From the NCBI RefSeq assembly GCF_033060595.1, contig NZ_CP133038.1, forward strand, positions 2,046,001-2,110,000: a stretch of DNA of 64,000 bases, read 5' to 3'. This DNA is from Pyramidobacter sp. YE332. GTDB taxonomy: Bacteria; Synergistota; Synergistia; Synergistales; Dethiosulfovibrionaceae. Position 1 is the stretch's first letter. Each line of letters starts with the position of its first letter. The notes beneath the pieces were generated by a model. It was not told where the DNA came from, ran no database searches, and worked only from the letters and a program-made list of their open reading frames with translations. Below are positions 1 to 64,000 of the stretch, piece after piece. The position numbers and the translations under genes were made by a program.

Positions 1-65
1 CCGGGCTTGAGCGGCAGAGTCCTGAGAATGGCGCGGATCCTCCCCATGCGTTCCCGTTCATCCAT
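1..65 (-). CDS. 5' end of an unidentified gene, cut by the window edge
   Basis: Reading the minus strand from an ATG at 65 gives about 21 residues beginning MDERERMGRIRAIL with no stop before the window edge. A G-rich stretch (71-78) precedes it as a possible ribosome binding site. The basic, amphipathic start looks like a real N-terminus, but too little is present to name a family. An in-frame choice is uncertain; an alternative ATG at 88 lies in another frame. The ISAs1 element begins 60 bases upstream of it. Confidence 0.35.
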   Translation of the reverse strand, partial: MDERERMGRIRAILRTLPLKP

Positions 66-124
66 TCGCCGCGCCCCCCCTTCGTCATGATTCTTCGATT
101 TGAAACCCTGAATTCCATGGACGT

Positions 125-1464
125 CAGGGCAATCGCTTACGGAATAAGAACCCCCGTAGGGACGAGCCCCAGGACCTGCAGAGCCGTAGGGATGCCAAGC
201 CCGCAGAGCTTGCGCTTGCTCCTCATCCCGCATTTGCATGTTTCACAGGTCTTCAGCATCTGCAAAGCGAGTTTTCGCAGAATGTTCATCACTTCCGCCG
301 CGTTCTTCGCTCTCGCACGGCAGTCATCCTCCCTGAAGGCCATGTCTAGCATCCAGTGTAAGTTGTTCTCGATCGCCCAGTGCTCTCTCTTGATGCGCAG
401 AAGGTCTTGCGCCCGGGCTCCTTTCAGGCTGTAGATGAAGTAATGGTCTTCAGTGCTGGTCTTGTTATCGACGTTCCGGGTGTTGTGGATCCAGGCGACG
501 CCCGTGATGCCTCGCCAGTCTTCAAGTCCTTCGAACCAGCTCAGGTCGTTGGAAAGGTAACATTCTCTTCTCTCGATGCGCCCATGATCCTTCTCCAGGG
601 TGCTGGCATACTGTCCTTTGGCTTTGAGTTCTCTTGTGCTTGTGTCCTGCGCTTCGCTGCGCAGGTGCCAGATGATGTCGTCGTGCAGTTTCTTCTGATT
701 GCCTTTGACGGCGAGGACGTAATCTCCGCCCTTTTCGATGATCTTGGCGGCGATGTCCTTCTGCGTCCCCATGGCGTCGATGGTGACGACGGTGTCTTTG
801 ACCTGAAAGAGATCCAGCAGTTCGGGGATGGCCGTGATCTCGTTGCTCTTCTCGTCGGTCTTGATCTGACCGAGGACCAGCTGCGCCCGACTGGCAAAAG
901 CGGTGAGCACGTGACTGGCTTTCCGTTCGGAACTGCCGCTGCGGCATATGGTCTTGCCGTCGATGGCGACGGTCATGCCTCTTGACTCCGCCAACTTGCC
1001 CAGGTGGACGTACAGCTCGCTCATCCAGGCGTTGAAGCGTTCGGACAACACGCGGGGATCGAGGCGGCTCAACACCTTGCCAAAGGTATCGTGAGAAGGG
1101 GTGCCGTGGCGGAAGTCGCAGAACGGCGCCAGATATTTCTTCTGATGATCGGCAAACATGGCCATTTCCGTATAGGTATCCATGTTGCAGATCACGGCCA
1201 GCACGCTGACCAGAAGGATATCCTGGAGCCGATAGTGGATCGCGTTGCCTGTGCGGAAATCTTCAATTTCTGCCAGCAGTTCCAGAAATGTCTGGTTCAT
1301 TTTCGTGCCTCCTGTCGGTGTTTTGGGGCGTTTTCGGTGTTTCTTTGTATTCTACCGCAGGGAGGCTTTCTTGGGATGAACTTACTTTTCTGCGTTGCGG
1401 CTTTCTTCTTCTCGTGAGCTTAATGGCAATTTTCTCGAGTGGGTTTTCGTAAGCGATTGCCCTG
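125..1464 (-). mobile_element. Complete ISAs1-family insertion sequence
   Basis: The element is 1340 bp and is bounded by 17-bp perfect inverted repeats, CAGGGCAATCGCTTACG at 125-141 and its complement at 1448-1464. The 9-bp sequence CATGGACGT occurs directly outside both ends (116-124 and 1465-1473), a target duplication of the size ISAs1 elements make. One transposase gene fills it on the minus strand. Intact ends, matching target repeats and an unbroken gene suggest a fairly recent insertion. It lies immediately upstream of the cysS promoter. Confidence 0.93.
137..1300 (-). CDS. ISAs1-family transposase
   Basis: The 387-residue protein is the DDE transposase of the surrounding element and cuts and joins its ends. 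The N-terminal part resembles the H-repeat/DDE_Tnp_1-associated region (IHYRLQDILLVSVLAVICNM near residues 22-41). The DDE core shows VAIDGKTICRSG near residue 110, TIDAMGTQKDIA near 173 and HWAIENNLHWMLDMAF near 306. The length is normal for the family and no frame is broken. Translation starts 164 bases inside the right end, and the stop lies just inside the left inverted repeat. Confidence 0.93.
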   Translation of the reverse strand: MNQTFLELLAEIEDFRTGNAIHYRLQDILLVSVLAVICNMDTYTEMAMFADHQKKYLAPFCDFRHGTPSHDTFGKVLSRLDPRVLSERFNAWMSELYVHLGKLAESRGMTVAIDGKTICRSGSSERKASHVLTAFASRAQLVLGQIKTDEKSNEITAIPELLDLFQVKDTVVTIDAMGTQKDIAAKIIEKGGDYVLAVKGNQKKLHDDIIWHLRSEAQDTSTRELKAKGQYASTLEKDHGRIERRECYLSNDLSWFEGLEDWRGITGVAWIHNTRNVDNKTSTEDHYFIYSLKGARAQDLLRIKREHWAIENNLHWMLDMAFREDDCRARAKNAAEVMNILRKLALQMLKTCETCKCGMRSKRKLCGLGIPTALQVLGLVPTGVLIP

Positions 1465-1504
1465 CATGGACGTTTTTCGGAGTTCCTTTTCTCGTTTTCT
1501 CGGC

Positions 1505-1510
1505 TATAAT
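1505..1510 (+). promoter_or_regulatory. Probable -10 element of the cysS promoter
   Basis: A consensus TATAAT lies about 50 bases upstream of the cysS start. No good -35 is visible at the right distance, so this rests on the -10 alone. The ISAs1 right end and its target repeat stop at 1473, so the insertion left this core just intact but replaced whatever lay upstream. Confidence 0.5.
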
Positions 1511-1558
1511 AGAGCGACTGGATCGGTATAATTTTACACCAGAACGGAGGAACTGTTT

Positions 1559-2983
1559 ATGGCACTTGCGCTTTATAACGATCTGACGCGTAAAAAGGAG
1601 CCTTTTGTCCCGCTGCGCGAAGGAAAGGTCACTTTTTACAGCTGCGGCCCCACCGTATACGACTATTTCCACATCGGCAACGCGCGCCCCTTCATCGTCT
1701 TCGACGTGCTGCGCCGTTATCTCGAGTTCCGCGGCTACGAAGTCACCTTCGTGCAGAACTTCACCGACATCGACGACAAGATGATCGCCCGCGCCAACCG
1801 CGACGGCGTCACCGTACAACAGCTGGCCGAAAAGACTATCACCGATTATTACGAAGACGCCGACGCGCTCGGCATCAAACGCGCCTCCTTCTACCCCCGC
1901 GCCACCGAGTACATCCCCAAGATCATCAAACTGATCCAGCGCGTCATCGACAACGGCCACGCCTACGTCGTCGACGGCACCGTGTATTTCGACGTGAAAA
2001 GCTTCCCCGCCTACGGCAAGCTCAGCCATCAGAACCTCGACGACCTGCAGTCGGGCGCGCGCATCGAAGTGGACGACGTCAAGCGCAGCCCGCTCGATTT
2101 CGTGCTCTGGAAGCCGCAGAAGCCCGGCGAACCCGCCTGGGAAAGCCCCTGGGGCCTCGGCCGCCCGGGCTGGCACATCGAGTGCAGCGCCATGTCCACC
2201 GATCTGCTCGGCGACACCGTCGACATTCACACCGGCGGCATCGACCTGGTCTTCCCTCACCACGAGAACGAGATCGCCCAGAGCGAGGCCGCCACGGGCA
2301 AACCGTTCGTCAAATACTGGCTGCACAACGAATACATCCTCATCAACGCCGAAAAGATGTCCAAGTCGCTGGGCAACTTCCTCACCGCCCGCGCCGCGCG
2401 TCAGAAGTTCCCGCCGCTGGCCATCCGCATGTTCATGCTCGGCGCCCACTACCGCTCGCCCATCAACTTCGCCCCCGAAGGCCTCGAACAGGCCGCCGCG
2501 GCCGTAGAACGCCTGCGCAACTGCTGGAGCGACCTACAGTTCGCCAAGGGCGGCCGCCTCGGCGAAACATCCGCCGCCGGCGCCGCGCTTACGGCCGCGC
2601 TGGATACATTCCGCGAGGACTTCATCGCCGCCATGGACGACGATTTCAACACCGCCGCCGCCATCGGCGTGATCTTCGAGGCCGTCACCGAGGTCAACAA
2701 ATACCTGAAAGGCAACGAAAAGCTCGACCCCGCCGCCGTGGCGGCCGCCGAAAAGTTCTTCGGCGACATCGACGGCGTCATGGGCATCATCGGCATCGAG
2801 CAGGAAAAGAAGGAAGAAAGCGGCGGCGAAGCCGCCCGGATCGAGGCGCTGATCGCCGAGCGCAACGCCGCCAGAAAGGCCAAGGATTTCAAACGTTCCG
2901 ACGCCATCCGCGACGAGCTGGCCGCCCAGGGCGTCATCCTCGAAGACACGCCGCAGGGCACCAAGTGGAAGAAAAAAATCTAG
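1559..2983 (+). CDS. cysS: Cysteinyl-tRNA synthetase
   Basis: A class I aminoacyl-tRNA synthetase of 474 residues that activates cysteine and charges tRNA-Cys in the cytoplasm. The zinc/cysteine-site Cys29 sits in YSCGPTVYD, the HIGH-type motif is HIGN at 38-41, the second zinc region is WHIECSAMS near 207, GGIDLVFPHHENE follows near 228, and the KMSKS loop is KMSKSLGNF near 267. Length is typical. The start ATG has a GGAGG ribosome site at 1546-1550. It is a single gene: a strong terminator follows and an ISAs1 element lies upstream. Confidence 0.98.
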   Translation: MALALYNDLTRKKEPFVPLREGKVTFYSCGPTVYDYFHIGNARPFIVFDVLRRYLEFRGYEVTFVQNFTDIDDKMIARANRDGVTVQQLAEKTITDYYEDADALGIKRASFYPRATEYIPKIIKLIQRVIDNGHAYVVDGTVYFDVKSFPAYGKLSHQNLDDLQSGARIEVDDVKRSPLDFVLWKPQKPGEPAWESPWGLGRPGWHIECSAMSTDLLGDTVDIHTGGIDLVFPHHENEIAQSEAATGKPFVKYWLHNEYILINAEKMSKSLGNFLTARAARQKFPPLAIRMFMLGAHYRSPINFAPEGLEQAAAAVERLRNCWSDLQFAKGGRLGETSAAGAALTAALDTFREDFIAAMDDDFNTAAAIGVIFEAVTEVNKYLKGNEKLDPAAVAAAEKFFGDIDGVMGIIGIEQEKKEESGGEAARIEALIAERNAARKAKDFKRSDAIRDELAAQGVILEDTPQGTKWKKKI

Positions 2984-2997
2984 CCCGTTCGATAACG

Positions 2998-3033
2998 AAA
3001 AGTCCCGATGGTCACATGATCATCGGGACTTTT
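2998..3033 (+). terminator. Intrinsic terminator after cysS
   Basis: A 13-bp perfect stem (AAAAGTCCCGATG at 2998-3010 with its complement at 3021-3033) surrounds a 10-base loop and ends in a T-run. The A-tract before the stem makes it able to act on both strands, serving also the minus-strand gene that ends at 3127. Confidence 0.85.
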
Positions 3034-3126
3034 CCATTCAGAATGTTCGCCGTGGAACACTCGCAGTCGGTAAATATTTCACGGCAGATTCCGCTTCAAC
3101 GCGACTGCCGCCTTTGGGGACGGCTC

Positions 3127-3483
3127 CTACGAAAAAAGCTCTTCTTTGCGGGCAAGGATTTCCACGCCGCCCTGGCAGGCCGGACAGAAGCAATATTTGC
3201 CGCCGGACGCTTTGACCTTCTTGCCCTGCTCCGTCATCCGGGCGACCGTTTCCGCGCCCAAAAGATCGACGGCGGCCTGACTTTTCAGGAAGTCCATCGT
3301 CGCGTCGATGCTCTGCACGTCCTCTTCCAGTTCCTGCACGAGCTTTTCCGCCGCTTCCTTCTGCTTCGGCGTGCCGACCGCGTCGAGCCATTCCTGCCCC
3401 GCGGCCTTCATTTCGGCGCAGCAGCTTCCGGCCGCAACAACTTCTTTCACTTTGGCGATCATCGCATTGTTGTCCATTCTCAT
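3127..3483 (-). CDS. Small CxxC protein of unknown function
   Basis: A 118-residue soluble protein that I do not recognise with confidence. It has a CC pair at residues 21-22 (GSCCAEMKAAG), a long helical middle rich in Glu, Gln and Ala, and a C-terminal YCFCPACQGG motif near residues 97-106 that could bind zinc or form a redox pair. Similar small proteins in anaerobes have sometimes been labelled as Hsp90-like without support; nothing here resembles Hsp90. The start ATG has an AAAGG site five bases upstream. It is transcribed alone, convergent with cysS. Confidence 0.75.
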   Translation of the reverse strand: MRMDNNAMIAKVKEVVAAGSCCAEMKAAGQEWLDAVGTPKQKEAAEKLVQELEEDVQSIDATMDFLKSQAAVDLLGAETVARMTEQGKKVKASGGKYCFCPACQGGVEILARKEELFS

Positions 3484-3594
3484 CCCATCCTTTCGTTATG
3501 AGAACTTCAATTGCCGTTCTTATTATATCACGATGCGTTCGGGATATTTCCCAGCCCGAGAAACTTCGCTGAACATTCTTACAAAAAATACAAC

Positions 3595-3623
3595 TTGCGG
3601 AAGCGGACTGTCCGTGTTATCAT
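3595..3623 (+). promoter_or_regulatory. Promoter of tRNA-Leu(CAA)
   Basis: TTGCGG at 3595-3600, a 17-base spacer and TATCAT at 3618-3623 place transcription start about 18 bases before the mature tRNA. Confidence 0.65.
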
Positions 3624-3647
3624 TCTACCGTTCATCGTCGTGTCCAT

Positions 3648-3734
3648 GCCTGAGTGGCGGAATCGGTAGACGCAGGGGACTCAAAATCCCCCGTGGGCGA
3701 CCACGTGAGGGTTCGAGTCCCTCCTTAGGCACCA
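3648..3734 (+). tRNA. tRNA-Leu (anticodon CAA)
   Basis: The 87-base gene folds as a class II tRNA. The acceptor GCCTGAG (3648-3654) pairs with CTTAGGC (3724-3730) with one G-T wobble, followed by discriminator A and an encoded CCA. The anticodon stem GGGGA/TCCCC carries the loop CTCAAAA, giving CAA. A long variable arm and the T-arm GAGGG-TTCGAGT-CCCTC are present. Confidence 0.97.
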
Positions 3735-3745
3735 ATTGAAAATAC

Positions 3746-3785
3746 AGGACCGTTCGGCTTGTGTCGGACGGTCCTTTCGTTTTTT
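3746..3785 (+). terminator. Terminator after tRNA-Leu(CAA)
   Basis: AGGACCGTTCG at 3746-3756 pairs with CGGACGGTCCT at 3765-3775 (one wobble) and is followed by a T-rich tract. The U32 gene ends only 8 bases further on the other strand. Confidence 0.8.
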
Positions 3786-3792
3786 GTCATCT

Positions 3793-6270
3793 TCACATCA
3801 CGCCGCGGCTGTAGTGGCCGCGGGTGGTGTTGGGGAGGTTTTGCGGGTTCCTGAGCGTGCCGGAAAGGGCCTGGCGGTACAGATCGGTCAGGCGGCGGAT
3901 CTCGTCGGGGCGATAGGTTCGGGCGTCGATGCGCAGGCGGGCGACGCCGCAGTCCCGAAGCCGCGGCGCGAGGTCGAGGGCGCAGAGGTCCTGCGAGTTG
4001 AGCACGTGCATACGGCCGAACTGGTCGCTCGCCAGACGGAACACCGCGCGCGTGCGGTCGCGCAGATAGATTTCCCCGCGATGGCCGGCGGCGTCTTTTC
4101 CCTTGCCGCCGAGGAAGCTGTCGCCGACGTTGTACTCCGACACCATCATCTCGATCGGCCCCTGCACGAGGCATTCCAGCGGCAGCGGGCTGACGCCGGC
4201 CAGATGGCGGAGCTGGGTCATGTTCAGCTCGATCGACGGCGTGGCGCCGGCGGCTCCCCGTTCGTACCAGAAGAGCAGGCTCTGGCTGTTGTAAATATTC
4301 AGGCTCATGTCGGCCCACAGAGGGATTTTCAACTCCATTTCGCGCGCCAGCTGCCAGAGGCCGAGGTTGTGGACGTTGAGCTGGTCGGCGCCGCTGTCCT
4401 GCGCCCGACGGAGAAAGTCGTTGAAAAGGCGCAGCTGCGGTTCCGCAACGATGCGCGGCGTGCCGAGCGCGGCGCAGCGGCCGGCGGCGTGAACCAGTCC
4501 GACCGCGGCGGCGCAGTCGGCGAAGCCCGCGTCTTGATTGAAGTAGCGGTCGCCGCCGAAGATCACCCAGTCGGCGCCGCCGTCGAGCGCCGCCCGCACG
4601 CCGTCGAGGCGGTCGGTCCACACGGAAAGCCGCGTTTTCTCCGCGGGGCGAGCGGCGGCCAATTTTTTCAGAGCGGCGTTTTCCCGTTCGAGCAACGCCG
4701 ACGCCGCCGATTTTTCCACGGGGCGGCGCGGCGGCAGAAAATCGTCGAGCCGCGCCCGGTCCAGCGCTTCGCAGGCCTGGCGGCGGGCTTCGTTGATCTC
4801 GCTGATAGGGACCATCAGATCCCCTTCCACAGCCAGTTCCAGTTTGTCCAGCGCGTATTCCGTCGCGCCGAGGCGTTCGAGCTGGCGGCGCAGCGACGCT
4901 TCGTCCAGAGGGCGCGTGCGGGCCGCTTCGGCGAGGAAGCGAGTACGTCCCTTTCCCGTATGCCCTTCGCCGTCGCTGAGTCCGACTTCCAGCGGACGCC
5001 CGACGGCCGCCGAAACTCTGGCGTTCACGGGCACGCGCCGTTTGTTCTTTTCGCCGTAGAACGTGGCGGCGTACTCCATCAGTTTTGTGTCCAGCGTGCG
5101 GAACACGGGCGCGTTCCGGCGCACGCCGGGCGGAACGTCGATCTCGGCCAGAGCGCCGGCCGGCGCCGATTCGACTTTGCGCCCGCCGACGGTCAGAGAA
5201 GCCGCGGTCGTGCCGGCGCCGCTTCCGCCTGTGCCCGCGAACTCGAGCCCGTCGCCGCGGCGCAGTTCCTTCTCCAGCCTGATCGCGGCGCGGCCGCGCC
5301 GCAGCGATTCGACGCGGCCGACGATCACGCCGCGGTTGTCGGGGCGGGAATCGCTGATCATCTTCCGTCCCGGTCGTCCCGTCAGGTACGCCGTCGTAAA
5401 GCCGCGGTTGAAGATCTGTTCGACGGCGGCGCGGTCGCGTTCCGGCACGCGGCAGTTCCCGGCCAGACAGCCGTCGATGGCGCGGCGGTACGCATCGACG
5501 ACCACGGCCACGTACTCGGGGCGCTTCATGCGCCCCTCGATCTTGAAGGAACAGACGCCGGCCTCGATCATCTGCGGCAGTACGTCGAGCGCGTTCAGGT
5601 CGCAGGGGCTGAGCAGATACGCGCCGGCGGAACCGCGCAGGAGATTTTCGCCGCTGCCGCCTGTCAGCGTATACGGCATGCGGCAGGGCTGAGCGCAGCG
5701 GCCGCGGTTGCCGCTGCGTCCGCCGATCAGACTGCTCATCAGGCACTGGCCGGAATAGCAGACGCACAGCGCGCCGTGGATGAAGGCTTCGATCTCGAGG
5801 CCTTCAGCCGCGGCGGCCCGGAGGTCGGCGAGCGAAAGCTCGCGGGCCGGCACGGCGCGGACCATGCCGCAGGCCGCGGCGAAGCGCACTCCGGCCGAAC
5901 TGGTGATCGTCATCTGGGTGCTGGCGTGCAGCGGCAGTTCCGGAACGATTTTGCGGGCCAGGCGCAGCACGCCGAGGTCCTGCACGATGACGGCGTCCAC
6001 GCCGGCGTTGTTCAGAAAAGCCAGGTAATCCGCCAGCTCGCGCATCTCCCGATCCTCCGCGAGCGTGTTCACCGTCACGAACAGGCGCACGCCGTGCATG
6101 TGCGCAAAGTATACGGCGCGGCTCAGCTCGTCGCGGTCGAAATTGTCGGCGTAAGCGCGCGCGCCGAAGGCCTTGCCGCCCAGATAGACGGCGTCGGCCC
6201 CGGCGTTCACCGCCGCTTCGAGGGCCTGCCACGTTCCGGCGGGGGCCAGCAGTTCAAGGGATTTTTTCAT
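3793..6270 (-). CDS. Peptidase U32 family protein (collagenase-like, two-part)
   Basis: An 825-residue member of the U32 family. The N-terminal half holds the family signature: EAFIHGALCVCYSGQC at 161-176, then GGRSGNRGRCAQPC at 183-196, with conserved Cys169, Cys176, Cys192 and Cys196. Well-studied relatives (RlhA, TrhP) take part in RNA hydroxylation and probably carry an iron-sulfur cluster, rather than acting as proteases; that function is inferred here. The length matches the long subgroup with a C-terminal DUF3656-type extension. The ATG at 6270 has a GAGGA site. It is divergent from the LysR gene at 6506. Confidence 0.9.
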   Translation of the reverse strand: MKKSLELLAPAGTWQALEAAVNAGADAVYLGGKAFGARAYADNFDRDELSRAVYFAHMHGVRLFVTVNTLAEDREMRELADYLAFLNNAGVDAVIVQDLGVLRLARKIVPELPLHASTQMTITSSAGVRFAAACGMVRAVPARELSLADLRAAAAEGLEIEAFIHGALCVCYSGQCLMSSLIGGRSGNRGRCAQPCRMPYTLTGGSGENLLRGSAGAYLLSPCDLNALDVLPQMIEAGVCSFKIEGRMKRPEYVAVVVDAYRRAIDGCLAGNCRVPERDRAAVEQIFNRGFTTAYLTGRPGRKMISDSRPDNRGVIVGRVESLRRGRAAIRLEKELRRGDGLEFAGTGGSGAGTTAASLTVGGRKVESAPAGALAEIDVPPGVRRNAPVFRTLDTKLMEYAATFYGEKNKRRVPVNARVSAAVGRPLEVGLSDGEGHTGKGRTRFLAEAARTRPLDEASLRRQLERLGATEYALDKLELAVEGDLMVPISEINEARRQACEALDRARLDDFLPPRRPVEKSAASALLERENAALKKLAAARPAEKTRLSVWTDRLDGVRAALDGGADWVIFGGDRYFNQDAGFADCAAAVGLVHAAGRCAALGTPRIVAEPQLRLFNDFLRRAQDSGADQLNVHNLGLWQLAREMELKIPLWADMSLNIYNSQSLLFWYERGAAGATPSIELNMTQLRHLAGVSPLPLECLVQGPIEMMVSEYNVGDSFLGGKGKDAAGHRGEIYLRDRTRAVFRLASDQFGRMHVLNSQDLCALDLAPRLRDCGVARLRIDARTYRPDEIRRLTDLYRQALSGTLRNPQNLPNTTRGHYSRGVM

Positions 6271-6505
6271 GATGTCCTCGCAGAGTTCTCTTCACGACGT
6301 TCTTCGCGGACGGCCGACGTTTTCCGCCCGCGCTTCGGCAGACGGCGGCGCCGTCCCGACGGGATGACGCCGCTGTCTCTGTAATTGTACTCCGTTTCAA
6401 TGGAAAGTAAATTCGCGCCGGCGGCGCGCGGAAATCTTTTTCGTCCGCGCCGGACGTTTCATGATAAACTGAGTCTGATCACGAAACAGGAAGGAGCCTC
6501 GGAGA

Positions 6506-7465
6506 ATGGAACCGGTCGAGTTTCGGGAAATCGCCATGATCCTCGCCGTCGGCGAGGAATTGAGCTTCACGCGCGCCGCGGAGAAAAACTATATCTCCCA
6601 GCCGGCGCTCAGCAAGATCGTGCGCAAGGTGGAAAAAAATCTCGGCGCCGCCATCTTCGACCGCGGCTCTTCGCCGCTCCGCATCACCCCCGAAGGGCAG
6701 CGCTTCATCGAGTACTTCCGCCGCCTCGAACAGGTGCGGAGCGAGCTCGAGAAATACTGCGAAAGCCTGCGCCGCCAAAAGAAGGCCGATCTCGTCATCG
6801 GCGCGCCGTCGTTCTTCTGCACCTACGTGCTGCCGCCGCTCGTGGCGTCGTTTCAGATGGAACATCCCGGCTTCTCCGCCAAGCTCATCGAGACCAACGA
6901 CGCCGAATTGCGCGAGCTGCTTCGCGCCGGCGTGCTCGACCTCGGCCTGACGGTCGAAGAAAACATGCCGGCCGATCTGAAATCCTTCGTCCTGAAAAGC
7001 GAGTCGATCGTCCTTGCGGTGCCGCGCGCCACTCCGATCAACGCCCGGCTGCGGGATCTCGCCCTCGGCGAGAGCGACCTCCGCGGCGGCCTGGTCAACG
7101 AGGACGCTCCCTGCGTGCCGATCGGGGCCTTCGCCGGCGAGCGCTTTCTGTTCCTCAAGCCGGGCAACGATATCCGCGCCCGCGGGCTGAAAATCTGTCA
7201 CGATGCCGGCTTCGAGCCGCAGATCGTGATGGAGCTGGACCAGCTGCTCACGGCGTACCGTCTGGCCGAAGCGGGGCTTGGCGTGGCGTTCATCCGCGCC
7301 TCCATCCCCTGCTACGCCGGTTTTTCGCCGGATCTCTGCCTGTACCGCCTCGACCATCCCGACACGCAGCGGCAGATCCGGGTGATCTTCAACGACGGGG
7401 CCCTCGCCAGCGAACGGCGGAAGAGCTTTGTCGCCTATCTCAAGAGCTGCCCGGAAGTCCGGTAA
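6506..7465 (+). CDS. LysR-family transcriptional regulator
   Basis: A 319-residue regulator with an N-terminal winged helix-turn-helix (residues 4-62, including FTRAAEKNYISQPALSKIVR) and a C-terminal effector-binding domain of the periplasmic-binding-protein fold from about residue 90. A AAGGAG site lies before the ATG. It points toward the aminotransferase gene 132 bases downstream and away from the U32 gene, so either could be its target. No inducer can be read from sequence. Confidence 0.93.
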   Translation: MEPVEFREIAMILAVGEELSFTRAAEKNYISQPALSKIVRKVEKNLGAAIFDRGSSPLRITPEGQRFIEYFRRLEQVRSELEKYCESLRRQKKADLVIGAPSFFCTYVLPPLVASFQMEHPGFSAKLIETNDAELRELLRAGVLDLGLTVEENMPADLKSFVLKSESIVLAVPRATPINARLRDLALGESDLRGGLVNEDAPCVPIGAFAGERFLFLKPGNDIRARGLKICHDAGFEPQIVMELDQLLTAYRLAEAGLGVAFIRASIPCYAGFSPDLCLYRLDHPDTQRQIRVIFNDGALASERRKSFVAYLKSCPEVR

Positions 7466-7597
7466 ACATCAGGCTATTCCATTCCGAACACACTCCCATG
7501 CGCGACTGGCTATTGGATTTTTTCCGCCGCGCTGGTTTAGAATGAACTCAAATTGATCCACCATCCTGTCCCATTATGATGAAAGGCGGCATCCCTC

Positions 7598-8809
7598 ATG
7601 AATATCGTTGAAAAGTTTGCCATGCTCGGCATCGATAACGCGCCCGGCCAGGAAAGCCTGCAGAAGTCCGAACGGCTCGACCTGCGCGGCGAAAAGCTGG
7701 CAGGCCCGCGCGTCGATTTCTCTCACGGCGACGTCGACGCCCACCTGCCTACGCCCGGCAGCTTCGAGGTGTTCTCCCACGGTTTCTTCGAGGGCGGCGC
7801 TCAGGCTTACACGCCGTACCGCGGCCGCAAGACCGTGCTCGAACACGTGGCGGAAAAGCTTTCGGCCTTCAACGGCGCGAAGATCGACCCGGCGCAGAAT
7901 CTGATCCTCACGCCCGGCACGCAGGGCGCCCTGTTCCTCGCCATGGGCGCAAACGTGATGCCCGGCGACAAAGTCGCCATCGTCGAGCCCGACTACTTCG
8001 CCAACCGCAAGATGGTCGAGTTCTTCGGCGGCGAGCTGGTCCCCGTGCGGATGGATTATGCGGACGTCTCCGGCAAGGCCGGCCTCGACCTCGCCGCGCT
8101 GGAAAAAGCGTTTCGGGACGGCGCGAAGCTGTTCCTTTTCTCCAACCCCAACAATCCCGTGGGCTGCGTCTATTCCTGCGAGGAAATCCGCGCCATCGCC
8201 GCGCTGGCGAAAAAATACGGCGCCGCGCTGATCGTCGACGAGCTTTACAGCCGCCAGGTCTACCCGGGCGTAAAGTACACCCACCTGGCCGCTCAAAAGG
8301 AAGTCCCCGGCAACCTGATCACCATCATCGGCCCCTCCAAGACCGAGTCGCTCAGCGGCTTCCGCCTCGGCGCCGCGTTCGGCAGCGCCGACGTGATCGA
8401 ACGCATGGAAAAGCTTCAGGCCATCATGGCCCTGCGCTGCCCCGGCTACAACCAGGCCGTATTCTTCACGTGGTTCGACGAGCCGGCCGGCTGGATGGAC
8501 GCCCGCGTCGCCGAACACCGGCGCATCCGCGACGACATCATGAAGGTTCTTGCCGCGGCGAAAGGCGTTTCCGCCCGGGCCACCGACGGCGGCAGCTATC
8601 TCTTCGTGACCATCCCCGAGCTCGACGTCAGCCTGCACGCTTTCATCCGCATCGTGCGCGAGCTGGCAGACGTGATCGTCACCCCCGGCACCGAGTTCGG
8701 CCCCCAGTTCCTGCACCAGTTCCGCATCAACTTCTCGCAGGACCACGACAAGGCCGTCGCCGCCATGAAGCGCCTGCTGGCCGTCATGGACCGCTATCGC
8801 AAGAACTAG
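7598..8809 (+). CDS. PLP-dependent aminotransferase, class I/II
   Basis: A 403-residue fold-type I aminotransferase. It shows the SNPNNPVG motif (182-189), the cofactor aspartate in IVDELYSRQ (Asp214), the Schiff-base lysine in GPSKTESLSGFRLG (Lys248) and a substrate-carboxylate arginine near 256. It should move an amino group from an amino acid to a 2-oxoacid in the cytoplasm, but the substrate cannot be fixed from sequence. An AAAGGCGG site precedes the ATG. It is followed by a strong terminator and preceded by a LysR gene, a setting that fits regulated amino-acid catabolism. Confidence 0.92.
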   Translation: MNIVEKFAMLGIDNAPGQESLQKSERLDLRGEKLAGPRVDFSHGDVDAHLPTPGSFEVFSHGFFEGGAQAYTPYRGRKTVLEHVAEKLSAFNGAKIDPAQNLILTPGTQGALFLAMGANVMPGDKVAIVEPDYFANRKMVEFFGGELVPVRMDYADVSGKAGLDLAALEKAFRDGAKLFLFSNPNNPVGCVYSCEEIRAIAALAKKYGAALIVDELYSRQVYPGVKYTHLAAQKEVPGNLITIIGPSKTESLSGFRLGAAFGSADVIERMEKLQAIMALRCPGYNQAVFFTWFDEPAGWMDARVAEHRRIRDDIMKVLAAAKGVSARATDGGSYLFVTIPELDVSLHAFIRIVRELADVIVTPGTEFGPQFLHQFRINFSQDHDKAVAAMKRLLAVMDRYRKN

Positions 8810-8827
8810 ACCGCCGCAAAAAAACAA

Positions 8828-8866
8828 ACGGTTCCGCACAAACTGGCACGTGCGGGACCGTTTTCT
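8828..8866 (+). terminator. Terminator after the aminotransferase gene
   Basis: ACGGTTCCGCAC (8828-8839) pairs with GTGCGGGACCGT (8850-8861) apart from one mismatch and is followed by TTTTCT. An A-rich tract lies on the other side, so it may also end the minus-strand LysR gene that stops at 8867. Confidence 0.8.
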
Positions 8867-9844
8867 CTATTTTTCGCCCTGAGCCATGGCGCCGGCAATG
8901 ATCCCGTCAATCGAATCGGAATACTCTTTGAACACTTTTCGCGCCGCTTCGACAAAGCCCGTCATGTAACGAGGCTTATAGCTCTCGCAGCGATAAACGA
9001 GCATCGTGTGCTTCGGCGGAAAATCGTTCCTGACCGCGAACACGCGCAGGTCCGTGCGGGCACGATCTTTTTGCAGCAGATCATAAAGGCTCATCTGATA
9101 GACGAATCCGATCCCGCAGCCTTGTTCGCAGAAGCGCAGGGCCAGATCGTGGCGCGACGTTTCGAAGACGACGCGAGGATGGAGACCGCGCTCCTGATAG
9201 TAGATATCCAGCGATTCGCGCAGCGTGTTGCCGCGGGAGAACCCTACCTGCGGCAGATGGATCAGATCGGAAATTTCGAAGCCGCGCTCCGCCTTCCGCA
9301 GCAAAACCTCGTCAAAAAACCTGCGGACGAACTCCCGGCTGGCGATACAGCACGCTTTTTCCTGCGAAAGCGTCCATGCTTCCGTGTTTTTTCGCACCGG
9401 CGCGTCCACGCCGATGTAAAGGTCAAGCTGCCCTTTGTCCAGAAGCTCGTCCAGCCGCGCGGTCGGCGCCTCGGTCATCGACGGCGTGATATTGGGAAAC
9501 TGCGCGTGAAAGATCTCCCAGATGCGAGGCATGAAAATCGTCGCCCGGAAGCCGGTGATGCCGACGTTAAGCCGGCCGGTAACTGTGTCGGTGACATCGG
9601 CCAGTTCGGCAAGGAAAAGTTCTTCCAGCTTGACCGCCTTGCGCGCGTATTCCCTCAGACAATGCCCCGCCGGAGTGAGCCTCAGATGCGGTTTGCGCTC
9701 GAAAAGCGGCGTGCCGTAACGACTTTCCAGTTTCTGGATATGAGCGCTCAACGTCTGCTGAGTGATAAAAAGTTTTTCCGCCGCGCGGCGAAAATTCACC
9801 GTCTCCGCCGCCGCGAGAAAATAACGCAGCCCCCGCAGACTCAT
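8867..9844 (-). CDS. LysR-family transcriptional regulator
   Basis: A 325-residue LysR regulator. The DNA-binding helix-turn-helix is at residues 3-62 (FRRAAEKLFITQQTLSAHIQ), followed by a linker helix and an effector domain. The minus-strand start has an AGGAGGT site. It is divergent from the amidohydrolase gene, and the shared control region carries a palindrome placed where LysR proteins bind relative to the amidohydrolase promoter. That arrangement makes it the likely regulator of the amidohydrolase-gltS pair. Confidence 0.93.
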   Translation of the reverse strand: MSLRGLRYFLAAAETVNFRRAAEKLFITQQTLSAHIQKLESRYGTPLFERKPHLRLTPAGHCLREYARKAVKLEELFLAELADVTDTVTGRLNVGITGFRATIFMPRIWEIFHAQFPNITPSMTEAPTARLDELLDKGQLDLYIGVDAPVRKNTEAWTLSQEKACCIASREFVRRFFDEVLLRKAERGFEISDLIHLPQVGFSRGNTLRESLDIYYQERGLHPRVVFETSRHDLALRFCEQGCGIGFVYQMSLYDLLQKDRARTDLRVFAVRNDFPPKHTMLVYRCESYKPRYMTGFVEAARKVFKEYSDSIDGIIAGAMAQGEK

Positions 9845-9910
9845 GAAGACGACCTCCTTTCGGACCGTGTGCTGTGCTCCTATTGAATTCTACCCTATAC
9901 ATCACATTTT

Positions 9911-9930
9911 TGACAGTCTAAAGACTGTCA
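9911..9930. promoter_or_regulatory. Candidate LysR operator, 9+9 bp palindrome
   Basis: TGACAGTCT and AGACTGTCA form a perfect inverted repeat around AA. Its centre is about 65 bases upstream of the start point predicted from the promoter at 9951-9979, the usual place for the LysR recognition site. It lies between the divergent LysR and amidohydrolase genes. Confidence 0.6.
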
Positions 9931-9950
9931 GTTCGTTCTTTTTTGTTTGT

Positions 9951-9979
9951 TTGATTTGAATGGCAAGGGAATGTATGAT
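9951..9979 (+). promoter_or_regulatory. Promoter of the amidohydrolase-gltS operon
   Basis: TTGATT at 9951-9956, 17 bases, TATGAT at 9974-9979. The LysR-type palindrome lies just upstream. Confidence 0.65.
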
Positions 9980-10037
9980 GCAATCATCAGCCAGGAAACA
10001 TTGTCTGTATACTCCATCGAGAGGTGTGATAAAGGTC

Positions 10038-11177
10038 ATGCCAGTAAGCCTCGTCATTCGCGGCGGTACCGTTGTCGACCCGGCCAGCGGAGTGCACAAG
10101 CCGGCCAGCGTACTTATTGAAGACGGACGCTCCGCTGGAATCTGCGAACCTGGGGCAGAGCCTGCGGCGGCACAGACGATCGATGCGTCGGGCTGCATCG
10201 TCACGCCCGGTCTGATTGACACGCATCTGCACATGTTTTACGGCGGCACCGAGAACGGCATCCTGCCCGACGTGACTCTGCTGCCTATGGGCGTTACGGC
10301 CGGCATTGACCAGGGCAGCGCCGGCGCGGGAAATTTCCAGGCCTTTTACGATTCCATCATTTCCAGAAGCCGTGTTCACGTGTTTGCTGCTCTGAACATC
10401 TCCACTCAAGGGTTGATCACAAGTCGTTATCCGGAGAACCTCGATCCCGAGTTCACGGCGTTGCCTGACATCGAAAGACTTTTCGAGCGCTATTCCGGCG
10501 TGCTCTGCGGCATCAAGGTACGTATCAGCAAGGAACTGATCGGCGAACTGGGTCTGGCGCCGCTGCAAAACGCCATCGCCGCCGCCGAAAAGGTTGGCAC
10601 GCGCATCTCCGTACATACGACCAACCCTCCCGTTCCCGTGCCGCAGTTCATCGGCATGTTCCGCAAGGGCGATATTTACTCTCACGCCTTTCAGGGGCGC
10701 GGCTTTTCCATTCTGAACGGACGAGGGCGGATCTGCGAAGAGGTACACGACGCCCGTAAACGCGGCGTGCTCTTCGATACTGCCGATGCACGCGTGCATT
10801 ATCTTTATGCGGTGATCAAAGAAGCGCTTGCCGAAAATTTCTTGCCCGACACGATCAGCACGGACCTCGTTCAAGGCAGTCTGTTCCAGTCAGGCGTGTT
10901 CGGTTTGCCGCGCGTCATGTCCAAATATCTGGAGCTTGGCGTTCCTCTGGTTGATGTCATTCGCGCCGTCACGGCTGCGCCGGCGAAAGTCATCAATCGT
11001 CCCGATCTCGGCACCTTAAGCGCCGGAGCCACAGCCGACGTGGCGATCTTCCGGCTGACGCCCTGCAAGACGCAGATCGTCGACCGCGAAAAGGACGCGT
11101 TGACGCTTCGCAGCATTCTCGTTCCTCAGTGTACCATCCTGAACGGAAAAGTCGTTTTCCGTCAATTTGATTTTTAA
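10038..11177 (+). CDS. Amidohydrolase / deacetylase family metallohydrolase
   Basis: A 379-residue TIM-barrel metal-dependent hydrolase of the amidohydrolase superfamily, closest in style to the EF_0837/AHA_3915 group. Expected ligands are visible: His63 and His65 in DTHLH, a lysine in CGIKVRISKE (Lys160) that would be carbamylated, His193 in ISVHTTN, His216 in YSHAFQG and Asp276 in ISTDL. It probably cleaves an amide or cyclic amide of a small compound. I chose the ATG at 10038; the frame is open back to 9960 but homology-like sequence begins at MPVSLVIRGG. The gltS gene follows after 19 bases, so substrate uptake and cleavage may be linked. Confidence 0.88.
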   Translation: MPVSLVIRGGTVVDPASGVHKPASVLIEDGRSAGICEPGAEPAAAQTIDASGCIVTPGLIDTHLHMFYGGTENGILPDVTLLPMGVTAGIDQGSAGAGNFQAFYDSIISRSRVHVFAALNISTQGLITSRYPENLDPEFTALPDIERLFERYSGVLCGIKVRISKELIGELGLAPLQNAIAAAEKVGTRISVHTTNPPVPVPQFIGMFRKGDIYSHAFQGRGFSILNGRGRICEEVHDARKRGVLFDTADARVHYLYAVIKEALAENFLPDTISTDLVQGSLFQSGVFGLPRVMSKYLELGVPLVDVIRAVTAAPAKVINRPDLGTLSAGATADVAIFRLTPCKTQIVDREKDALTLRSILVPQCTILNGKVVFRQFDF

Positions 11178-11196
11178 CGTCCACGGAGGTAAACAA

Positions 11197-12588
11197 ATGA
11201 ACGCCATCACGTCTGTTTTTGTCGATCTATCCGTACTCAGCCTTCTTCTGCTCATCGGATTTCTGCTGCGCCGACATGTTCCGCTGTTTCAGCGTCTGTA
11301 TCTGCCCGCCTCGCTGTTAGCCGGTCTGGTCGGTCTGCTGCTGGGGCCGCAGGTGCTTGGCCGCTCCACGGCATACTGTCTGCCCATCGGCAATACGATC
11401 GGTCAGTGGCCCGGCGTGCTCGTCACTGTTGTGCTTGGTCTGTCGTTCTTCGGTTCCCGTTCATCGCACAACTTCGGACGCGTGGCTCTGTCGGCCGTGA
11501 CGCAGGGAGGTTTGATGCATCAGACGCAAGTGCTTGTCGGCATGGGGGCGACGCTGCTGATGATGCCGTACTTTCCCAATCTGCCGTTCGCTTTCGGTCT
11601 CACACCGGTTTTCGGATTTCACGGCGGACACGGCACGGCCAACGCTGCCGGTGCTGCTCTCGCCGCAGCCGGCTGGGCTGATGGCGTGTCGGTAGCCAAC
11701 ACGATGGCCACCGCCGGCTTGCTTTCAGGTATCGTTCTCGGCATGCTCGTGATCAATATCGGCGTCCGCCGCGGCTGGTCACAGAAAGTCTCCAAGCCGC
11801 AGGACGTCCCCCAGGACATTCGCGAAGGCTATGTTCCCGTCGAGAAAAGAACTTCCATCGGCAAGGGAGTAACTTACAACGACGCTCTTGATCCGCTGGC
11901 ATTGCAACTCGCGTTCGTCGGAGTGATCTATGGCTCAGCCCGTCTTCTGTCTCGAAGCCTGATCTGGATCCACCCGCTGCTCAAGGAGATCCCCCTGTTC
12001 GCCTGCGCTATGATATGCGGCGCTCTGCTATCCTATCTCCTTAAAAAGCTCAAAATGGCCGATTATATCGATCGCCCCACAGTAAACCGCATTTCCGGCG
12101 TTGCCCTCGATTATTTGGTCTGCTCTGCCATCGCGACGCTGTCGCTGAAGGTCTTTGCCCTTTACATGGTGCCCATGCTGGTCACCATAGGCGCTGTCAT
12201 TGCCGCCAATATCATAGCCAACTTCTATTTTGCCTGGAAGATGTTCGACATCGACTGGTTCGAGCGCGCCATGGGAAGTTACGGTCTTGAGAGCGGCGTG
12301 CTCGCCACCGGGCTGATGTTGCTGCGCGTCATCGATCCAAAGTTCGAGACCACAGGGCAGGAGTCGGCGGCCGCCTCGGCGGCGCTGTGCTATCCCTGGT
12401 CGCTGCCCTATATTATGTTCATGCCCATGCTGGCCTTCAAAATTTCGCCATGGCTCCTCCTGACCGGCAGCGCCGTTCTCTGGATTGTGTTCTATATCGT
12501 CGCCCGCCGGTTCTTCTGGAACGGCGACCGCCGATTCAGCGACATCCTCAGCGCAAAGAGCGCAAAAGCTCAAGCGCAGCATCGGTAA
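11197..12588 (+). CDS. GltS-family sodium/carboxylate symporter
   Basis: A 463-residue inner-membrane carrier of the sodium:glutamate symporter family with about ten hydrophobic segments in two repeats. The first pore-loop region, FGFHGGHGTANAAG, is near residue 147. The start ATG has GGAGGT at 11185-11190. It follows the amidohydrolase in the same operon, which suggests its substrate is the acyl-amino acid or related carboxylate handled by that enzyme rather than plain glutamate; this is inference. No clear terminator is seen after it. Confidence 0.9.
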   Translation: MNAITSVFVDLSVLSLLLLIGFLLRRHVPLFQRLYLPASLLAGLVGLLLGPQVLGRSTAYCLPIGNTIGQWPGVLVTVVLGLSFFGSRSSHNFGRVALSAVTQGGLMHQTQVLVGMGATLLMMPYFPNLPFAFGLTPVFGFHGGHGTANAAGAALAAAGWADGVSVANTMATAGLLSGIVLGMLVINIGVRRGWSQKVSKPQDVPQDIREGYVPVEKRTSIGKGVTYNDALDPLALQLAFVGVIYGSARLLSRSLIWIHPLLKEIPLFACAMICGALLSYLLKKLKMADYIDRPTVNRISGVALDYLVCSAIATLSLKVFALYMVPMLVTIGAVIAANIIANFYFAWKMFDIDWFERAMGSYGLESGVLATGLMLLRVIDPKFETTGQESAAASAALCYPWSLPYIMFMPMLAFKISPWLLLTGSAVLWIVFYIVARRFFWNGDRRFSDILSAKSAKAQAQHR

Positions 12589-12633
12589 AACCGGCACTGC
12601 TGCGTGAAGATTTTTTCGTTGTGTTTCCGCGCT

Positions 12634-12661
12634 TTGACGCGAAGGCGCAAAGAAAGATAAT
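12634..12661 (+). promoter_or_regulatory. Promoter before the aldolase gene
   Basis: TTGACG at 12634-12639, 16 bases, GATAAT at 12656-12661. It would let the aldolase-dehydrogenase pair be made separately from gltS. Confidence 0.5.
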
Positions 12662-12698
12662 TCTCCATCAATGGAGTTAAGAAAAGGAAGGATAAAAC

Positions 12699-13697
12699 AT
12701 GCGCTTTTTTGACTGTACGATGCGCGACGGCGGCAATGTGGTCGGATGCGGATTCGACGCGGCTTTAACGCGAATGATGATCGAGGGGCTGCTGGACAAC
12801 GGCATCACCGAGATCGAATTCGGCAACGCCAAAGGCATCGGCGCCTACGAGAATTCCCACGCCATCGCCCCGCTGAACGACGAACAGTATCTTGATCTCG
12901 CCCGGCCCTACTTTTCCCGCGGCACGCTGGGCATGTTCCTCAACGCCAAACGCTATACGGAGGCGTCCGTTGACCTGGCGGCCGAAAAAGGACTGGCGTT
13001 CCTGCGCGTCGGCGCCAACGCCGGCGAAGGCGCCGCGCTTTCGCTCAAGCCGATCAAGTACATCAAGAAGAAAGGGCTGAAGGCCTATTACTCGCTGATG
13101 AAGGCGTATGTCAGCTCCGCGAAAGAACTGGCCGAAGAGGCGAAAATGCTCGAGGACGCCGGCCTCGACGCCGTCACCATCATGGATTCGGCGGGAACCA
13201 TGCTGCCCGAGGAAGTTTCCGAATACACCGAGTCGCTGGTCAAGGCCGTGAAGATCCCCGTGGGATTCCATTGCCACAACAACCTCGGCCTGTCGGCGGC
13301 CAACGCCGTGGCCGCATGGAAAGCCGGCGCCGCCATGCTCGACTGCGGGCTGCTGGGCATGGCCCGCAGCGCCGGCAACCTCGCTACCGAGGTCGGAGTG
13401 GCCTTGATGCAGCGTTACGGTCAAGCGGAGGAGGTCGACTTTTACGGTCTGCTGGGCTTCCTTGACTCGCAGCTGATCCCGGCCATGAAAGAACGCGATT
13501 ATCACGCGGCCATCACGCCGCTCGACCTCGTGCTCGGCATGACCGGCACGCATTCCAGCTTCGTCGCGACCTTCAAAAAGGTCGCCGCCGAAGAGGGCGT
13601 GGCGCTTTACCGCCTGATCGCCGCGGTCTCCGCCAGAGACAGGAGCAATCCCAGCGAAGGTTTGATGCGCGAGACGGCTCGATCGTTGAGGAAGTAG
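12699..13697 (+). CDS. DRE-TIM metallolyase, 4-hydroxy-2-oxovalerate aldolase-like
   Basis: A 332-residue member of the HMGL/DmpG family of metal-dependent C-C lyases. The catalytic arginine/metal motif is FDCTMRDGGN (residues 4-13), and the metal-ligand histidines are in HCHNNLGLSAANA (His191, His193). It probably splits or forms a 2-oxoacid with a 4-hydroxy group. DmpG normally works with an acetaldehyde dehydrogenase, which is missing here; instead a 2-hydroxyacid dehydrogenase follows 12 bases later. Substrate is therefore open. A GGAAGG site precedes the ATG. Confidence 0.88.
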   Translation: MRFFDCTMRDGGNVVGCGFDAALTRMMIEGLLDNGITEIEFGNAKGIGAYENSHAIAPLNDEQYLDLARPYFSRGTLGMFLNAKRYTEASVDLAAEKGLAFLRVGANAGEGAALSLKPIKYIKKKGLKAYYSLMKAYVSSAKELAEEAKMLEDAGLDAVTIMDSAGTMLPEEVSEYTESLVKAVKIPVGFHCHNNLGLSAANAVAAWKAGAAMLDCGLLGMARSAGNLATEVGVALMQRYGQAEEVDFYGLLGFLDSQLIPAMKERDYHAAITPLDLVLGMTGTHSSFVATFKKVAAEEGVALYRLIAAVSARDRSNPSEGLMRETARSLRK

Positions 13698-13709
13698 GCG
13701 AAGAGGAGC

Positions 13710-14681
13710 ATGAAAAAAATCCTTCTCGCCGGAAAATATCCCGCCGGCACCGCCGACGAATTTCGCGCACAGCTCGCCGGCGACGGCGCCGAAATCGTCG
13801 AAGCGACCTCGCAGGACGCGCTGGACGCCAGTACGGACGCCGACGCCATCGTTTTGCGCGTCCTCAAAGCTTCCAAGGGAACTCTCGCGAACAAAGGGAA
13901 ACTGAAGCTGATCTGCCGCTGGGGCGTGGGCGTCGATTCCGTCGACGTCCCCTATGCTTCCTCCCGCGGCATCGCCGTCACCAACACGCCCGGCGCCAAC
14001 GCCTCCGCCGTATCGGAATTGGCGGTGCTGCTCATGCTCGCCGTCGGGCGCAACCTCATGTTCCACAACCGAAGCATCCAGAACGGCGTTTGGAGCCGTA
14101 CCATGTTCACCGACAACGCCGTGTCGCTGAACGGCAAAAAGGTTGGCATCATCGGCGGGGGCAATATCGGCCGTCAGGTGGCCCGCAGAGTCCAGGCCTT
14201 CGGCGCTGAAGCGCTGTATTACGACGTGTTCCGTCTCGCCCCGGAGACGGAAAAGCAGTTCGACCTGACGTTCGTCCCGCTCGACGATCTGCTCGCGGAT
14301 TCCGACGTGGTCACTCTTCATGTGCCGCTGCTGGACAACAATCATCACATGCTGAACGCCGAAAAGATCGCGCTGATGAAAAGGAACGCCATTCTCATCA
14401 ACACGGCCCGCGGCGGCCTGGTGGACGACAAGGCCCTGCTGACGGCCATCGACGAAGGCCGGCTGATGGGCGCCGGGCTGGACTGCGTAGAAGACGATCC
14501 CCTGCCCGCCGGGCACCCTCTGCTGGATCATCCCAACATCGTCATCACGCCTCACGTCGGCGGCAACACATCGGATCTCGGCACGGTCATGGTGCCCATG
14601 ATCAGCGACACTTTGAAAAAATTCCTGCATGGCGAGAAACTGAAATTCGTGGTCAATGAAAAAGAACTGAGCAAACAATAG
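13710..14681 (+). CDS. D-2-hydroxyacid dehydrogenase (SerA-like)
   Basis: A 323-residue NAD-dependent dehydrogenase that interconverts a 2-hydroxyacid and a 2-oxoacid. The nucleotide-binding GGGNIG is at 149-154, the substrate arginine in NTARGG is Arg234, the acid of the relay is in VEDDP (Glu261) and the catalytic histidine in TPHVGG is His282. It lacks the C-terminal ACT domain of regulated SerA proteins. It shares an operon with the aldolase, so a 2-oxoacid is the likely shared intermediate. Confidence 0.92.
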   Translation: MKKILLAGKYPAGTADEFRAQLAGDGAEIVEATSQDALDASTDADAIVLRVLKASKGTLANKGKLKLICRWGVGVDSVDVPYASSRGIAVTNTPGANASAVSELAVLLMLAVGRNLMFHNRSIQNGVWSRTMFTDNAVSLNGKKVGIIGGGNIGRQVARRVQAFGAEALYYDVFRLAPETEKQFDLTFVPLDDLLADSDVVTLHVPLLDNNHHMLNAEKIALMKRNAILINTARGGLVDDKALLTAIDEGRLMGAGLDCVEDDPLPAGHPLLDHPNIVITPHVGGNTSDLGTVMVPMISDTLKKFLHGEKLKFVVNEKELSKQ

Positions 14682-14682
14682 C

Positions 14683-14730
14683 GAAAAGAGGGACGAAAAA
14701 CGCGAGCGGTGCGTTTTCCGTCCCTCTTTT
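14683..14730 (+). terminator. Terminator after the dehydrogenase gene
   Basis: AAAAGAGGGACG pairs with CGTCCCTCTTTT across an inner hairpin (AAAACGC/GCGTTTT), giving a long stem ending in T4. Confidence 0.85.
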
Positions 14731-14897
14731 CACGACGACGGTATTTTCTTCGTTTCGTGATAAACCGCTTCGTCCGATGATTTCACCGGTTTCCCCATTG
14801 GGTCAGACGATAAATCCCGGCAATATAACTGACATTCAGCAATTATTTTCTTTTTTGACCATGCAGAATGAACTTTCCAAGTCTCGAGCTTCATGCT

Positions 14898-14913
14898 AAG
14901 ATAAATTTATCTT
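14898..14913. promoter_or_regulatory. 16-bp perfect AT palindrome upstream of the dpp operon
   Basis: AAGATAAATTTATCTT lies in the 277-bp gap before the permease gene at 15010. It is AT-rich in a GC-rich genome and may be a regulator site. No consensus promoter could be fixed in the gap; nothing else was recognised there. Confidence 0.4.
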
Positions 14914-15009
14914 TTAGATGGTTTTCTTATGTAAATTCTGATAAAACATGTGGTTATTAAGAAATCGCGCCAGGCAATTTTTTCGAGAACATACAGGGGG
15001 GCTTGTCGT

Positions 15010-15930
15010 ATGCTGAAGTACGTGCTGCAGAGAATATCCACGAGTTTGCTGACGTTGTTCGTGATCATCACGCTGACATTTTTTCTGATGCGGGCCATTC
15101 CGGGCGGGCCGTTCACCGACGAAAAGGTGATCCCGCCGGAGATCATGGAGAAGATTCTGGAACGCTATCACATGAACGACCCGCTCTGGAAACAGTACGG
15201 ACATTATCTGTGGAACGCGATCCATTTCGATTTCGGCCCTTCCTACCGCTACGAGGGCATGACGGTCAACCAGCTGATCTCCGGTTCGTTCCCCGCTTCC
15301 GCTCTGGTCGGTTCGCTGGCGATCTTGCTGTCGCTGGCCGTCGGCATCCCCGCGGGCATCATCTCGGCGCTGCGGCGAGGGCGATGGCAGGACAAGACGG
15401 CCATGGTGCTGGCCACGCTGGGGATCACGATACCGAACTACGTCATCGCCACGCTGATGGTCTATTTCTTCGCCTACCGATGGGGGATCGTCACCGTCGG
15501 CTTCTGGGAAGGTCTGCCGACGTCGATCCTGCCGGCAATCACGCTGGCGGGGTATCCGGCGGCGTTCATCTCGCGCCTGACGCGCTCCAGCATGCTCGAA
15601 GTGATCCAGCAGGATTATATCCGCACCGCCTATTCCAAGGGGCTGCGCGAGCGCACGGTCGTGTACATCCACGCGCTGCGCAACGCGATCATCCCCGTCG
15701 TCACCTATCTGGGGCCGCTGATCGCGGGCATTCTCACGGGCAGTTTCGTCGTCGAGCAGGTGTTCGGCATTCCCGGGCTGGGATTGTTCTTCGTGACGAG
15801 CATCCAGAACCGCGACTACACGACGATCATGGGCGTGACGATCTTCTTCAGCGCCCTGCTGGTGTTCATGAATCTGCTCGTCGATATCTGCCTCGGCTTC
15901 ATCGATCCGCGCATCAAGCTGGCCAAATAG
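15010..15930 (+). CDS. Peptide ABC transporter permease, DppB-like
   Basis: A 306-residue inner-membrane permease with about six transmembrane segments, the first at residues 9-30 (TSLLTLFVIITLTFFLM). It has the BPD_transp_1 region, including the EAA-type loop near YIRTAYSKGLRERTV (residues 200-214), where the ATPases dock. The ATG at 15010 follows an AGGGGGG site. First gene of a five-gene operon (permease, permease, ATPase, ATPase, binding protein). Confidence 0.93.
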   Translation: MLKYVLQRISTSLLTLFVIITLTFFLMRAIPGGPFTDEKVIPPEIMEKILERYHMNDPLWKQYGHYLWNAIHFDFGPSYRYEGMTVNQLISGSFPASALVGSLAILLSLAVGIPAGIISALRRGRWQDKTAMVLATLGITIPNYVIATLMVYFFAYRWGIVTVGFWEGLPTSILPAITLAGYPAAFISRLTRSSMLEVIQQDYIRTAYSKGLRERTVVYIHALRNAIIPVVTYLGPLIAGILTGSFVVEQVFGIPGLGLFFVTSIQNRDYTTIMGVTIFFSALLVFMNLLVDICLGFIDPRIKLAK

Positions 15931-15940
15931 GGGGGGACGC

Positions 15941-16903
15941 ATGATGACTGAAAAGACTTCCGCGGAAACGCGCCCGCTCCGCCTGCCCGATCTGAACGAC
16001 GCTTCGCTGTTCGAGTTCGTCGGCGCGGAGGAGAAAAACAAGGCGGAGTTCATCCGCCCCAGCCAGACGTACTGGCAGGACGCCTGGCAGCGTCTCAAGC
16101 GCGACAAGCTGGCGATGTTCGGGCTGTTCCTGATCGTCTGCATCTTTCTGATGGCGATCTTCGGGCCGCTGCTGTCGCCCTACGCCTACGACGAACAGGA
16201 TTTCCTCATCTCCAACGAGTTCCCCTCGTGGGCGCATCCGTTCGGCACCGACATGTTCGGCCGCGACATGTTCGTGCGCGTCATGTACGGCGCGCGCATC
16301 TCCCTGGCCGTCGGCCTGATGGCCAGCCTGATCAACCTGACGATCGGCGTGATCTACGGCAGCATCTCCGGCTTCGTCGGCGGCCGTACCGACGACGTGA
16401 TGATGCGCATCGTCGACACGATCCGCAGCGTGCCGACGATGATCTACGTCATCCTGCTGATGGTCGTGGTCGGTCCGGGGCTGAAGAGCATCTTCATCAC
16501 GCTGGGCATCAACTACTGGACCAACATGGCGCGCATCGTCCGCGCCGAGATCATGCGCGTCAAAAACGAGGAGTTCGTGCTCGCGGCGCGTGTCATCGGC
16601 GCTTCGCCGGCGCGCATGCTGCTGCGGCACCTGATCCCCAACGCCATGGGGCCGATCCTCGTCACGCTGACGTTCTGCATCCCGCAGGCGATCTTCGCCG
16701 AGGCGTTCCTGAGCTTCGTCGGCCTCGGCGTCAGCGCGCCGATGGCTTCGTGGGGCGTGCTCAGCAGCGACGCGATGAACGCGCTGATGGTCTATCCCTA
16801 CCAGCTGTTCTTCCCCGCCATGGCCATCTCGCTGACGATCCTCGCGTTCAACTTCTTCGGCGACGGCCTGCGGGACGCGCTCGACCCGCGGCTGCGCAAG
16901 TAG
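15941..16903 (+). CDS. Peptide ABC transporter permease, DppC-like
   Basis: A 320-residue second permease subunit. An N-terminal cytoplasmic region of about 60 residues (OppC_N type) is followed by a membrane segment near 60-82, the motif HPFGTDMFGRDMFVRVMYG typical of DppC/OppC near 96-114, and a C-terminal permease domain. The EAA loop is near FVLAARVIGASPARML. It starts 10 bases after the DppB-like gene with an AGGGGGG site. Confidence 0.93.
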   Translation: MMTEKTSAETRPLRLPDLNDASLFEFVGAEEKNKAEFIRPSQTYWQDAWQRLKRDKLAMFGLFLIVCIFLMAIFGPLLSPYAYDEQDFLISNEFPSWAHPFGTDMFGRDMFVRVMYGARISLAVGLMASLINLTIGVIYGSISGFVGGRTDDVMMRIVDTIRSVPTMIYVILLMVVVGPGLKSIFITLGINYWTNMARIVRAEIMRVKNEEFVLAARVIGASPARMLLRHLIPNAMGPILVTLTFCIPQAIFAEAFLSFVGLGVSAPMASWGVLSSDAMNALMVYPYQLFFPAMAISLTILAFNFFGDGLRDALDPRLRK

Positions 16904-16926
16904 GTAAAGAAGGGGGGAAGATTTTC

Positions 16927-17919
16927 ATGTCGGAAAAAATTCTCACGATCAGGGATCTGCACACCTCTTTCTTTACGCCGGTCGGCGAGGTCAAAGCCGT
17001 CGGCGGCGTCTCGCTGACGCTCGACAAGGGCGAAGTGCTGGGCATCGTCGGCAAATCGGGCAGCGGCAAATCCGTGACGATGCTGTCGATGCTGCATCTG
17101 CTCGGCCCTTCGGGAAAAGTCGTCGGCGGTTCGGTCAACTTCGAGGGGCAGGAACTGACGACGATGAACTACAAACAGATGTCGGACATCCGCGCCAACA
17201 AGATCTCGATGATCTTTCAGGACCCGATGACCAGCCTCAATCCGGTGCTGTCCATCTCGTACCAGCTGTGCGAGCCGCTGATCCGCCACAAGCACATGAG
17301 CCGGGGCGAGGCGAAAAAGCGCGTGATCGAGCTGCTTCACGACGTCGGCATCGAGCCGGCCGAGGAACGCATCGGCCAATACCCGCATCAGTTCTCCGGC
17401 GGGCAGCGTCAGCGCCTGATGATCGCCATGGCGCTGGCCTGCAATCCCGACCTGCTCATCGCCGACGAGCCGACGACGGCGCTCGACGTGACCGTGCAGG
17501 CGCAGATCCTCGAACTGATGAAAGATTTGCAGAAGAAATGGAACACCGCCATCATCCTCATCACGCACGATCTCGGCGTCATCGCCGGCATGGCCGACCG
17601 CGTCGCCGTCATGTACAGCGGGCATGTCGTCGAGGAAGGGACGCGGCGCCATATCTTCTATAATCCGGCGCATCCGTACACGCAGGGGCTGCTCAAGTCG
17701 GTGCCCAATCCCGACAATCTCACCAAGGAACGGCTGATCCCCATCAAGGGGCAGCCGCCCGATCTGCTCAACCCGCCCAAGGGCTGCCCGTACGCGCTGC
17801 GCTGCCCCAAGGCGATGCGCGTCTGCCTGCAGTACCCGCCCGAAACGCAGTTCGTCGAGGAAGGCCATTCAGCCGCGTGCTGGCTTCAGCACGCGCCCCA
17901 CGGAGGTGACGCGCGATGA
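16927..17919 (+). CDS. Peptide ABC transporter ATPase, DppD-like
   Basis: A 330-residue ATPase. Walker A is GKSGSGKS (near 43-50), the Q-loop is [12 protein letters not shown], the signature is FSGGQRQR (near 156), Walker B is [12 protein letters not shown], and the switch histidine is in ILITHDLG. The C-terminal extension with [14 protein letters not shown] carries the four cysteines that bind an iron-sulfur cluster in some OppD/DppD-type proteins. It powers import together with the DppF-like partner, whose ATG overlaps its stop by four bases. Confidence 0.94.
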
Positions 17920-18872
17920 CCGACAGCCGGGAAATCCTTCTCGAAGTCACGGATCTGGTCAAGCACTTCAACGTGCCCAGAGGCGTCGTGCGCTCCGTCG
18001 ACGGCGTGTCGTTCAGCATCCGCCGCGGCGAAACGCTCGGCCTGGTCGGCGAATCCGGCTGCGGCAAGACGACCACCGGGCGCACGATCATCCGCCTGTA
18101 CGACGTCACCTCGGGCAGCGTAAAATGGAAAGGACACGAGCTGGCGAACCTTTCACAGAAGGAAATGATCCCCTACCGCAAGGAACTGCAGATGATCTTT
18201 CAGGATCCGTACGCCTCGCTCAATCCGCGCATGACCGTCGGCGACATCGTCATCGAGCCGATGGTGATCCACGGCGTGCCGCGGGACGAGCGTATCGACC
18301 GCATGCGTCGCCTGCTTTCCATCGTCGGGCTCAACAGCGAGCACGCCAACCGCTACCCGCACGAGTTCTCCGGCGGGCAGCGCCAGCGCATCGGCATCGC
18401 CCGCGCGCTGGCCGTCGAGCCGGAATGCATCATCTGCGACGAGCCGATCTCGGCGCTGGACGTGTCCATCCAGGCGCAGATCGTCAACACGCTCGAAGAC
18501 TTGCAGCACGATCTGGGGCTGACGTATTTGTTCATCGCCCACGACCTGTCGATGGTCAAGCACATCAGCGACCGCGTCGCCGTCATGTACCTCGGCAACA
18601 TCGTCGAAGTGGCGGAGAGCAACGAACTTTACACCAATCCGCTCCATCCCTACACGCAGTCGCTGCTGTCGGCCATTCCCGTCCCCGACCCCGACAAATC
18701 CGACGCGAGAAAGCGCATCCAGCTTACCGGCGAAGTGCCCAGCCCGATTGATCCGCCTTCGGGCTGCAAGTTCCACACCCGCTGCCCGCGGGCGTTCGAC
18801 CGCTGCAGCGTCGAAGCGCCGCCACTGGCCGGCGGCGAACATCAGTGCGCCTGCTGGCTGGCGAACAACTAG
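17916..18872 (+). CDS. Peptide ABC transporter ATPase, DppF-like
   Basis: A 318-residue partner ATPase. Walker A is GESGCGKTT (near 46), the Q-loop is [12 protein letters not shown], the signature is FSGGQRQR, Walker B is [12 protein letters not shown] and the switch region is FIAHDLSMV. The C-terminal cysteine region [14 protein letters not shown] is also present. ATGA overlap with the DppD-like gene shows coupled translation. Confidence 0.94.
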
Positions 18873-18924
18873 GCTTCACCGCGCACCTTCCGTGCGCGTC
18901 ATTATACGTAAGGAGGATTCAGTC

Positions 18925-20514
18925 ATGAAAAAACGCAGTTGGATTCTGGCAGCAGCCGCGGCGCTTGCTTTGTGCGCGAGCGCGTGCGCGGCGGAGAAGG
19001 TCTTCGTCTACAACCTCGGCGTCGAGCCGAGAACGATCGATCCGGCGCTGAACAACGCCACCGACGGCTCCACCATTATCTACAACCTCTTCGAAGGTCT
19101 GGTGCGCGTCTCCCTCGAGGACAAGCCCGAACCGGGGCTGGCCAAGAGCTGGGACGTCTCCGAAGACGGCCTGACCTGGACGTTCCACCTCCGCGACGGC
19201 CTCAAATGGCACGACGGCACGCCGCTGACGGCCGAACACTTCCGCTACGGGCTGCTGCGCGTCGTCGATCCCAACGTCGCTTCGCCCTACGCCTTTCTCG
19301 GCTTCCCCATCGTCAACGCCGAAAACTTCTACAACGGCAAGTGCAAGGCCGAGGACGTCGGCATCAAGGTCGTCGACAACACGACCCTCGAGCTGAAGCT
19401 CGCCTATCAGAACCCGCTGATGCTCGACCACCTGTCCTATCACATCTTCTTCCCCGCCAAGCCCGAAGTCGTCGAAGCCCATCCCCGCGACTGGACGACC
19501 TCGCCCGACACGATCCTCTGCAACGGCCCCTTCTATCTCACCGAGTGGAAGCACAACGCCGAGATGACGCTCGTCAAAAATCCCCACTACTGGGACGCCG
19601 AGAACGTCAAGATCGACAAGGTGCGCGTCGTCATGATCACCGACCCCAACACCGCGCTCGCGGCCTTCAAGGGCGGCAAGATCGATTTCAACAAGCGGCT
19701 GCCCTCCATGCAGATCCCCGTGCTGCTCAAGAGCGGCCAGGCCAAGACCGTCAACACGCTCGGCGTCAGCTTCAGTGTCTTCAACGTCACGCAGCCGCCG
19801 TTCGACAATCCGCTCGTGCGCCGCGCCTTTGCGCTGGCCGTCGACCGTCAGGGCATCGTCGATAAGGTGACCATGGCCGGCCAGGCTCCGGCCAACGCCT
19901 ACATCCCCTACGGCCTGCCCGGGCCGGAAGACGGCAAGGATTTCCGCGCCGCCGGCAAATCCTACTTCAGCAACCGCGCTCAGCCCGAAGAGGCCCGCAA
20001 GCTGCTGGCCGAGGCCGGTTATCCCGACGGCAAGGGTTTCCCCAAGATAACTTACAAGTACAACACCAACGAAGGCAACAAAAACATCGCCGAAGCCCTG
20101 CAGGCCATGTGGAAGAGGAACCTCGGCATCGAAGTCGAGCTGTACAACGAGGAGTGGAAGGTCTTCATCAACACCCGTTTCCAGAAGAACTACCAGATCG
20201 CTCGCCACGCCTACCTGGTCGACTTCTTCGATCCCGCCAGCCTGATGGACATCCTCGTTTCCGATTCGCCCGAGAACGTTACCGGTTACAACAACCCCGA
20301 ATACGACAAGCTCGTCGTGGCGGCCCGGAGCGAAATGGACCACGCCAAGCGCATCGGCTATCTGCTCAAGGCCGAGGACATCCTCATGCAGGATCTGCCC
20401 GTGCTGCCCATCAACTACTACTCCACCCCCTACATGGTCAGCGAACGCGTCAAGGGCATGTACATCTCGCCGCGCAACTGGGACTTCTTCCGCGGCGTCG
20501 AGATCGTCAAGTAA
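18925..20514 (+). CDS. Peptide ABC transporter substrate-binding protein, DppA/OppA-like
   Basis: A 529-residue extracytoplasmic binding protein (SBP family 5). The N-terminal signal peptide runs MKKRSWILAAAAALALCAS to about residue 22, with likely cleavage after ACAA or processing near the Cys-Ala region. The mature part begins with a typical EPRTIDPALNNATDG and has YNLFEGLVR soon after. AGGAGG at 18911-18916 decides the start. It ends the dpp operon before a perfect terminator. Which peptide it binds is not visible. Confidence 0.93.
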   Translation: MKKRSWILAAAAALALCASACAAEKVFVYNLGVEPRTIDPALNNATDGSTIIYNLFEGLVRVSLEDKPEPGLAKSWDVSEDGLTWTFHLRDGLKWHDGTPLTAEHFRYGLLRVVDPNVASPYAFLGFPIVNAENFYNGKCKAEDVGIKVVDNTTLELKLAYQNPLMLDHLSYHIFFPAKPEVVEAHPRDWTTSPDTILCNGPFYLTEWKHNAEMTLVKNPHYWDAENVKIDKVRVVMITDPNTALAAFKGGKIDFNKRLPSMQIPVLLKSGQAKTVNTLGVSFSVFNVTQPPFDNPLVRRAFALAVDRQGIVDKVTMAGQAPANAYIPYGLPGPEDGKDFRAAGKSYFSNRAQPEEARKLLAEAGYPDGKGFPKITYKYNTNEGNKNIAEALQAMWKRNLGIEVELYNEEWKVFINTRFQKNYQIARHAYLVDFFDPASLMDILVSDSPENVTGYNNPEYDKLVVAARSEMDHAKRIGYLLKAEDILMQDLPVLPINYYSTPYMVSERVKGMYISPRNWDFFRGVEIVK

Positions 20515-20522
20515 AGAGTTTT

Positions 20523-20568
20523 AAAGACAAAAAGGAGCGGGGCCCAGGCCCCGCTCCTTTTTGTCTTT
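20523..20568 (+). terminator. Bidirectional terminator, 22-bp perfect stem
   Basis: Arms at 20523-20544 and 20547-20568 are exact complements around a two-base loop, with an A-tract on one side and a T-tract on the other. It separates the convergent dpp operon and the minus-strand ABC/MATE operon. Confidence 0.92.
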
Positions 20569-20605
20569 ATCGCTTCACCACAGTGCTTGTCCTGCGAAAC
20601 GATTG

Positions 20606-21979
20606 TTAATATGATCCTGTCGTCTCCTCCGCGGGACCCATCAAACGTTTTCCCGCAAAAATCCGATAATAGACCGCGAAGGAAACGGCCGTCAGCGCCC
20701 ACGACACGGGATAGCTCGCGACGATCGTGATCAGCCCGCGGCTTCGAGGAACGACGAACAGGATCCAGAGCACGCGCGAAGCGCAGGTGGCGATGAGAGT
20801 GAGCAGCATCGGGCGCAACGTCTCCCCCGCGCCGCGGATGGCCGCAGAAAGCGCTTCGCCGAACACGTAAACAAAGTAAAGCGGCGACAAAAAGCGCATC
20901 AGCTTTGCCATGATGGGAATAACGTCGTGATCGGACGGATTGACGAACAGCCCGCCCAACGGCTCGTTCCAGAGATACAGCGCCGCGCCCAGCGCCGCGA
21001 CGAGGCTGGCCGTCATTCCCGTCCCGACGAGGACGCCGCGTCGGACCCTTGCGAACTGCCCCGCGCCGTAATTTTGCGCGACGAACGTCGATATCGCCGC
21101 CGCCAGAGAGTCCGCCGCCAGCCAGATCATAAAATCCAGCTTCCCGCATAGCGCCCAGGCGGCGATGTTGTTCGTTCCGGTCCCATTGATGGCGCCCTGG
21201 ATCATCATGTTGGCAACGGGATAAAGCGACGACTGCAGTCCCACGGGAAGTCCCAGACACACGATGGCTCTCAGCGCCGGACGATGGAAACGCGCCTGTC
21301 GAACGGAAAAGCCCTCGACGCCGTTTTTCCCATTCAGCGCGTTCAGCGCCAGCAGCGCGCTGACCATCTGCGCCGCGGCGGTCGCCAGCGCGGCTCCCGA
21401 AACGCCCCAACGGAACACACCGACGAAAAACAAATCCAGAACGACGTTGACGGCGCCGGAAACGACGAGGATGTAAAAAGGCGTTTGGGAGTTTCCGACC
21501 GCCCGCAGGATCCCGGCTCCGATATTGTAGAGCATGGAAAAAACGAACCCCGCATAGTAAATGCGCACGTACGACAGCGTCAAAGGAAAAATGTCCTCGG
21601 GAACGTCCAGCCACCGCAGGCAGGCGGGCGCCGCCGCCACGCCGAGGACGGAAAGGACCGTCCCGCCGGCGAGTCCGAAAACGACGACCGTATGGACGGC
21701 GCCGAGAAGCTCCCGTTTTTTCCCGGCGCCAAAAAACTGCGAGACGATGATGGCCGCCCCGCCGGACAATCCCACGAAAAAATTGACCGGCAGCTTCAGC
21801 AGGCTGTAAACGGAGTCTACGGCCGCCAGACCGTTTTTCCCGACGAACTGCCCGACGATCACCGCATCCGCGGTCGTGTAAAACTGCTGAAAGAAATTTC
21901 CGGCCAGGATCGGCAGAAAGAAGACCAGCAAATTTTTCCATATGACGCCCCGAGTCATGTCAAGGTTTTTATCGCGCAC
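20606..21979 (-). CDS. MATE-family efflux pump
   Basis: A 457-residue multidrug/toxin exporter with about twelve membrane segments in two repeats. Typical family features are QQFYTTADAVIVGQFVG near residue 31 and GIGAGILRAVGNSQTP-like sequence near 153. I start it at a GTG (21979) preceded by GGGGAGGAG; the frame is open further upstream but would run into the ABC ATPase gene ending at 21999. It is the last gene of a minus-strand operon with a peptide/nickel-type importer, an unusual importer-exporter pairing. Confidence 0.88.
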   Translation of the reverse strand: MRDKNLDMTRGVIWKNLLVFFLPILAGNFFQQFYTTADAVIVGQFVGKNGLAAVDSVYSLLKLPVNFFVGLSGGAAIIVSQFFGAGKKRELLGAVHTVVVFGLAGGTVLSVLGVAAAPACLRWLDVPEDIFPLTLSYVRIYYAGFVFSMLYNIGAGILRAVGNSQTPFYILVVSGAVNVVLDLFFVGVFRWGVSGAALATAAAQMVSALLALNALNGKNGVEGFSVRQARFHRPALRAIVCLGLPVGLQSSLYPVANMMIQGAINGTGTNNIAAWALCGKLDFMIWLAADSLAAAISTFVAQNYGAGQFARVRRGVLVGTGMTASLVAALGAALYLWNEPLGGLFVNPSDHDVIPIMAKLMRFLSPLYFVYVFGEALSAAIRGAGETLRPMLLTLIATCASRVLWILFVVPRSRGLITIVASYPVSWALTAVSFAVYYRIFAGKRLMGPAEETTGSY

Positions 21980-21998
21980 CGCGCTCCTCCCCTTCGCC

Positions 21999-23597
21999 TT
22001 ACGGACGCGCACGAACGTGCGACTCGCCGTCCGCAAAACTTCTTGCCAACGTTCGCTTCCCGATCGGTTCGAGACGTTCCGCCGGCACAATCTCCGCAAA
22101 TCTCCCGTCTTTCATGATCGCCGCCCGCTGGCAGAAATGCCGAATGATCCTCATGTCGTGAGAGATCATGACAACGGCGAAACCGAACGCCCGCTGCAGC
22201 TCGTAAAGCAGGCCGAGTATCTGCTTCTGCAGGATCACGTCCAGCGCGGAAACCGCTTCGTCGCACAAAAGGATATCCGGCTCGACGACCAGCGCCCGCG
22301 CCAACGCGACGCGCTGACACTGGCCGGTGCTGAGTTGGGGCGCGCGCCGCATCTGCGCCTGCGGATCGATGCCCACCCGTTCCAGATAGTAACGGGCTTT
22401 CTCGTCCCGCTCCCGTTCCGTCCCCACGGCAAGATACTTCAGCGGTTCCTGCACGAGCTGAAGAGCGCTGCGCGACGGATTCAGGCTCGCCCGCGCGTCC
22501 TGGAACACCATCTGCATCTTGCCGCACACCCATCTTCTGCGCTTCCCGCGCAGATCCGTGATGTCGCGCCCGCAGCAGACGACCGAACCGCCGTCGACGC
22601 TTTCCAACCCTGCGACGCATCTGGCCAATGTGGATTTTCCGCAGCCGCTGCGACCCAGGATGCCGACGGATTCTCCCCTGTACAGGTCGAAACTCGCCTC
22701 CTTGAGCACGTCAATTCTATTTCCGTTCCTGCCGAAGGACTTGCAGATGTTCCTTACCCGCAGCAGCGGCGGCTCCCCCGCCCGGTCTTTCGGCGGACGT
22801 CCTCTTTCCGGCAGCGCTCTTGCTTCTATGAGCGACTGCGTATAGCTCTCCCGTGGACAAAGCAGGACTTCTTCCGTCGCCCCTTCCTCGACGACGGTCC
22901 CGTCCCGCAGGATGATCACGCGGTCGCTCGCTTCACGAGCTACGGCGATGTCGTGAGTGATCAGCAGAATCGAAAGGGACAGCCGCTTTTGCACCTGTTT
23001 CAGCAGCGCGAGAACCTCGCGCTGGCTGTCGGGGTCGAGCGCCGACGTCGGTTCGTCCGCGATCAGGATCTCCGGTTCGAGGCAGAGAATGAGCGCGATA
23101 TAGACTCTCTGGCACATCCCGCCGCTGAGTTCGAACGGATACGCGTCCAGAACGCGCTCGGGATCTTCGAACTTCAGAAGCGACAGCAGTTCCCGGCTCT
23201 TCCGCTCGAACGACTCCTCCGAACCGGCTTTGTGAAAGCGCAGCGTCTCGAGAAAATGCGCGCGGACCCTCTCGACGGGGTTGAGCGCCAGCCGAGCGTC
23301 CTGATAGATCATGGCGATCCTCTTTCCGCGCAGCGGCCGCCAGTCGAAACGCGGCGAAGCCAAGTCCAGAGGCGGCTCGTCTCCCATCCACAGCGCGCCG
23401 CTCTCGATCCGGGCCGAGGGAGGCAGCATCCCCAGAAGCGCTTTTCCGCAGGTTGTTTTGCCCGATCCGCTTTCCCCCAGCAAAGCCAGCGTTTCTCCTT
23501 TTCGCAGGGAGAAGGAAAGCTGTCTCAGCACCTGAAGCCGTCCTTTTCCCCGACCGTACGCCACGCCCAGATTTTCTACCGATACGGCGCGTTCCAT
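21999..23597 (-). CDS. Fused double ATPase of a peptide/nickel-type ABC transporter
   Basis: A 532-residue protein with two complete ABC domains in tandem (DppD plus DppF, or YejF/GsiA-like). Domain one has Walker A GESGSGKTT near residue 36, signature LSGGMCQRV and Walker B ILIADEPTSALD. Domain two has Walker A GRSGCGKST near 300, signature LSTGQCQRV (T in place of G) and Walker B ILLCDEAVSALD. I start it at ATG 23597, two bases after the permease stop. The open frame extends to 23759 but overlaps the permease. Confidence 0.9.
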   Translation of the reverse strand: MERAVSVENLGVAYGRGKGRLQVLRQLSFSLRKGETLALLGESGSGKTTCGKALLGMLPPSARIESGALWMGDEPPLDLASPRFDWRPLRGKRIAMIYQDARLALNPVERVRAHFLETLRFHKAGSEESFERKSRELLSLLKFEDPERVLDAYPFELSGGMCQRVYIALILCLEPEILIADEPTSALDPDSQREVLALLKQVQKRLSLSILLITHDIAVAREASDRVIILRDGTVVEEGATEEVLLCPRESYTQSLIEARALPERGRPPKDRAGEPPLLRVRNICKSFGRNGNRIDVLKEASFDLYRGESVGILGRSGCGKSTLARCVAGLESVDGGSVVCCGRDITDLRGKRRRWVCGKMQMVFQDARASLNPSRSALQLVQEPLKYLAVGTERERDEKARYYLERVGIDPQAQMRRAPQLSTGQCQRVALARALVVEPDILLCDEAVSALDVILQKQILGLLYELQRAFGFAVVMISHDMRIIRHFCQRAAIMKDGRFAEIVPAERLEPIGKRTLARSFADGESHVRARP

Positions 23598-23599
23598 GT

Positions 23600-24427
23600 C
23601 TAAAGCCGCACCCCCTCGTAAGGATCCATGACGTCGCGCAGGCCCTCGCCGATAAAGTTCAGCGCCAGCACCGTAACGACGACGAAAAGGGCGGGGCCGA
23701 ACAGCAGGTGGGGATGTTGGAAAAAATGGGCCCGGGCGTCCGAAAGCATGCTGCCCCACTCGGGCAGAGGCGGCTGCGCGCCCAGCCCCAGAAAGGAAAG
23801 AGCGGAAATCGAAAGGATCAGCGTTCCCAGCTCAAAGGTCGCCAGAACCGCGACGGAGCCGATCGTTTTGGGCAAAAGCTCGCAGAAAACGATCCTCGGT
23901 TCGGACGCTCCCAGCACTCTGGCGGCCAGCACGCTGGGATCGTTCTTTATCTGCAGGACGACGCTCCGCGAAATTCTGGCAAACGGCACCCACCAGACGG
24001 CGACCACCGCAACCAGAAGCTGCGTCAGGCCGGGGCCCCACAGCGCGGCGACGACCATGGCGAAGACCATGAACGGAAACGCCATGAGCACGTCTATGAT
24101 CCGCATCAGAATCGTATCGAACGCCGTCTGGCTGTGCAGCCCCGCCAGGATCCCCAGCTGAACGCCGATCACCAGCCCCATGCCGAGCGCCGCGAAGGAA
24201 GAGACCAGCGTCACCCGCCCGCCGTAAAGCGTACGGGCAAGGATATCCCGGCCGAAACGATCCGTGCCGAACGGATGGCGCGCGCTGAAACTTTCCAGGC
24301 GTCGCGCGCTGTCCGCCGCATCCGGAGCGCAACCGGTCAGCAGCGGCGCGCCGACGACCGATACGGCGACGAGGCACAGCAGCGCCGCTCCCACAAATAT
24401 TTTCGCGGAACGTTTTTCCTTTTTCAT
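23600..24427 (-). CDS. ABC transporter permease, DppC/NikC-like
   Basis: A 275-residue permease with a signal-anchor-like first helix (residues 10-30) and the DppC hallmark HPFGTDRFGRDILARTLYGG near 50-69. The ATPase-docking loop is around SVLAARVLGASEPRIVF. Its ATG overlaps the stop of the preceding permease by four bases (24424-24427). Confidence 0.91.
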   Translation of the reverse strand: MKKEKRSAKIFVGAALLCLVAVSVVGAPLLTGCAPDAADSARRLESFSARHPFGTDRFGRDILARTLYGGRVTLVSSFAALGMGLVIGVQLGILAGLHSQTAFDTILMRIIDVLMAFPFMVFAMVVAALWGPGLTQLLVAVVAVWWVPFARISRSVVLQIKNDPSVLAARVLGASEPRIVFCELLPKTIGSVAVLATFELGTLILSISALSFLGLGAQPPLPEWGSMLSDARAHFFQHPHLLFGPALFVVVTVLALNFIGEGLRDVMDPYEGVRL

Positions 24428-25413
24428 ACATCGTTCCTCCGCTTTCCGGACAGGCCGGCTTCGCGCCCGCTCTTCCGCACGCGAGGATCGGCCACGATAT
24501 AGGCGACCTCCACAAGGAGGTTGATCATGACGACCGCCGCGACCGTCAAAACGGTATACCCCTGCACCGCGGGATAATCATGAAGTAAAACGCTGTTCAT
24601 GGCGTAGTTCCCCAACCCCGGCCAGTTGAAGATGCTCTCGATGACGACGGAACCGCCGATCAGATGGGCAAAAGACAGCGCAAGCGTTGTAATAACGGGA
24701 AGCAGCGCGTTCAAAAACGCCCCGCGCAGAATAAGGCTCCGCGGCAATCCGCGGGACTGCGACGCCGCGACATAAAGCTTGCCGAGCTCGGCAAGCATGA
24801 CGGCGCGCACCATGCGCACGACCGGCGGCGCGCCGGCCAGTCCCAGCGCGAGCGCCGGCAGCCACAGCCGGGATAATCCCGCGTAACTGCTTATTCCGTA
24901 CCAGCGCAGCCGGATCGAAAAAACAAAAAGCAAAACCAGCGAGAAAACAAAAGCCGGCAAAGAAGCCATCACGACGCACATCATACGGACCAGCCCATCC
25001 TGGAATCGGCCGGCCTTGATTGCGGAATAAAGCCCCAGCGACAATCCAAGCGCCGATTCAACCAACAAGGCGGCGGACGACAACAGCAGCGTCGCCGGGA
25101 TCAAGCCGAGCAGCTCCCGCAGCACGGGGCGTCCCGTCCGCATGGAACGCCCCAGATCGAGGGCGGCCAGCCTTTTCAGCCAGCGAAGATACTGAACGGG
25201 GACGCTGTCGTTCAGCCCGTGCAGTTCCCTCAGTTCGGCCTTTCGTTCTTCGAGCATCTCCGTATTGACGCCAAGATCGTTGGACACCAGCCCCAGCGCC
25301 ATATCGACCGGATCGCCGGGAGCAAAGCGCACCAGCGCGAACACGATCATGGAAGCAAGCAGCAGCGTAACAAGCGCGCCGCCGATCCGGCGCAAAACCA
25401 ACACCCCGCACAT
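24424..25413 (-). CDS. ABC transporter permease, DppB/NikB-like
   Basis: A 329-residue permease with about six membrane segments, beginning VLRRIGGALVTLLLASMIVF and FAPGDPVDMALG, the usual start of DppB/NikB proteins. The coupling loop is near KLYVAASQSRGLPRSLILRG. An AAGGAGG site precedes the ATG. It follows the binding-protein gene by 81 bases. Confidence 0.91.
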   Translation of the reverse strand: MCGVLVLRRIGGALVTLLLASMIVFALVRFAPGDPVDMALGLVSNDLGVNTEMLEERKAELRELHGLNDSVPVQYLRWLKRLAALDLGRSMRTGRPVLRELLGLIPATLLLSSAALLVESALGLSLGLYSAIKAGRFQDGLVRMMCVVMASLPAFVFSLVLLFVFSIRLRWYGISSYAGLSRLWLPALALGLAGAPPVVRMVRAVMLAELGKLYVAASQSRGLPRSLILRGAFLNALLPVITTLALSFAHLIGGSVVIESIFNWPGLGNYAMNSVLLHDYPAVQGYTVLTVAAVVMINLLVEVAYIVADPRVRKSGREAGLSGKRRNDV

Positions 25414-25494
25414 GAAAGCGCCTCCTTACCGAACAAAAAGGCGACAGGACAGAGAACCGAGAGGTTCCAGCCCTGCCGCCCGGCAGATCATACA

Positions 25495-27039
25495 CTATTC
25501 CACGATTCTCAGATTCGCGTTCACGACGTTTTCGAACTGGCGAAAATGCGGGACGAATCCCCGCAGTTTGTTGCTGACGGCAGTAATCTGCGGGCGCGGG
25601 CAAATATAGACGGCGGGGGATTTCTCGGCGATATGCAGCGACAGTTCTCTGGCGATCTTGCCGCGTTCCTCCCTGCTGCCGGCGGCCGCAAGCCGCGCCA
25701 GCAGATCGTCGACGCGCGCGTCGCGATAGCGTCCGTAATTTGCGGTTCCGTTCGCGCCGTATTGCGTGTTCAGAAGTCCCAAAACATTTCCGAACGTTCC
25801 CCAGCCCTCGATGGCTCCGTCCCAATCGCCGGTCTTGTACGCGTCGGACATCAGGGAATAATCGCCGTGACGGACCGACACGTTTACCCCCAGCCTGCGC
25901 CATTGAATCTGGACGGCCTCTCCCAGCGCCTTGTCGTTGCGGAAAGAGCGCACGGTCATGGCAAGCTGTGCGCCGTTCCTATACCGGTAGCCGTCGGCCT
26001 CCAGACGCCAGCCGGCCTCGTCGAGAAGCGCGGCGGCTTTTTCCGGATCGTAGGAGTCGAAAAAAGCGTTCTTTATGTCGGCATAGGCGGGGTTCGCTCC
26101 GAGCCAGGTCGTTACGGGTTCGCTTAGCCCTTCCATGCCCAGAAGGATCAGCTCGCGCCGGTCCAGTCCCCAGCTCAGCGCCCGGCGCACGCGTTCGTCG
26201 CTGAGGGCGCTCTTTTCGGTGTTGAGATAGACCGTCATCGTCTGGGCTCCGGGCACCATCACGATATGGGACGCCGCGTTCTCGGTAAACTGTTTATAGG
26301 CGGTGCGATCGATATCCATCACCACATGGTACTGGCCGCTCAACGCCGCCATGACCCGCGCGTCGGAATCCCCGATCTGTTCATGGACCACACGCTGGAT
26401 CTCCGGCTTCGTTCCCCAGTAATTCTCGTTTTTCTCGAAGACCATGCGCCGCGACGGCTCGAAAGAGACGATCCGGTACATGCCGGTATAGTCCGCCGAT
26501 TCCGCGCCGTCGTACGAGTACGGCGCGGCGGTGTTGTGGATAACCAGCTGCGAAGAAGAAAGATTTTCGGTGATATCAACGTTCGCAGCATCCGTGACGA
26601 CCCGCACCGTATTTTCGTCTGCGGCGGAAAACGTCATTCCCTTCAGGTGAGGATTCGCTTTCATGTCCAACGCCTTCGAACGCATCAGAGAAGCGACGAC
26701 GGCCTCCGCCGTCACCGGCGCTCCGCTCCAGAAAACGGCTTCGGGGCGCAGGCGGATCTCCCATGAATGTTCGTCCAGCTGAACGGCTTCCTTGGCGAGC
26801 GAAGGTCGAATAATCCCGTCGGCCCCCGCCTTGAAAAGAATCTCGCCCGCCCCCATGTTCAGGAGGTAATCCGCGGCGGGGTACACCGTCGGATCCACGC
26901 CGCAGGCGATCTCGCTGCCGGCGACGATCAGTTCGGACTCGGACGGGACGTCGGACGACACGGCTCCGGCCTGCCCGGTCAGCGCCGTCAGGGCCAAAAA
27001 AGCGGCGCACACGGTCAACAAGTGCAAATATCGTTTCAT
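25495..27039 (-). CDS. ABC transporter substrate-binding protein, NikA/DppA-like
   Basis: A 514-residue SBP family 5 protein. It begins with a signal peptide (MKRYLHLLTVCAAFLALTAL, cleavage likely near GQAGA). I prefer ATG 27039 over the TTG at 27048 because of spacing from the GAGGGG site. The protein resembles NikA-type binding proteins in length and layout (DPTVYPAADYLLNMGAGEILF, SFEPSRRMVFEKNENYWG), so nickel, a metallophore or a peptide are all possible. First gene of the operon with two permeases, a fused ATPase and a MATE pump. Its promoter region is now next to an IS5-family insertion. Confidence 0.88.
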   Translation of the reverse strand: MKRYLHLLTVCAAFLALTALTGQAGAVSSDVPSESELIVAGSEIACGVDPTVYPAADYLLNMGAGEILFKAGADGIIRPSLAKEAVQLDEHSWEIRLRPEAVFWSGAPVTAEAVVASLMRSKALDMKANPHLKGMTFSAADENTVRVVTDAANVDITENLSSSQLVIHNTAAPYSYDGAESADYTGMYRIVSFEPSRRMVFEKNENYWGTKPEIQRVVHEQIGDSDARVMAALSGQYHVVMDIDRTAYKQFTENAASHIVMVPGAQTMTVYLNTEKSALSDERVRRALSWGLDRRELILLGMEGLSEPVTTWLGANPAYADIKNAFFDSYDPEKAAALLDEAGWRLEADGYRYRNGAQLAMTVRSFRNDKALGEAVQIQWRRLGVNVSVRHGDYSLMSDAYKTGDWDGAIEGWGTFGNVLGLLNTQYGANGTANYGRYRDARVDDLLARLAAAGSREERGKIARELSLHIAEKSPAVYICPRPQITAVSNKLRGFVPHFRQFENVVNANLRIVE

Positions 27040-27185
27040 TCGATTCAAAACCCCTCTTCCTTATCTTTCTGCTTCTCTTTCCGCTTCAATGAAATTAGCA
27101 TCAGCTAACCGATATCACGCAGTTTAGGGCTTGTTTAAAAAACGTCAAAGTTGCCTAAATCGATCCAATCGCTTAAACTTTTCTC

Positions 27186-27608
27186 ATGGAAGAGAGAAGA
27201 TATGAACTGACCTCCAGCGAGTGGAATCGAATCAAGAGAATGCTGCCGCCCGAACACCCGAAATCAGGTCAACGTGGACGCCCGGCAAAATACGATAACC
27301 GCAGGATCATCAATGGGATTCTGTGGCTTGCCAGAAGTGGAGCGCCATGGAGAGATCTTCCGGAGCGTTACGGCAAATGGCAGGCAGTTTACGCACGTTT
27401 CAGGCTGTGGAAACAGCGGGGAATATTCGAGGCGATCTTTGCCGCCCTAAGCGCTGATGCCGACATGGAAAATCTCTCTATCGACTCCACGTCCTGCAAA
27501 GTACATCAAAGTGCCAACGGGAGAGGGAAAACCCCGGAAGGGGGAAAAAAGGGGCTCAAGCGATTGGCATGTCCAGAGGCGGCAAGAATACGAAAATTCA
27601 TGCGATAG
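27186..27608 (+). CDS. IS5-family transposase, OrfA
   Basis: A 140-residue product holding the DUF4096-type N-terminal helix-turn-helix (SSEWNRIKRMLPP, GRPAKYDNRRIINGILWLAR) and the first catalytic Asp in SIDSTSCKVHQS. The frame contains the slippery heptamer A_AAA_AAG at 27545-27551, in phase, so a -1 shift joins it to OrfB (27569-27976). Without the shift the product stops at 27608. Confidence 0.88.
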   Translation: MEERRYELTSSEWNRIKRMLPPEHPKSGQRGRPAKYDNRRIINGILWLARSGAPWRDLPERYGKWQAVYARFRLWKQRGIFEAIFAALSADADMENLSIDSTSCKVHQSANGRGKTPEGGKKGLKRLACPEAARIRKFMR

Positions 27609-27976
27609 TAGATGGTTTAGGCAATCCGCTGGCGCTCCTGCTCAGTCCCGGCAATGACCACGATTCCCGCCATGCCGTGTCCTTGCTCGGGCAAGCGGAA
27701 ATCAGAGGGAGCAACGTCATCGGCGATAAGGCTTACGGTTCGCAAGCCATCAGAGAGTACATTACTTCTCGGGAGGGAAGTTACACTATCCCGCCGAAGA
27801 GCGATAATCCCGAACCGTGGTTTATAGATGAGCATGTTTACAAGGAACGACACTTGGTTGAATGTTTCTTTCAGAAAATCAAATGGTTCCGTAGAATTTT
27901 CACCCGCTATGACAAACTTGACGCTTCGTTTTTCGCTTTTGTTCTTGTCGCTGCCAGTGTTATTTTATTGAAATAA
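27569..27976 (+). CDS. IS5-family transposase, OrfB (made by -1 frameshift)
   Basis: The -1 frame continues from 27545 as KKGAQAIGMSRGGKNTKIHA, matching the usual run of IS5 transposases across the join. It supplies the second Asp (VIGDKAYGSQ) and the Glu (RHLVECFFQKIKWFRR) of the DDE site. A free start at ATG 27569 is possible, but the fusion is the likely active enzyme. Confidence 0.88.
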   Translation: MSRGGKNTKIHAIVDGLGNPLALLLSPGNDHDSRHAVSLLGQAEIRGSNVIGDKAYGSQAIREYITSREGSYTIPPKSDNPEPWFIDEHVYKERHLVECFFQKIKWFRRIFTRYDKLDASFFAFVLVAASVILLK

Positions 27977-28033
27977 TACAAGCTGAAATGTTTTTTAAAC
28001 AAGCCCTAGCACAAAGAATATAATTTACAAAGA

Positions 28034-28057
28034 GAATGATTTCGATTAAAATCATTC
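28034..28057. promoter_or_regulatory. Candidate operator before the third LysR gene
   Basis: GAATGATTT (28034-28042) and AAATCATTC (28049-28057) are an exact inverted repeat with a six-base spacer, 28 bases before the LysR start. Probably a site for self-control or for the formerly adjacent divergent promoter. Confidence 0.5.
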
Positions 28058-28085
28058 GATAAAGTAATTACAGAAGAGGTAAAAA

Positions 28086-28937
28086 ATGAACACGGAACAG
28101 CTCAAGACGTTTCTTTCTCTCGCGGAGACAAAGAATTTTTCACGTTCCGCCGAAGCGCTGATCATCTCTCAGTCTACGGTGAGCAAACGGATCGGCGAAC
28201 TGGAAAAGGAAACGGGGCAGCCCTTGTTCTTGCGCGGTCGCGGCGGCGTCAGGCTGACCGGCGCGGGGCAGGCGCTTCGCGAGTACGCCGAACAGATCGT
28301 GAATCTGGAAGAAAAAGCCCTGGGGCAGATGAACCGTACCGGCCCGTATTCGGGGTATCTCATCCTGGGGAGCGCATACGCTTACTACGACATGTACCTT
28401 TGCAGGAATCTGCGGATCTTCGCAGAACGGCACCCCGACATTTCCGTGTGGGTAAAGTGCGGGCATACGGGCGCGCTCCTCAATGAGCTGAGGCGTGCTC
28501 TGCTCGACGTCGCGTTCACGCACCACCCGCTCCACAATCCCGATTACGTCTGCACATGCGTCGGCGAGGACGAACTCGTCCTCGTGACCGACGCGAAAAA
28601 CACGGAGCACTGCGACGGCATTTCATACGCAAGCGTCAAAGAACTGCCGATGATAGATTCCAACTTTCTTTACGGAACGACGCAGCGCCGCCTTTTTCCC
28701 CCTTCCTGTCAATTCCAGTTGAGAGTGGATATCGCCTCCTGCGCCGTGCCGCTCCTGAAAGGCGGCGGCTGGTACGCCATTTTAGCCAGGAAGCACGTGG
28801 AGCCTCAACTCCAGTCCGGTCAGCTGCGCGTCATTCCGGTACGCGACGAAAAGATCCCCCCGGTTCAACACTATGTGGTTTACCGGAAAGAAAGCGGGCA
28901 GCAACCCGCCGTTCAAAAATTTCTTTCCGAACTCTGA
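28086..28937 (+). CDS. LysR-family transcriptional regulator
   Basis: A 283-residue regulator, slightly short for the family. The helix-turn-helix is at residues 3-60 (FSRSAEALIISQSTVSKRIG), followed by the effector domain. A GAAGAGG site lies before the ATG. It was probably the divergent neighbour and regulator of the NikA-like operon before the IS5 element came between them; the intergenic space without the IS would be about 165 bp. Confidence 0.92.
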   Translation: MNTEQLKTFLSLAETKNFSRSAEALIISQSTVSKRIGELEKETGQPLFLRGRGGVRLTGAGQALREYAEQIVNLEEKALGQMNRTGPYSGYLILGSAYAYYDMYLCRNLRIFAERHPDISVWVKCGHTGALLNELRRALLDVAFTHHPLHNPDYVCTCVGEDELVLVTDAKNTEHCDGISYASVKELPMIDSNFLYGTTQRRLFPPSCQFQLRVDIASCAVPLLKGGGWYAILARKHVEPQLQSGQLRVIPVRDEKIPPVQHYVVYRKESGQQPAVQKFLSEL

Positions 28938-29023
28938 ACGAAGACACTCGTTTCGCGCCCAGCAAAAAGCGTCATCGACGGCAAGTATCGGGGACGAAGA
29001 CGCCCCCGTCACGCTCTGCAAAT

Positions 29024-29076
29024 AAAAAAACAGGAGGGTCGCGGCCGACATCAGCCATGACTCACCTGTTTTTTTT
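29024..29076. terminator. Bidirectional terminator between LysR and ddl
   Basis: AAAAAAACAGG pairs with CCTGTTTTTTT around a long loop, leaving A- and T-tracts on the two sides. It separates the convergent LysR and ddl genes. Confidence 0.65.
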
Positions 29077-29100
29077 CATACATTTCGGATCGTTTTCTTC

Positions 29101-30165
29101 TCAGCGACGACGCGTGACGGCGGCGCTTTCGATCAATTTCTCCACCAGATCGGGCAGCGGCACGCCGGCGGCTTCCCAGAGCTTTGGGTACATGCTGATG
29201 GCCGTGAAGCCGGGGATGGTGTTGATCTCGTTGAAGACGACGCGGTCCGTGCCTTTTTCGAGGAAGAAGTCGGCGCGCGAAAGGCCGCGGCAGTCCATGG
29301 CGCGGAAGATCTTTTTCGCCATGGCGCGGATCTCTTCGCGCTTGCCTTCCGGCAGCGGAGGGTCGACGACGGTGCGCGAGGCGCTGCTGTTGTACTTGGC
29401 GTCGTAATCATAAAATTCGGCGCCGGCGAGGATCTCGCCCACGCCGCTGGCTTCGGCATCCCAGCCGCCGAGGAGCGCGCATTCCAGTTCGCGGCCGACG
29501 ATGGTCTCTTCGGCGATCACTTTGCAGTCCTGAGCGGCGGCAGCCCGTAACGCGTCGACAAGCTGCGCGCGGCTCCCCGCCTTGGAGACGCCGCAGGACG
29601 AACCGGCGTTGGAGGGCTTGACGAAAACGGGATAGCTCAGTTCGGACTCGACGCGGCGCACGACGCCGTCCATGTCGTCCAGCTCCTCCCGCCGAAACGC
29701 AACGTAACGCGCCTGCGGGATGCCGCAGCGTTCCAGAACGGCTTTGGCCGTCGCTTTGTCCATCGTCGCGGCCGACGACAGCACGTCGCAGCCCACGTAA
29801 GGGATCTGCGCCAGTTCGGCGATGCCCTGCGGGCAGCCGTCTTCGCCGTACAGGCCGTGCAGGACGGGAAAAAGCACGTCGACGCGCTCAAGGGAAAAGC
29901 GCCCTCCGTCGCTGAGCAGAACGCTTTTCAGCGCCGCGTCGGGCAGCAGCGCCGCGCCTTTGCGGCTCTGACGCCACTCGCCCGAAACGATCTGATCGAC
30001 CGACTCGACGTGGAGCCAACGCCCGTCCTTAGTGATGCCGATCAGAAGCAGGTCGTATTTTTCCCTGTCGATATTGCGGGCCACCGTCGCGCCCGAAACG
30101 CAGGACACTTCATGCTCCGACGACTGGCCGCCGAACAGCAGCGCCACTTTTTTCTTCGTTTCCAT
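29101..30165 (-). CDS. ddl: D-alanine--D-alanine ligase
   Basis: A 354-residue ATP-grasp enzyme that joins two D-alanines for the peptidoglycan stem peptide in the cytoplasm. The N-terminal VALLFGGQSSEHEVS (residues 7-21), the central VKPSNAGSSCGVSKA and the C-terminal FNEINTIPGFTAISMYPKLWE are the family hallmarks. The length fits the Ddl group with the extended first domain. I start it at ATG 30165 (GCGAGG site), not at the upstream open frame. It is transcribed toward the LysR gene. Confidence 0.96.
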   Translation of the reverse strand: METKKKVALLFGGQSSEHEVSCVSGATVARNIDREKYDLLLIGITKDGRWLHVESVDQIVSGEWRQSRKGAALLPDAALKSVLLSDGGRFSLERVDVLFPVLHGLYGEDGCPQGIAELAQIPYVGCDVLSSAATMDKATAKAVLERCGIPQARYVAFRREELDDMDGVVRRVESELSYPVFVKPSNAGSSCGVSKAGSRAQLVDALRAAAAQDCKVIAEETIVGRELECALLGGWDAEASGVGEILAGAEFYDYDAKYNSSASRTVVDPPLPEGKREEIRAMAKKIFRAMDCRGLSRADFFLEKGTDRVVFNEINTIPGFTAISMYPKLWEAAGVPLPDLVEKLIESAAVTRRR

Positions 30166-30184
30166 TTCGCACCTCGCTATCAAT

Positions 30185-30212
30185 CGAGGACACGTTTCAC
30201 AACGTGTCCTCG
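30185..30212. repeat. 12-bp inverted repeat between ddl and the flavoprotein gene
   Basis: CGAGGACACGTT and AACGTGTCCTCG form a perfect hairpin with a four-base loop. The T-rich tract lies on the plus-strand side, opposite to the genes, so its role as a terminator for them is doubtful. Confidence 0.5.
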
Positions 30213-30227
30213 TTCTTTTTCTCTCAA

Positions 30228-30829
30228 CTACTCGATCCGCTCGAAGTCGGCCGCGCCGTGCTTGCACAATGGGCACACATAATCGGGGGCAGTTCTTCGC
30301 CCTCGTACACGTAGCCGCAGATCTTGCAGCGCCAGCCTTTTCTCTTGCCCGCCTGCGGCCGGGGCTTGATGTTCTTGTGATAGAAGGCGTACGTCGCCGG
30401 CTCTTTGCCGGACATGATCTCTCCGCCCTTGATATCCGCGAGGAACAGCGAATGCGAACCCAGTTCCCACGCTTGCAGGACTTTTCCCGAGAACCAGGCG
30501 TTCACATGTTCGGTTGGGATCAAAATGCCGTTAGCCGTGCGAATGGTCTCAACGCCGGCAAACTTGTCGGCGTCGCGCCCGCTCTGGAAACCGAAGCGCT
30601 GAAACAGATCGAACGGCGCCGTGATATCGAGGATCGCCACGTTGAATCGCCCCGTGCGCGCGATCATATCGTGAGTGTAGTTCTGTTTGCAGACCGAGAT
30701 GGTCACATGGGCGGGGGCTGCCGACACCTGCGTTACCGTGTTGATGATACAGCCGTTGTCCTTGCCGTTTTCCGCCGCGCTGAGCACAAACAAACCGTAC
30801 GTCAGCTGATGCATAATTCGCGAATCCAT
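30228..30829 (-). pseudogene. Flavin reductase-rubredoxin fusion with a one-base frameshift
   Basis: The first 180 or so residues form a flavin-reductase-like FMN-binding domain (MDSRIMHQLTYGLFVLSA, INTVTQVSAAPAHVTIS), followed by a C-terminal rubredoxin: WRCKICGYVYEGEELP, then DYVCPLCKHGAADFE in another frame. This is the layout of high-molecular-weight rubredoxin (Hrb), which passes electrons from NAD(P)H-linked flavin to oxygen- or NO-reducing flavoproteins. At 30285-30289 the run is five C (minus strand) where six are needed, so the second CxxC half of the iron site is lost in the read frame. It may be a real mutation or a sequence error. Confidence 0.82.
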
Positions 30830-31026
30830 AAAGAAACCCCTTCCTCTGCCCCGAATCCCGCGGCGCAAGAACGGATTCCGCGCCGCTCCCCTCTTCGCCG
30901 CGTCGGAAATAAAAACTCCGGCCCCCGCCGGACATTTCCTCAGCGGCCCCCTGCGCAAGCGTCGATTATTTTTCTTTTTGATTATACCATGCGCTTCGTC
31001 CCGTGTGAGGAAAGAGCGGAGAACGT

Positions 31027-31836
31027 TCAGCCCTCGGAATATTTTGCTCCTCCCATGAATTGAGCTTCATCGAGGCTGAAAAGAGTGTCGACGAACAGGT
31101 CGCGGAAATACGCAGGGCCGCGCCGCGCCGCGCACGTTCCGGCGGCAGCCTGCTCGCCGCTCAGCCCCACGACGGCGCAGACGGCGGCCGCCGCGCGCAG
31201 GGAATTTTCGACGGCGAACGCGGCGCCGAGCAGCGACGACAGCATGCAGCCCATACCCGTGACGCGGGCCATCATCGCATCGCCGTTGCCAACGCTGAAC
31301 GTTCGGCGTCCGTCGGTGACCGCATCGACGGCGCCGGAAGCAACCGCTACGCAGCCGTACCGCCGCGCCAGCTGCACCGCAGTTTCGTGCGCAGACGCCG
31401 CGTCTTCCGAAGATGCGTCGACGCCCCTCGCCGTTCCCGTGTCGCCAAGCAGGGCTCGGATCTCCGCGCCGTTGCCCCGTACGCAGGCCACGGGAAATTC
31501 TTTCAGCAGCGCGATGCAGCTGCGGCGGCGGAGCGAAGAAGCGGCAACGCCGACCGGATCGACAATGATCGGATGCCCGCGCTCGGCGGCCTGCCGCGCC
31601 GCTTTTCCGATGGAATCCAGCTGCGCGATGGCCCCCATATTGACCACCAGCGCGTCGGCATGGCGCTGCACCTCTTCCACCTCATCGGGATGAGCGGCCA
31701 TAAAGGGACGCGCGCCGGCGGCCAGCAGGACGTTGGCGCAGTCGTTCACGGTCACCGGGTTGGTGATGCAGTGGACGAGCGGACGGCGGCGGGAAATTCT
31801 CTCCCACACCGCCCACAGTTCAGCGGGAACCGCCAT
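31027..31836 (-). CDS. thiM: Hydroxyethylthiazole kinase
   Basis: A 269-residue ribokinase-like enzyme that phosphorylates 4-methyl-5-(2-hydroxyethyl)thiazole for thiamine salvage. The substrate region PLVHCITNPVTVNDCANVLLA (part, residues 19-39) and the GTGC-like phosphate loop VTGMGCMLSSLLGA near 194 are characteristic; the usual ATP-site GNG is in VRGNGAEI. It overlaps the thiW gene by 17 bases, so the two are translated together. Confidence 0.95.
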   Translation of the reverse strand: MAVPAELWAVWERISRRRPLVHCITNPVTVNDCANVLLAAGARPFMAAHPDEVEEVQRHADALVVNMGAIAQLDSIGKAARQAAERGHPIIVDPVGVAASSLRRRSCIALLKEFPVACVRGNGAEIRALLGDTGTARGVDASSEDAASAHETAVQLARRYGCVAVASGAVDAVTDGRRTFSVGNGDAMMARVTGMGCMLSSLLGAAFAVENSLRAAAAVCAVVGLSGEQAAAGTCAARRGPAYFRDLFVDTLFSLDEAQFMGGAKYSEG

Positions 31837-32350
31837 GCCGTTCTCCCGAAATATTCCGCTCAGCTTCGAGCAGCCCCAGCCTTTTCATGGCGACGGTGAT
31901 CACGGCGCCGATCGCCGTGCCGCCGGCGGAACTGATCAGAAACGGCACGACGAAAGTCAGCAGCGCGGCTTTGTCGTTGCCCAACACAAAACGCGCCACG
32001 GGATAGGACAGCATCCCGCCGATCAGCCCCGTGCCGGCGATCTCCCCCAGCCAGGCGGCAGGAAGCCGCCGAACCAGCCGGTACAGAACGCCGGCCAGCA
32101 GCGCGCCGCACATGCTCCCGGGGAACGCGAGCGGCGTGCCGGCGCCGATGAGGTTGCGGATCAGACTGGCGATGAACGCCGCCGCCACATTCCACGCCGG
32201 CCCGAGAAAAACGGCGCCGAGAATGTTGGCGAGATGCTGCGCCGGCGCGCACTTGGCCCCGAAAACGGGAAAGGAAAAAAACGACCCCACCACGGCAAAC
32301 GCGGCCAGAACGGCCGTAAACGCGATCTTTCTGACTCGTAAATTGTTCAT
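31820..32350 (-). CDS. thiW: Thiazole uptake protein ThiW (ECF transporter S component)
   Basis: A 176-residue membrane protein with about five or six hydrophobic segments (for example IAFTAVLAAFAVVGSFFSF near residue 8) and the conserved QHLANILGAVFLGPAWN near 38. ThiW is the substrate-binding subunit of an energy-coupling-factor transporter for thiazole; shared ATPases would be encoded elsewhere. TAGGAGG lies just before the ATG. The family is usually controlled by a TPP riboswitch, and one exists 1.8 kb upstream on the same strand beyond an IS110 insertion. Confidence 0.93.
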   Translation of the reverse strand: MNNLRVRKIAFTAVLAAFAVVGSFFSFPVFGAKCAPAQHLANILGAVFLGPAWNVAAAFIASLIRNLIGAGTPLAFPGSMCGALLAGVLYRLVRRLPAAWLGEIAGTGLIGGMLSYPVARFVLGNDKAALLTFVVPFLISSAGGTAIGAVITVAMKRLGLLEAERNISGERHGGSR

Positions 32351-32454
32351 GGATTCCTCCTAGAATAATGTAGTCGCACTTGTTGACAGATTATTGAACG
32401 GGACAATCTGCGATAATGTCAGCATGCAGTGTGAGCGTCGCCGTTTGTTTCCTT

Positions 32455-32600
32455 GGGGACATTTCCTCGTAAAGGAGAGTGGCGCCTCACCTCTTGCGGC
32501 AGTTCACGAATGAGCTGGATGTTGAGACCGAAGGTCTTCTCCGTCTGTCCAAGGAGGTTGTGAGCCGCAGGAAGCGTGAGAATTCACCTGCAAATACGTT
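32455..32600 (+). ncRNA. Candidate bridge (seek) RNA of the IS110 element
   Basis: The 5' non-coding end of IS110 elements encodes a structured RNA that guides recombination. Here an outer stem TGCGGC-TCAC (32495-32507, three-base bulge) pairs with GTGA-GCCGCA (32560-32569). Two inner hairpins follow: AGACC/GGTCT (32525-32529, 32533-32537) and CTCC/GGAG (32539-32542, 32553-32556) with a ten-base loop. A further stem GGGGA/TCCTC lies at 32455-32468. The fold is by eye; the targeting loops were not assigned. Confidence 0.5.
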
Positions 32601-32615
32601 GTGGTGAGGTGACTC

Positions 32616-33803
32616 ATGTACTATCTTGGTATTGACATCGGGAAGAACAATCACGAAGCAGGGCTTATCAGGGAGGACGGCAGCCACGTCGGCAAGTCGC
32701 TGCGTTTCGCCAATGCTCGGGAGGGCTTTCAGCAGCTTCTGCTCTTTCTCGAACAGAGTCTTCCCGAGCGGGAGGCTTTCTGTATCGGCATGGAGGCGAC
32801 CGGTCATTACTGGCTCGCGCTCTACTCCTTTCTGCGGGAGCAGGGTTTTGCTCTGCATGTGATCAACCCGATCCAATCCGACAGTCTGAGGAACTTCCAC
32901 ATCCGGAAGCAGAAAACGGATGCGGTCGACTGCTTTCTGGTGGCTGAGGTGATCCGTTTCGGCTCGTTCAGCGAAACTCATCTGGCTGATGAAGATATCA
33001 TGGCGCTGCGCAATCTGGCCCGTTTCAGAGAGTCGCTCAAGGACTCCTGCGCCGACTACAAGCGACAGGTCGTCACCGTTCTGGATCAGGTGTTTCCGGA
33101 GTATGCTGCCTTGTTCTCCAACGTCTTTGGCGAGAGTTCAAAGGCATTTCTCAAGACGTACGGCACTCCGGAACAGGTGGTCGACGTGAACACGAAATCG
33201 CTGGCCGCTTTGCTCAGAAAAACCAGCCGGGGCCGGCACGGTACTGACAAAGCCCGTGAGCTCAAGTCTCTGGCGGCGCGTTCGGTCGGCCTGACTCTGT
33301 GTTCGGATGCCTTTGCCTTTCAAATCAGGATTCTCATCGAACAGATCGAATTCACGGAGAAGCAGATCGATGAGATCGACAAGAAGATCGCCCGGCAGCT
33401 GAGGAAGTTTAGCTCTGTCATCCTCACTGTCCCCGGCGTGGGGCCGGCGACGGGCGCCGTGATCCTCGGTGAGATCGGCGATATCAGTCGTTTCTCCAAT
33501 CCCAAGAAACTCGTCGCCTTTGCCGGGATCGATCCGACTTCGTTTCAATCGGGGAACTATGTCGGCCAGCACAACCGCTTGTCCAAGAAAGGATCCCCCT
33601 ACCTGAGACGAGCTGTCTGGATGTCGGCGCTGATAGCAGTCAGATGCGATCCTGTCTTCAAAGCGTTCTACGAAAAGAAGCGCGGTGAGGGGAAAGCGCA
33701 TGGGACTGCATTGGGGGCTGTGTCGAGAAAACTGCTTTATACGATTTACGCTGTTCTGAAAGCCAACAAACCTTACGAGGTACGCCGCCAGGGCATAGAA
33801 TGA
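32616..33803 (+). CDS. IS110-family transposase
   Basis: A 395-residue recombinase. The N-terminal RuvC-like DEDD domain starts YYLGIDIGKNNHEAGLI (first Asp at residue 6), with GMEATGHY near 68 and KTDAVDCFLVAE near 103 giving the other acidic residues. The C-terminal Transposase_20 domain has VPGVGPATGAVILGEIGDI near 275 and the conserved serine region AGIDPTSFQSGNY near 305. It is intact and reads opposite to the thiW-thiM genes. Confidence 0.93.
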   Translation: MYYLGIDIGKNNHEAGLIREDGSHVGKSLRFANAREGFQQLLLFLEQSLPEREAFCIGMEATGHYWLALYSFLREQGFALHVINPIQSDSLRNFHIRKQKTDAVDCFLVAEVIRFGSFSETHLADEDIMALRNLARFRESLKDSCADYKRQVVTVLDQVFPEYAALFSNVFGESSKAFLKTYGTPEQVVDVNTKSLAALLRKTSRGRHGTDKARELKSLAARSVGLTLCSDAFAFQIRILIEQIEFTEKQIDEIDKKIARQLRKFSSVILTVPGVGPATGAVILGEIGDISRFSNPKKLVAFAGIDPTSFQSGNYVGQHNRLSKKGSPYLRRAVWMSALIAVRCDPVFKAFYEKKRGEGKAHGTALGAVSRKLLYTIYAVLKANKPYEVRRQGIE

Positions 33804-34094
33804 TCCTGTTCCCGCGGGGTTCCCTGCTCGTGTCGCTTCCGTGTGAGCTCGTTCGCGTGCTTGTTTTGTCTGAGTTCTGTCCAATATGCCGTTTTCAGGG
33901 GCGCTTTGGCTTTTTCACGCGGGCAACCGGCTAGAAATACTTCGGGCATGAGCTCGAATTTCCTACTTGACTTTTAATAGCTGGTCTCCTTGAAAACGTG
34001 CTCCCGAAAAAAACTTCCGCTCTCTTTCCTGTCCATCTGTCTGTACAGAGCCGACGCCGGCTCCGCTGCCGGTCCAGACGGTTTTCCGGCAAAC

Positions 34095-34123
34095 AAAAAA
34101 GCGGCACCCTGTCGGACACCGCC
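34095..34123 (-). terminator. Terminator of the TPP riboswitch expression platform
   Basis: On the minus strand GCGGTGTCC pairs with GGGTGCCGC (three wobbles) around GACA, followed by T6. It lies just downstream of the aptamer at the distance expected for a terminator-type riboswitch. Confidence 0.75.
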
Positions 34124-34144
34124 ATTACGTTCGTTCACGCATCT

Positions 34145-34228
34145 TACATCCCTCCGTTGGCATTATCCAATTCAGGTTCCGGGTCGAAGCTCAGCGCTTC
34201 CTCTCAGCCGTTTCCAGCTCCCCGCGTC
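34145..34228 (-). promoter_or_regulatory. TPP riboswitch (THI box) aptamer
   Basis: On the minus strand the conserved blocks appear in order: GCGGGGAGC, GGCTGAGAGG, ACCCGGAACCTGA, TTGGATAATGCCAACG and GAGGGATG. These are the thiamine-pyrophosphate binding core. A terminator follows. The first thiamine genes downstream on this strand are thiW and thiM, beyond the IS110 element. Confidence 0.93.
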
Positions 34229-34302
34229 AGATTATTCAATTGTGAAAACAGACGGCCGTTTCCGTCGGCTGCCGCAAAACTCCCCATCGCCCGCGAACGA
34301 TA

Positions 34303-34330
34303 CAAAATAACCCGGCTTGAAAGGCCGGGA
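34303..34330 (-). terminator. Terminator of the tRNA Leu-Lys unit
   Basis: CCCGGC/GCCGGG stem (34311-34316, 34324-34329) followed on the minus strand by TTATTTT, 10 bases after the tRNA-Lys end. Confidence 0.75.
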
Positions 34331-34339
34331 GAAATACTC

Positions 34340-34415
34340 TGGTGGATCGTACAGGACTTGAACCTGTAACCCTCTGATTAAGAGTCAGATGCTCTGCCAG
34401 TTGAGCTAACGATCC
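34340..34415 (-). tRNA. tRNA-Lys (anticodon CTT), copy 1
   Basis: 76 bases: acceptor GGATCGT/ACGATCC, anticodon stem CTGA/TCAG with loop CTCTTAA, T-arm with GTTCAAG, discriminator A and encoded CCA. Same sequence as the copy at 34991-35066. Confidence 0.97.
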
Positions 34416-34435
34416 ATATTTAAAACTTATGAACT

Positions 34436-34520
34436 TGGTGCGAAGGAGGGGACTTGAACCCCTACGCCCGAAGGCACCAGATCCTAAGTCTGGCGCGTCT
34501 GCCAATTCCGCCACCCTCGC
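34436..34520 (-). tRNA. tRNA-Leu (anticodon TAG)
   Basis: 85 bases, class II: acceptor GCGAGGG/CCTTCGC, anticodon stem CCAGA/TCTGG with loop CTTAGGA, long variable arm, encoded CCA. Forms a unit with tRNA-Lys copy 1. Confidence 0.97.
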
Positions 34521-34544
34521 AACGCGCCTCGCACGACACGGGGA

Positions 34545-34574
34545 ATTATAGCATCCCCGCGCCGGACGTGACAA
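34545..34574 (-). promoter_or_regulatory. Promoter of the tRNA Leu-Lys unit
   Basis: Minus strand TTGTCA, 18 bases, TATAAT; the -10 lies 25 bases before tRNA-Leu(TAG). Confidence 0.75.
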
Positions 34575-34725
34575 GTGGATTTTCCGTCGGGAGCAAATGA
34601 TCGTTTGAAGTCGAAATATTCAGCTATTTCAAGGTCGTAAACAAAGCAGATACTTTGAGAGAGCCGAGACATAACGCGGACAAGAGCGCTTTTTCCCGCG
34701 AGCGGGGACCTCGTGACGAGATTTG

Positions 34726-34855
34726 ATACTGACGCCTTAAGAAACAGGACTCAGTGACAAAGAGCGCCGAGCGCCCCGAGGAAGGCCGTATGTCCGAGCG
34801 GCGGAGGTCTCTCCGGGCGCTTTTGATCGCAACATTTCAATCGAGAAACAATATT
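34726..34855 (-). repeat. Degenerate third copy of the 150-bp dispersed repeat
   Basis: Read on the minus strand the segment begins ATATTGTTTCTCGATTGAAA, close to the ATACTATTTCTCAATTAAAA start of the copies at 45568 and 53808, contains GGGGCGCTCGGCGC-type GC palindromes, and ends near AAGGCGTCAGTAT. Similarity is partial. The rest of the 34575-34918 gap shows no gene. Confidence 0.35.
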
Positions 34856-34918
34856 GGAACAAAACGACACGATTCGTCCCGTCTCTCGTCTTGTCCGCTT
34901 CATCGTCATCTGCGCCCA

Positions 34919-34972
34919 CAAAAAACGCCGAAGCGCATAACGCGCACAGGGTACGCGAAAAACGCTTCGACG
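34919..34972 (-). terminator. Terminator of the six-tRNA unit
   Basis: Minus strand CGTCGAAGCG pairs with CGCTTCGGCG (one wobble) and is followed by T6, about 20 bases after tRNA-Lys copy 2. Confidence 0.7.
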
Positions 34973-34990
34973 CCTTGGATTTACTGAGCT

Positions 34991-35066
34991 TGGTGGATCG
35001 TACAGGACTTGAACCTGTAACCCTCTGATTAAGAGTCAGATGCTCTGCCAGTTGAGCTAACGATCC
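34991..35066 (-). tRNA. tRNA-Lys (anticodon CTT), copy 2
   Basis: 76 bases with loop CTCTTAA and encoded CCA. Identical in sequence to copy 1 at 34340-34415, about 0.65 kb away. Last member of the six-tRNA unit. Confidence 0.97.
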
Positions 35067-35074
35067 ATATGAAT

Positions 35075-35152
35075 TGGGGTGGGTAAAGAGATTCGAACTC
35101 TCGACCTGAGGATCCACAATCCTCCGCTCTAACCAACTGAGCTACACCCACC
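35075..35152 (-). tRNA. tRNA-His (anticodon GTG)
   Basis: Acceptor GTGGGTG/TACCCAC with the extra G at -1 facing discriminator C73, the histidine identity pair. Anticodon stem GAGGA/TCCTC with loop TTGTGGA. CCA encoded. Confidence 0.97.
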
Positions 35153-35182
35153 ATATTGCCTTGCGAACTGCGCGGATGAAAA

Positions 35183-35259
35183 TGGCGCGCCGGACAGGAT
35201 TCGAACCCGTGGCCCACGGCTTAGAAGGCCGTTGCTCTATCCAACTGAGCTACCGGCGC
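35183..35259 (-). tRNA. tRNA-Arg (anticodon TCT)
   Basis: 77 bases: acceptor GCGCCGG/CCGGCGC, anticodon stem ACGGC/GCCGT with loop CTTCTAA, discriminator G, CCA encoded. Confidence 0.97.
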
Positions 35260-35266
35260 ACGGTAA

Positions 35267-35342
35267 TGGAGCGGAAAACGGGACTCGAACCCGCAACCCC
35301 CAGCTTGGAAGGCTAGTGCTCTACCAATTGAGCTATTTCCGC
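35267..35342 (-). tRNA. tRNA-Gly (anticodon TCC)
   Basis: 76 bases: acceptor GCGGAAA/TTTCCGC, anticodon loop CTTCCAA, discriminator T, CCA encoded. Confidence 0.97.
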
Positions 35343-35357
35343 ACAAACCTCATCCAC

Positions 35358-35435
35358 TGGTCGGGGTGAAAGGATTCGAACCTTCGACCCCCTGCTCCCA
35401 AAGCAGGTGCGCTAACCAGACTGCGCTACACCCCG
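35358..35435 (-). tRNA. tRNA-Pro (anticodon TGG)
   Basis: 78 bases: acceptor CGGGGTG/CACCCCG, anticodon stem CCTGC/GCAGG with loop TTTGGGA, CCA encoded. Confidence 0.97.
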
Positions 35436-35448
35436 AATTGAGAGAATA

Positions 35449-35524
35449 TGGTGGAGCTGAAGGGATTCGAACCCTCGACCTATTCGTTGCGAACGAATCG
35501 CGCTCCCAACTGCGCCACAGCCCC
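35449..35524 (-). tRNA. tRNA-Ala (anticodon CGC)
   Basis: 76 bases: acceptor GGGGCTG/CAGCTCC containing the G3-T70 pair that marks alanine tRNA, anticodon stem ATTCG/CGAAT with loop TTCGCAA, CCA encoded. First of the six-tRNA unit. Confidence 0.97.
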
Positions 35525-35542
35525 TCAGAACCAACAGGTTGC

Positions 35543-35571
35543 ATTCTAGACTCAAAGGCTGTTCTTGTCAA
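35543..35571 (-). promoter_or_regulatory. Promoter of the six-tRNA unit
   Basis: Minus strand consensus TTGACA, 17 bases, TAGAAT; the -10 lies about 19 bases before tRNA-Ala. Confidence 0.88.
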
Positions 35572-35635
35572 GGGGGGATTTTTGAGATACTCTACCTGCG
35601 GCAGCGAGATTTTATTATTCAAGGAGAACTGAATC

Positions 35636-37285
35636 ATGAACTACGGACCGGAACTTATCAGCGCGCTGGCGCCGGAGCTTCGGCGTTGCGTCGGTTGCCA
35701 GCTGCAGCGCATCGAAGCGGGAAGCGACTGGTGCGCTTTGACCTTCAAAAACGCCGGCTCGATTTTTTTCACGTGGAATCCGGAAACTTTCGGCATCTGC
35801 CGGATCGGCTCCGACGAGCTGCGCGACCTACGCAGCCAGAGCGTGAAGACGCCGTTCGCGATGGGGCTGCAGCGGCATCTCGGCGGCGGCTCGATGACGG
35901 ACGTGAAATGCGTCCCCGGCGACCGCGTGCTGACGATGGAATTCCAGCGCTTCGTCGGCGGCGGCGTCAGCAGGGAACTGACGCTGATCCTGGAACTCAC
36001 GGGCCGCATGAGCAACGCGCTCTTCACCGACGAGAACGGCGTCATCCTCGAAGCGGCCAAACACGTGTACCCGGAAGTGAACCGCTATCGTTCCATCGTC
36101 CCCGGCGCGCCCTACGCGCCGCCGCCGCCCATTCCGGGAGAGCTGCCCCGTCCCGGCATGAGCGACGCCGAACTGACGGCGTTCCTGAAAGCGCCGCGCG
36201 GCATCGGCCGGCCGCTGGCGAACGAACTGACGCGGCTTTGGCAAAACGGCTGCAAAGACATGGTCCGCGCGGCGCTGTTCGGCGAGCCGAAAATCTTTCA
36301 GCGCTTCGGCAAATATCTGACCGCCCTCGGCGCGGCGCTGCCGGGCGCCGAAGTTTACGACGGCGCTGGATTGGATTTCTGCCGCGCCTACATCGCCGGC
36401 GAGATCGAGCGCCGCGCGCTGAAAACCCTCGCCGCCAAAGCGCTGAAGATCCTCGAGCGCCAGCGCGGCCGGCGCGCCAAGCACGTCGGCGATCTGCTCA
36501 GCCAGATCCAAAAGGCCGAAAACTGCGACGTCTATCGGGCCGCCGGCGAAGTGCTCCTGCAAAATCTCGGCAAGGTCAGAGAACATCAGGACTTTGTCAC
36601 GCTGAAATACTGGGACGCCGACGGAGAAAAAACCGTCGAGGTCAAGCTGAATCCCGCGCTCGACCTTCAGGGCAACGCAAAACTCTATTTCAAGAGATAC
36701 CAGAAATTCCGCACCGACGTGGCCGTCGTCAGAGAGCGCGTCGCCGCGTTGCAAACGGAATTGAACGATCTCGCCGCGCTGGAAGCTAATTTGAAGCGCG
36801 TCGCCAGCGCGGAAAAACTGACGGAACTGTGCGAACAGATAGCCCAGCAATACGACGACGGCCGCAAAAAAGAAAAGGACGCCCGCGCCCGCAAAGCGAA
36901 AAAAACGTTGCCGCCCCATCTGCGCTTCGCTTTGGGCGACAGCCTGATCCTGGTGGGCATGAACGAGCGCGGCAACCGGTATGTCACGTTTCAGGAAGCA
37001 GCGCCCGACGACCTGTGGTTCCACGTGCACGAGTTCCCCGGCTCGCATGTGATCCTCAAGAATCCCCCCGCCGACGCGGCGGAGCGGGAACGCGCCGTGC
37101 GCGCCGCCGCGTCGTTGGCGCTGCGTTACAGCGAATGCGGCGACCGCAGTTCGGTCGTCGATTACGCCGAAAAGAAGCAGGTCCGCCACATCCAGGGCGG
37201 CGGCCCCGCCAACGTCACCTACAAGCGCCCCAGCACCGTCCTCGTCGGTCCCAACGACTGGAAAGAAATCATCGAACGCCGCTGA
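35636..37285 (+). CDS. RqcH/NFACT-family ribosome quality-control protein
   Basis: A 549-residue protein of the NFACT (FbpA/RqcH) family. RqcH binds stalled 50S subunits and adds C-terminal alanine tails to trapped peptides; older names call it fibronectin-binding protein. The N-terminal NFACT-N domain covers about residues 5-240, a coiled-coil middle runs near 290-400 (ERVAALQTELNDLAALEANL), and the C-terminal NFACT-R domain contains DDLWFHVHEFPGSHVIL near 461-477. An AAGGAG site precedes the ATG. It is divergent from the tRNA unit and ends at a perfect terminator. Confidence 0.9.
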   Translation: MNYGPELISALAPELRRCVGCQLQRIEAGSDWCALTFKNAGSIFFTWNPETFGICRIGSDELRDLRSQSVKTPFAMGLQRHLGGGSMTDVKCVPGDRVLTMEFQRFVGGGVSRELTLILELTGRMSNALFTDENGVILEAAKHVYPEVNRYRSIVPGAPYAPPPPIPGELPRPGMSDAELTAFLKAPRGIGRPLANELTRLWQNGCKDMVRAALFGEPKIFQRFGKYLTALGAALPGAEVYDGAGLDFCRAYIAGEIERRALKTLAAKALKILERQRGRRAKHVGDLLSQIQKAENCDVYRAAGEVLLQNLGKVREHQDFVTLKYWDADGEKTVEVKLNPALDLQGNAKLYFKRYQKFRTDVAVVRERVAALQTELNDLAALEANLKRVASAEKLTELCEQIAQQYDDGRKKEKDARARKAKKTLPPHLRFALGDSLILVGMNERGNRYVTFQEAAPDDLWFHVHEFPGSHVILKNPPADAAERERAVRAAASLALRYSECGDRSSVVDYAEKKQVRHIQGGGPANVTYKRPSTVLVGPNDWKEIIERR

Positions 37286-37341
37286 CCGCGTTCAAACAAA
37301 AGACGTGCACAAAACGCAAAAGCTCGAAAAAAACGACACGG

Positions 37342-37379
37342 AAAAAGGCACGGCGATCTTCGGATCGCCGTGCCTTTTT
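37342..37379. terminator. Bidirectional terminator with TTCG tetraloop
   Basis: A 17-bp perfect stem (37342-37358 with 37363-37379) closed by TTCG, with A5 and T5 at its feet. It separates the convergent NFACT and phosphatase genes. Confidence 0.93.
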
Positions 37380-37420
37380 CGCTCTTTTCGAATACGGCCC
37401 TATTCCCGCCGCAAACACCC

Positions 37421-38062
37421 TTACAGGCTCTTCGAGACAAAACTGTCGAAACCGTTGCCAAGGTGGCTGACGTCGCCCAGCAGTCCCACTTGGGGCGTTC
37501 CGTTCAAAAATTCGACGTAAGAGACGCTGCAGTTGGGGATCTTCAGCCGCCAGTAATGAGACAGCGGCACGCCGAGAAAATAACAGATCAGCGTCTTGAG
37601 CACGGCGTCGTGCGTGGCCAGCAGCGTGTCGCCGCGACAGTTCAGCGCCGTGCGCTTTAGCGCGGCGACGGCGCGATGCTGCACGTCTTCCAGCGATTCG
37701 CCGCCGGGGCCGGGCATCTTCACGCCGTCGGGGCTCGTGCGCCACCGCTCCAGCAGCGCCCCGTACCGGACCGACACCTCTTCGAACGTCAGCCCCTCCC
37801 ACGCGCCGTGATTGATCTCCATAAATCCCGGGTCGCTCACGAGCTGCCCGCATTTCGCCGCCGCAAAGATTTTCTCCCCGGTGACGCGGGCGCGCGACAG
37901 CGGCGAGACGAATACCGCCTCCAGCGGAAAGCCGCGAAAACGTTCCGCGGCGCGGTCCGCCTGCGCCAATCCCGTCTCGTTCAACGGGATATCCATCTGC
38001 CCCTGAAAGCGCCCCTCGCGGTTCCATTTTGTCTCTCCGTGGCGCACCATGAAAAGTCTCAT
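37421..38062 (-). CDS. Histidine phosphatase (phosphoglycerate mutase-like)
   Basis: A 213-residue enzyme of the RHG superfamily. The phosphate-accepting histidine is in FMVRHGETKWNREGRFQG (His8), the acid motif in FMEINHGAWEGLTF near 82, and the second histidine in LLATHDAVLK near 160. Close relatives include alpha-ribazole phosphatase (CobC) and PhoE; the substrate is not fixed here. I start at ATG 38062, although the frame is open far upstream through the TRAP permease gene. It ends the minus-strand TRAP gene group. Confidence 0.9.
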   Translation of the reverse strand: MRLFMVRHGETKWNREGRFQGQMDIPLNETGLAQADRAAERFRGFPLEAVFVSPLSRARVTGEKIFAAAKCGQLVSDPGFMEINHGAWEGLTFEEVSVRYGALLERWRTSPDGVKMPGPGGESLEDVQHRAVAALKRTALNCRGDTLLATHDAVLKTLICYFLGVPLSHYWRLKIPNCSVSYVEFLNGTPQVGLLGDVSHLGNGFDSFVSKSL

Positions 38063-38160
38063 TTCAGCTCGGTCCTTTCCGTTCTTCGCAAACGCCGCGC
38101 GAACCGCGTTCGTTTTCTTCCCAGACAGGCCGGTGACGTGGAACGTCGTCGGCCTGATTT

Positions 38161-40110
38161 TTATTCGCCCGCTTTTTTGCGCCGGGTGAAAAAATAAACC
38201 GCCAGAATCACCGCCGCGCCGATCAGGTCGCTGATCGTGCCGGGGATCAACAGTCCCAGGCCGCCCGCGATCATCAGCAGCCGCCAATAGGATTCGATCG
38301 GCGCGTTGATGTAGCCGATCAGCCCCCCGCCGATGCCGAACAGGCCGACAAGCGCCGTGGCGATCATCGGCAGCGCTTCGAGGAACGTGCCGTCGATCAT
38401 GATCAGCTTCGGGTCGAGCGCGAACATGTAGGGCACGAGGAAGGCCGCGATCGCCAGCTTCGAGGCGTTGACGCCCGTCCTGAACGGATTGCCCTTGGCG
38501 ATGGCGGAACCGGCGTAGGCCGCCAGCGCCACCGGCGGCGTGATGTCGGCGATGATGCCGAAGTAGAAGCAGAACATGTGCGCCGCCAGCAACGGGATAC
38601 CCAGATGGATGAGGATCGGCGCGGCCACCGTCGAGGTGATGATGTAGTTCGACGTGGTCGACACCCCCATGCCCAGCACCAGCGACGTGATCATCGCGCA
38701 CATCAGGCCAAGGAAAACGTTGCCGCCCACGACCTGGAACATGCCGCCGCCGATCCGCTGCCCCAGCCCCGTCAGCGTCACCATGCCGACGATGATGCCC
38801 GCCGTCGCACAGGCTGTCGCCACGGAGACGATGTTGCGCGCCGCCAGCGGCAGCGCCTCGAGAATCTGCTTCGGCGAGACCCAGGTGCTCTTTTTCAAAA
38901 ACGGCACCAACGCGGCGATCATGATGCCCCACAGCGCCGAGCGCGTGATCGTGAAACCCGACAGCATGAAGTAGATGATGGCGGCCAGCGGCAGCACCAA
39001 ATGCCCCTTTTGCAGAAGCAGCGGCTTGGCGGGCGGCAGCTTTTCGCGCGGCAGCCCCTTCAGCCCCTTGCGGCGCGCCTCGAAGTCCACCATGATCCAG
39101 ATGCCCGAAAAGTACAGCAGCGCCGGGATCAGCGCCACCAGCATCAGCTGCGAATAGGGGATCCCCACCGATTCGGCGATCAGGAACGCCGCCGACCCCA
39201 TCACCGGCGGCATGATCTGCCCGCCCGTCGAAGCCGCCGCTTCGACCGCGCCGGCGAACTCCGGCTCGTAGCCCAGCGACTTCATCAGCGGGATCGTGAA
39301 GGAGCCCGTCGAGACGGTGTTCGCCACCGAAGAACCGGAGACCGTGCCCTGCAGCGCCGACGAAAGCACCGCCACCTTGGCCGGGCCGCCCACGGCCCAG
39401 CCGGCCAGCGCGTTGGCCAGGTCGATGAAGAATTGTCCGATCCCCGTCTTTTCGAGACAGGAACCGAAAAGGATGAACAGGAAAATGTACGTCGAGCACA
39501 CGCCGATCGGGTTGCCGATCACGCCCTCCGTGGTGATGAAAAGATGCGTGATGATTCGCGGCAGCTGATAGCCGCGCTGCGCCAGAAACCCCGGCATCTG
39601 CACGGCGAAAAAGCCGCGCGCGCCCATCAGGCCGTACAGCATGAAGCACGAGGCGATGATCACGATCGGCGGGCCGACCACGCGCCAGCAGGCCAGCAGC
39701 ACCAGAAAAACGCCCAGCCCCGCCATGACCGTGTCCAGCGTCGTATACTCGCCGGCGCGCAGCTGTAGCGCCTTGAAGTTGCCGATAAAATACATGATCA
39801 CCGTCAGGAACGTCAGCGCAAAGATCACGTCCAGCGGATTGATCCTGCGGCGGCTCGACTTTTTCGTCGTCGGATAGATGATAAAGGCCAGACTGATGGC
39901 AAACCCCAGATGCCCGTAGCGCAAAATCTGCTGCGGCAACCTCCCGCTCAGCGAAGCGTAAAGCTGGAACAGCGCGAAACACGTCAGCACGACCGTCAGA
40001 AAGACTTTCATGCCGCCGGAAAAGATCCGATAGCGCGAATCGCGCTCCAATTCGGACAGATCGACGTTTTGCGGAACTTCGTTCAGTTTTTTTCGACTCA
40101 AAAAGCTCAA
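38161..40110 (-). CDS. TRAP transporter fused membrane subunits (4TM/12TM)
   Basis: A 649-residue inner-membrane protein joining the small DctQ-like and large DctM-like subunits, as is usual in TAXI-type TRAP systems. About 16-18 hydrophobic segments are visible. Conserved stretches include SSVANTVSTGSFTIPLMK near 256 and GGQIMPPVMGSAAFLIAE near 292. It uses a sodium or proton gradient to import a substrate delivered by the TAXI binding protein encoded upstream. The start is a TTG at 40110 with GGGGAGG six bases before it. A hairpin with a T-run lies between the two genes. Confidence 0.92.
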   Translation of the reverse strand: MSFLSRKKLNEVPQNVDLSELERDSRYRIFSGGMKVFLTVVLTCFALFQLYASLSGRLPQQILRYGHLGFAISLAFIIYPTTKKSSRRRINPLDVIFALTFLTVIMYFIGNFKALQLRAGEYTTLDTVMAGLGVFLVLLACWRVVGPPIVIIASCFMLYGLMGARGFFAVQMPGFLAQRGYQLPRIITHLFITTEGVIGNPIGVCSTYIFLFILFGSCLEKTGIGQFFIDLANALAGWAVGGPAKVAVLSSALQGTVSGSSVANTVSTGSFTIPLMKSLGYEPEFAGAVEAAASTGGQIMPPVMGSAAFLIAESVGIPYSQLMLVALIPALLYFSGIWIMVDFEARRKGLKGLPREKLPPAKPLLLQKGHLVLPLAAIIYFMLSGFTITRSALWGIMIAALVPFLKKSTWVSPKQILEALPLAARNIVSVATACATAGIIVGMVTLTGLGQRIGGGMFQVVGGNVFLGLMCAMITSLVLGMGVSTTSNYIITSTVAAPILIHLGIPLLAAHMFCFYFGIIADITPPVALAAYAGSAIAKGNPFRTGVNASKLAIAAFLVPYMFALDPKLIMIDGTFLEALPMIATALVGLFGIGGGLIGYINAPIESYWRLLMIAGGLGLLIPGTISDLIGAAVILAVYFFTRRKKAGE

Positions 40111-40130
40111 GCGCCGCCTCCCCTTTCAGG

Positions 40131-40167
40131 AAAAAACCGGACGGTCCGCAGCGATCGAACCGTCCGG
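40131..40167 (-). terminator. Intercistronic terminator/attenuator in the TRAP operon
   Basis: CCGGACGG and CCGTCCGG (40137-40144, 40160-40167) form a stem followed on the minus strand by T6, between the binding-protein gene and the permease. It should lower permease mRNA relative to binding-protein mRNA. Confidence 0.75.
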
Positions 40168-40207
40168 CATCATGCCATGGAATCGCGGCCCCGCGGCCGC
40201 GCGCCGT

Positions 40208-41179
40208 TTACTTTCCGGGGACCTTCAGCCCTTTCTCCTCGTAGAAGCGGGCCGCGCCGGGATGGATGTTGCCGGGGATGCCGCGGAAAGCGCCTTCGAG
40301 CGACATGTATTCGCCCTTCTTGTTGAGCGCGCGGATCTCGTCGAGATGATCGTAGATCGCCACCGTCATCGCGTACACGTCGTCGTCGGAGATCTCGTTC
40401 AGTACCACCAGCATCGACATCACCGCCACCGAGGTGACGGGGTGGCCGAGATTGTACTGATCGTCGGGCGTCGTGAACGGCGCGTAGAACGGATACTTCT
40501 CCTGCAACAGCTTCAAATGCTCGTCGTCGATGGAGATCACTTCGATCTTGCCCATCAGCGACAGCTCCGTCACGTTGGCGTTGGGATAGCCCGAGCACAT
40601 GAAGAACGCGTCGATCTGGTCGTCCTGAAGGGCGTTCTTGCCCTCCGACTGGCTCAGGAAGCGCTCGTCGATGTCGTCGTAGTTCATGCCGTAAATGCCG
40701 AGGATCTGGCGGGCCGCCACCTCGTATCCCGAGCCGACCGCGCCCACGCAGATGCGCTTGCCGCGCATGTCGGCCACGCTCTTGATGCCGCTGGCTTTGC
40801 TCGCCACGATCTGCACCATTTCGGGATAGCAGGCCGTGATCGCCGAGAAATTCGTCACCGCGCCGCTGGCGAACTGCTCCACGCCGTTCAGAGCGTAGCT
40901 GTTCACGTCCGTCTGCACCAGCGCCATCTCGTTTTCGCCCTTTTTGAGAAGGCGCACGTTCTCCACCGAGCCGCCCGTGGAACTGACGGTGATGTTGGCG
41001 CCGGTATGGCTGTTGATAACCTGCGCGAGCACGCTGCCGAAGGAATAGTAATTCCCCGTGGCGCTGCCCGTCCCCATCAGAAAGCTGCCGGAGATCTTGT
41101 GATCGGCCGCGAACGAAGCCGCGGCTCCCACAGTCAACGCCGCGCCGACGGCCAATGCTGTCCATGCGTTTCTTCTCAT
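40208..41179 (-). CDS. TAXI-family TRAP transporter solute receptor
   Basis: A 323-residue extracytoplasmic binding protein. The signal peptide is MRRNAWTALAVGAALTVGAA with cleavage near SFA-A. The mature start FLMGTGSATGNYYSFGSVLA and the motif STGGSVENVRLLKKGENEMALV (part) are typical of TAXI proteins, which often bind glutamate or other carboxylates. GGAGG five bases before ATG 41179 fixes the start. It is first in the TRAP operon and has its own promoter. Confidence 0.93.
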   Translation of the reverse strand: MRRNAWTALAVGAALTVGAAASFAADHKISGSFLMGTGSATGNYYSFGSVLAQVINSHTGANITVSSTGGSVENVRLLKKGENEMALVQTDVNSYALNGVEQFASGAVTNFSAITACYPEMVQIVASKASGIKSVADMRGKRICVGAVGSGYEVAARQILGIYGMNYDDIDERFLSQSEGKNALQDDQIDAFFMCSGYPNANVTELSLMGKIEVISIDDEHLKLLQEKYPFYAPFTTPDDQYNLGHPVTSVAVMSMLVVLNEISDDDVYAMTVAIYDHLDEIRALNKKGEYMSLEGAFRGIPGNIHPGAARFYEEKGLKVPGK

Positions 41180-41244
41180 TTTTTCCTCCTTCAATAATAG
41201 CGAGGCTCCCGTCGGGGGAGAACCTCGGAATGGCGAGCAGGCTA

Positions 41245-41273
41245 ACTATACTCTACAAAAATAAACTTTTCAA
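41245..41273 (-). promoter_or_regulatory. Promoter of the TRAP operon
   Basis: Minus strand TTGAAA, 17 bases, TATAGT; an imperfect hairpin (GAGG...CCTC, about 41203-41227) lies in the leader. Confidence 0.65.
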
Positions 41274-41307
41274 TCGACGCGGCGCCGTGCGCGCGTTTTT
41301 TGCGCAT

Positions 41308-41335
41308 GAATATTTTTATCGCCGATAAAATATTC
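41308..41335. repeat. AT-rich inverted repeat downstream of the pseudouridine synthase gene
   Basis: GAATATTTTTATC and GATAAAATATTC pair with one bulged T around GCC. It may be a weak terminator for the minus-strand gene ending at 41360. Confidence 0.5.
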
Positions 41336-41359
41336 AGCCGCGGCATCCCGTTCAGAGCG

Positions 41360-42304
41360 TCACGCGTCTTGCGGCTGCGACAGCGGCACGCGCAGCGCCG
41401 CGATCAGTTCCGGCGGCAGCGGCGCGCGGAATTCGAGCCGCTCGCCGCCGACGGGATGGCGGAACCCCAGCCGCCACGAATGCAGAAACACGCGGTCTTT
41501 GAGGATGTGCTGCGCCGGATCCTTGGGGCCGTAGAGCGTGTCGCCGTCGAGCGAACAGCCGAGCGCGCGCATGTGCACGCGGATCTGGTGCGTGCGGCCC
41601 GTGTGCAGCCGTACCCTGATCAGAGTGTAACGCGCCCGCGTCCAGAGGACTTTGTAATCGGTCACGGCTTCGCGCCCGTCCCACGACACGCACATCTTCA
41701 GGCGGTTGCGAGGATCGCGGCCGATCGGCGCGTTCACCGTGCCCTCGGACGATCTCAGCGTGCCGACGCCCAGCCCCAGATACTCCTTGAGCACTTCGTG
41801 CGCCTGAAACGCCTCCGTCAGGCCGCGAAAAGCCGCGTCGCTGCGGGCCACGATCATCAGCCCCGACGTGCCCGCGTCGAGACGGTGAACGATGCCGGGC
41901 CGCACCGAATCGCCGATGCGGCCGATCTCCGGATAGCGGAACATCAGGCCGTTGACCAGCGTGCCGTCGGGACGCCCGGCGCCGGGATGCACGACCACGC
42001 CCGCCGGTTTGTTGACCACGATCACGTCGTCGTCCTCGTAGACCACGTCAAAGGGCACGTCCTGCGCCGCGATCTCCGCCGGCGCGGCCTCGGGAATTTC
42101 CACGCGGTAAATCTGGCCGGGTTGAATTTTGAAGGCCGGGCGAATCTTTTTCACCTGTCCGGAACTGACGGCGCCTCCGTCGATCAGGCTTCGGGCGCGG
42201 CTGCGCGACAGCGAAAGCTCGCCGGCGAGAAAAAGGTCGAGGCGCGCGCCGGAATCCTCTTCGGGGACAGCCAGCTCGTAAATTTCGCGATTCGCGTTTT
42301 CCAT
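41360..42304 (-). CDS. RluD-family pseudouridine synthase
   Basis: A 314-residue RNA pseudouridine synthase of the RluA/RluD group, acting on 23S rRNA or tRNA. An S4 RNA-binding domain covers residues 20-65. The catalytic aspartate is Asp143 in HRLDAGTSG (140-148), and GRTHQIRVH near 237 is the other conserved motif. ATG 42304 is preferred; a GTG at 42319 is also possible. A terminator separates it from ileS upstream. Confidence 0.93.
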   Translation of the reverse strand: MENANREIYELAVPEEDSGARLDLFLAGELSLSRSRARSLIDGGAVSSGQVKKIRPAFKIQPGQIYRVEIPEAAPAEIAAQDVPFDVVYEDDDVIVVNKPAGVVVHPGAGRPDGTLVNGLMFRYPEIGRIGDSVRPGIVHRLDAGTSGLMIVARSDAAFRGLTEAFQAHEVLKEYLGLGVGTLRSSEGTVNAPIGRDPRNRLKMCVSWDGREAVTDYKVLWTRARYTLIRVRLHTGRTHQIRVHMRALGCSLDGDTLYGPKDPAQHILKDRVFLHSWRLGFRHPVGGERLEFRAPLPPELIAALRVPLSQPQDA

Positions 42305-42327
42305 TCGATCGATCACCACTCCATCAT

Positions 42328-42358
42328 AAAAGGGAGCGAAGAATCTTCGCTCCCTTCA
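42328..42358 (-). terminator. Terminator after ileS
   Basis: AGGGAGCGAAG (42331-42341) and CTTCGCTCCCT (42345-42355) form an 11-bp perfect stem, followed on the minus strand by TTTT. Confidence 0.85.
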
Positions 42359-42379
42359 TTGTACTCTGTCCGCCGAAAA

Positions 42380-42395
42380 TGTTCCACGTGGAACA
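42380..42395. other. parS: parS site (ParB/Spo0J binding), perfect palindrome
   Basis: TGTTCCACGTGGAACA is a perfect 16-bp palindrome and equals the widely conserved chromosomal parS core TGTTYCACGTGRAACA. It is the centre of a longer perfect palindrome from 42371 to 42404. It lies between genes, after ileS. ParB loads at such sites to organise origin-proximal DNA. Confidence 0.88.
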
Positions 42396-42421
42396 TTTTC
42401 GGCGTTTCGATTTATTCCAGA

Positions 42422-45184
42422 CTACTTTTTCTCAATGACGCACGCGCAGCGGCGGCACAGTCCGTCGGCGTGAGACGTCTCTTCGTACTTCCAGCAGCGC
42501 GGACACTTCGTGCCTTTGGCGGGGAACACTTCGACGCGGATGTCGTCGTCGCTTTCCACCGTCTCGCCGAACTCGAAGCCCGAAGTGATGCACACCATCG
42601 CCCAGTCCTCGGCGCTCATGGCGTTTTTGTAGAACTCGGGCGCGGCGACGGCGACGCGAGCTTCCAGCGCCTGGCCGATCTTGCCGGCGGCGCGTTCGGC
42701 TTCCAGCGCCTTGCTGACGAGGCCGCGCAGGAATTGGACTTTCTCCCATTTTTCCACAAGCGTGCCGTCCGTCTCGGCAGGATCCGCTTCCGGCCAGCCG
42801 CCCAGAAAGACGCTCTCGGCCAGCGAAGGCTCGATCGTGCGCAGCTGTTGCCAGATCTCCTCGGCGGTGAAGCTGATCACGGGCGCGAGCATGCGCGCCA
42901 GCGCGCAGACGGCCTTCCACATCACCGTCTGGCAGGCGCGGCGGCTCAGGCCGTCCGCCGCGTCGGCGTAAAGGCGGTCCTTGCTGGCGTCGAGATAGAA
43001 CGAGCTCAGTTCGTTCACGCAGAACTGATGAATGACGGTGATGGGCATGTGGAAATCATACGCCTCAAAACCTTCCGTCACGCGCTCGACGACGCGGTTC
43101 AGCAACGACATGGCCCAACGGTCGAACTCGGGCATCTTGCCGAACGGCACGGAATCCCTGGCCGGCTCGAAGCCGTTCAGGTTGCCGAGCATGAAGCGGG
43201 CCGTGTTGCGGATGCGGCGGTATTCCTCCGACAGGTTCTTGATGATGCCGTCGGAGATGTGCACGTCGCTGCGATAGTCGGCGGAAGCCACCCACAGGCG
43301 CAGGATGTCCGCTCCGTCGCGATTCGTGATCCTCTCGGGAGCGACGCCGTTCTGCAGCGATTTGGACATCTTGCGCCCCTGTTCGTCGACGATGAAGCCG
43401 TGCGTCAGGACGGCCCGGTACGGCGCTTTTCCGGCCACGGCCACGGAAGTGAGCAGCGAGGTCTGGAACCAGCCGCGGTGCTGATCGGCCCCCTCGAGAT
43501 ACAGGTCGGTCGGCCAGTTCAGATAGGGACGGCTGGGCACGTCCATGACGGAGAAGTGGCTCGCGCCGGAATCGAACCACACGTCGAGAATGTCTTCGCC
43601 CTTCTTCAGATGACGACTGCCGCAGCGAGGGCAGACCGCCAGATCGCCGAGCAGATCTTCGGGCGTGCTCGCCCACCAGACGTCGGAACCGGCCCCGGCG
43701 ACTTTTTCCGCGACGCGGCGGATACGGGCGGCATCGAGGATCGTTTCATGACAGTCTTCGCACTCGAACGCCGGGATCGGCACGCCCCACACGCGCTGAC
43801 GGCTGATGCACCAATCGGAGCGCTCGGACACCATGTTGTAGATGCGGTCGTGTCCCCAGCCGGGGATCCATTTCACCTCGTTGTCGATCACGTCGAGCGC
43901 GCGTTTCTTGAACGCGGCGACGTCGATGAACCACTGCGGCGTGGAGCGGAAAATGACGGGCTTGTGACAGCGCCAGCAGTGCGGATAAGAGTGCGAGATC
44001 TTCTTCAGGCCGAGCAAACGGCCGTTGGCTTCGATCACTTCCAGCGCCTTGCGGCCGCCCTTGTCCAGATCCAGGCCGGCGACGACGGGCGTGTCGGACT
44101 TGTAATGTCCCGTGGCGTCGACGGGATTGTAATTTTCGATGTGATAGCGCTGTCCCGTCTCGAAATCCTCGACGCCGTAGGCCGGCGCCGTATGAACGCA
44201 GCCGGTGCCGGCCTCGAGCGTGACGTATGGAGCCAGCACGAGCGGCGTTTTGCAGGGATACATGGGATGATTGGCGGCGAGCAATTCCAAGTCTTTGCCC
44301 TTGACGGTCAGCAGGCGTTTGGAGAAATCGAGCCCAGTGTCGCGCGACACCGAATCGGCCATGCCGTCGGCGATCAGGTAAACTTTGTCGCCCACCTCGA
44401 AAAACGAGTAGTCGAAGTTGGCGTTCAGCGTCACGGCGCGGCTGGCGGGCAGCGTCCAGGGCGTCGTCGTCCAGACCACGACGTTCACGTCGCGTCCTTT
44501 CAGCGCGGGGAATCGCTCCGCCGCGTCATCGTCCATCTGATAAGCGACGAACACCGAGGGCGACGTGACGTCGGCGTACTCGATCTCGGCCGCGGCTTCG
44601 GCGGTCTGGCAGTCGATACACCAGTACACGGGCTTGGTACCGCGGTAGACGAAACCTTTTTCCACGATCGTGGCCAGCGTTTCCAGTTCGCGGGCCTCGA
44701 ATTCCGGATTCAACGTCAGATACGGCTCGTCCCAGAGCGAGAAGCAGCCCAGGCGCTTCATGCCCTCGCGCTGCACGTCCACCCATTTGAGCGCGTAGTC
44801 GTGGCATTTGGAGCGGAGTTCGAGCGCCGGCGTCGTGTCCTTGTTCAGGTGCTCGTCCTTGAGCACTTTCAGCTCGATGGGCAGCCCGTGCGTGTCCCAG
44901 CCCGGCACGTAAGGCACGTAGTAGCCGCGCATCGACTTGTACTTGACGATGAAGTCCTTCAGCGACTTGTTGAGCGCGTGCCCGATGTGGATCGCGCCGT
45001 TGGCGTAGGGCGGCCCGTCGTGGAACATGAAGGAGCGGCGGTCCTTGTTGCTCTCCAGCATTTTTTTGTAAATCTCGTTCTGTTCCCAGAATCTGACCGT
45101 TTCCGGTTCTCTCTTCGCCAGTCCGGCCCGCATGGGGAATTCCGTCACCGGCAGCTGAAGCGTCGATTTGTAGTCAACCGACAT
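42422..45184 (-). CDS. ileS: Isoleucyl-tRNA synthetase
   Basis: A 920-residue class I synthetase that charges tRNA-Ile and edits mischarged valine. The HIGH motif is GAIHIGHALNK near residue 65, the editing domain lies near 190-390 (VWTTTPWTLPAS), and the KMSKS motif is GRKMSKSLQNG near 595. The C-terminus has the zinc cysteines CPRCWKYEE and CRRC near 890-915. The length is normal for the bacterial type with C-terminal zinc ribbon. Its 250-base leader holds a short Ile-rich reading frame and a terminator, which suggests attenuation. Confidence 0.97.
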   Translation of the reverse strand: MSVDYKSTLQLPVTEFPMRAGLAKREPETVRFWEQNEIYKKMLESNKDRRSFMFHDGPPYANGAIHIGHALNKSLKDFIVKYKSMRGYYVPYVPGWDTHGLPIELKVLKDEHLNKDTTPALELRSKCHDYALKWVDVQREGMKRLGCFSLWDEPYLTLNPEFEARELETLATIVEKGFVYRGTKPVYWCIDCQTAEAAAEIEYADVTSPSVFVAYQMDDDAAERFPALKGRDVNVVVWTTTPWTLPASRAVTLNANFDYSFFEVGDKVYLIADGMADSVSRDTGLDFSKRLLTVKGKDLELLAANHPMYPCKTPLVLAPYVTLEAGTGCVHTAPAYGVEDFETGQRYHIENYNPVDATGHYKSDTPVVAGLDLDKGGRKALEVIEANGRLLGLKKISHSYPHCWRCHKPVIFRSTPQWFIDVAAFKKRALDVIDNEVKWIPGWGHDRIYNMVSERSDWCISRQRVWGVPIPAFECEDCHETILDAARIRRVAEKVAGAGSDVWWASTPEDLLGDLAVCPRCGSRHLKKGEDILDVWFDSGASHFSVMDVPSRPYLNWPTDLYLEGADQHRGWFQTSLLTSVAVAGKAPYRAVLTHGFIVDEQGRKMSKSLQNGVAPERITNRDGADILRLWVASADYRSDVHISDGIIKNLSEEYRRIRNTARFMLGNLNGFEPARDSVPFGKMPEFDRWAMSLLNRVVERVTEGFEAYDFHMPITVIHQFCVNELSSFYLDASKDRLYADAADGLSRRACQTVMWKAVCALARMLAPVISFTAEEIWQQLRTIEPSLAESVFLGGWPEADPAETDGTLVEKWEKVQFLRGLVSKALEAERAAGKIGQALEARVAVAAPEFYKNAMSAEDWAMVCITSGFEFGETVESDDDIRVEVFPAKGTKCPRCWKYEETSHADGLCRRCACVIEKK

Positions 45185-45257
45185 GATGCCTCACCTCTTG
45201 ATTTAAATTGTGCTCCGCGTCATAGGCGGAATTCATGAACCTGTCCGAACACACCGC

Positions 45258-45299
45258 AAAAACAACAGGGAGGAAAGAGCCGCGCCCCGTCCTCCCTGT
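45258..45299 (-). terminator. Attenuator hairpin in the ileS leader
   Basis: ACAGGGAGGA and TCCTCCCTGT (45290-45299 and 45265-45274 on the plus strand) form a 10-bp stem followed on the minus strand by TG and T5. It lies 17 bases after the stop of the leader peptide and 74 bases before ileS. Confidence 0.8.
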
Positions 45300-45315
45300 A
45301 TTGCTCCACGACAAA

Positions 45316-45405
45316 TTATAGCGTCGCCAGAGGAAGAGAACACGATGCATCGGCCGCCGCTATAATAATAATGACGCCTTTGTACTGACACTCAGCCGCA
45401 TACAT
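45316..45405 (-). CDS. Putative ileS leader peptide with four Ile codons in a row
   Basis: A 29-codon frame on the minus strand begins at ATG 45405 after a strong GGAGGTGGAG site, 29 bases from the predicted transcription start. It reads MYAAECQYKGVIIII, then about 14 more residues. Codons 12-15 are ATT ATT ATT ATA. It is followed by a terminator and then ileS, the layout of classic leader-peptide attenuators. Stalling for lack of charged tRNA-Ile would free the TTCCTC region near 45340 to pair with the GAGGA of the terminator's first arm. Too small for standard gene finders. Confidence 0.75.
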   Translation of the reverse strand: MYAAECQYKGVIIIIAAADASCSLPLATL

Positions 45406-45440
45406 CTTCTCCACCTCCGTAATAAGTAGTGTTGAATGTG

Positions 45441-45469
45441 ATTTTAGCAGTCCCGCTCTGCTTCGTCAA
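45441..45469 (-). promoter_or_regulatory. ileS: Promoter of the ileS leader transcript
   Basis: Minus strand TTGACG, 17 bases, TAAAAT. Transcription should start near 45434, 29 bases before the leader peptide and about 250 bases before ileS. Confidence 0.82.
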
Positions 45470-45510
45470 TCGTTTTCGTGTCGGGACGATCCCCGCACCA
45501 TCGGCCATTG

Positions 45511-45550
45511 AAAAGCGGCCCCGCCTTGAAAGAGAAATGGCGGGGCCGCT
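45511..45550 (-). terminator. Terminator upstream of the ileS promoter
   Basis: AGCGGCCCCGCC (45514-45525) and GGCGGGGCCGCT (45539-45550) form a 12-bp perfect stem followed on the minus strand by TTTT. It ends transcripts from the feo-side genes. Confidence 0.85.
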
Positions 45551-45567
45551 CGTTTGCGGTAAGATTC

Positions 45568-45718
45568 ATACTATTTCTCAATTAAAAGGCCGAACACAGA
45601 GGCGCGGCGAGGAAGATTCACAAGGCGAGCTGCGCAGCAGTCGAAGGAGTTCCGAGCGACTGAACTTCCCCGCAGCGCCCCGTAAACTGTGTTCATGCGT
45701 TTTATCAAGAAATAGTAT
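45568..45718. repeat. 151-bp dispersed repeat, copy A (MITE-like)
   Basis: The element begins ATACTATTTCTCAATTAAAA and ends with the near-complement of that sequence (AGAAATAGTAT at 45708-45718), so it has terminal inverted repeats. Inside are GC-rich palindromes, including CAGTCG/CGACTG. A related 160-bp copy lies at 53808-53967. No protein is encoded. Confidence 0.75.
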
Positions 45719-45747
45719 AAGAATTCGTCGTTCTCGTGAAACCGGGA

Positions 45748-46563
45748 TCACTCCGCGATCATGAACGTCAGACGGGATACCAGGACGGACTCGTCGGCGA
45801 CGGTCTTGTCGGCATAAGGCACTTTCACTTCCACAGAGGCGTTCCAATAGCCGGCTTTCGAGGGAATGATGTTGATGATGCCTTTCAGGTCGGTACGCCC
45901 ATAGAACGCCTTGTACTCGTTGGCGGGATCGCCGTCCTTCGTGTCGCCGGCAAAACCCGCGTAAACGGCTTTCACTTCCGCCGTCTTGGCCGGTTTGCCG
46001 TCGACGAGTATCAGAACGGGGAAGCGCTGTCCCGGCTTCACCGTCGCCGGATTCACCTGCGGCACCATCTCCAGACGCTGTCCCACCGGCTTGGTGATGA
46101 CATCCATCCCCTCGGCGCCGTCAAGATTCAGGACGAGCTTGGCGTACATCGCCGCTTCCTCGGCATAAGTCGCATCGGCCTTCGTCAGTTCCTTGTACTT
46201 GGCCTTGTCCGCCTGTTTCCATCCTTCCGCTCCTTTGGCCCAGAAAGTGGGCTTGTAGTTGCCGATCACCAAATAGTCGCCTTTTTTCAGGTCGGCCGCC
46301 GCCTCGTAGTGGAAGTTGTCGGCGCCGGTCTGGGCCATCTCCGTCGCGCCCTCGGCGGTAATGAGCTTCAAGGGCTCGAAGAGATGCGTACGGTCCGCGG
46401 CAATGGGTTCGGGATCGGGATACTCGTGCCCGTAGCCCAAATCGGCCTTGAGAAGGCCGTCCTTATACTCGGCGTTCACCCAGAACTCGTGAGCCTCGGC
46501 GGAAACGCCGAAAGAAGCCGCAAAAAACGCCCCTGCAAGCAGTACGGAAAAAATCTTGCGCAT
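45748..46563 (-). CDS. DUF4198 periplasmic protein
   Basis: A 271-residue exported protein. The signal peptide MRKIFSVLLAGAFFAASFGV ends near VSAEA, and the mature protein starts AHEFWVNAEY, the usual start of DUF4198 proteins whose N-terminal His may bind metal. DUF4198 proteins are often next to nickel, cobalt or iron uptake genes. An AAGGAGGAG site precedes the ATG. It lies downstream of the feo genes on the same strand, so a periplasmic metal-handling role is likely but unproven. Confidence 0.85.
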   Translation of the reverse strand: MRKIFSVLLAGAFFAASFGVSAEAHEFWVNAEYKDGLLKADLGYGHEYPDPEPIAADRTHLFEPLKLITAEGATEMAQTGADNFHYEAAADLKKGDYLVIGNYKPTFWAKGAEGWKQADKAKYKELTKADATYAEEAAMYAKLVLNLDGAEGMDVITKPVGQRLEMVPQVNPATVKPGQRFPVLILVDGKPAKTAEVKAVYAGFAGDTKDGDPANEYKAFYGRTDLKGIINIIPSKAGYWNASVEVKVPYADKTVADESVLVSRLTFMIAE

Positions 46564-46639
46564 GAAAATTCTCCTCCTTAGTGTTGTGTATACATCGAAT
46601 GTCATGTCGATTCTTTCGAGAGGGACGAAACTCCCTCGA

Positions 46640-46789
46640 TTATTCCTCGTCCGGAGGGCATTTTCTGCCCCCACACCCACATCCGCACCCGCCGCAGCGT
46701 CCCTGCCGTGCGGAAACGATCCAGCCGCGAAGCAGGTATCCTCCGGCGGCAAGCGCGATCAGGACAACGATCAGCTCCTGTGCGCCCAT
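46640..46789 (-). CDS. FeoB-associated Cys-rich membrane peptide
   Basis: A 49-residue protein: one membrane helix (ELIVVLIALAAGGYLLRGWI, residues 5-24) and a cytoplasmic tail rich in cysteine, CGGCGCGCGGRKC. Such peptides are commonly found next to feoB and may help iron transfer or transporter assembly. AGGAGG lies ten bases before ATG 46789. Confidence 0.85.
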   Translation of the reverse strand: MGAQELIVVLIALAAGGYLLRGWIVSARQGRCGGCGCGCGGRKCPPDEE

Positions 46790-46832
46790 GGTCTGAAAAC
46801 CTCCTCTCTCTGCCGCAGAGTGCCTCAACGAA

Positions 46833-47626
46833 CTACATCTTGGCAGCCTGAACCCAAATCACCGCATCCTGCGAGAGCTCCTTGCCCTTGAATTCCGTAT
46901 CGGGGCCGACGCCCAGAGCGGCAAATCCCCACCATCCCTCCTTGGGCATGGCGAAAGCGAACGTGCCGTTGGCGTCGGCCTTGATCGTCAGAGTCACAAA
47001 GGCGTCGTGGGGAGCGGAGACCGCGCCCTTCCTTTCGAAGGCGTTCTTCTTCAGGTCGGGGCGATGGTTCATGTACTCCACCTCGACCTCGGCGAAGGGG
47101 ACCGGCTTCCCTTCGCTCTTCACGACGCCGCGGAACATCCCGCCGGCCCAGATCGCATAGGGCTTGTCCAAGGGCACGATCTCCGCCTTGAGCCCCATGT
47201 CGGCATCCCACTCCGTGGGGAGACTGCCGTTGTTTACGATCATTTTGGTGATTTGTTGGATATAGATGTCCTCGCTCTTTTCGAAATAAGGAGCCGGGGC
47301 CAGACAGAAGACGTAATCGCCCATACCTCTCAGCTTGAAAGAAGTCTCAAAACCCCTGCCCTTGTTCTCCAGGCTCGTCCAGGTGATGGGCTTCAGCGTC
47401 TTGAGCAGATCCGTCTTCTTTTGCTTGTTCACGACAAAGAACTCCTGCGGGGTCTCCATGTCCATCGTGTGTCCGGCCTCAAAAGGATGGGTGAACACAA
47501 GCTTCAGGGGAATCTCTCCGCCTTTGTCCAGAATCATCTCGGGGTATAGAGCATCTGGAAGTGCGCCGAAGCGGGGAGAACCGCGGCAAACAGCGCGCAT
47601 ATCGACAACAGGGCCGCTTTTTTCAC
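46833..47626 (-). pseudogene. DUF4198 protein gene with a one-base frameshift after the signal peptide
   Basis: A GTG at 47626 with an AAAGGAG site starts a good signal peptide (MKKAALLSICALFAAVLPAS) leading into AHFQMLYTP, then the frame ends at a TGA. The next frame continues EMILDKGGEIPLKLVFTHPF and runs to 46833, a DUF4198 domain. One extra C in the C4 run at 47541-47544 would join the parts. As read, the mature domain lacks export. Real mutation, phase-variable run or sequence error cannot be told apart here. Confidence 0.8.
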
Positions 47627-47687
47627 GTACGATACGCTCCTTTTCTTTTTTGAAATCAGTATCCTGGCCTGATTCACTCAGGCCGCC

Positions 47688-48008
47688 TTACTTGATGTCG
47701 CCGCTTTTGACGGTGAGCGTGTGCCCGGGGCCGCCGTCGAAGGTGACGGAAAAGGCTCCCTGCGGCTTGTCGAACGTCAGCTCGCCGCTCTCGTCCAGCT
47801 TGCCCTCGAACACAACGGCGTCCTTCTCGTCGGTGACGCGGATGGGGATGTTCGCGGCCGAGGAACCGTCGGAGAAGCCGCCCTCGCACGAGAGCGTGCC
47901 GTCGCCGTTGTCCCAGCAGGAGAAAAGCGGGGTATGGGCCAGAGCGGCGCCTGCGAGCGCCGCGATGAAGACGGCCGTTATCACGCCAGTCCATAACTTT
48001 CTGTTCAT
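47688..48008 (-). CDS. Small exported protein of the feo cluster
   Basis: A 106-residue secreted protein with signal peptide MNRKLWTGVITAVFIAALAG and cleavage near ALA-H. The mature part begins HTPLFSCWDNGDGTLSCEGG, with two cysteines that could form a disulfide, and looks like a small beta-sandwich. The function is unknown. It follows feoB by about 90 bases and has a GGAGG site before ATG 48008. Confidence 0.8.
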   Translation of the reverse strand: MNRKLWTGVITAVFIAALAGAALAHTPLFSCWDNGDGTLSCEGGFSDGSSAANIPIRVTDEKDAVVFEGKLDESGELTFDKPQGAFSVTFDGGPGHTLTVKSGDIK

Positions 48009-48099
48009 CCTCAAAACCTCCGTTTGAATTTTGTATGTCAGTCCAGCGGCGGGGAATGCCGCAGTCTGCCGCAGTATATGCGCGCCTTTTCGGGACAGG

Positions 48100-50604
48100 T
48101 TAATAGGTCCTCTTGGTCTTGATCAGCCCCAGCAGGATCGTCAGGGTCAGCGGGATCAGGTAGAAGATCCACATCGCCTGAAATCCGGTCAGGCCAAGGG
48201 CGGAGCCGCCGGAAAAAACGAGCACGGCGGCGAGCAGCCCGAGAATGAGCGGCACGAAAAAGGCGAAGAACATCCATTTGGTGGAGCCGGTCTGCACGCG
48301 GATGGCCATGATCGTGGGCAGACAGGGCGGACAGAGCACCATGAAGAGCATCAGAGCCATCGCGTGCAGCGGCGTGAGGTCTTCCTCCTGCCGTTTCATA
48401 CGCTGTTCCAGCGTGTCGGCGTTCTTCGCTTCGCCGTCATCCGCTTCCTTGATGTAAAGGGCGCCCAGCGTGGAGACGCTGTTCTCCTTGGCCGCCAGGG
48501 TGCTGAGCACGGCGACGTTGACGCGCCAGTTGAAGCCGGCGTAACGTGAAATAGGTTCCAGCGCGCGGCCGGCCTTGCCGAGCAGGCTGTTGTCGATGCG
48601 TTCCTTGCGGATGGCCGTCAGCGCGTTCGTTCGGAAAACGATCAGCTTTTTGAGCTCCTTTTCGAGCGCCTTCGCTTCAGGATCCTTCCTGTTCTGGATG
48701 ATCTCGAAAAAGTCGGGATTCGTGAGTCCGTAGGCCCTTTTCTTCTCGGCGGAGGCCCCGGACTTGAGTAATTCCCGGTAACCCTGCTGGTAGAGGATCA
48801 GGTTGAGGACATCGTCTTCGTTCGTGAGATTTCGTCCGAATTTTTTGTTCTTCGCCGCGTCGAGAAAAACTTGGACGGCCCGGTCTTTCTCCGCCTCGTA
48901 CTGGGCTTCGCGTTCCGGGGACAGGCCGGGGAAGCGCAGCAGGACGAAGAGGACCACGGCGACGGCGGCGACGACGGTGGTGATCTTGCGGACGTACAGC
49001 CAGATCCGCTCGACCGCCCGCCCTAAAACGCCGCGAAGCGTGGGGATGTGATAGGGCGGCATCTCCATGATGAACGGCGCCGTTTCCTTGTGCTTCAGCA
49101 CCGTCATCGAAAGGATCTTGGCGATGGGCAGCACGAAGAGCAGGCTGATCGTCTGAATGAAGACGATGACGATGGCCTGCTGGTTGACGTTCCCCAGCAG
49201 GGGCAGGCGCACCGTCTCGTTGAAGTAGATGCCGATGAGCAGGAAGTACAAGGGCAGCTTGGCCTGACAGTTGAGCATGGGGAGCGTCAGGATCGTCGCC
49301 AGCTTCGACTTTTCGTCGGGGATTCCCTTGGTGGCCATGACCGCCGGAACGGCGCAGCCGCCCAGGACCACGCCGCCGAGGATCATCGGCAGCGTTGACT
49401 GCCCGTGCAGCCCGAAGCGGCTGAGGATGCGGTCCAGGACGAACGCGATGCGCGGCATGTAGCCGCTGTCCTCCAGCACGGCGATGAGCGCGAAGAGGAT
49501 GAAGAAGATCGGGATGTAGTTGAAGAGCGCGTTCAGGTTATCCACGATCCAGAGCACGAATTCCCGCACGATGGGAACGTCTATGAGCCCGGGCTGGGGA
49601 AGGATACGTTCCGCAAAGCTACGGACGCCGGCGAGGACGGGCCATGTGTAGTGGGTGAGATTGTAGCCCTGGATAAAAGAAAGGTAATAGAATCCGTAAA
49701 TGACGAAAAGCAGAAAGACGGGGCCGAAGAACTTGTTGCAGACGGCCCGGTCGATGCGCTCGGAGAGCGGCGCTTTCGCGGCCTCCTTTTTGGCCGCGAG
49801 GCGTTTGGCGATGGCCGCCGCCCGGCGGCTGCGCTGGCCTGAAACGTAGATGTCGGCGCTCACGCCCTTTTCCCGCTCGAACCGCGCGCGCCATTCTTCC
49901 GCCCGCGCAAGGACGGACGCGCTCCCTTTCGCTTTGCCGCGCAGCAGCGCGGCGACGGCGGGATCCCCTTCCATCAGTTTGACGGCGAGCCACGAAATGG
50001 GGAAGGCGCCCTTCAGACTCTCTTCGCGGTTCAACAGGGCCTCCAGGTCGTCCAGGGCGTCTTTCAGGTCGGGATAGAGCTCGCAAACGGCGAGGCTGGC
50101 GCGGACGCCGGACTGCGACATGTCGGCGACGGCCTGCAGCAGATCTTCGCGGCCGCGCCCCTGGGTGATGGCCGTCGTCACGACCGGCGCGCCGAGTTCC
50201 CGCGAAAGTCCCGGAACGTCAATGGAGACGCCCAGCTTTTCGGCCACGTCCATCATGTTCAGGTCGAGAATGAGGGGGATCTCCATCTCCAGAAGCTGGA
50301 GCGTCAGGTACAGGCTGCGCTTCAGGTTGGCGGCGTCCATGACGTTCACGACGGCGGAAAGCGGCTCGTGGAGGAGCACGTCGCGCGTGACGCGCTCTTC
50401 GGGGGAATAGGAGGTCAGGCTGTACGTGCCGGGAAGGTCGATGACTTCCACGTCTTCGCCGTTTCGTTTATACCAGCCCATCATCTTGTCGACGGTGACG
50501 CCGGGATAATTGGCCACGAACTGTTTCGCTCCCGTCAGGCTGTTGAAGACGGTCGATTTGCCGCAGTTCGGCTGTCCCGCGAGGGCGATGATCTTCTTTG
50601 CCAT
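48100..50604 (-). CDS. feoB: Ferrous iron transporter FeoB
   Basis: An 834-residue inner-membrane iron(II) transporter with an N-terminal GTPase. G1 is GQPNCGKST (10-18), G3 is DLPGTYSLTSY near 57, and NMMD near 118 is the G4 motif. A GDI-like helical part follows, then a membrane domain from about residue 290 with two Gate-type repeats. The insertion near residues 560-690 (charged, helical) makes it longer than E. coli FeoB. Its ATG overlaps the feoA stop. Confidence 0.96.
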   Translation of the reverse strand: MAKKIIALAGQPNCGKSTVFNSLTGAKQFVANYPGVTVDKMMGWYKRNGEDVEVIDLPGTYSLTSYSPEERVTRDVLLHEPLSAVVNVMDAANLKRSLYLTLQLLEMEIPLILDLNMMDVAEKLGVSIDVPGLSRELGAPVVTTAITQGRGREDLLQAVADMSQSGVRASLAVCELYPDLKDALDDLEALLNREESLKGAFPISWLAVKLMEGDPAVAALLRGKAKGSASVLARAEEWRARFEREKGVSADIYVSGQRSRRAAAIAKRLAAKKEAAKAPLSERIDRAVCNKFFGPVFLLFVIYGFYYLSFIQGYNLTHYTWPVLAGVRSFAERILPQPGLIDVPIVREFVLWIVDNLNALFNYIPIFFILFALIAVLEDSGYMPRIAFVLDRILSRFGLHGQSTLPMILGGVVLGGCAVPAVMATKGIPDEKSKLATILTLPMLNCQAKLPLYFLLIGIYFNETVRLPLLGNVNQQAIVIVFIQTISLLFVLPIAKILSMTVLKHKETAPFIMEMPPYHIPTLRGVLGRAVERIWLYVRKITTVVAAVAVVLFVLLRFPGLSPEREAQYEAEKDRAVQVFLDAAKNKKFGRNLTNEDDVLNLILYQQGYRELLKSGASAEKKRAYGLTNPDFFEIIQNRKDPEAKALEKELKKLIVFRTNALTAIRKERIDNSLLGKAGRALEPISRYAGFNWRVNVAVLSTLAAKENSVSTLGALYIKEADDGEAKNADTLEQRMKRQEEDLTPLHAMALMLFMVLCPPCLPTIMAIRVQTGSTKWMFFAFFVPLILGLLAAVLVFSGGSALGLTGFQAMWIFYLIPLTLTILLGLIKTKRTY

Positions 50605-50837
50605 CAGAGTTTTTTCACTTTCACGAAACGCGCTTCTTCGCGGCGCAGATTGACCAGCGCGCCTTCGGCGTCCACCTCGATCGGGTCGCCGAGGGGCGCG
50701 CGGCGGACGACCTTCGCGGCGACGCCGGGATACAGCCCCATGTCCACCAGCCTCTGGGCGAGGATCCCTCTGCCCTCGATCTTCACGATTCGCCCCGATT
50801 CTCCCGGAGCCAGTTCCGCCAACGTCGTTTCGTTCAT
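50604..50837 (-). CDS. feoA: Ferrous iron transport protein FeoA
   Basis: A 77-residue SH3-like protein (MNETTLAELAPGESGRIVKI, RLVDMGLYPGVAAKVV) that helps FeoB. The ATG at 50837 lies eight bases after GAGAGAGG. The stop overlaps the feoB start by one base, so they are coupled. Confidence 0.92.
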   Translation of the reverse strand: MNETTLAELAPGESGRIVKIEGRGILAQRLVDMGLYPGVAAKVVRRAPLGDPIEVDAEGALVNLRREEARFVKVKKL

Positions 50838-50925
50838 CGTCTGCACCTCTCTCGAAACAGTAAAAGCGTGCGTTCGGAATTTCCGCCGCGCACGCGGTCC
50901 ATCTTCCCGCCGGCCCCGCGAAAAA

Positions 50926-51159
50926 TTACGAGTCGTTCACGGTCACCATCAGGTGCGCGGCGACGTTTTGGTCCAGCGCCAGGCTGCTCGCGCCTCCCGC
51001 CGGCCGGACGATGACGTCGCCGTCCCGTTCCTGCAGAAGGGTGAGGATGCTGCCTTCGCTCAATCCCAGGCTTTCGAGGCGCTTGGACATTCTTGCGTCG
51101 CCGCCGGGATTGACGATTTTCAGATCGACGTTCAGCGGCGCCAAAGAGAGAGGGAACAT
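50926..51159 (-). CDS. Second FeoA-domain protein
   Basis: A 77-residue FeoA-like protein: MFPLSLAPLNVDLKIVNPGG, then KRLESLGLSEGSILTLLQ. It is distinct in sequence from the other FeoA 88 bases downstream. AGGAGG before ATG 51159 sets the start. Twin feoA genes before feoB are common in anaerobes; the copies may play different roles. Confidence 0.88.
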   Translation of the reverse strand: MFPLSLAPLNVDLKIVNPGGDARMSKRLESLGLSEGSILTLLQERDGDVIVRPAGGASSLALDQNVAAHLMVTVNDS

Positions 51160-51377
51160 AGGAAACCTCCTGAGACTGCGCGGCATTCGTTTTTCGGAGA
51201 GACCTTCCCGTCTCGGATCCTGCACTGGGTCTCCGCATGCGCACATTCGTATTCTTACTGAATTCTTAATGGAACTTATCGACGGCGGATCTCTTGTTCT
51301 TTGTCTTTTTCCTGCTTTCTCACGATGCAATGCTTCAGAGCCGATGCATTTTTCTGTTCAAAACAGGCACATCATCG
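51160..51377. other. Leader/control region of the feo operon
   Basis: No gene is seen. The minus strand has tandem TAAGAAT motifs about 100 bases before feoA2 that may be part of a promoter and a GAGACC/GGTCTC inverted repeat at about 51200-51232. No convincing Fur box was found by eye. Confidence 0.35.
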
Positions 51378-51500
51378 TCACAGAAGCGCGATCCCGTTCC
51401 GTGCAGCGAGCCCACGCTCGATGAGTCTTTTTCGTTCCGCGGCAGTCGCTCGCTTGACCGTATCGATGGCAATCAACTGAATTCGGAACAAAGCATCCAC
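51378..51500 (-). CDS. Short open frame, possible gene remnant
   Basis: From a GTG at 51500 the minus strand reads 40 residues beginning VDALFRIQLIAIDTVKRA and ending RLIERGLAARNGIALL. The composition is protein-like and the frame is closed upstream by TGA TGA. No ribosome site is clear and no family was recognised. It may be the tail of a decayed gene. Confidence 0.3.
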   Translation of the reverse strand: MDALFRIQLIAIDTVKRATAAERKRLIERGLAARNGIALL

Positions 51501-51559
51501 TGCTTTCCGGAATCATCAGGAATCCGACATGAGTTAGTTATACACAACTTACCGAGATT

Positions 51560-51769
51560 CTAACAACTGATTTCTTTCCTGTCAATAAGAACGGGATTTC
51601 TTGCGTCGTGTTCAATGACAAATCCGCCGCCCCGCCTTCCAAAAATCTTGTACTCCTTCTTGATTGAAACGCTGGGCAGGGAGAGCGCCTCGAGGGAGAT
51701 CCGCACCACGAACTGCGCTGCAGGCGAGATCGTCCTGAGCGCCAGAGCGCCCTCGGGGGCCAGCGGGCC
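51560..51769 (-). pseudogene. Protein-like remnant ending at the IS1634 element
   Basis: The minus strand from the IS edge reads PLAPEGALALRTISPAAQ, continues through IKKEYKIFGRRGGGFVIEHD and stops at 51560. The GC3 pattern is that of genes here, but the frame has a TAA in the IS target repeat and no start, so it looks like the end of a broken gene. Not identified. Confidence 0.3.
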
Positions 51770-51783
51770 ATGTTAAGTTTTTT

Positions 51784-53782
51784 CCCGACTTTTAGAAATC
51801 GAAGAAGCGCAAAGACTTGCAATAACTCTTTCGGCAGGGAGTTTTTATGACTTTTGAATATACGCTTAAGAATCGCTTAATATGTTATAATACTCCTTGA
51901 GGAATCGTCCTCCCGGAGGTCAGCATGAGTTTCCGAATCAAACTGATGAAAAACAAGGGCAGACTTTACGCGGCCATCGTCGAGGAGACTTACAATCCTC
52001 TCATCAAACGCAGTTCCGGAAAAACGATCCGCACGTACGGCGACCTGAACAAACGCCGCCTCACAGAGCCGGACATCGACGAAAGAATTCAGGCGGATCT
52101 TGCTGAGTTGAGGGCAAACGCAGATCTTGCAGAACGCCTCAAAGCGCAGACGCTTAAGGATCAGGTCGCAACATGTGCACCCAACAATAAACCGGACTGT
52201 GCGGGCATTTATAACTACGGCATCGCCCTTTACCGCAGATTATGGGAACGCCTTGGGCTGGACGTCTGGTTCAAACAGTATCGACGCAATCACCGACTCA
52301 AGTTCGACTTCGACCTTGCCGCATTCTTCCTCGCCGCACTGCGCATTCTGGCGCCTTGTTCGAAAAAACGGACGCACGAATACCGCGGGAACTTTGTCTT
52401 CGATTTCTCTTCCCTCACCCAGGCGGACCTTTACGAAACTCTCGGGCTCCTGAGCGGGAGCAAGGATGTCCTGATACGTAACGTCAACAAGGGGATCGCG
52501 GATATCTACGAGCGAACGATGACTGTCGCGCTTTACGACTGCACCACGTTTTACTTCGAGAGTTTTGATTCCGACGAACTTCGCGCGCGCGGGATGTCCA
52601 AGGAGAACCGCACGAATGAGGTGCAGGTGGTGATGGGACTGCTCGTTGACGCCGACGGCATCCCTCTTGACTATGAGCTGTTCCGCGGTAACACGTCGGA
52701 GATCAAGACCCTGCTGCAGGTCGTCCGGAAGCACAAGGTAAATTCCGGACTGGGGAAAGTCACGGTCGTCGCGGATCGCGGGCTCAACTGCAAGCTCAAC
52801 TTGCAGCACCTTGCGGAAGAGGGTTTTGATTACATCGTGGCCCAGAGCATCAGTCGGCTGAAAAAGGACGTGAAGGAGCGGGTTCTTTCCGAGGAGAACT
52901 GGGAGCACAGCGAACGGTTCCACGAGGACGTGTTCAAGATGAAGCGTCTGGACGCCAGAGCGGATCCCGAACGTGACGCAGGCATCATCGTCACTTGGTC
53001 GCTGAAACGGCACCACCATGACCTGGACGTTCTGGAGGAATTGTGGACGAAGGGGAAAGAACTGGTCGCGAAGGGAGCCTCAGCCGTCGAGACATCCATG
53101 AAACACGGCTCAAGACAGTTTCTGAAGAGCAAGAAAGGGAAGAAAGGCGAATACGAGGTGAACACCTCTCTCTACGAAAAGCGTAAAAAGCAGGCGGGTT
53201 TCTACGTCATCGCCACCTCCAACAAGGACGCCTCCCCGCAGGAGATCTTCGCGAACCTGCGCCGGCTTTGGCGCGTCGAGGAATGTTTTCGAGTACTCAA
53301 GAGCAACCTCGATGCCAGGCCGGTTTTCGTCTGGACGCCGGAACACATCCGCGGGCACTTCCTCGTCTGTTACCTTGCGCTGGTTCTGGAACGTCTTTCC
53401 TGTCACCTCATCCGCATGAAGGGCATCAGAGACATCTCGCCTCACAAGCTCGTTGAACTCATGCGCCAGCAGAACGTCACCGTCCTGAGCGGCAGAGCCA
53501 GGAGCACGCCCATCAGCCTTCGACTGGGACACGACGGCAGCACGCCGGAGAGAAAGAACGCGGACATCGCGTCGGCCGACGCCGTGATGCAGATATTTGG
53601 AATCGCACCCGTCAATATGATGGAAGCCTATCCCGATCTCAAGAACAAACTCGCTTGTCGACTGCCTTTTGCTGCACGGGAGGCGACAGGAGGGATTATC
53701 CGTAGATCTCGCGGTTGAAAAAAATCGCGCTTACTCTTGATGCTGCTTGAGCTTGGCTTCGATTCCCCTTGGAAAAGTCGGG
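51784..53782 (+). mobile_element. IS1634-family insertion sequence with 14-bp target repeat
   Basis: A 1999-bp element with ends CCCGACTTTT and AAAAGTCGGG. The 14-bp sequence ATGTTAAGTTTTTT is repeated exactly outside both ends (51770-51783 and 53783-53796), a target duplication. Some IS1634-family members (IS1549 type) are known for long duplications. The transposase is intact. Confidence 0.88.
51925..53718 (+). CDS. IS1634-family transposase
   Basis: A 597-residue DDE transposase. The first Asp is in VALYDCTTFYFES near residue 206, the second in VTVVADRGLN near 279, and the Glu in RVEECFRVLKSNL near 452, after a long insertion typical of IS1634/IS4 relatives. The start ATG is preceded by GGAGG. 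It reads toward the dispersed repeat copy B. Confidence 0.93.
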   Translation: MSFRIKLMKNKGRLYAAIVEETYNPLIKRSSGKTIRTYGDLNKRRLTEPDIDERIQADLAELRANADLAERLKAQTLKDQVATCAPNNKPDCAGIYNYGIALYRRLWERLGLDVWFKQYRRNHRLKFDFDLAAFFLAALRILAPCSKKRTHEYRGNFVFDFSSLTQADLYETLGLLSGSKDVLIRNVNKGIADIYERTMTVALYDCTTFYFESFDSDELRARGMSKENRTNEVQVVMGLLVDADGIPLDYELFRGNTSEIKTLLQVVRKHKVNSGLGKVTVVADRGLNCKLNLQHLAEEGFDYIVAQSISRLKKDVKERVLSEENWEHSERFHEDVFKMKRLDARADPERDAGIIVTWSLKRHHHDLDVLEELWTKGKELVAKGASAVETSMKHGSRQFLKSKKGKKGEYEVNTSLYEKRKKQAGFYVIATSNKDASPQEIFANLRRLWRVEECFRVLKSNLDARPVFVWTPEHIRGHFLVCYLALVLERLSCHLIRMKGIRDISPHKLVELMRQQNVTVLSGRARSTPISLRLGHDGSTPERKNADIASADAVMQIFGIAPVNMMEAYPDLKNKLACRLPFAAREATGGIIRRSRG

Positions 53783-53807
53783 ATGTTAAGTTTTTTATCA
53801 AGAGTTT

Positions 53808-53967
53808 ATACTATTTCTCAATTAAAATGCCGAATGCAGAGGCGCTGCGGAGGAGATTCACAAAGCGAGCTGCGCAGACCGCGCAGCGGTCGAGGGAGTC
53901 CTGAGCGACTGAACTCCTCCGCAGCGCCCAGGAAACTATGTTAATACTTTCTATCAAGAATTAGTAT
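53808..53967. repeat. 160-bp dispersed repeat, copy B (MITE-like)
   Basis: Starts ATACTATTTCTCAATTAAAA (identical to copy A) and ends AGAATTAGTAT. A large internal palindrome, GGCGCTGCGGAGGAG with CTCCTCCGCAGCGCC, encloses a smaller GCTGCGC/GCGCAGC hairpin. It shares the middle motif AGCGAGCTGCGCAG-like sequence with copy A. It begins 11 bases after the IS1634 target repeat. Confidence 0.75.
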
Positions 53968-53987
53968 TAGAATCAACCGGTGCGAAT

Positions 53988-54034
53988 ACAAAGGGGCTCG
54001 CGAAATCCATCCGGAATTTTCGCAAGCCCCTTAC
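53988..54034 (-). terminator. Terminator of the flavoprotein operon
   Basis: A 15-bp stem (AAGGGGCTCGCGAAA with its near-complement to 54032, one wobble) followed on the minus strand by a short T-rich tract, 29 bases after the DUF1667 gene. Confidence 0.75.
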
Positions 54035-54062
54035 TTCATAAATTCTATTTCATCACGAAAAA

Positions 54063-54443
54063 TCAGCCCTTGCGAGGCACATGGCGCGTGACGGCGACGC
54101 GGCAAGGGACTCCGGCCGGATGATCGGCCACGATGTCGCCCGCCCGGACCGGCGCATGGAGCACGATTCCTTTCAGGCTTTCGCGCACGGCCATGATTTC
54201 CTTCAACGGGACGGCATCAAGCGTGCGCACGCTCGCCACGGGCAGCGTGCCGCCCTCCACCAGCACGTTCGTGGCAATGGTACGGCGCGGGTCCTCCACT
54301 TCCTGCTTCGCCCATCTGGCGCCGCGCGGACACAGATTGCCCGTCACCGAAACAAGCTTCGCTTTTTCGCCGCCGCTCGTCTCGACTTGCAGAGGACAGC
54401 CATTGGGACAGACGATACAAATATATTCGCGGCGTTCGCTCAC
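54063..54443 (-). CDS. DUF1667 cysteine-rich protein
   Basis: A 126-residue protein with CIVCPNGCPLQV near residues 9-20 and GNLCPRGARWA near 36, four cysteines that probably bind an iron-sulfur cluster or zinc. DUF1667 proteins regularly follow GlpA- and GlpB-like flavoproteins and may be a small electron-transfer subunit. Its start overlaps the preceding gene by four bases. Confidence 0.88.
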   Translation of the reverse strand: MSERREYICIVCPNGCPLQVETSGGEKAKLVSVTGNLCPRGARWAKQEVEDPRRTIATNVLVEGGTLPVASVRTLDAVPLKEIMAVRESLKGIVLHAPVRAGDIVADHPAGVPCRVAVTRHVPRKG

Positions 54444-55681
54444 TGCACCGACACCTCCAAACTGCAGCAGCCCTTCAGATCAGCGGCCCTGACTCCGAGA
54501 TGTTCCATCACGGCCGGATGAAGGCGCACCCGTTTTTCACGCAGGATCTCACGGCCATCGGCGCTCACGACGAGACAGCGGTCACGGCCGGGAGAGACGA
54601 GACGGAACGCAATGGACACGTCTTTTTCGCCGCTGATCCGCGAAGGCGTAGTGTAACGCACGCCGGCGCCGGGACGAACGACGATGCTCTCTCTGCAAGG
54701 AGATCGTCCGAGAGCATAAGCCGCCGCGCGCGCCCCCGCTTCGGCCGCCTCCAGAGAGACCCAATCCACCAGATCGTGCACGTGCAGCACGTTGCCGCAC
54801 GAGAAAATGCCGGGGACGCTGGTCATAAAGTCGTCATCCACCGCCGCACCGCCGGTCGCAGGATTCATTTCGATGCCGGCCATGCGCGTCAGTTCGTTTT
54901 CGGGGATCAGCCCGACGGACAGCAACAGAGTATCGCACTCGAAAATCCGCTCCGTACCGGGGATGGAGCGGCGTTTTTCGTCCACCCGCGACACCTGCAC
55001 GGCTTCGAGGCGGTCGTCGCCGACGATATCGGTCACGGTCGTGCTCAGATAAAGGGGAATGCCGTAATCGTTCAGACATTGCTGGATGTTGCGCGGCAGG
55101 CCGCTTGAGTAGGGCAGCAGTTCGAAAACCGCCTCGACACCGGCTCCCTCCAAGGTCATGCGGCGTGCCATGATCAGGCCGATATCGCCGGAGCCGAGGA
55201 TGCAGATCTTTTTGCCGGGCATCAGGTTTTCGAGATTGACAAGATTCTGCGCGGCCCCGGCCGTGTAAATGCCCGCCGGGCGCGTGCCGGGGATCGACAG
55301 AGCGCCGCGCGGGCGCTCGCGGCACCCCATGGCCAGCACGACGGCGTCCGCTCTGAGTCGGACCATCTCGCCGCGACGGCTGACGAGCAGCTCGCGCTCC
55401 TTCGAAAGTTCCAATACCATCGACTCGGTCATGGCCTCGAGCCCCAATTCGCCGAAGCGGTCGATGTCGCGCTGGGCGTACTCGGGACCGGTCATGGCCT
55501 CGCCGAAACGATGCAGGCCGAAACCGTCATGGATACACTGATTGAGAATGCCGCCCAAGAGCCGGTCGCGCTCGACCAGTACCACGTCGCGGCAACCGGC
55601 CTCGCAGGCCGAGATAGCCGCCGCCAGGCCGGCGGGACCGCCGCCGATCACGGCGACGCCGCAGTGTCTTTCCCCGATCAC
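54440..55681 (-). CDS. NAD(P)/FAD-dependent oxidoreductase, second subunit
   Basis: A 413-residue flavoprotein of the pyridine nucleotide-disulfide type. The FAD site GVAVIGGGPAGLAAAIS is at residues 8-24, the second nucleotide site ICILGSGDIGLIMARR near 155, and GLIPENELT near 270. It resembles HcnB/GlpB-like partners. Overlaps of four bases with both neighbours indicate one translation-coupled complex with the GlpA-like and DUF1667 proteins. Confidence 0.9.
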   Translation of the reverse strand: MIGERHCGVAVIGGGPAGLAAAISACEAGCRDVVLVERDRLLGGILNQCIHDGFGLHRFGEAMTGPEYAQRDIDRFGELGLEAMTESMVLELSKERELLVSRRGEMVRLRADAVVLAMGCRERPRGALSIPGTRPAGIYTAGAAQNLVNLENLMPGKKICILGSGDIGLIMARRMTLEGAGVEAVFELLPYSSGLPRNIQQCLNDYGIPLYLSTTVTDIVGDDRLEAVQVSRVDEKRRSIPGTERIFECDTLLLSVGLIPENELTRMAGIEMNPATGGAAVDDDFMTSVPGIFSCGNVLHVHDLVDWVSLEAAEAGARAAAYALGRSPCRESIVVRPGAGVRYTTPSRISGEKDVSIAFRLVSPGRDRCLVVSADGREILREKRVRLHPAVMEHLGVRAADLKGCCSLEVSVQ

Positions 55682-57162
55682 CGGTTTTCACCCCCGTCGA
55701 GCGCACAGCCTGAAAACATGGCGGACGCAGCGCTGTGATCCACAAAGTCCTCCCACTCCCAATCGAACTCCTCGCGCAGCAGGCGGACGATACGGGGAAA
55801 ACAGAAGCCGCCCTGGCATCGCCCCATGGAGACGCGGGAACGGTACTTGAGGCTGACGAAGGCTCGCGCGCCCAGCGGATTGTCGAGCGCGTCCAGTACT
55901 TCGCGTTTGCTGACGCCCTCGCAGCGACAGATCATTTCGCCGTAATCCGGATCCGCAGCGATCATGTCGGCGCGTTCCTCGGGACTGCGCTCGCTGAACG
56001 ACAGAGCGTTGCCAGGACGTGCGCCGTTGAAATCCGGGGTGCGCCGCAGTTCCAGATGATTTTCCACAAAACCGAGCACCATCTCCGCGATCGCAGGAGA
56101 ACTGGTCAGCCCCGGGCTCTCGATGCCGAGCACGTTGATGAAGCCTTTCACGTCAGGGCGGTCCTCGATCACGAAATCGGCGTTGCCGCCGACTTCCGGC
56201 GGCGTCCGCTTGGCGCGCAGGCCGGCGAACGTACGGATATAATCGGACACGTGGATGTCGGGCAACAGCTTGAGCCCTTCGTCACGCAGCGACGCCATGA
56301 CCGACGCTTCGTTTCCGGTCCAGCGAAGCGAATCCTGATAATCGGCGCTCGGCCCGATAAGGATATTGCCGTCCACCGTCGGCGTCAGGTGAATGCCCAG
56401 GCCGGGATTTTTCGGATTCGGCGTGGGGTAGATCAGCGTGCGCAACGAACCGCCGAGGCGCTTGTCGAGCACATAGTATTCGCCACGGCAGGGATAAATG
56501 CGATAATCCCCGATGCCCACCATCTCGCAGATTTTCGCCGCAAAAAGTCCCGCCGCATTCACCAGCACTCGGCAGGTGAGCATGTCGCCGCGATCGTTTC
56601 TCACTTCAAAGCCGCGCCCCTGCGGCAGCACGTTCACGTTCGCCACCGGCCAATCGAGACGGATGTCGACGCCGTTGGCCTTGGCGTTTTCGGCGAGGGC
56701 GATCGTCAGGCCGTAAGGCGAGATGATCGCGCTGGTCGGCGACCACAGCGCCGCGATCCCCTGTACGTCGGGCTGGATCTGACGCATGCGCGCCGGACCG
56801 ATGATCTCCAGGCCCGGCACGCCATTGGCCTGCCCCTGAGCGTGAAGACGTTCGATGCCGGGCAGATCGTCTCTGTCAAGGGCGACTGTCAGCTTGCCGA
56901 TGCGCCGGATTTTCACCTTCAAGTCGCGGCACAGATCGTCCATCATGGCGTTGCCGCGCACGGCCAGTTCAGCGCGGAGCGTGCCCGGCTTGTAGTTGAT
57001 GCCCGAGTGGAGCACGCCGCTGTTGCGGCAGCTTGTGCCGAGCGACACGTCAAGCTCGCGTTCGACGAGACAGGCGCCGATGCGATACTGCGCCAGCCCC
57101 CGTGCCACGGCGCACCCCACCACGCCGCCTCCGACGACGACCACGTCATAGTCTGTCTTCAA
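55678..57162 (-). CDS. GlpA-like FAD-dependent dehydrogenase with C-terminal BFD cluster domain
   Basis: A 494-residue protein: DAO-fold FAD domain starting DYDVVVVGGGVVGCAVARGL and, from about residue 400, a [2Fe-2S] BFD-like domain with MICRCEGVSKREVLDAL and GRCQGGFCFPRI cysteines. This is the layout of anaerobic glycerol-3-phosphate dehydrogenase subunit A and of related 2-hydroxyacid dehydrogenases. No glycerol kinase or facilitator is nearby, so the substrate is open. I start at TTG 57162 after GGGGGGA; a TTG at 57177 is an alternative. Confidence 0.88.
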   Translation of the reverse strand: MKTDYDVVVVGGGVVGCAVARGLAQYRIGACLVERELDVSLGTSCRNSGVLHSGINYKPGTLRAELAVRGNAMMDDLCRDLKVKIRRIGKLTVALDRDDLPGIERLHAQGQANGVPGLEIIGPARMRQIQPDVQGIAALWSPTSAIISPYGLTIALAENAKANGVDIRLDWPVANVNVLPQGRGFEVRNDRGDMLTCRVLVNAAGLFAAKICEMVGIGDYRIYPCRGEYYVLDKRLGGSLRTLIYPTPNPKNPGLGIHLTPTVDGNILIGPSADYQDSLRWTGNEASVMASLRDEGLKLLPDIHVSDYIRTFAGLRAKRTPPEVGGNADFVIEDRPDVKGFINVLGIESPGLTSSPAIAEMVLGFVENHLELRRTPDFNGARPGNALSFSERSPEERADMIAADPDYGEMICRCEGVSKREVLDALDNPLGARAFVSLKYRSRVSMGRCQGGFCFPRIVRLLREEFDWEWEDFVDHSAASAMFSGCALDGGENR

Positions 57163-57352
57163 TTGCCATCCCCCCAAAGATTGTCGCGCTGTTTCTTCAT
57201 CAAAAATTCGAACACAAGGACGCCGCGCCGAACAAAAGCTGACGGCTTATTGCAGCGCGGAACGACTTTTTTCGGCCTCCTGTCCCAGAATCTCATGGGC
57301 TGCAAAAAGCCGATCCCGTCGCCGCGGACGGAATCGGCCCATACTTTCAGCG

Positions 57353-58183
57353 TTAGAATGGCGCGGTCCCCGCCAGATCGAGCACGGCGCTGACGCAGCG
57401 GCGCATTTCCACGGAGTCGGAGCCGCCGAAGCGGACGCGGCGGCCGTCAAGGCGCTCGACGAACGGCAGCGTTGCGGCGACATCGCATTGAGCGGTCTTG
57501 AGAAAAGCGATCTCGGCGATCCAGGACGGAGCGAAGTCCAGCACGGGCGCTTTTTTGCCGCGCACCAGCTGCGCCGCCTTGATGGCCGCGTCGTAAATGA
57601 TCTTGTAAGTCTCTTCCGGTCCCAGGCAGGTCGCGGCCAGGCGGCCGCGAGCCTTTTTCACCGCGGCGGTGACGGCTGTGTCGCCCCACAGGGCGCGGGC
57701 TTCGCGGCAGGCGGCGTCGTCGCCGGTCACCAACGCCACGGGGATTTTTTTGCCGGAAGCGGCCGCGGCGTTGATGCCGATCTCGCCCACTTCAAGGCCG
57801 TTCAGTTTCACGCTGTAAACCACGTTCGGATCGATGGTGTGATCCAGCACCGCGCACCGCGTGCCGGCCATGGCATGGTAACAGAGGAAGAAGATGCCGT
57901 CGCACTCGTCGAAGCCTTCCATCATGCCCAGCGTTTTGGGCGAGCCGCTGGTCAGCCGCGCCCCCTTCGGCCACTCACCAATGTCCAGATTGGTCATGTG
58001 ACTGTGAGCGTCGTTGACAATCACCTCGTCGGCGCCGCCGTCCAGAGCGCCGCGCACCGCCGCGAGCACGTCGCGCTGCTGCATCCTGCAGCCGAAAGCG
58101 TATTCCGGACGGCGGCTGTCGCACTGCGCGATGGACGTGACGCCCGTGGCGCCTTCCATGTCGGCGCTGATAAAAATTCTCAT
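57353..58183 (-). CDS. M55 D-aminopeptidase (DppA-like)
   Basis: A 276-residue zinc peptidase that releases N-terminal D-amino acids from short peptides. The metal ligands match B. subtilis DppA: Asp8 and Glu10 in ISADMEGATG, His60 in VNDAHSH, His103 in LCYHAM and Glu134 in EVGEIG. It could recycle D-alanine from cell-wall peptides. It starts 7 bases after the fumarase stop, so both share a transcript. Confidence 0.93.
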   Translation of the reverse strand: MRIFISADMEGATGVTSIAQCDSRRPEYAFGCRMQQRDVLAAVRGALDGGADEVIVNDAHSHMTNLDIGEWPKGARLTSGSPKTLGMMEGFDECDGIFFLCYHAMAGTRCAVLDHTIDPNVVYSVKLNGLEVGEIGINAAAASGKKIPVALVTGDDAACREARALWGDTAVTAAVKKARGRLAATCLGPEETYKIIYDAAIKAAQLVRGKKAPVLDFAPSWIAEIAFLKTAQCDVAATLPFVERLDGRRVRFGGSDSVEMRRCVSAVLDLAGTAPF

Positions 58184-58190
58184 CGGACGG

Positions 58191-59606
58191 TTACTCCTTT
58201 TCCGCCGATTTCGCGGCGGGCGGCTTCACGGCCCTCACGGGGCGCCCGACCATCAGCTCGGGACGGACGGCCGCGTCGAATTCCTTGGCCGACAGGTACC
58301 CAAGCGCCAGCGCCGCTTCGCGCAGCGTCGTGCCTTCGCCGTTCGCTTTTTTGGCGATCTCGGCGGCCTTGTCGTAGCCGATCTTCGGCGCCAGCGCCGT
58401 GACCAGCATCAGGCTGCGGCTCAGGTTCTCGGCGATGCGCGCCTCGTCGGCCTCCAGTCCGGCCAGGCAATGGTCGGTGAAGGAGTTCATCGCGTCGCCG
58501 AGCAGGCGGCAGCTTTGCAAAAAGTTGTAGGCGATCACGGGCAAAAACACGTTCAGCTCGAAGTTGCCCTGCGACGCCGCGAAGCCCACGGCCGCGTCGT
58601 TGCCCATCACCTGCACGGCCACCATGGTCACGGCCTCGCACTGGGTGGGATTGACCTTGCCGGGCATGATCGAACTTCCCGGTTCGTTCGCGGGGATCTT
58701 CAGCTCGCCGAGGCCGCAGCGCGGGCCGGAAGCGAGCCAGCGCACGTCGTTGGCGATCTTCATCAGATCGGCGGCCAGCGCCTTGAGCGCGCCGTGCAGC
58801 GCCACGATCTCGTCGCGGCTGGTGAGCGAGTGGAACTTGTTGGGCGCGGTGCGGAAATCCACGCCGGTGATGTCGCCGATCTCCTGCGCCGCGAATCTGC
58901 CGAACTGTTCGGGCGCGTTCAGGCCGGTACCCACGGCCGTACCGCCGAGGGCCAGATCCTTCATGAACTCGACGGCGGTCATGATCATGGCCTGGCAGCG
59001 TTCGAGCATGCGCGCCCAGCCGCCGATCTCCTGGCCCAGCGTCAGCGGCGTGGCGTCCTGCAGGTGCGTGCGGCCGATCTTGACCAGATCCATGTATCGT
59101 TCCGACTTGGCCTGCAAGCACTCGCGCATCTTTTCCAGCGCGGGAAGCACTCCCTTTTCCACGGCCAGCACGGCGGCGACGTGCAGCGCCGTGGGAAACG
59201 TGTCGTTGCTGCTCTGGCTGCGGTTGACGTGGTCGTTGGGATGGATCTTCCGCCCCAAATGCTCGGAAGCGAGATGGGCGATCACTTCGTTGACGTTCAT
59301 GTTGCTCTGGGTGCCGCTGCCCGTCTGCCAGACCTTGAGCGGGAATTCGTCCCAGCGGCCGCCGGCCAGCAGCTCGTCGGCGGCGTGCATGATCGCCGCG
59401 GCGGTTTCGGCGTCGAGCGCGCCAAGGCGGCCGTTGGCCGCGGCGGCGGCTTTCTTGAGGATCAGGAAGGCTTCGATGATCCCGCGCGGCATCGTCTCCG
59501 TGCCGATGCGGAAGTTCTCGTAGCTGCGCTGCGTCTGCGCGCCCCAGTGACGCTCGGCGGGGACGGCGATCTCGCCCATGCTGTCTCTTTCGATGCGGGA
59601 ATCCAT
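58191..59606 (-). CDS. fumC: Fumarate hydratase, class II
   Basis: A 471-residue iron-free fumarase that interconverts fumarate and malate. Conserved stretches are [14 protein letters not shown] near 104, [14 protein letters not shown] near 143, [12 protein letters not shown] near 190 and the signature [13 protein letters not shown] near 322. The fumarase/aspartase superfamily is shared, but the TQSNMN region favours fumarase. ATG 59606 with an AAAGGAG site is used; the frame is open to 59654. Followed directly by the M55 gene. Confidence 0.95.
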
Positions 59607-59792
59607 GGATAACTCGCTCCTTTCTTTCCGTTGACGAAAAGATTCTCTGGGCAAAGTGTACCACGAAACGGGCGCGGCGGCGCGGAACGATTTTTTTGTT
59701 TTCCGCTCAAATCATCCGCCACGAATGGCGTTCTTTGCGCTAAAATAAGAAATTATGCCGCAGGCTTTTATTTGCAAAGGAGGAATGCGTCG

Positions 59793-60671
59793 ATGGCAGC
59801 ACATGCAGAAAAAGAGAAACTGCCGCTCCCGCCGCTGTGGGAACTGACCCGGCACGAGGCAGCCATTGTCGCGACGCGGTGGAACGCCGATCCGATCATT
59901 CACGTGCCCGAAGGCTACAACCTCGAATCGGACGCGTCGGCCTTTTTCAAAGCGGCCGACTGCCCCAACTCGCCTTATTTTCCCGCGCTGGACTTTTATC
60001 ACATGTACAGCCAAGGTTCGCGCACGATCCTGCCCTGTTTCCGCACCTACCAGCAGACGCGCGATTACAGCTGCGCCTCGGCCGTGGCGCTGATGGTCAT
60101 GTACCACTTCGGCTATCACGACTGGCGGGAGCTGGAGATCGCCGACAAGATGGCGGCCTTTCACGGCCTGCCGACGGAGTCGCGCCGCCCGATCCCGGTC
60201 AAGGATCTGGTCCATTTCTTCGAGGCGATCGGCTGGGACGTGGCATCGAATCTGCCTTTCGCCGCCAAAGCGCCGCAGGACGCCGCGCCCTACAATCCGT
60301 GGCGTTGCGCCGAGGCCAAAAGCTTCCCGACGCTGGACAGCTTCGCGCGTTTTTGCCGCCGAACGCTGCGCGACGGCGCTCCGATCATGGTCGAGAACAT
60401 CGACTGGGGCGCGCACTGGCGGGTGATCATCGGCTACGACGACATGGGCACGGGCAACCCCGCCCACGGCGTGCTGATCCTCGCCGATCCGCACGACACC
60501 GCCGACCACTGCCAGGACGGCTACGTCGTGGAACACATCGACAAGTTTTACAGCACCTGGTACGACATTTTCGTCATGGAACGGGACGAATGCACTCAGC
60601 CTTGGGTCGTCGCCCGTCCGCCCCGAAAGGAAGGAGACTTGTGGCCATGCACCGTGAAAAAGAACCGCTGA
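59793..60671 (+). CDS. C39-like cysteine peptidase family protein
   Basis: A 292-residue soluble protein with a papain-like C39 core. The oxyanion Gln and catalytic Cys are in YQQTRDYSCASAVALMVMYHFG (part, Cys94), the histidine in WGAHWRVIIGYDD is His208, and the aspartate in LADPHDT is Asp232. No signal peptide or ABC exporter is attached, so it is not a bacteriocin-exporter protease; a phytochelatin-synthase-like or peptidase role is possible. ATG 59793 after AAAGGAGG is used. Its end overlaps nikR by 25 bases. Confidence 0.82.
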   Translation: MAAHAEKEKLPLPPLWELTRHEAAIVATRWNADPIIHVPEGYNLESDASAFFKAADCPNSPYFPALDFYHMYSQGSRTILPCFRTYQQTRDYSCASAVALMVMYHFGYHDWRELEIADKMAAFHGLPTESRRPIPVKDLVHFFEAIGWDVASNLPFAAKAPQDAAPYNPWRCAEAKSFPTLDSFARFCRRTLRDGAPIMVENIDWGAHWRVIIGYDDMGTGNPAHGVLILADPHDTADHCQDGYVVEHIDKFYSTWYDIFVMERDECTQPWVVARPPRKEGDLWPCTVKKNR

Positions 60672-61066
60672 TCCGTTTCGGCGTCGCCGTTCCGGAGAAC
60701 CTTCTGCAGAGTTTTGACAAGCGCCTCGAGAACGCCGGCCTGCCCAATCGCTCGGAAGCGCTGCGTCAGCTGATCCGCGAGTACGTCAGCCGCGACACCT
60801 GGCAGAAAGGATCGGGGCAAGTCTACGGCACGATCACGCTCACCTACAATCATCACAGCAACGACGTGACGGCGCGCCTTACCGGCCTTCAGCACGATTT
60901 CGGCGACATCATCGTGTGCACCACCCACGTCCACGCCGATCATGATCATTGTCTCGAGACTGTCATCGTCCGCGGCGACGTGGAAAGCGTGAAGGAATTC
61001 ATCGCCTCGCTGCGCGCGCTCAAGGCCGTCAGCTCGGTCAATCCGGTGATCGCCGTCCTGGTCTGA
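60647..61066 (+). CDS. nikR: Nickel-responsive regulator NikR
   Basis: A 139-residue ribbon-helix-helix repressor with a C-terminal nickel-binding ACT-like domain. The DNA-binding part is IRFGVAVPENLLQSFDKRLE. All four high-affinity ligands are present: His83, His94, His96 and Cys102 (E. coli His76, His87, His89, Cys95). ATG 60647 is used; GTG 60641 is also possible with the AAGGAG site. It is nested in an operon between a C39-like gene and a MATE pump. No NikR half-site pair was found by eye in the window. Confidence 0.95.
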   Translation: MHREKEPLIRFGVAVPENLLQSFDKRLENAGLPNRSEALRQLIREYVSRDTWQKGSGQVYGTITLTYNHHSNDVTARLTGLQHDFGDIIVCTTHVHADHDHCLETVIVRGDVESVKEFIASLRALKAVSSVNPVIAVLV

Positions 61067-61067
61067 G

Positions 61068-62450
61068 ATGCCCGACGCTTCCGCTCTGATGGGCAGCGCG
61101 CCCATTCCCCGCCTGATCCTCCGCTTCGCCCTGCCGGCCACGCTCGGGGTGCTGGCCAACGCGCTTTACAACATCGTCGACCGCGTCTTCATCGGCCATT
61201 ACGTCGGCGCCGAGGGGCTGGCCGCCATTTCCGTCGTCTTCCCCATCATTCTGCTGGTCGTCGCCTTCAGCGCCCTGATCGGCGTCGGCACGGCCTCGCA
61301 GATCTCGCGCGATCTCGGCGCGCAGGATCAGGAACGGGCCGAGATCGCGCTCGGCAACGGCGTCACGGCCTCCGTCTTTTTCCTGGCCCTGACGGCGCCG
61401 CTGCTGCTGTTCAACATCCCGGCGATCGTCAGGCTGTGCGGCGCCACGGAGCGTATCGCGCCGCTGACGGAGACCTACCTGAAAATCACCGGGCCGGCCA
61501 TTCCCGTTCAGTTTCTCAGCATGGTTCTGATCGCCGCCATGCGGGCCGAAGGCCATCCGCGCCATGCCATGTGGGCGATGGTGCTCGGCTCGTTGTTCAA
61601 CGTCGCCCTGGACTGGTGGTTCATCGCCGGGCTCGGCATGGGCGTGGCCGGCGCCGCTTGGGGGACCGCCGGTGCGCAGATTTTCGCCTTTCTCTGGCTG
61701 CTGGCTTTTTACGCGCGGCGCCGCAGCGCGCTGCGGCTCTCTCCCGATCGGTTCAGGCCGCGTTGGCGGGTGCTGGCCGAAACCTGCGCGGTGGGGGTGT
61801 CGCCCTTTCTGATCAACATCTTCTTTTCGGTCATGCTGGTGGCGTTCAATCTGCTGCTGGGGCAATACGGCGGCGAGATGGCCATCTCCGCCATGGGCAT
61901 CTTCTTCGGCCTCGACAGTCTGCTCTTCATGCCCGTCACCGGCATCGGCGAAGGCGCCATGCCCATCATCGGCTACAACTACGGCGCGCGCCGCTGGGAC
62001 CGCCTGCGCGAAACGGTGAAGATCGCGCTGCTGTTTTCGGTCGGCTATTATATTTTGTCCGAAGCGGCGGCGATGTTCTGGGCGGAGGAATTGGCATCCC
62101 TCTTCACCGACGGCGACGCCGAACTGATCGCCCTCGCGGCGCGCTGCATGCGCATCGGCTACGCCGCCCTTCCCTTCAGCGCTGCCGCGATCATCGTCGG
62201 CTACACGCTCGAGGCGCTCGGACGGGCGCGGGCGTCTTTCTGCTTCAACCTGATCCGCCAGCTCGTCGGCATCGCGCTGATCGTCATCCTGCCAAGATTC
62301 CTCGGCGTCGACGGCGTGTGGATCACCTTTCCCGCCATCGATTTCGTCGGCGGCCTCGCCGCCGCGCTGCTGCTGCGCCGTGAAGCGCGGAACCTGCGGC
62401 GAACGGAGTTTGCGGCGCCGAGTTCCGCCGCGCACGCGCCAGCTCCATGA
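61068..62450 (+). CDS. MATE-family efflux pump
   Basis: A 460-residue membrane exporter with about twelve helices. Family hallmarks are ALYNIVDRVFIGHYVGAEGL near 32-51 and MGSL-like repeat MVLGSLFNVALDWWFI near 165. It begins one base after the nikR stop, so it is translated with it. It is not closely similar to the other MATE pump at 20606. Confidence 0.92.
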   Translation: MPDASALMGSAPIPRLILRFALPATLGVLANALYNIVDRVFIGHYVGAEGLAAISVVFPIILLVVAFSALIGVGTASQISRDLGAQDQERAEIALGNGVTASVFFLALTAPLLLFNIPAIVRLCGATERIAPLTETYLKITGPAIPVQFLSMVLIAAMRAEGHPRHAMWAMVLGSLFNVALDWWFIAGLGMGVAGAAWGTAGAQIFAFLWLLAFYARRRSALRLSPDRFRPRWRVLAETCAVGVSPFLINIFFSVMLVAFNLLLGQYGGEMAISAMGIFFGLDSLLFMPVTGIGEGAMPIIGYNYGARRWDRLRETVKIALLFSVGYYILSEAAAMFWAEELASLFTDGDAELIALAARCMRIGYAALPFSAAAIIVGYTLEALGRARASFCFNLIRQLVGIALIVILPRFLGVDGVWITFPAIDFVGGLAAALLLRREARNLRRTEFAAPSSAAHAPAP

Positions 62451-62482
62451 AACAGCTTTTTTCGCGGGCGTCAGAAAAACAA

Positions 62483-62507
62483 AAACGCCGATTGAACTTC
62501 GGCGTTT
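62483..62507 (+). terminator. Weak hairpin after the MATE gene
   Basis: AAACGCCGA and TTCGGCGTTT pair around a short loop, with only TTT after. Confidence 0.5.
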
Positions 62508-62530
62508 ACACACAACGCAGCAACCCTTTC

Positions 62531-62587
62531 CCCCTTCCGACCGTCTGTCATCGTCACTTTCAGATCTGTCGGAAGGGGATTTTTTTG
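62531..62587 (+). terminator. Terminator of the C39-nikR-MATE operon
   Basis: CCCCTTCCGAC (62531-62541) pairs with GTCGGAAGGGG (62568-62578), followed by AT7-rich sequence. The loop is long (26 bases). Confidence 0.75.
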
Positions 62588-62618
62588 AAAAAAGCGCTGT
62601 TCACACATAACTTCATGA

Positions 62619-62657
62619 TGAGGCGCGCGCGACGACATTGCCGTCGCGCGCGCCTCA
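62619..62657. terminator. GC-rich 16-bp hairpin
   Basis: TGAGGCGCGCGCGACG (62619-62634) and its exact complement (62642-62657) form a strong stem. It may end the minus-strand gene at 62670, although no T-run follows on that strand. Confidence 0.6.
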
Positions 62658-62669
62658 CTTATTTTGCTC

Positions 62670-63683
62670 TCAGCCGAACAGATCTTCCTGATCGTCCACG
62701 TCGGGACGCAGGATGCGCACGGTCTCCTCCTGGAACCAGTCGTAAAGGGTATCTTTCGGCTCTTTCTGCGCGCGCAGGCGTTCGATGCTCGTGCCGAGGA
62801 TGTAAAACGGACGGCAGGGTTCGATCAGATCGCGCCCCCAACGCCGCAGCGTCGCCGCCAGACCGGCCAGCTGCGTTTCGGTGTCGGCGACAAGAGCCAG
62901 CAGCGTCCAGTCCTCCTGCTCATCGGCGTCGAGATCATACCAGCCGGGGACGTAGACGCGCCGCTGCTCCATCAAAAAGACGTGCAGCCGCCCGATCAGC
63001 GGCAGCAGCTCCCGGGGATCGTCACCGCATTTCACGGCGAACAGCAGATCGACGTTGTAAAATCCGAAGCGGTCCGACGCCATCGGTTTGAAAAACCTGT
63101 AGTGTTCGAAATCGGCATGGCTGCGCAGCATGAAGTCGATCGTCAGCGTCCCCGCAGGCGCGCCGTTTTCCTCCGCCCAGGCGTCGAGCCCCGACTGGCC
63201 GGGAGCGGGCAGGCCGCGCGCGCCCACGCCCCAGTGCGGAAAAGCTTTCGTAAACGATTCGACGAGCGGATGCTGCGGCCAGATCGCCCTGACGCGTTCG
63301 CCCTCGAAGGCGAAGTACCGGTCGTCGGGCAGGCACGGCACGACGGGAAACGTTTCGTGATGAGTGACTTCCTTGACGCCCCACTGCTGACGGAACGCGC
63401 GATCGAGCAACTGGCACATGCGGTTGTGTTCCAGCGCCCGGCAGGCCTGTGCCTCGTCGTCCGTCGGCGCGCCCATCTCCGCCGCCGGAACGCCGGTCGA
63501 CCGCGCCAGCTCGCGCCGCGCCGCCTCGCCCTCGGGCGTCAGAACGTAGCCGCCGCCGCGGCGCGTCAGTTCACCGGCTTCGAGCATCCCGGCCAGCGAT
63601 GAGGGATCGTCGCCGGCCAGACGCACCGTCTCTTCGTCCCAGCAGGGGAATTCGGGAGAAAACAAAAGGATCGAAGATTCCAT
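62670..63683 (-). CDS. Unidentified 337-residue protein with a wHTH-like start
   Basis: I do not recognise this protein. Residues 1-60 contain LTRRGGGYVLTPEGEAARRE, the wing-like pattern of winged-helix proteins; the rest is mixed alpha/beta without membrane segments (FPVVPCLPDDRYFAFEGE, LTIDFMLRSHADFEHYRFF). ATG 63683 follows a GAAGGAGG site; the frame is open to 63887 but without support. It stands alone between the nikR operon and a BCCT transporter. Confidence 0.75.
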   Translation of the reverse strand: MESSILLFSPEFPCWDEETVRLAGDDPSSLAGMLEAGELTRRGGGYVLTPEGEAARRELARSTGVPAAEMGAPTDDEAQACRALEHNRMCQLLDRAFRQQWGVKEVTHHETFPVVPCLPDDRYFAFEGERVRAIWPQHPLVESFTKAFPHWGVGARGLPAPGQSGLDAWAEENGAPAGTLTIDFMLRSHADFEHYRFFKPMASDRFGFYNVDLLFAVKCGDDPRELLPLIGRLHVFLMEQRRVYVPGWYDLDADEQEDWTLLALVADTETQLAGLAATLRRWGRDLIEPCRPFYILGTSIERLRAQKEPKDTLYDWFQEETVRILRPDVDDQEDLFG

Positions 63684-63737
63684 GATCGTTCCTCCTTCGT
63701 TTAAGAGAAATAATTTTCCCATGACGATTTTACAAAA

Positions 63738-63772
63738 CGGACGCCCTTTTTCGCAAAAAGGCGCCCGTTTTT
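63738..63772. terminator. Hairpin with T6 between the BCCT and unknown genes
   Basis: ACGGACGCCCTTTTT pairs imperfectly with AAAAAGGCGCCCGT around CGC, ending in T6 on the plus strand and in A4 on the other. It lies after the minus-strand BCCT gene. Confidence 0.6.
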
Positions 63773-63793
63773 TCACGCTTGGATTGAAGAGAC

Positions 63794-64000
63794 TTACAGA
63801 CGCCCGTTCCGCTCGTCGGCGTTGAGGGCCTTCCAGAACCCCCAGCAGGAGAAGAACATGATGAACGCGAACGGAGGCGCCGTGCACAACGAGATGGTCT
63901 GAATGTTGATCAGGCCGCCGGTGGTCAAAAGCACCACGGCCAGAGCGCCCATGAGGATGCCCCAGATGGCCATCTTGCTCTTGGACGGATCGCTGGTGCC
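63794..64000 (-). CDS. C-terminal end of a BCCT-family transporter
   Basis: The last 68 residues of a gene cut by the window edge. KSKMAIWGILMGALAVVLLT and NIQTISLCTAPPFAFIMFFS are two membrane helices, matching the end of betaine/carnitine/choline transporters (helices 11-12). Stop TAA at 63794-63796. The substrate cannot be told from this part. Confidence 0.75.
   Translation of the reverse strand, partial: GTSDPSKSKMAIWGILMGALAVVLLTTGGLINIQTISLCTAPPFAFIMFFSCWGFWKALNADERNGRL

What the first reader, a model, noticed from the sequence alone, without database searches (positions are those of the whole stretch)
31820..34228. TPP riboswitch cut off from thiW-thiM by an IS110 insertion
Seen: a full THI-box aptamer and terminator on the minus strand at 34095-34228, then an IS110 element read in the opposite direction, then thiW and thiM on the minus strand. 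Known: thiW and thiM are classic TPP riboswitch targets. Inference: the leader once joined thiW directly; now about 1.6 kb of foreign DNA lies between, so salvage genes may be silent, uncontrolled, or driven from the IS.
Basis: partly seen in the sequence, partly recalled or inferred. Interest (0 to 1): 0.75.

Follow-up and report, generated by a model that had tools for sequence, protein, structure and literature searches.

The report
RNA-guided transposon cuts off thiamine riboswitch
A jumping gene of the RNA-guided IS110 kind has landed exactly on the ribosome-binding site of a thiamine-salvage gene, parting it from its thiamine-sensing RNA switch; all ten copies of the element in this genome sit on such sites, so it looks addressed to the starts of genes.

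Summary
A TPP riboswitch (34132-34234, minus) with its terminator is separated from thiW-thiM (minus) by a 1,629-bp IS110 element (32362-33990; tnpA on plus). A genome of the same species and two of the same genus lack the element; there the riboswitch and terminator run straight into the thiW ribosome-binding site. So the leader did belong to thiW, and the insertion is recent (aptamer 103/103 identical within the species).

The genome holds ten 99-100% identical copies, and all ten left ends abut CCTCCT, a Shine-Dalgarno (SD) AGGAGG, 5-11 nt before a start codon, always in one orientation. Four homologues (70-88% identical) from other taxa have the same junction. The predicted bridge-RNA target loop spells TTTC-CT-CCTTTAC; the observed core is TTC-CT-CCTT. 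The SD is rebuilt, so translation signals survive while promoter and riboswitch are cut away.

SD targeting has a precedent in IS900 (IS110 family), so this is a new variant of a known kind. No ThiG or full-length Thi4 was found, so ThiW-ThiM is probably the only thiazole source besides thiamine uptake. Expression of thiW was not testable here.

The parts
34545..34574 (-). Promoter-like site TTGTCA-18-TATAAT ahead of two tRNA genes; nearest consensus promoter upstream of the riboswitch
   Evidence: 11 of 12 matches, extended -10; sequence conserved in L016 and L017
34343..34520 (-). Two tRNA genes (34439-34520 and 34343-34415), followed by a terminator-like hairpin at 34329-34311
34132..34234 (-). 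TPP riboswitch aptamer (THI element), complete
   Evidence: 59.5 bits, cut-off 54.3; 103/103 identical to same-species G129
34100..34123 (-). Intrinsic terminator of the riboswitch leader
   Evidence: 36-nt terminator region 35/36 identical to G129
33991..34095 (-). Remnant of the native thiW leader, now stranded upstream of the element
   Evidence: 102/103 identical to the uninterrupted leader in G129
32362..33990 (+). IS110 element, 1,629 bp (IS621-like register: element 32359-33985 with CT cores at 32357-32358 and 33986-33987)
   Evidence: ten-copy comparison; empty sites
32616..33803 (+). tnpA, DEDD IS110 recombinase, 395 aa
32421..32585 (+). Predicted bridge RNA region in the left non-coding end: two stem-loops (target-binding loop about 32439-32484, donor-binding loop about 32504-32563); ends approximate
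   Evidence: fold z = -2.85 for the whole left end; consensus fold of 5 homologues, 60 pairs, 7 with two-sided changes
32443..32451 (+). Predicted left target guide GUUUGUUUC (core CU follows)
   Evidence: position by homology with IS621; last bases match the target TTC-CT; inference
32469..32477 (+). Predicted right target guide GUAAAGGAG, reverse complement CTCCTTTAC
   Evidence: 3-6 of 7 non-core bases match at the ten sites; inference
33967..33972 (+). -35-like TTGACT near the right end; with TAGAAT at 32361-32366 it would form a 17-nt-spaced promoter in the circular form
   Evidence: read from the sequence; inference by analogy with known IS110 circles
32356..32361 (-). Shine-Dalgarno AGGAGG of thiW, rebuilt across the left junction, 5 nt before the ATG
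   Evidence: empty sites in L016, L017, L100
31820..32350 (-). thiW, thiazole ECF transporter S component; reading frame intact
   Evidence: 526/531 nt identical to G129
31027..31836 (-). thiM, hydroxyethylthiazole kinase, overlapping the end of thiW

Best explanation
An IS110-family, probably bridge-RNA-guided element whose target address is the Shine-Dalgarno sequence recently inserted into the SD of thiW. Shown: the ancestral order is riboswitch-terminator-leader-SD-thiW-thiM; the element sits precisely in the AAGGAGG; all ten genomic copies do the same in one orientation; the SD is rebuilt on the gene side. Inferred: the target loop of the element's RNA pairs with TTTC-CT-CCTTTAC, the complement of an extended SD; the inserted copy leaves thiW-thiM translatable but cuts off their promoter and TPP riboswitch by 1.6 kb of divergently read DNA, so expression falls and direct thiamine control is lost unless transcripts cross the element.
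For: Uninterrupted leader-thiW in the same species (L100) and two congeners (L016, L017). Ten of ten copies abut CCTCCT with a start codon 5-11 nt away and an open frame; eight of the ten captured genes match known families. Two further sites (kor and Fe2+-transport genes) are empty in congeners at the same SD. Homologues at 70-88% identity in Clostridiaceae, Eubacteriaceae, Kiritimatiellae and Bacillota MAGs carry the same left junction at the SD motif; the start codon is visible in three of the four. AAGGAGG is strongly tied to starts in this genome: 271 of 506 have ATG 4-11 nt downstream, against 22 of 598 for the reversed pattern. Predicted target loop TTTC-CT-CCTTTAC against observed TTC-CT-CCTT. 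IS621 uses the same CT core and guide layout (PMC11208160). No outward promoter at the thiW-facing end.
Against: No expression data. The guide match is short: outside TTC-CT-CCTT the left guide barely matches, and the ten sites score only slightly above other SD sites in the window (mean 10.8 against 9.6 of 18). No strong terminator was found on the minus strand inside the element, so read-through from the native promoter is not excluded. The bridge RNA is predicted, not observed.
Confidence: 0.78

Rival explanations
1. Read-through: transcripts from the native promoter pass the riboswitch and cross the element antisense to tnpA, so thiW-thiM stay under weakened TPP control.
For: No strong minus-strand terminator inside the element (best a 6-pair hairpin at 33237-33222). 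Aptamer and terminator are intact. The SD is rebuilt, so a long transcript would be translated.
Against: 1.6 kb of untranslated antisense RNA is a usual substrate for Rho, and a predicted plus-strand bridge RNA/tnpA transcript would run head-on into it (inference). An intact aptamer is equally expected if the insertion is recent.
Confidence: 0.3
2. The element supplies an outward promoter at its left end that drives thiW-thiM constitutively.
For: IS elements often do this (general knowledge); the junction is only 11 nt from the thiW ATG.
Against: No sigma-70-like site on the minus strand near the left end; the only internal one (33585-33556) is 9/12 and at chance level. The consensus -35 and -10 halves point the other way and join only in the circle.
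Confidence: 0.1
3. The element targets the 7-8 bp word AAGGAGG as such, and selection removes insertions inside coding sequence, so the SD pattern is partly survivorship rather than an address evolved for gene starts.
For: About half of AAGGAGG words lie before an ATG (271/506); insertions in coding frames would be purged.
Against: Ten of ten at starts has probability about 0.002 at 54% per site if AAGGAGG alone decided (arithmetic), so something beyond the word (extended target or selection) acts. This rival changes the reason, not the outcome at thiW.
Confidence: 0.4
4. Assembly artefact: the element was misplaced between riboswitch and thiW.
For: Ten near-identical copies can confuse assembly.
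Against: Each copy has its own flanks, and at the three sites tested (thiW, kor, Fe2+-transport) the flanks of the two sides join in relatives. The genome is in 2 contigs.
Confidence: 0.03

Closest known systems
IS900 (IS110 family, Mycobacterium avium subsp. paratuberculosis)
   Same: Target motif CATGNNNNNNTCTCCTT, i.e. start codon plus SD complement in the same order as here (PMC8141618); Doran et al. 1997 titled it as targeting translation initiation signals.
   Different: Different host phylum. IS900 carries the antisense hed ORF said to use the host start signals; here no start codon follows the right-end AAGGAG at SD distance. IS900's sequence was not compared here.
IS621 and other bridge-RNA IS110 elements (PMC11208160)
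   Same: DEDD/Transposase_20 recombinase, long left non-coding end with two stem-loops, CT core, circle-junction promoter halves.
   Different: IS621 targets REP elements; here the target is the SD. RNA and recombination not tested here.
Enterococcal IS110 elements about 50% identical (e.g. on NZ_CP046125, NZ_CP016165)
   Same: Two enterococcal plasmid copies abut the annotated start codon of the divergent gene through CTCC.
   Different: Other ends (TTGTATATTA). The Salimicrobium and Alicyclobacillus copies do not show the SD pattern.
TPP-riboswitch-controlled thiW-thiM operons
   Same: Aptamer, terminator, thiW and thiM all present; ancestral order seen in relatives.
   Different: The cis link is broken by the insertion in this strain.

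Membership tests
IS110 family insertion sequence | DEDD N-terminal domain plus Transposase_20 C-terminal domain | tested here: met
IS110 family insertion sequence | Site- and orientation-specific insertion without a clear target duplication beyond a short shared core | tested here: met
   ten copies and the empty sites; only CTCCT is shared by both ends
IS110 family insertion sequence | Non-coding end with a two-loop bridge RNA | tested here: inconclusive
   predicted fold and 7 two-sided pair changes in 5 homologues; no RNA data
IS110 family insertion sequence | Promoter rebuilt at the circle junction | tested here: inconclusive
   TTGACT-17-TAGAAT across the joined ends by inspection; circles not observed
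IS900-like SD-targeting IS110 elements | Insertion at SD plus start codon in fixed polarity | tested here: met
   10/10 copies; motif of IS900 from PMC8141618
IS900-like SD-targeting IS110 elements | Antisense hed-type ORF that borrows the host start signals | tested here: not met
   no ATG/GTG/TTG at SD distance after the right-end AAGGAG; antisense frames of 248 and 164 aa exist but start elsewhere
TPP riboswitch (RF00059) | Covariance-model score above the gathering threshold with complete aptamer | tested here: met
TPP riboswitch (RF00059) | Thiamine-dependent control of the downstream gene | not testable with these tools
   needs RNA data

The most novel reading that the evidence does not exclude
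Addressing the ribosome-binding site is a recurrent, independently evolved strategy of RNA-guided IS110 elements: the guide RNA carries an SD-like word, so any SD-using genome offers hundreds of landing sites just outside genes, and each insertion keeps the start signal while stripping off leader regulation such as riboswitches. A second, only 34% identical IS110 element in the same order sits at SDs in the opposite polarity, and IS900 is a third case. At thiW the orphan riboswitch may now gate antisense RNA across tnpA and the bridge RNA.
Probability: 0.4. Interest if true: 0.68.

Novelty: new variant of a known kind. Interest (0 to 1): 0.52.

Why it matters
Bridge-RNA recombinases are being developed for genome engineering, and their natural addresses show what they are selected for. 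An address equal to the SD sequence explains how an element can spread (ten copies here) without breaking reading frames, and predicts a specific kind of damage: genes keep their start signals but lose promoters, riboswitches and operon partners. The thiW case is a clean natural experiment, with empty sites in the same species and no ThiG or full-length Thi4 found, so loss of ThiW-ThiM should show as a need for thiamine instead of thiazole.

Tried and rejected
A first reading of the left guide as the ACAUUUCCUC segment was dropped: comparison with IS621's guide layout (published layout, sequence detail from memory) and with enterococcal elements places it one segment upstream (GUUUGUUUC-CU). 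A hed-like captured ORF (as in IS900) was looked for and not found. An outward promoter at the thiW end was looked for and not found. PF05690 (ThiG) gave only a partial sub-cut-off hit, and PF01946 (Thi4) only short fragments of 35-64 of 235 positions in larger frames; both were read as absence. Literature searches for IS110 with Shine-Dalgarno, riboswitch or ribosome binding site found no report of SD addressing by a bridge RNA, but only open-licence papers are held.

Full report
What is there. The minus strand carries, in order of transcription, two tRNA genes with a promoter-like site and a terminator-like hairpin, a complete TPP riboswitch aptamer (34234-34132, 59.5 bits against a gathering score of 54.3), a terminator hairpin (34123-34100), about 105 nt of leader, then an IS110 element, then thiW and thiM. 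tnpA is on the plus strand.

The element's ends. A DNA search of the genome (2.8 Mb, 2 contigs) with this stretch gave ten copies at 99-100% identity. Aligning them fixes the shared part at 1,629 bp (eight copies; 1,645 and 1,651 in two copies with short duplications at the left end), in the window 32362-33990. The unit CTCCT occurs at both ends, so the cut can slide by up to 5 bp.

The empty site. Relatives were searched with the ThiW protein and with the element. Two congeners with ThiW at 91% identity (L016, L017) have no copy of the element, and in them the riboswitch, terminator and leader run directly into TTTTCAAGGAGG and the thiW ATG. A same-species genome (G129) matched a 500-nt query made of the two joined flanks over its full length at 99% identity and reads CATGGACTCCTCCTTGAAAA at the site, with the riboswitch terminator adjacent. 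The aptamer is 103/103 identical between the strains. The leader therefore belonged to thiW, and the insertion happened within the species.

The address. In every copy the left end follows CCTCCT, which on the other strand is AGGAGG, 5-11 nt before a start codon of an open frame. The captured frames are thiW, a Fe2+-transport protein, an unassigned protein, a 2-oxoacid:ferredoxin oxidoreductase gamma subunit inside its operon, a DctP solute-binding protein, a small secreted protein, a DUF4405 membrane protein, a gamma-glutamyltranspeptidase, panB behind a panE-like frame, and an amidohydrolase. The orientation is always the same: left end toward the gene, tnpA reading away from it. The kor and Fe2+-transport sites are empty in congeners at the same SD. 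In this genome AAGGAGG occurs 506 times and 271 of these have ATG 4-11 nt downstream, against 22 of 598 for the reversed word, so this word is largely an SD word; ten of ten would still have a chance of about 0.002 if the word alone decided.

Relatives of the element. The named-genome scan found copies 70-88% identical in MAGs labelled Clostridiaceae, Eubacteriaceae, Kiritimatiellae and Bacillota. All four have the same CCTCCT left junction; in three the start codon is visible 4-6 nt beyond it and in one the contig ends there. Enterococcal plasmid elements about 50% identical end at CTCC next to the annotated start codon of the divergent gene in two of two annotated cases; the Salimicrobium and Alicyclobacillus copies do not.

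The guide. The left non-coding end folds better than shuffles (z = -2.85). Five homologues share a two-hairpin consensus with 7 pairs changed on both sides. Placing the guides as in IS621 (CT core, left guide before the hairpin, right guide after it; PMC11208160; the detailed IS621 sequence is from memory) gives left GUUUGUUUC-CU and right GUAAAGG-AG, hence target GTTTGTTTC-CT-CCTTTAC. The ten sites agree on TTC-CT-CCTT. Two enterococcal elements match their own left flanks over 7 of 7 bases at this position (TTTTCTC in L107, TTGCCTC in L111; read), which supports the placement. The match in the window's element is short, and its score is only a little above other SD sites, so the guide assignment is an inference.

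How it works, most likely. Excision joins the ends; the junction would carry TTGACT-17-TAGAAT, as described for other IS110 circles (PMC11208160). The RNA directs the recombinase to an SD complement. After insertion the gene side reads ATTCT-AGG-AG-G, so AGGAGG is rebuilt and translation signals survive; promoter and leader remain 1.6 kb upstream. No outward promoter is visible at the left end and no strong terminator on the minus strand inside the element. Reduced, unregulated expression of thiW-thiM is therefore most likely, with read-through the main rival. Neither was testable here.

Why thiW matters to this cell. Three other TPP riboswitches precede thiT, thiE and thiC. No ThiG above cut-off and no full-length Thi4 was found. 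Thiazole should then come only through ThiW-ThiM, or thiamine through ThiT. If thiW-thiM is silent, the strain should need thiamine.

What is known. IS900, of the same family, has the target motif CATGNNNNNNTCTCCTT (PMC8141618), and Doran et al. 1997 (cited there) described it as targeting translation initiation signals. SD targeting is thus known in principle. Not found in the literature searched: a bridge-RNA reading of that address, the rebuilt SD, or riboswitch severing by such an element. A second IS110 element in the same order (G142; 34% identical transposase, 1,581 bp, four copies) has its right end at AGGAGG, 7-8 nt before the ATG of an open frame in three of four copies, in the opposite polarity, which suggests the address has arisen more than once.

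Noticed in passing
L101-L104 (G142:C1, four copies): A different IS110 element (34% identical transposase, 1,581 bp) ends at its right side in AGGAGG 7-8 nt before the ATG of an open frame in 3 of 4 copies, i.e. SD-associated in the opposite polarity.
   Followed up: partly
L012 and L014 (left end of two copies): Copies L012 and L014 carry 16-bp and 22-bp direct duplications at the left end, next to or including the terminal sequence.
   Followed up: no
L008 versus L061-L064 (kor operon): The joined flanks at the kor insertion have three CCT units where congeners have two; either strain variation in a CCT repeat or a small change made on insertion.
   Followed up: partly
G000:C1, whole genome: Thiamine genes thiC, thiE and thiT each follow their own TPP riboswitch and thiN lies beside thiE, but ThiG is not found above cut-off and Thi4 only as short fragments: thiazole synthesis appears missing.
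   Followed up: partly
window 34234-34545: In the window and two congeners the riboswitch leader lies about 80 nt behind the terminator of a two-tRNA unit, with no clear promoter of its own; it may be transcribed by read-through from the tRNA promoter.
   Followed up: no
window 33138-33884 and 32487-32981, minus strand: Antisense open frames of 248 and 164 aa lie opposite tnpA, resembling the situation of hed in IS900 but without start signals at the right end.
   Followed up: partly

Follow-up and report, generated by a model that had tools for sequence, protein, structure and literature searches.

The isoleucyl-tRNA synthetase gene (ileS) of Pyramidobacter sp. YE332 appears to stand behind a classical ribosome-mediated transcription attenuator that would sense the supply of charged tRNA-Ile, a reading to which we give a probability of about 0.87. 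The enzyme would very probably be made in larger amounts when charged isoleucine tRNA is scarce. We worked on a stretch of 64,000 nucleotides, called the window below, in which ileS and its leader lie on the minus strand (Table 1). An initial annotation of this DNA had proposed that a leader peptide with Ile codons attenuates ileS. We found this supported by the parts, which are present in order, and by the same plan in a second genus of the family Dethiosulfovibrionaceae (genome G006); the coordinates and description given in the annotation were right to within one base. The leader elements, their spacing and the retention of the plan in the second genus can be read from the sequences themselves.

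Table 1. Features of the ileS region in the window, listed in the direction of transcription.
Feature	Position	Strand	Sequence	Remarks
Strong terminator-like hairpin	45510-45567	-	GGCCCCGCC..GGCGGGGCC-GCTTTT	Separates the ileS promoter from the upstream genes
Promoter	45441..45469	-	TTGACG-N17-TAAAAT	Sigma-70 type, 10/12 matches, TG-extended -10; -35 TTGACG 45469-45464, -10 TAAAAT 45446-45441, spacer 17 nt
Shine-Dalgarno (SD) of leader ORF	45414..45418	-	GGAGG	From sequence
Segment 1	SD and bases up to 45407	-	GGAGGTGGAGAA	Potential partner: segment 2
Leader peptide ORF	45316..45405	-	MYAAECQYKGVIIIIAAADASCSLPLATL	29 codons; ATG 45405, stop TAA 45318-45316
Four consecutive Ile codons	45361..45372	-	ATT ATT ATT ATA	Codons 12-15
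Segment 2	45330..45340	-	TTCTCTTCCTC	Potential partner: segment 1 or segment 3 (folds)
Segment 3, terminator 5' arm	45290..45299	-	ACAGGGAGGA	Folds and sequence
Segment 4, terminator 3' arm and T tract	45258..45274	-	TCCTCCCTGT and TGTTTTT	
ileS, isoleucyl-tRNA synthetase	42422..45184	-		920 aa; NCBIfam TIGR00392, 902 bits vs cut-off 621
RluA/RluD-type pseudouridine synthase	41360..42319	-		TIGR00005, 275.8 bits

The consensus promoter described in the initial annotation is borne out, and the 29-codon frame, its ribosome site and the Ile codons were all found where they had been placed. The terminator after the leader stop codon is there too, but we counted 16 nt between the stop codon and the stem instead of 17. 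This intrinsic terminator, ACAGGGAGGA(N15)TCCTCCCTGT TGTTTTT, spans 45299-45258, between the leader ORF and the ileS ATG at 45184, and its hairpin has a predicted folding energy of -24.5 kcal/mol in Pyramidobacter and -20.4 in G006. Our simple terminator scan did not list it because the scan has a loop limit of 8 and its count is interrupted by a mismatch beneath the inner stem. The Ile run uses the minority codons ATT and ATA (genome usage is ATC 75%, ATT 16% and ATA 9%), so the leader may be the more sensitive. Since the terminator-like hairpin at about 45567-45510 precedes the promoter, ileS appears to form its own transcription unit. In Rfam that hairpin also resembles CcsR1, but weakly and under the threshold (23.5 bits vs 65.3), which is likely due to chance. 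The pseudouridine synthase gene comes next after ileS on the same strand and is possibly co-transcribed with it; a 301-aa frame similar to this protein follows ileS in G006.

We scanned both strands of the window for an SD, an ORF of 8-45 codons with at least three of four identical residues of any amino acid, and a terminator, and the ileS leader was the sole match. Among first-order Markov sequences of the leader's composition, 1 in 20,000 had an Ile-rich ORF with a terminator, and none had one with four consecutive Ile codons. The genome was searched by pattern: GGAGG-N4-12-ATG-N9-39-(ATH)3 occurs at four places in the whole genome, and the pattern read backwards occurs at none. The ileS leader is the only short ORF of this SD-ATG-Ile3 type that has a terminator. 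The other three matches are the start of ribosomal protein L23, the start of an acyl carrier protein and an out-of-frame stretch of an adhesin-like gene, as identified from the gene sequences. On the window scan, the Markov null and the genome-wide pattern, we rejected the idea that the leader is a chance ORF. A second apparent leader with four Ile codons in the same genome (MPYSARIIIITTIS, at G000:C1:2348156) was rejected as it is out of frame within a long adhesin-like gene. Within 1500-base flanks of the valS, leuS, metG-like, pheS and tRNA-synt_2b genes of the Pyramidobacter genome G000 and of G006, we found no credible leader of the same kind; what remains there is a set of chance-level frames rich in Arg, Lys, Pro or Gly.

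Conservation of the Ile run and the terminator in relatives had been suggested as a check on the proposal, and both were found in four Pyramidobacter sequences as well as in G006. The leader is present in every Pyramidobacter sequence with a readable ileS, namely the window, G001, G003 and Pyramidobacter sp. C12-8, whose IleS matches that of the window in every residue. A DNA search gave no match in G002 and G004; these are fragmented assemblies that also have no recognisable ileS and so tell us nothing about the leader. Both promoter hexamers are identical in all four sequences. The share of variable columns is 23% just upstream of the -35 box, 4.7% from the promoter to the SD, 4.4% in the leader ORF (4 of 90 columns, with frame and length kept) and 10% from the T tract to the ileS SD. 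Ile codons 12-15 are invariant, and from the leader stop codon to the T tract there are no substitutions at all, with a single indel in the T tract.

G006 is a one-contig, 1.68-Mb genome from another genus of the family, probably Jonquetella, and its ileS is 62% identical to that of Pyramidobacter. The two leaders cannot be aligned as DNA, the longest exact match being 10 nt. Upstream of ileS in G006 there is nevertheless a promoter, an SD, a 20-codon ORF with three consecutive Ile codons (ATT ATT ATA) and a terminator, in the order TTGACC-N17-TAAAAT, AAAGGGGGAG, MRQNRRFGIIIDGVSRSLSW, AAGAGAGCGGGA-GAG-TCCCGCTCTCTT-TTTT, ileS. The plan has been kept where the sequence has not, and this is our main argument that the leader is functional.

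In both Pyramidobacter and G006, three mutually exclusive helices can be drawn: 1:2 between the SD strand and a pyrimidine tract that follows the Ile run, 2:3 between the pyrimidine tract and the 5' arm of the terminator, and 3:4, the terminator itself. The transcription start, the stalling, the in vivo folding and the isoleucine response are inferred. Transcription would begin just past 45441, and ribosomes would translate the leader of 29 codons. When Ile-tRNA is ample, the ribosome would reach the stop codon at 45318-45316 and cover part of segment 2, helix 3:4 would form and most transcripts would end near 45258. When Ile-tRNA is scarce, the ribosome would stall at codons 12-15 and leave segment 2 free to pair with segment 3 before segment 4 is made, and RNA polymerase would continue into ileS. 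If the leader is not translated at all, the 1:2 pairing would permit the terminator and mask the ribosome site of the leader. The footprint of a stalled ribosome reaches some 12 nt past the first A-site base. Segment 2 starts about 20 nt past the last Ile codon in Pyramidobacter, and its equivalent in G006, CTCGCTCTCTCTC, about 10 nt past the Ile run, so in both cases segment 2 would lie outside the stalled footprint and the spacing fits attenuation.

The leaders fold better than all 200 of their shuffles (z of -5.1 in Pyramidobacter and -3.6 in G006), and this excess stems mostly from the terminator and the 1:2 helix. The 1:2 duplex was better than 1982 of 2000 shuffles in Pyramidobacter and 1997 of 2000 in G006. 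For the 2:3 duplex in Pyramidobacter, 759 of 2000 shuffles were equally good. We also compared the sequestration of segment 3 with shuffles, and 149 of 1000 did as well in Pyramidobacter and 3 of 1000 in G006. In constrained folds that leave out the upstream RNA and in which segment 4 is not yet made, a ribosome at the Ile codons lets segment 3 and the segment-2 region pair with a probability of 0.70-0.73 in Pyramidobacter and 0.83-0.91 in G006; once the ribosome stands at the stop codon, the values are 0.02 and 0.43. When the SD strand was left free, the results were mixed, and 1:2 still wins at some stall positions. With no ribosome, the terminator has a probability of 0.91 in Pyramidobacter and 0.98 in G006, and in the finished transcript it wins even with a stalled ribosome, so the attenuation model leans on co-transcriptional kinetics.

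It is plausible that 2:3 serves as the antiterminator in Pyramidobacter, where it fits by geometry but is not significant by itself. The initial annotation had drawn an antiterminator between TTCCTC and the GAGGA of the terminator arm and had remarked that this was a weak point. The remark is justified (149 of 1000 shuffles do as well), but the best-supported alternative helix is a different one, that between the SD strand and the pyrimidine tract. It had also suggested folding the leader for exclusive structures: these can be drawn, and 2:3 goes beyond the shuffles in G006 but not in Pyramidobacter. We consider it an even bet that a Synergistota clade which has lost the synthesis of branched-chain amino acids brought ileS under an Ile leader-peptide attenuator with the leader's SD strand as segment 1, in which case one pyrimidine tract would govern both re-initiation on the leader and termination.

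The 1:2 helix also speaks for a different reading, in which the leader is a switch for general translation. It would respond to ribosome supply or to translation-blocking drugs by hiding the SD and through ribosome-polymerase coupling, and the Ile run would be only a slow spot. This fits with the SD:pyrimidine-tract helix being the best-supported alternative structure in both genera and with the weakness of 2:3 in Pyramidobacter. However, both genera have kept a run of just the amino acid that the downstream gene handles, although the rest of their leader peptides differs. Without Ile sensing this is hard to account for, and we regard a general switch as quite unlikely. The folds could also be taken to mean that the terminator is a fixed brake that holds ileS at a constant low level behind an incidental ORF, as no antiterminator comes near the terminator in strength once the transcript is finished. 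We find this even less probable: the SD, the frame and the Ile codons are conserved, the plan recurs in G006, and the null sequences give such an ORF with a terminator only once in 20,000. Least probable of all is that an internal promoter drives ileS and leaves the Ile codons unread in its mRNA, for although there is a 9/12 promoter-like site at 45391-45362 (GTGTCA-N18-TATTAT), the promoter scan saw 2 such sites around the leader where chance alone would give about 0.5, and a transcript starting there would still have the terminator ahead of ileS. The initial annotation had named a start only at the TATAAT of 45315-45320 as one of the cases that would count against it; this is unlikely, as the promoter scan found no acceptable -35 for the box and it reads TGTAAT in Pyramidobacter sp. 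C12-8.

The distribution of the leader was followed in the ileS upstream regions of 56 of 61 Synergistota genomes and at 21 named loci, 77 in total; some of the named loci belong to the same genomes and some lie outside Synergistota. No ileS leader of the same kind was found in the 52 other Synergistota genomes examined; all seven genomes of g2, the family's third genus (named relative: Dethiosulfovibrio, L015), lack it. The leader-bearing genomes form one clade on the ileS tree with a support of 100/100. Ile-rich ORFs before ileS in G050, G039, G044 and G031 were rejected as they have no SD or belong to a membrane-protein gene that lies upstream. Three loci of the third genus (L032, L034 and L036) have a G+C-rich hairpin in place of the leader, about 20-50 bases upstream of ileS. 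It reads GCCGCC..GGCGGC or GCCGTC..GACGGC followed by ATTTCC or TTTTCC, just before the ileS ribosome site, and a TACAAT -10-like box stands ahead of it. Similar hairpins are found at L005, L007, L008 and L033.

The usual regulator of ileS in Firmicutes and Actinobacteria is the T-box riboswitch (RF00230). It serves the same gene and the same signal, tRNA-Ile charging, but the sensing in Pyramidobacter would need a translating ribosome instead. The T-box covariance model gave no match at the ileS of the window with E up to 1, in line with the absence of a T-box that had been noted from the letters, and there is none before ileS in the 52 leader-less Synergistota genomes either. We therefore rejected a T-box as regulator of Pyramidobacter ileS: T-boxes occur elsewhere in the genome and none at this gene. 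The Gram-positive setting in which the absence had been discussed does not apply, as Pyramidobacter belongs to the Gram-negative Synergistota, a phylum with about three T-boxes per genome and none at ileS. In G000 the three T-boxes (L001, L002 and L003, at G000:C1:2430299, 2577274 and 2689021) score below the Rfam cut-off with E of 1e-10 or better, and precede an ABC-transporter binding protein, a lysA-like gene and an asd-like gene. Most Synergistota have similar numbers, and G006 has none. No Rfam leader family (His, Trp, Leu, Phe and Thr leaders and others) reaches its gathering score at the leader, G006 included; the scan of the window leader gave two chance-level matches, both under the gathering score.

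We looked at isoleucine biosynthesis in the same genomes. No Pyramidobacter genome has IlvC, nor does G006; each of the seven g2 relatives has it, and the overall count is 42 of the 61 Synergistota genomes. For acetolactate synthase (TPP-enzyme N domain), nothing scored over the cut-off in G000 and G006. With neither enzyme, the cells probably depend on external isoleucine, and on this gene content the leader-bearing cells are probably unable to make it. The leader occurs in 4 of the 16 IlvC-lacking genomes examined vs 0 of 40 with IlvC. We count this association as a single event, since all leader genomes fall into one clade and 12 further genomes that lack IlvC are without a leader; the same 12 genomes led us to reject the loss of IlvC as a sufficient cause of the leader. 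The whole of G000 also has no chorismate-binding (TrpE-type) protein over the cut-off, and a strain auxotrophic for branched-chain amino acids and tryptophan is the probable interpretation.

Attenuators with leader peptides are known from other synthetase genes. The pheST operon of Escherichia coli has one with a Phe-rich leader peptide; as proposed here, a synthetase operon is governed by a leader peptide in which the cognate amino acid abounds, together with alternative helices and an intrinsic terminator, although the amino acid, the gene and the phylum differ. Enterobacterial ilv operons (ilvGMEDA) have leader peptides with Ile codons and an attenuator. They control biosynthesis, whereas G000 has neither IlvC nor acetolactate synthase. 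Leader-peptide attenuators have been predicted for trpS and leuS of Streptomyces, synthetase genes that likewise follow a candidate terminator and a leader ORF containing cognate codons, and in the same work the ileS genes of several Actinobacteria have translational T-boxes and no leader peptides (PMC1262725). The hisS/hisZ paralogues of Bacilli have a His leader peptide, which for hisS replaces a T-box at a synthetase gene for another amino acid in another phylum (PMC2965389). The uORFC-8-2 motif before cysS of Rhodobacterales has conserved tandem cognate codons ahead of the synthetase gene, again with another amino acid and phylum (PMC8632094). For Synergistetes, a study of histidine genes describes a protein repressor, HisR (PMC9413887). 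Another paper, whose text does not mention ileS, proposes a CodY-like regulator for Synergistota (PMC9318921). Our literature search, with most subscription papers outside its coverage, found no paper on a leader peptide at ileS or in Synergistota, which agrees with the initial annotation that had known of no described case in this group.

The ileS leader adds to the leader-peptide control already known or predicted for the synthetase genes pheST, trpS, leuS, hisS and cysS. Leader peptides for branched-chain amino acids have mostly been described at biosynthetic operons, and the regulator associated with ileS is the T-box. Should the reading with the SD strand as segment 1 be right, no earlier leader-peptide attenuator would be on record for ileS or have been shown in Synergistota, which would join the phyla with leader-peptide attenuation. 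The system is compact, at less than 200 nt, and its predictions can be tested simply. Its presence in an apparent isoleucine auxotroph suggests that this regulatory logic can be applied to the synthetase where no biosynthesis is left to control.
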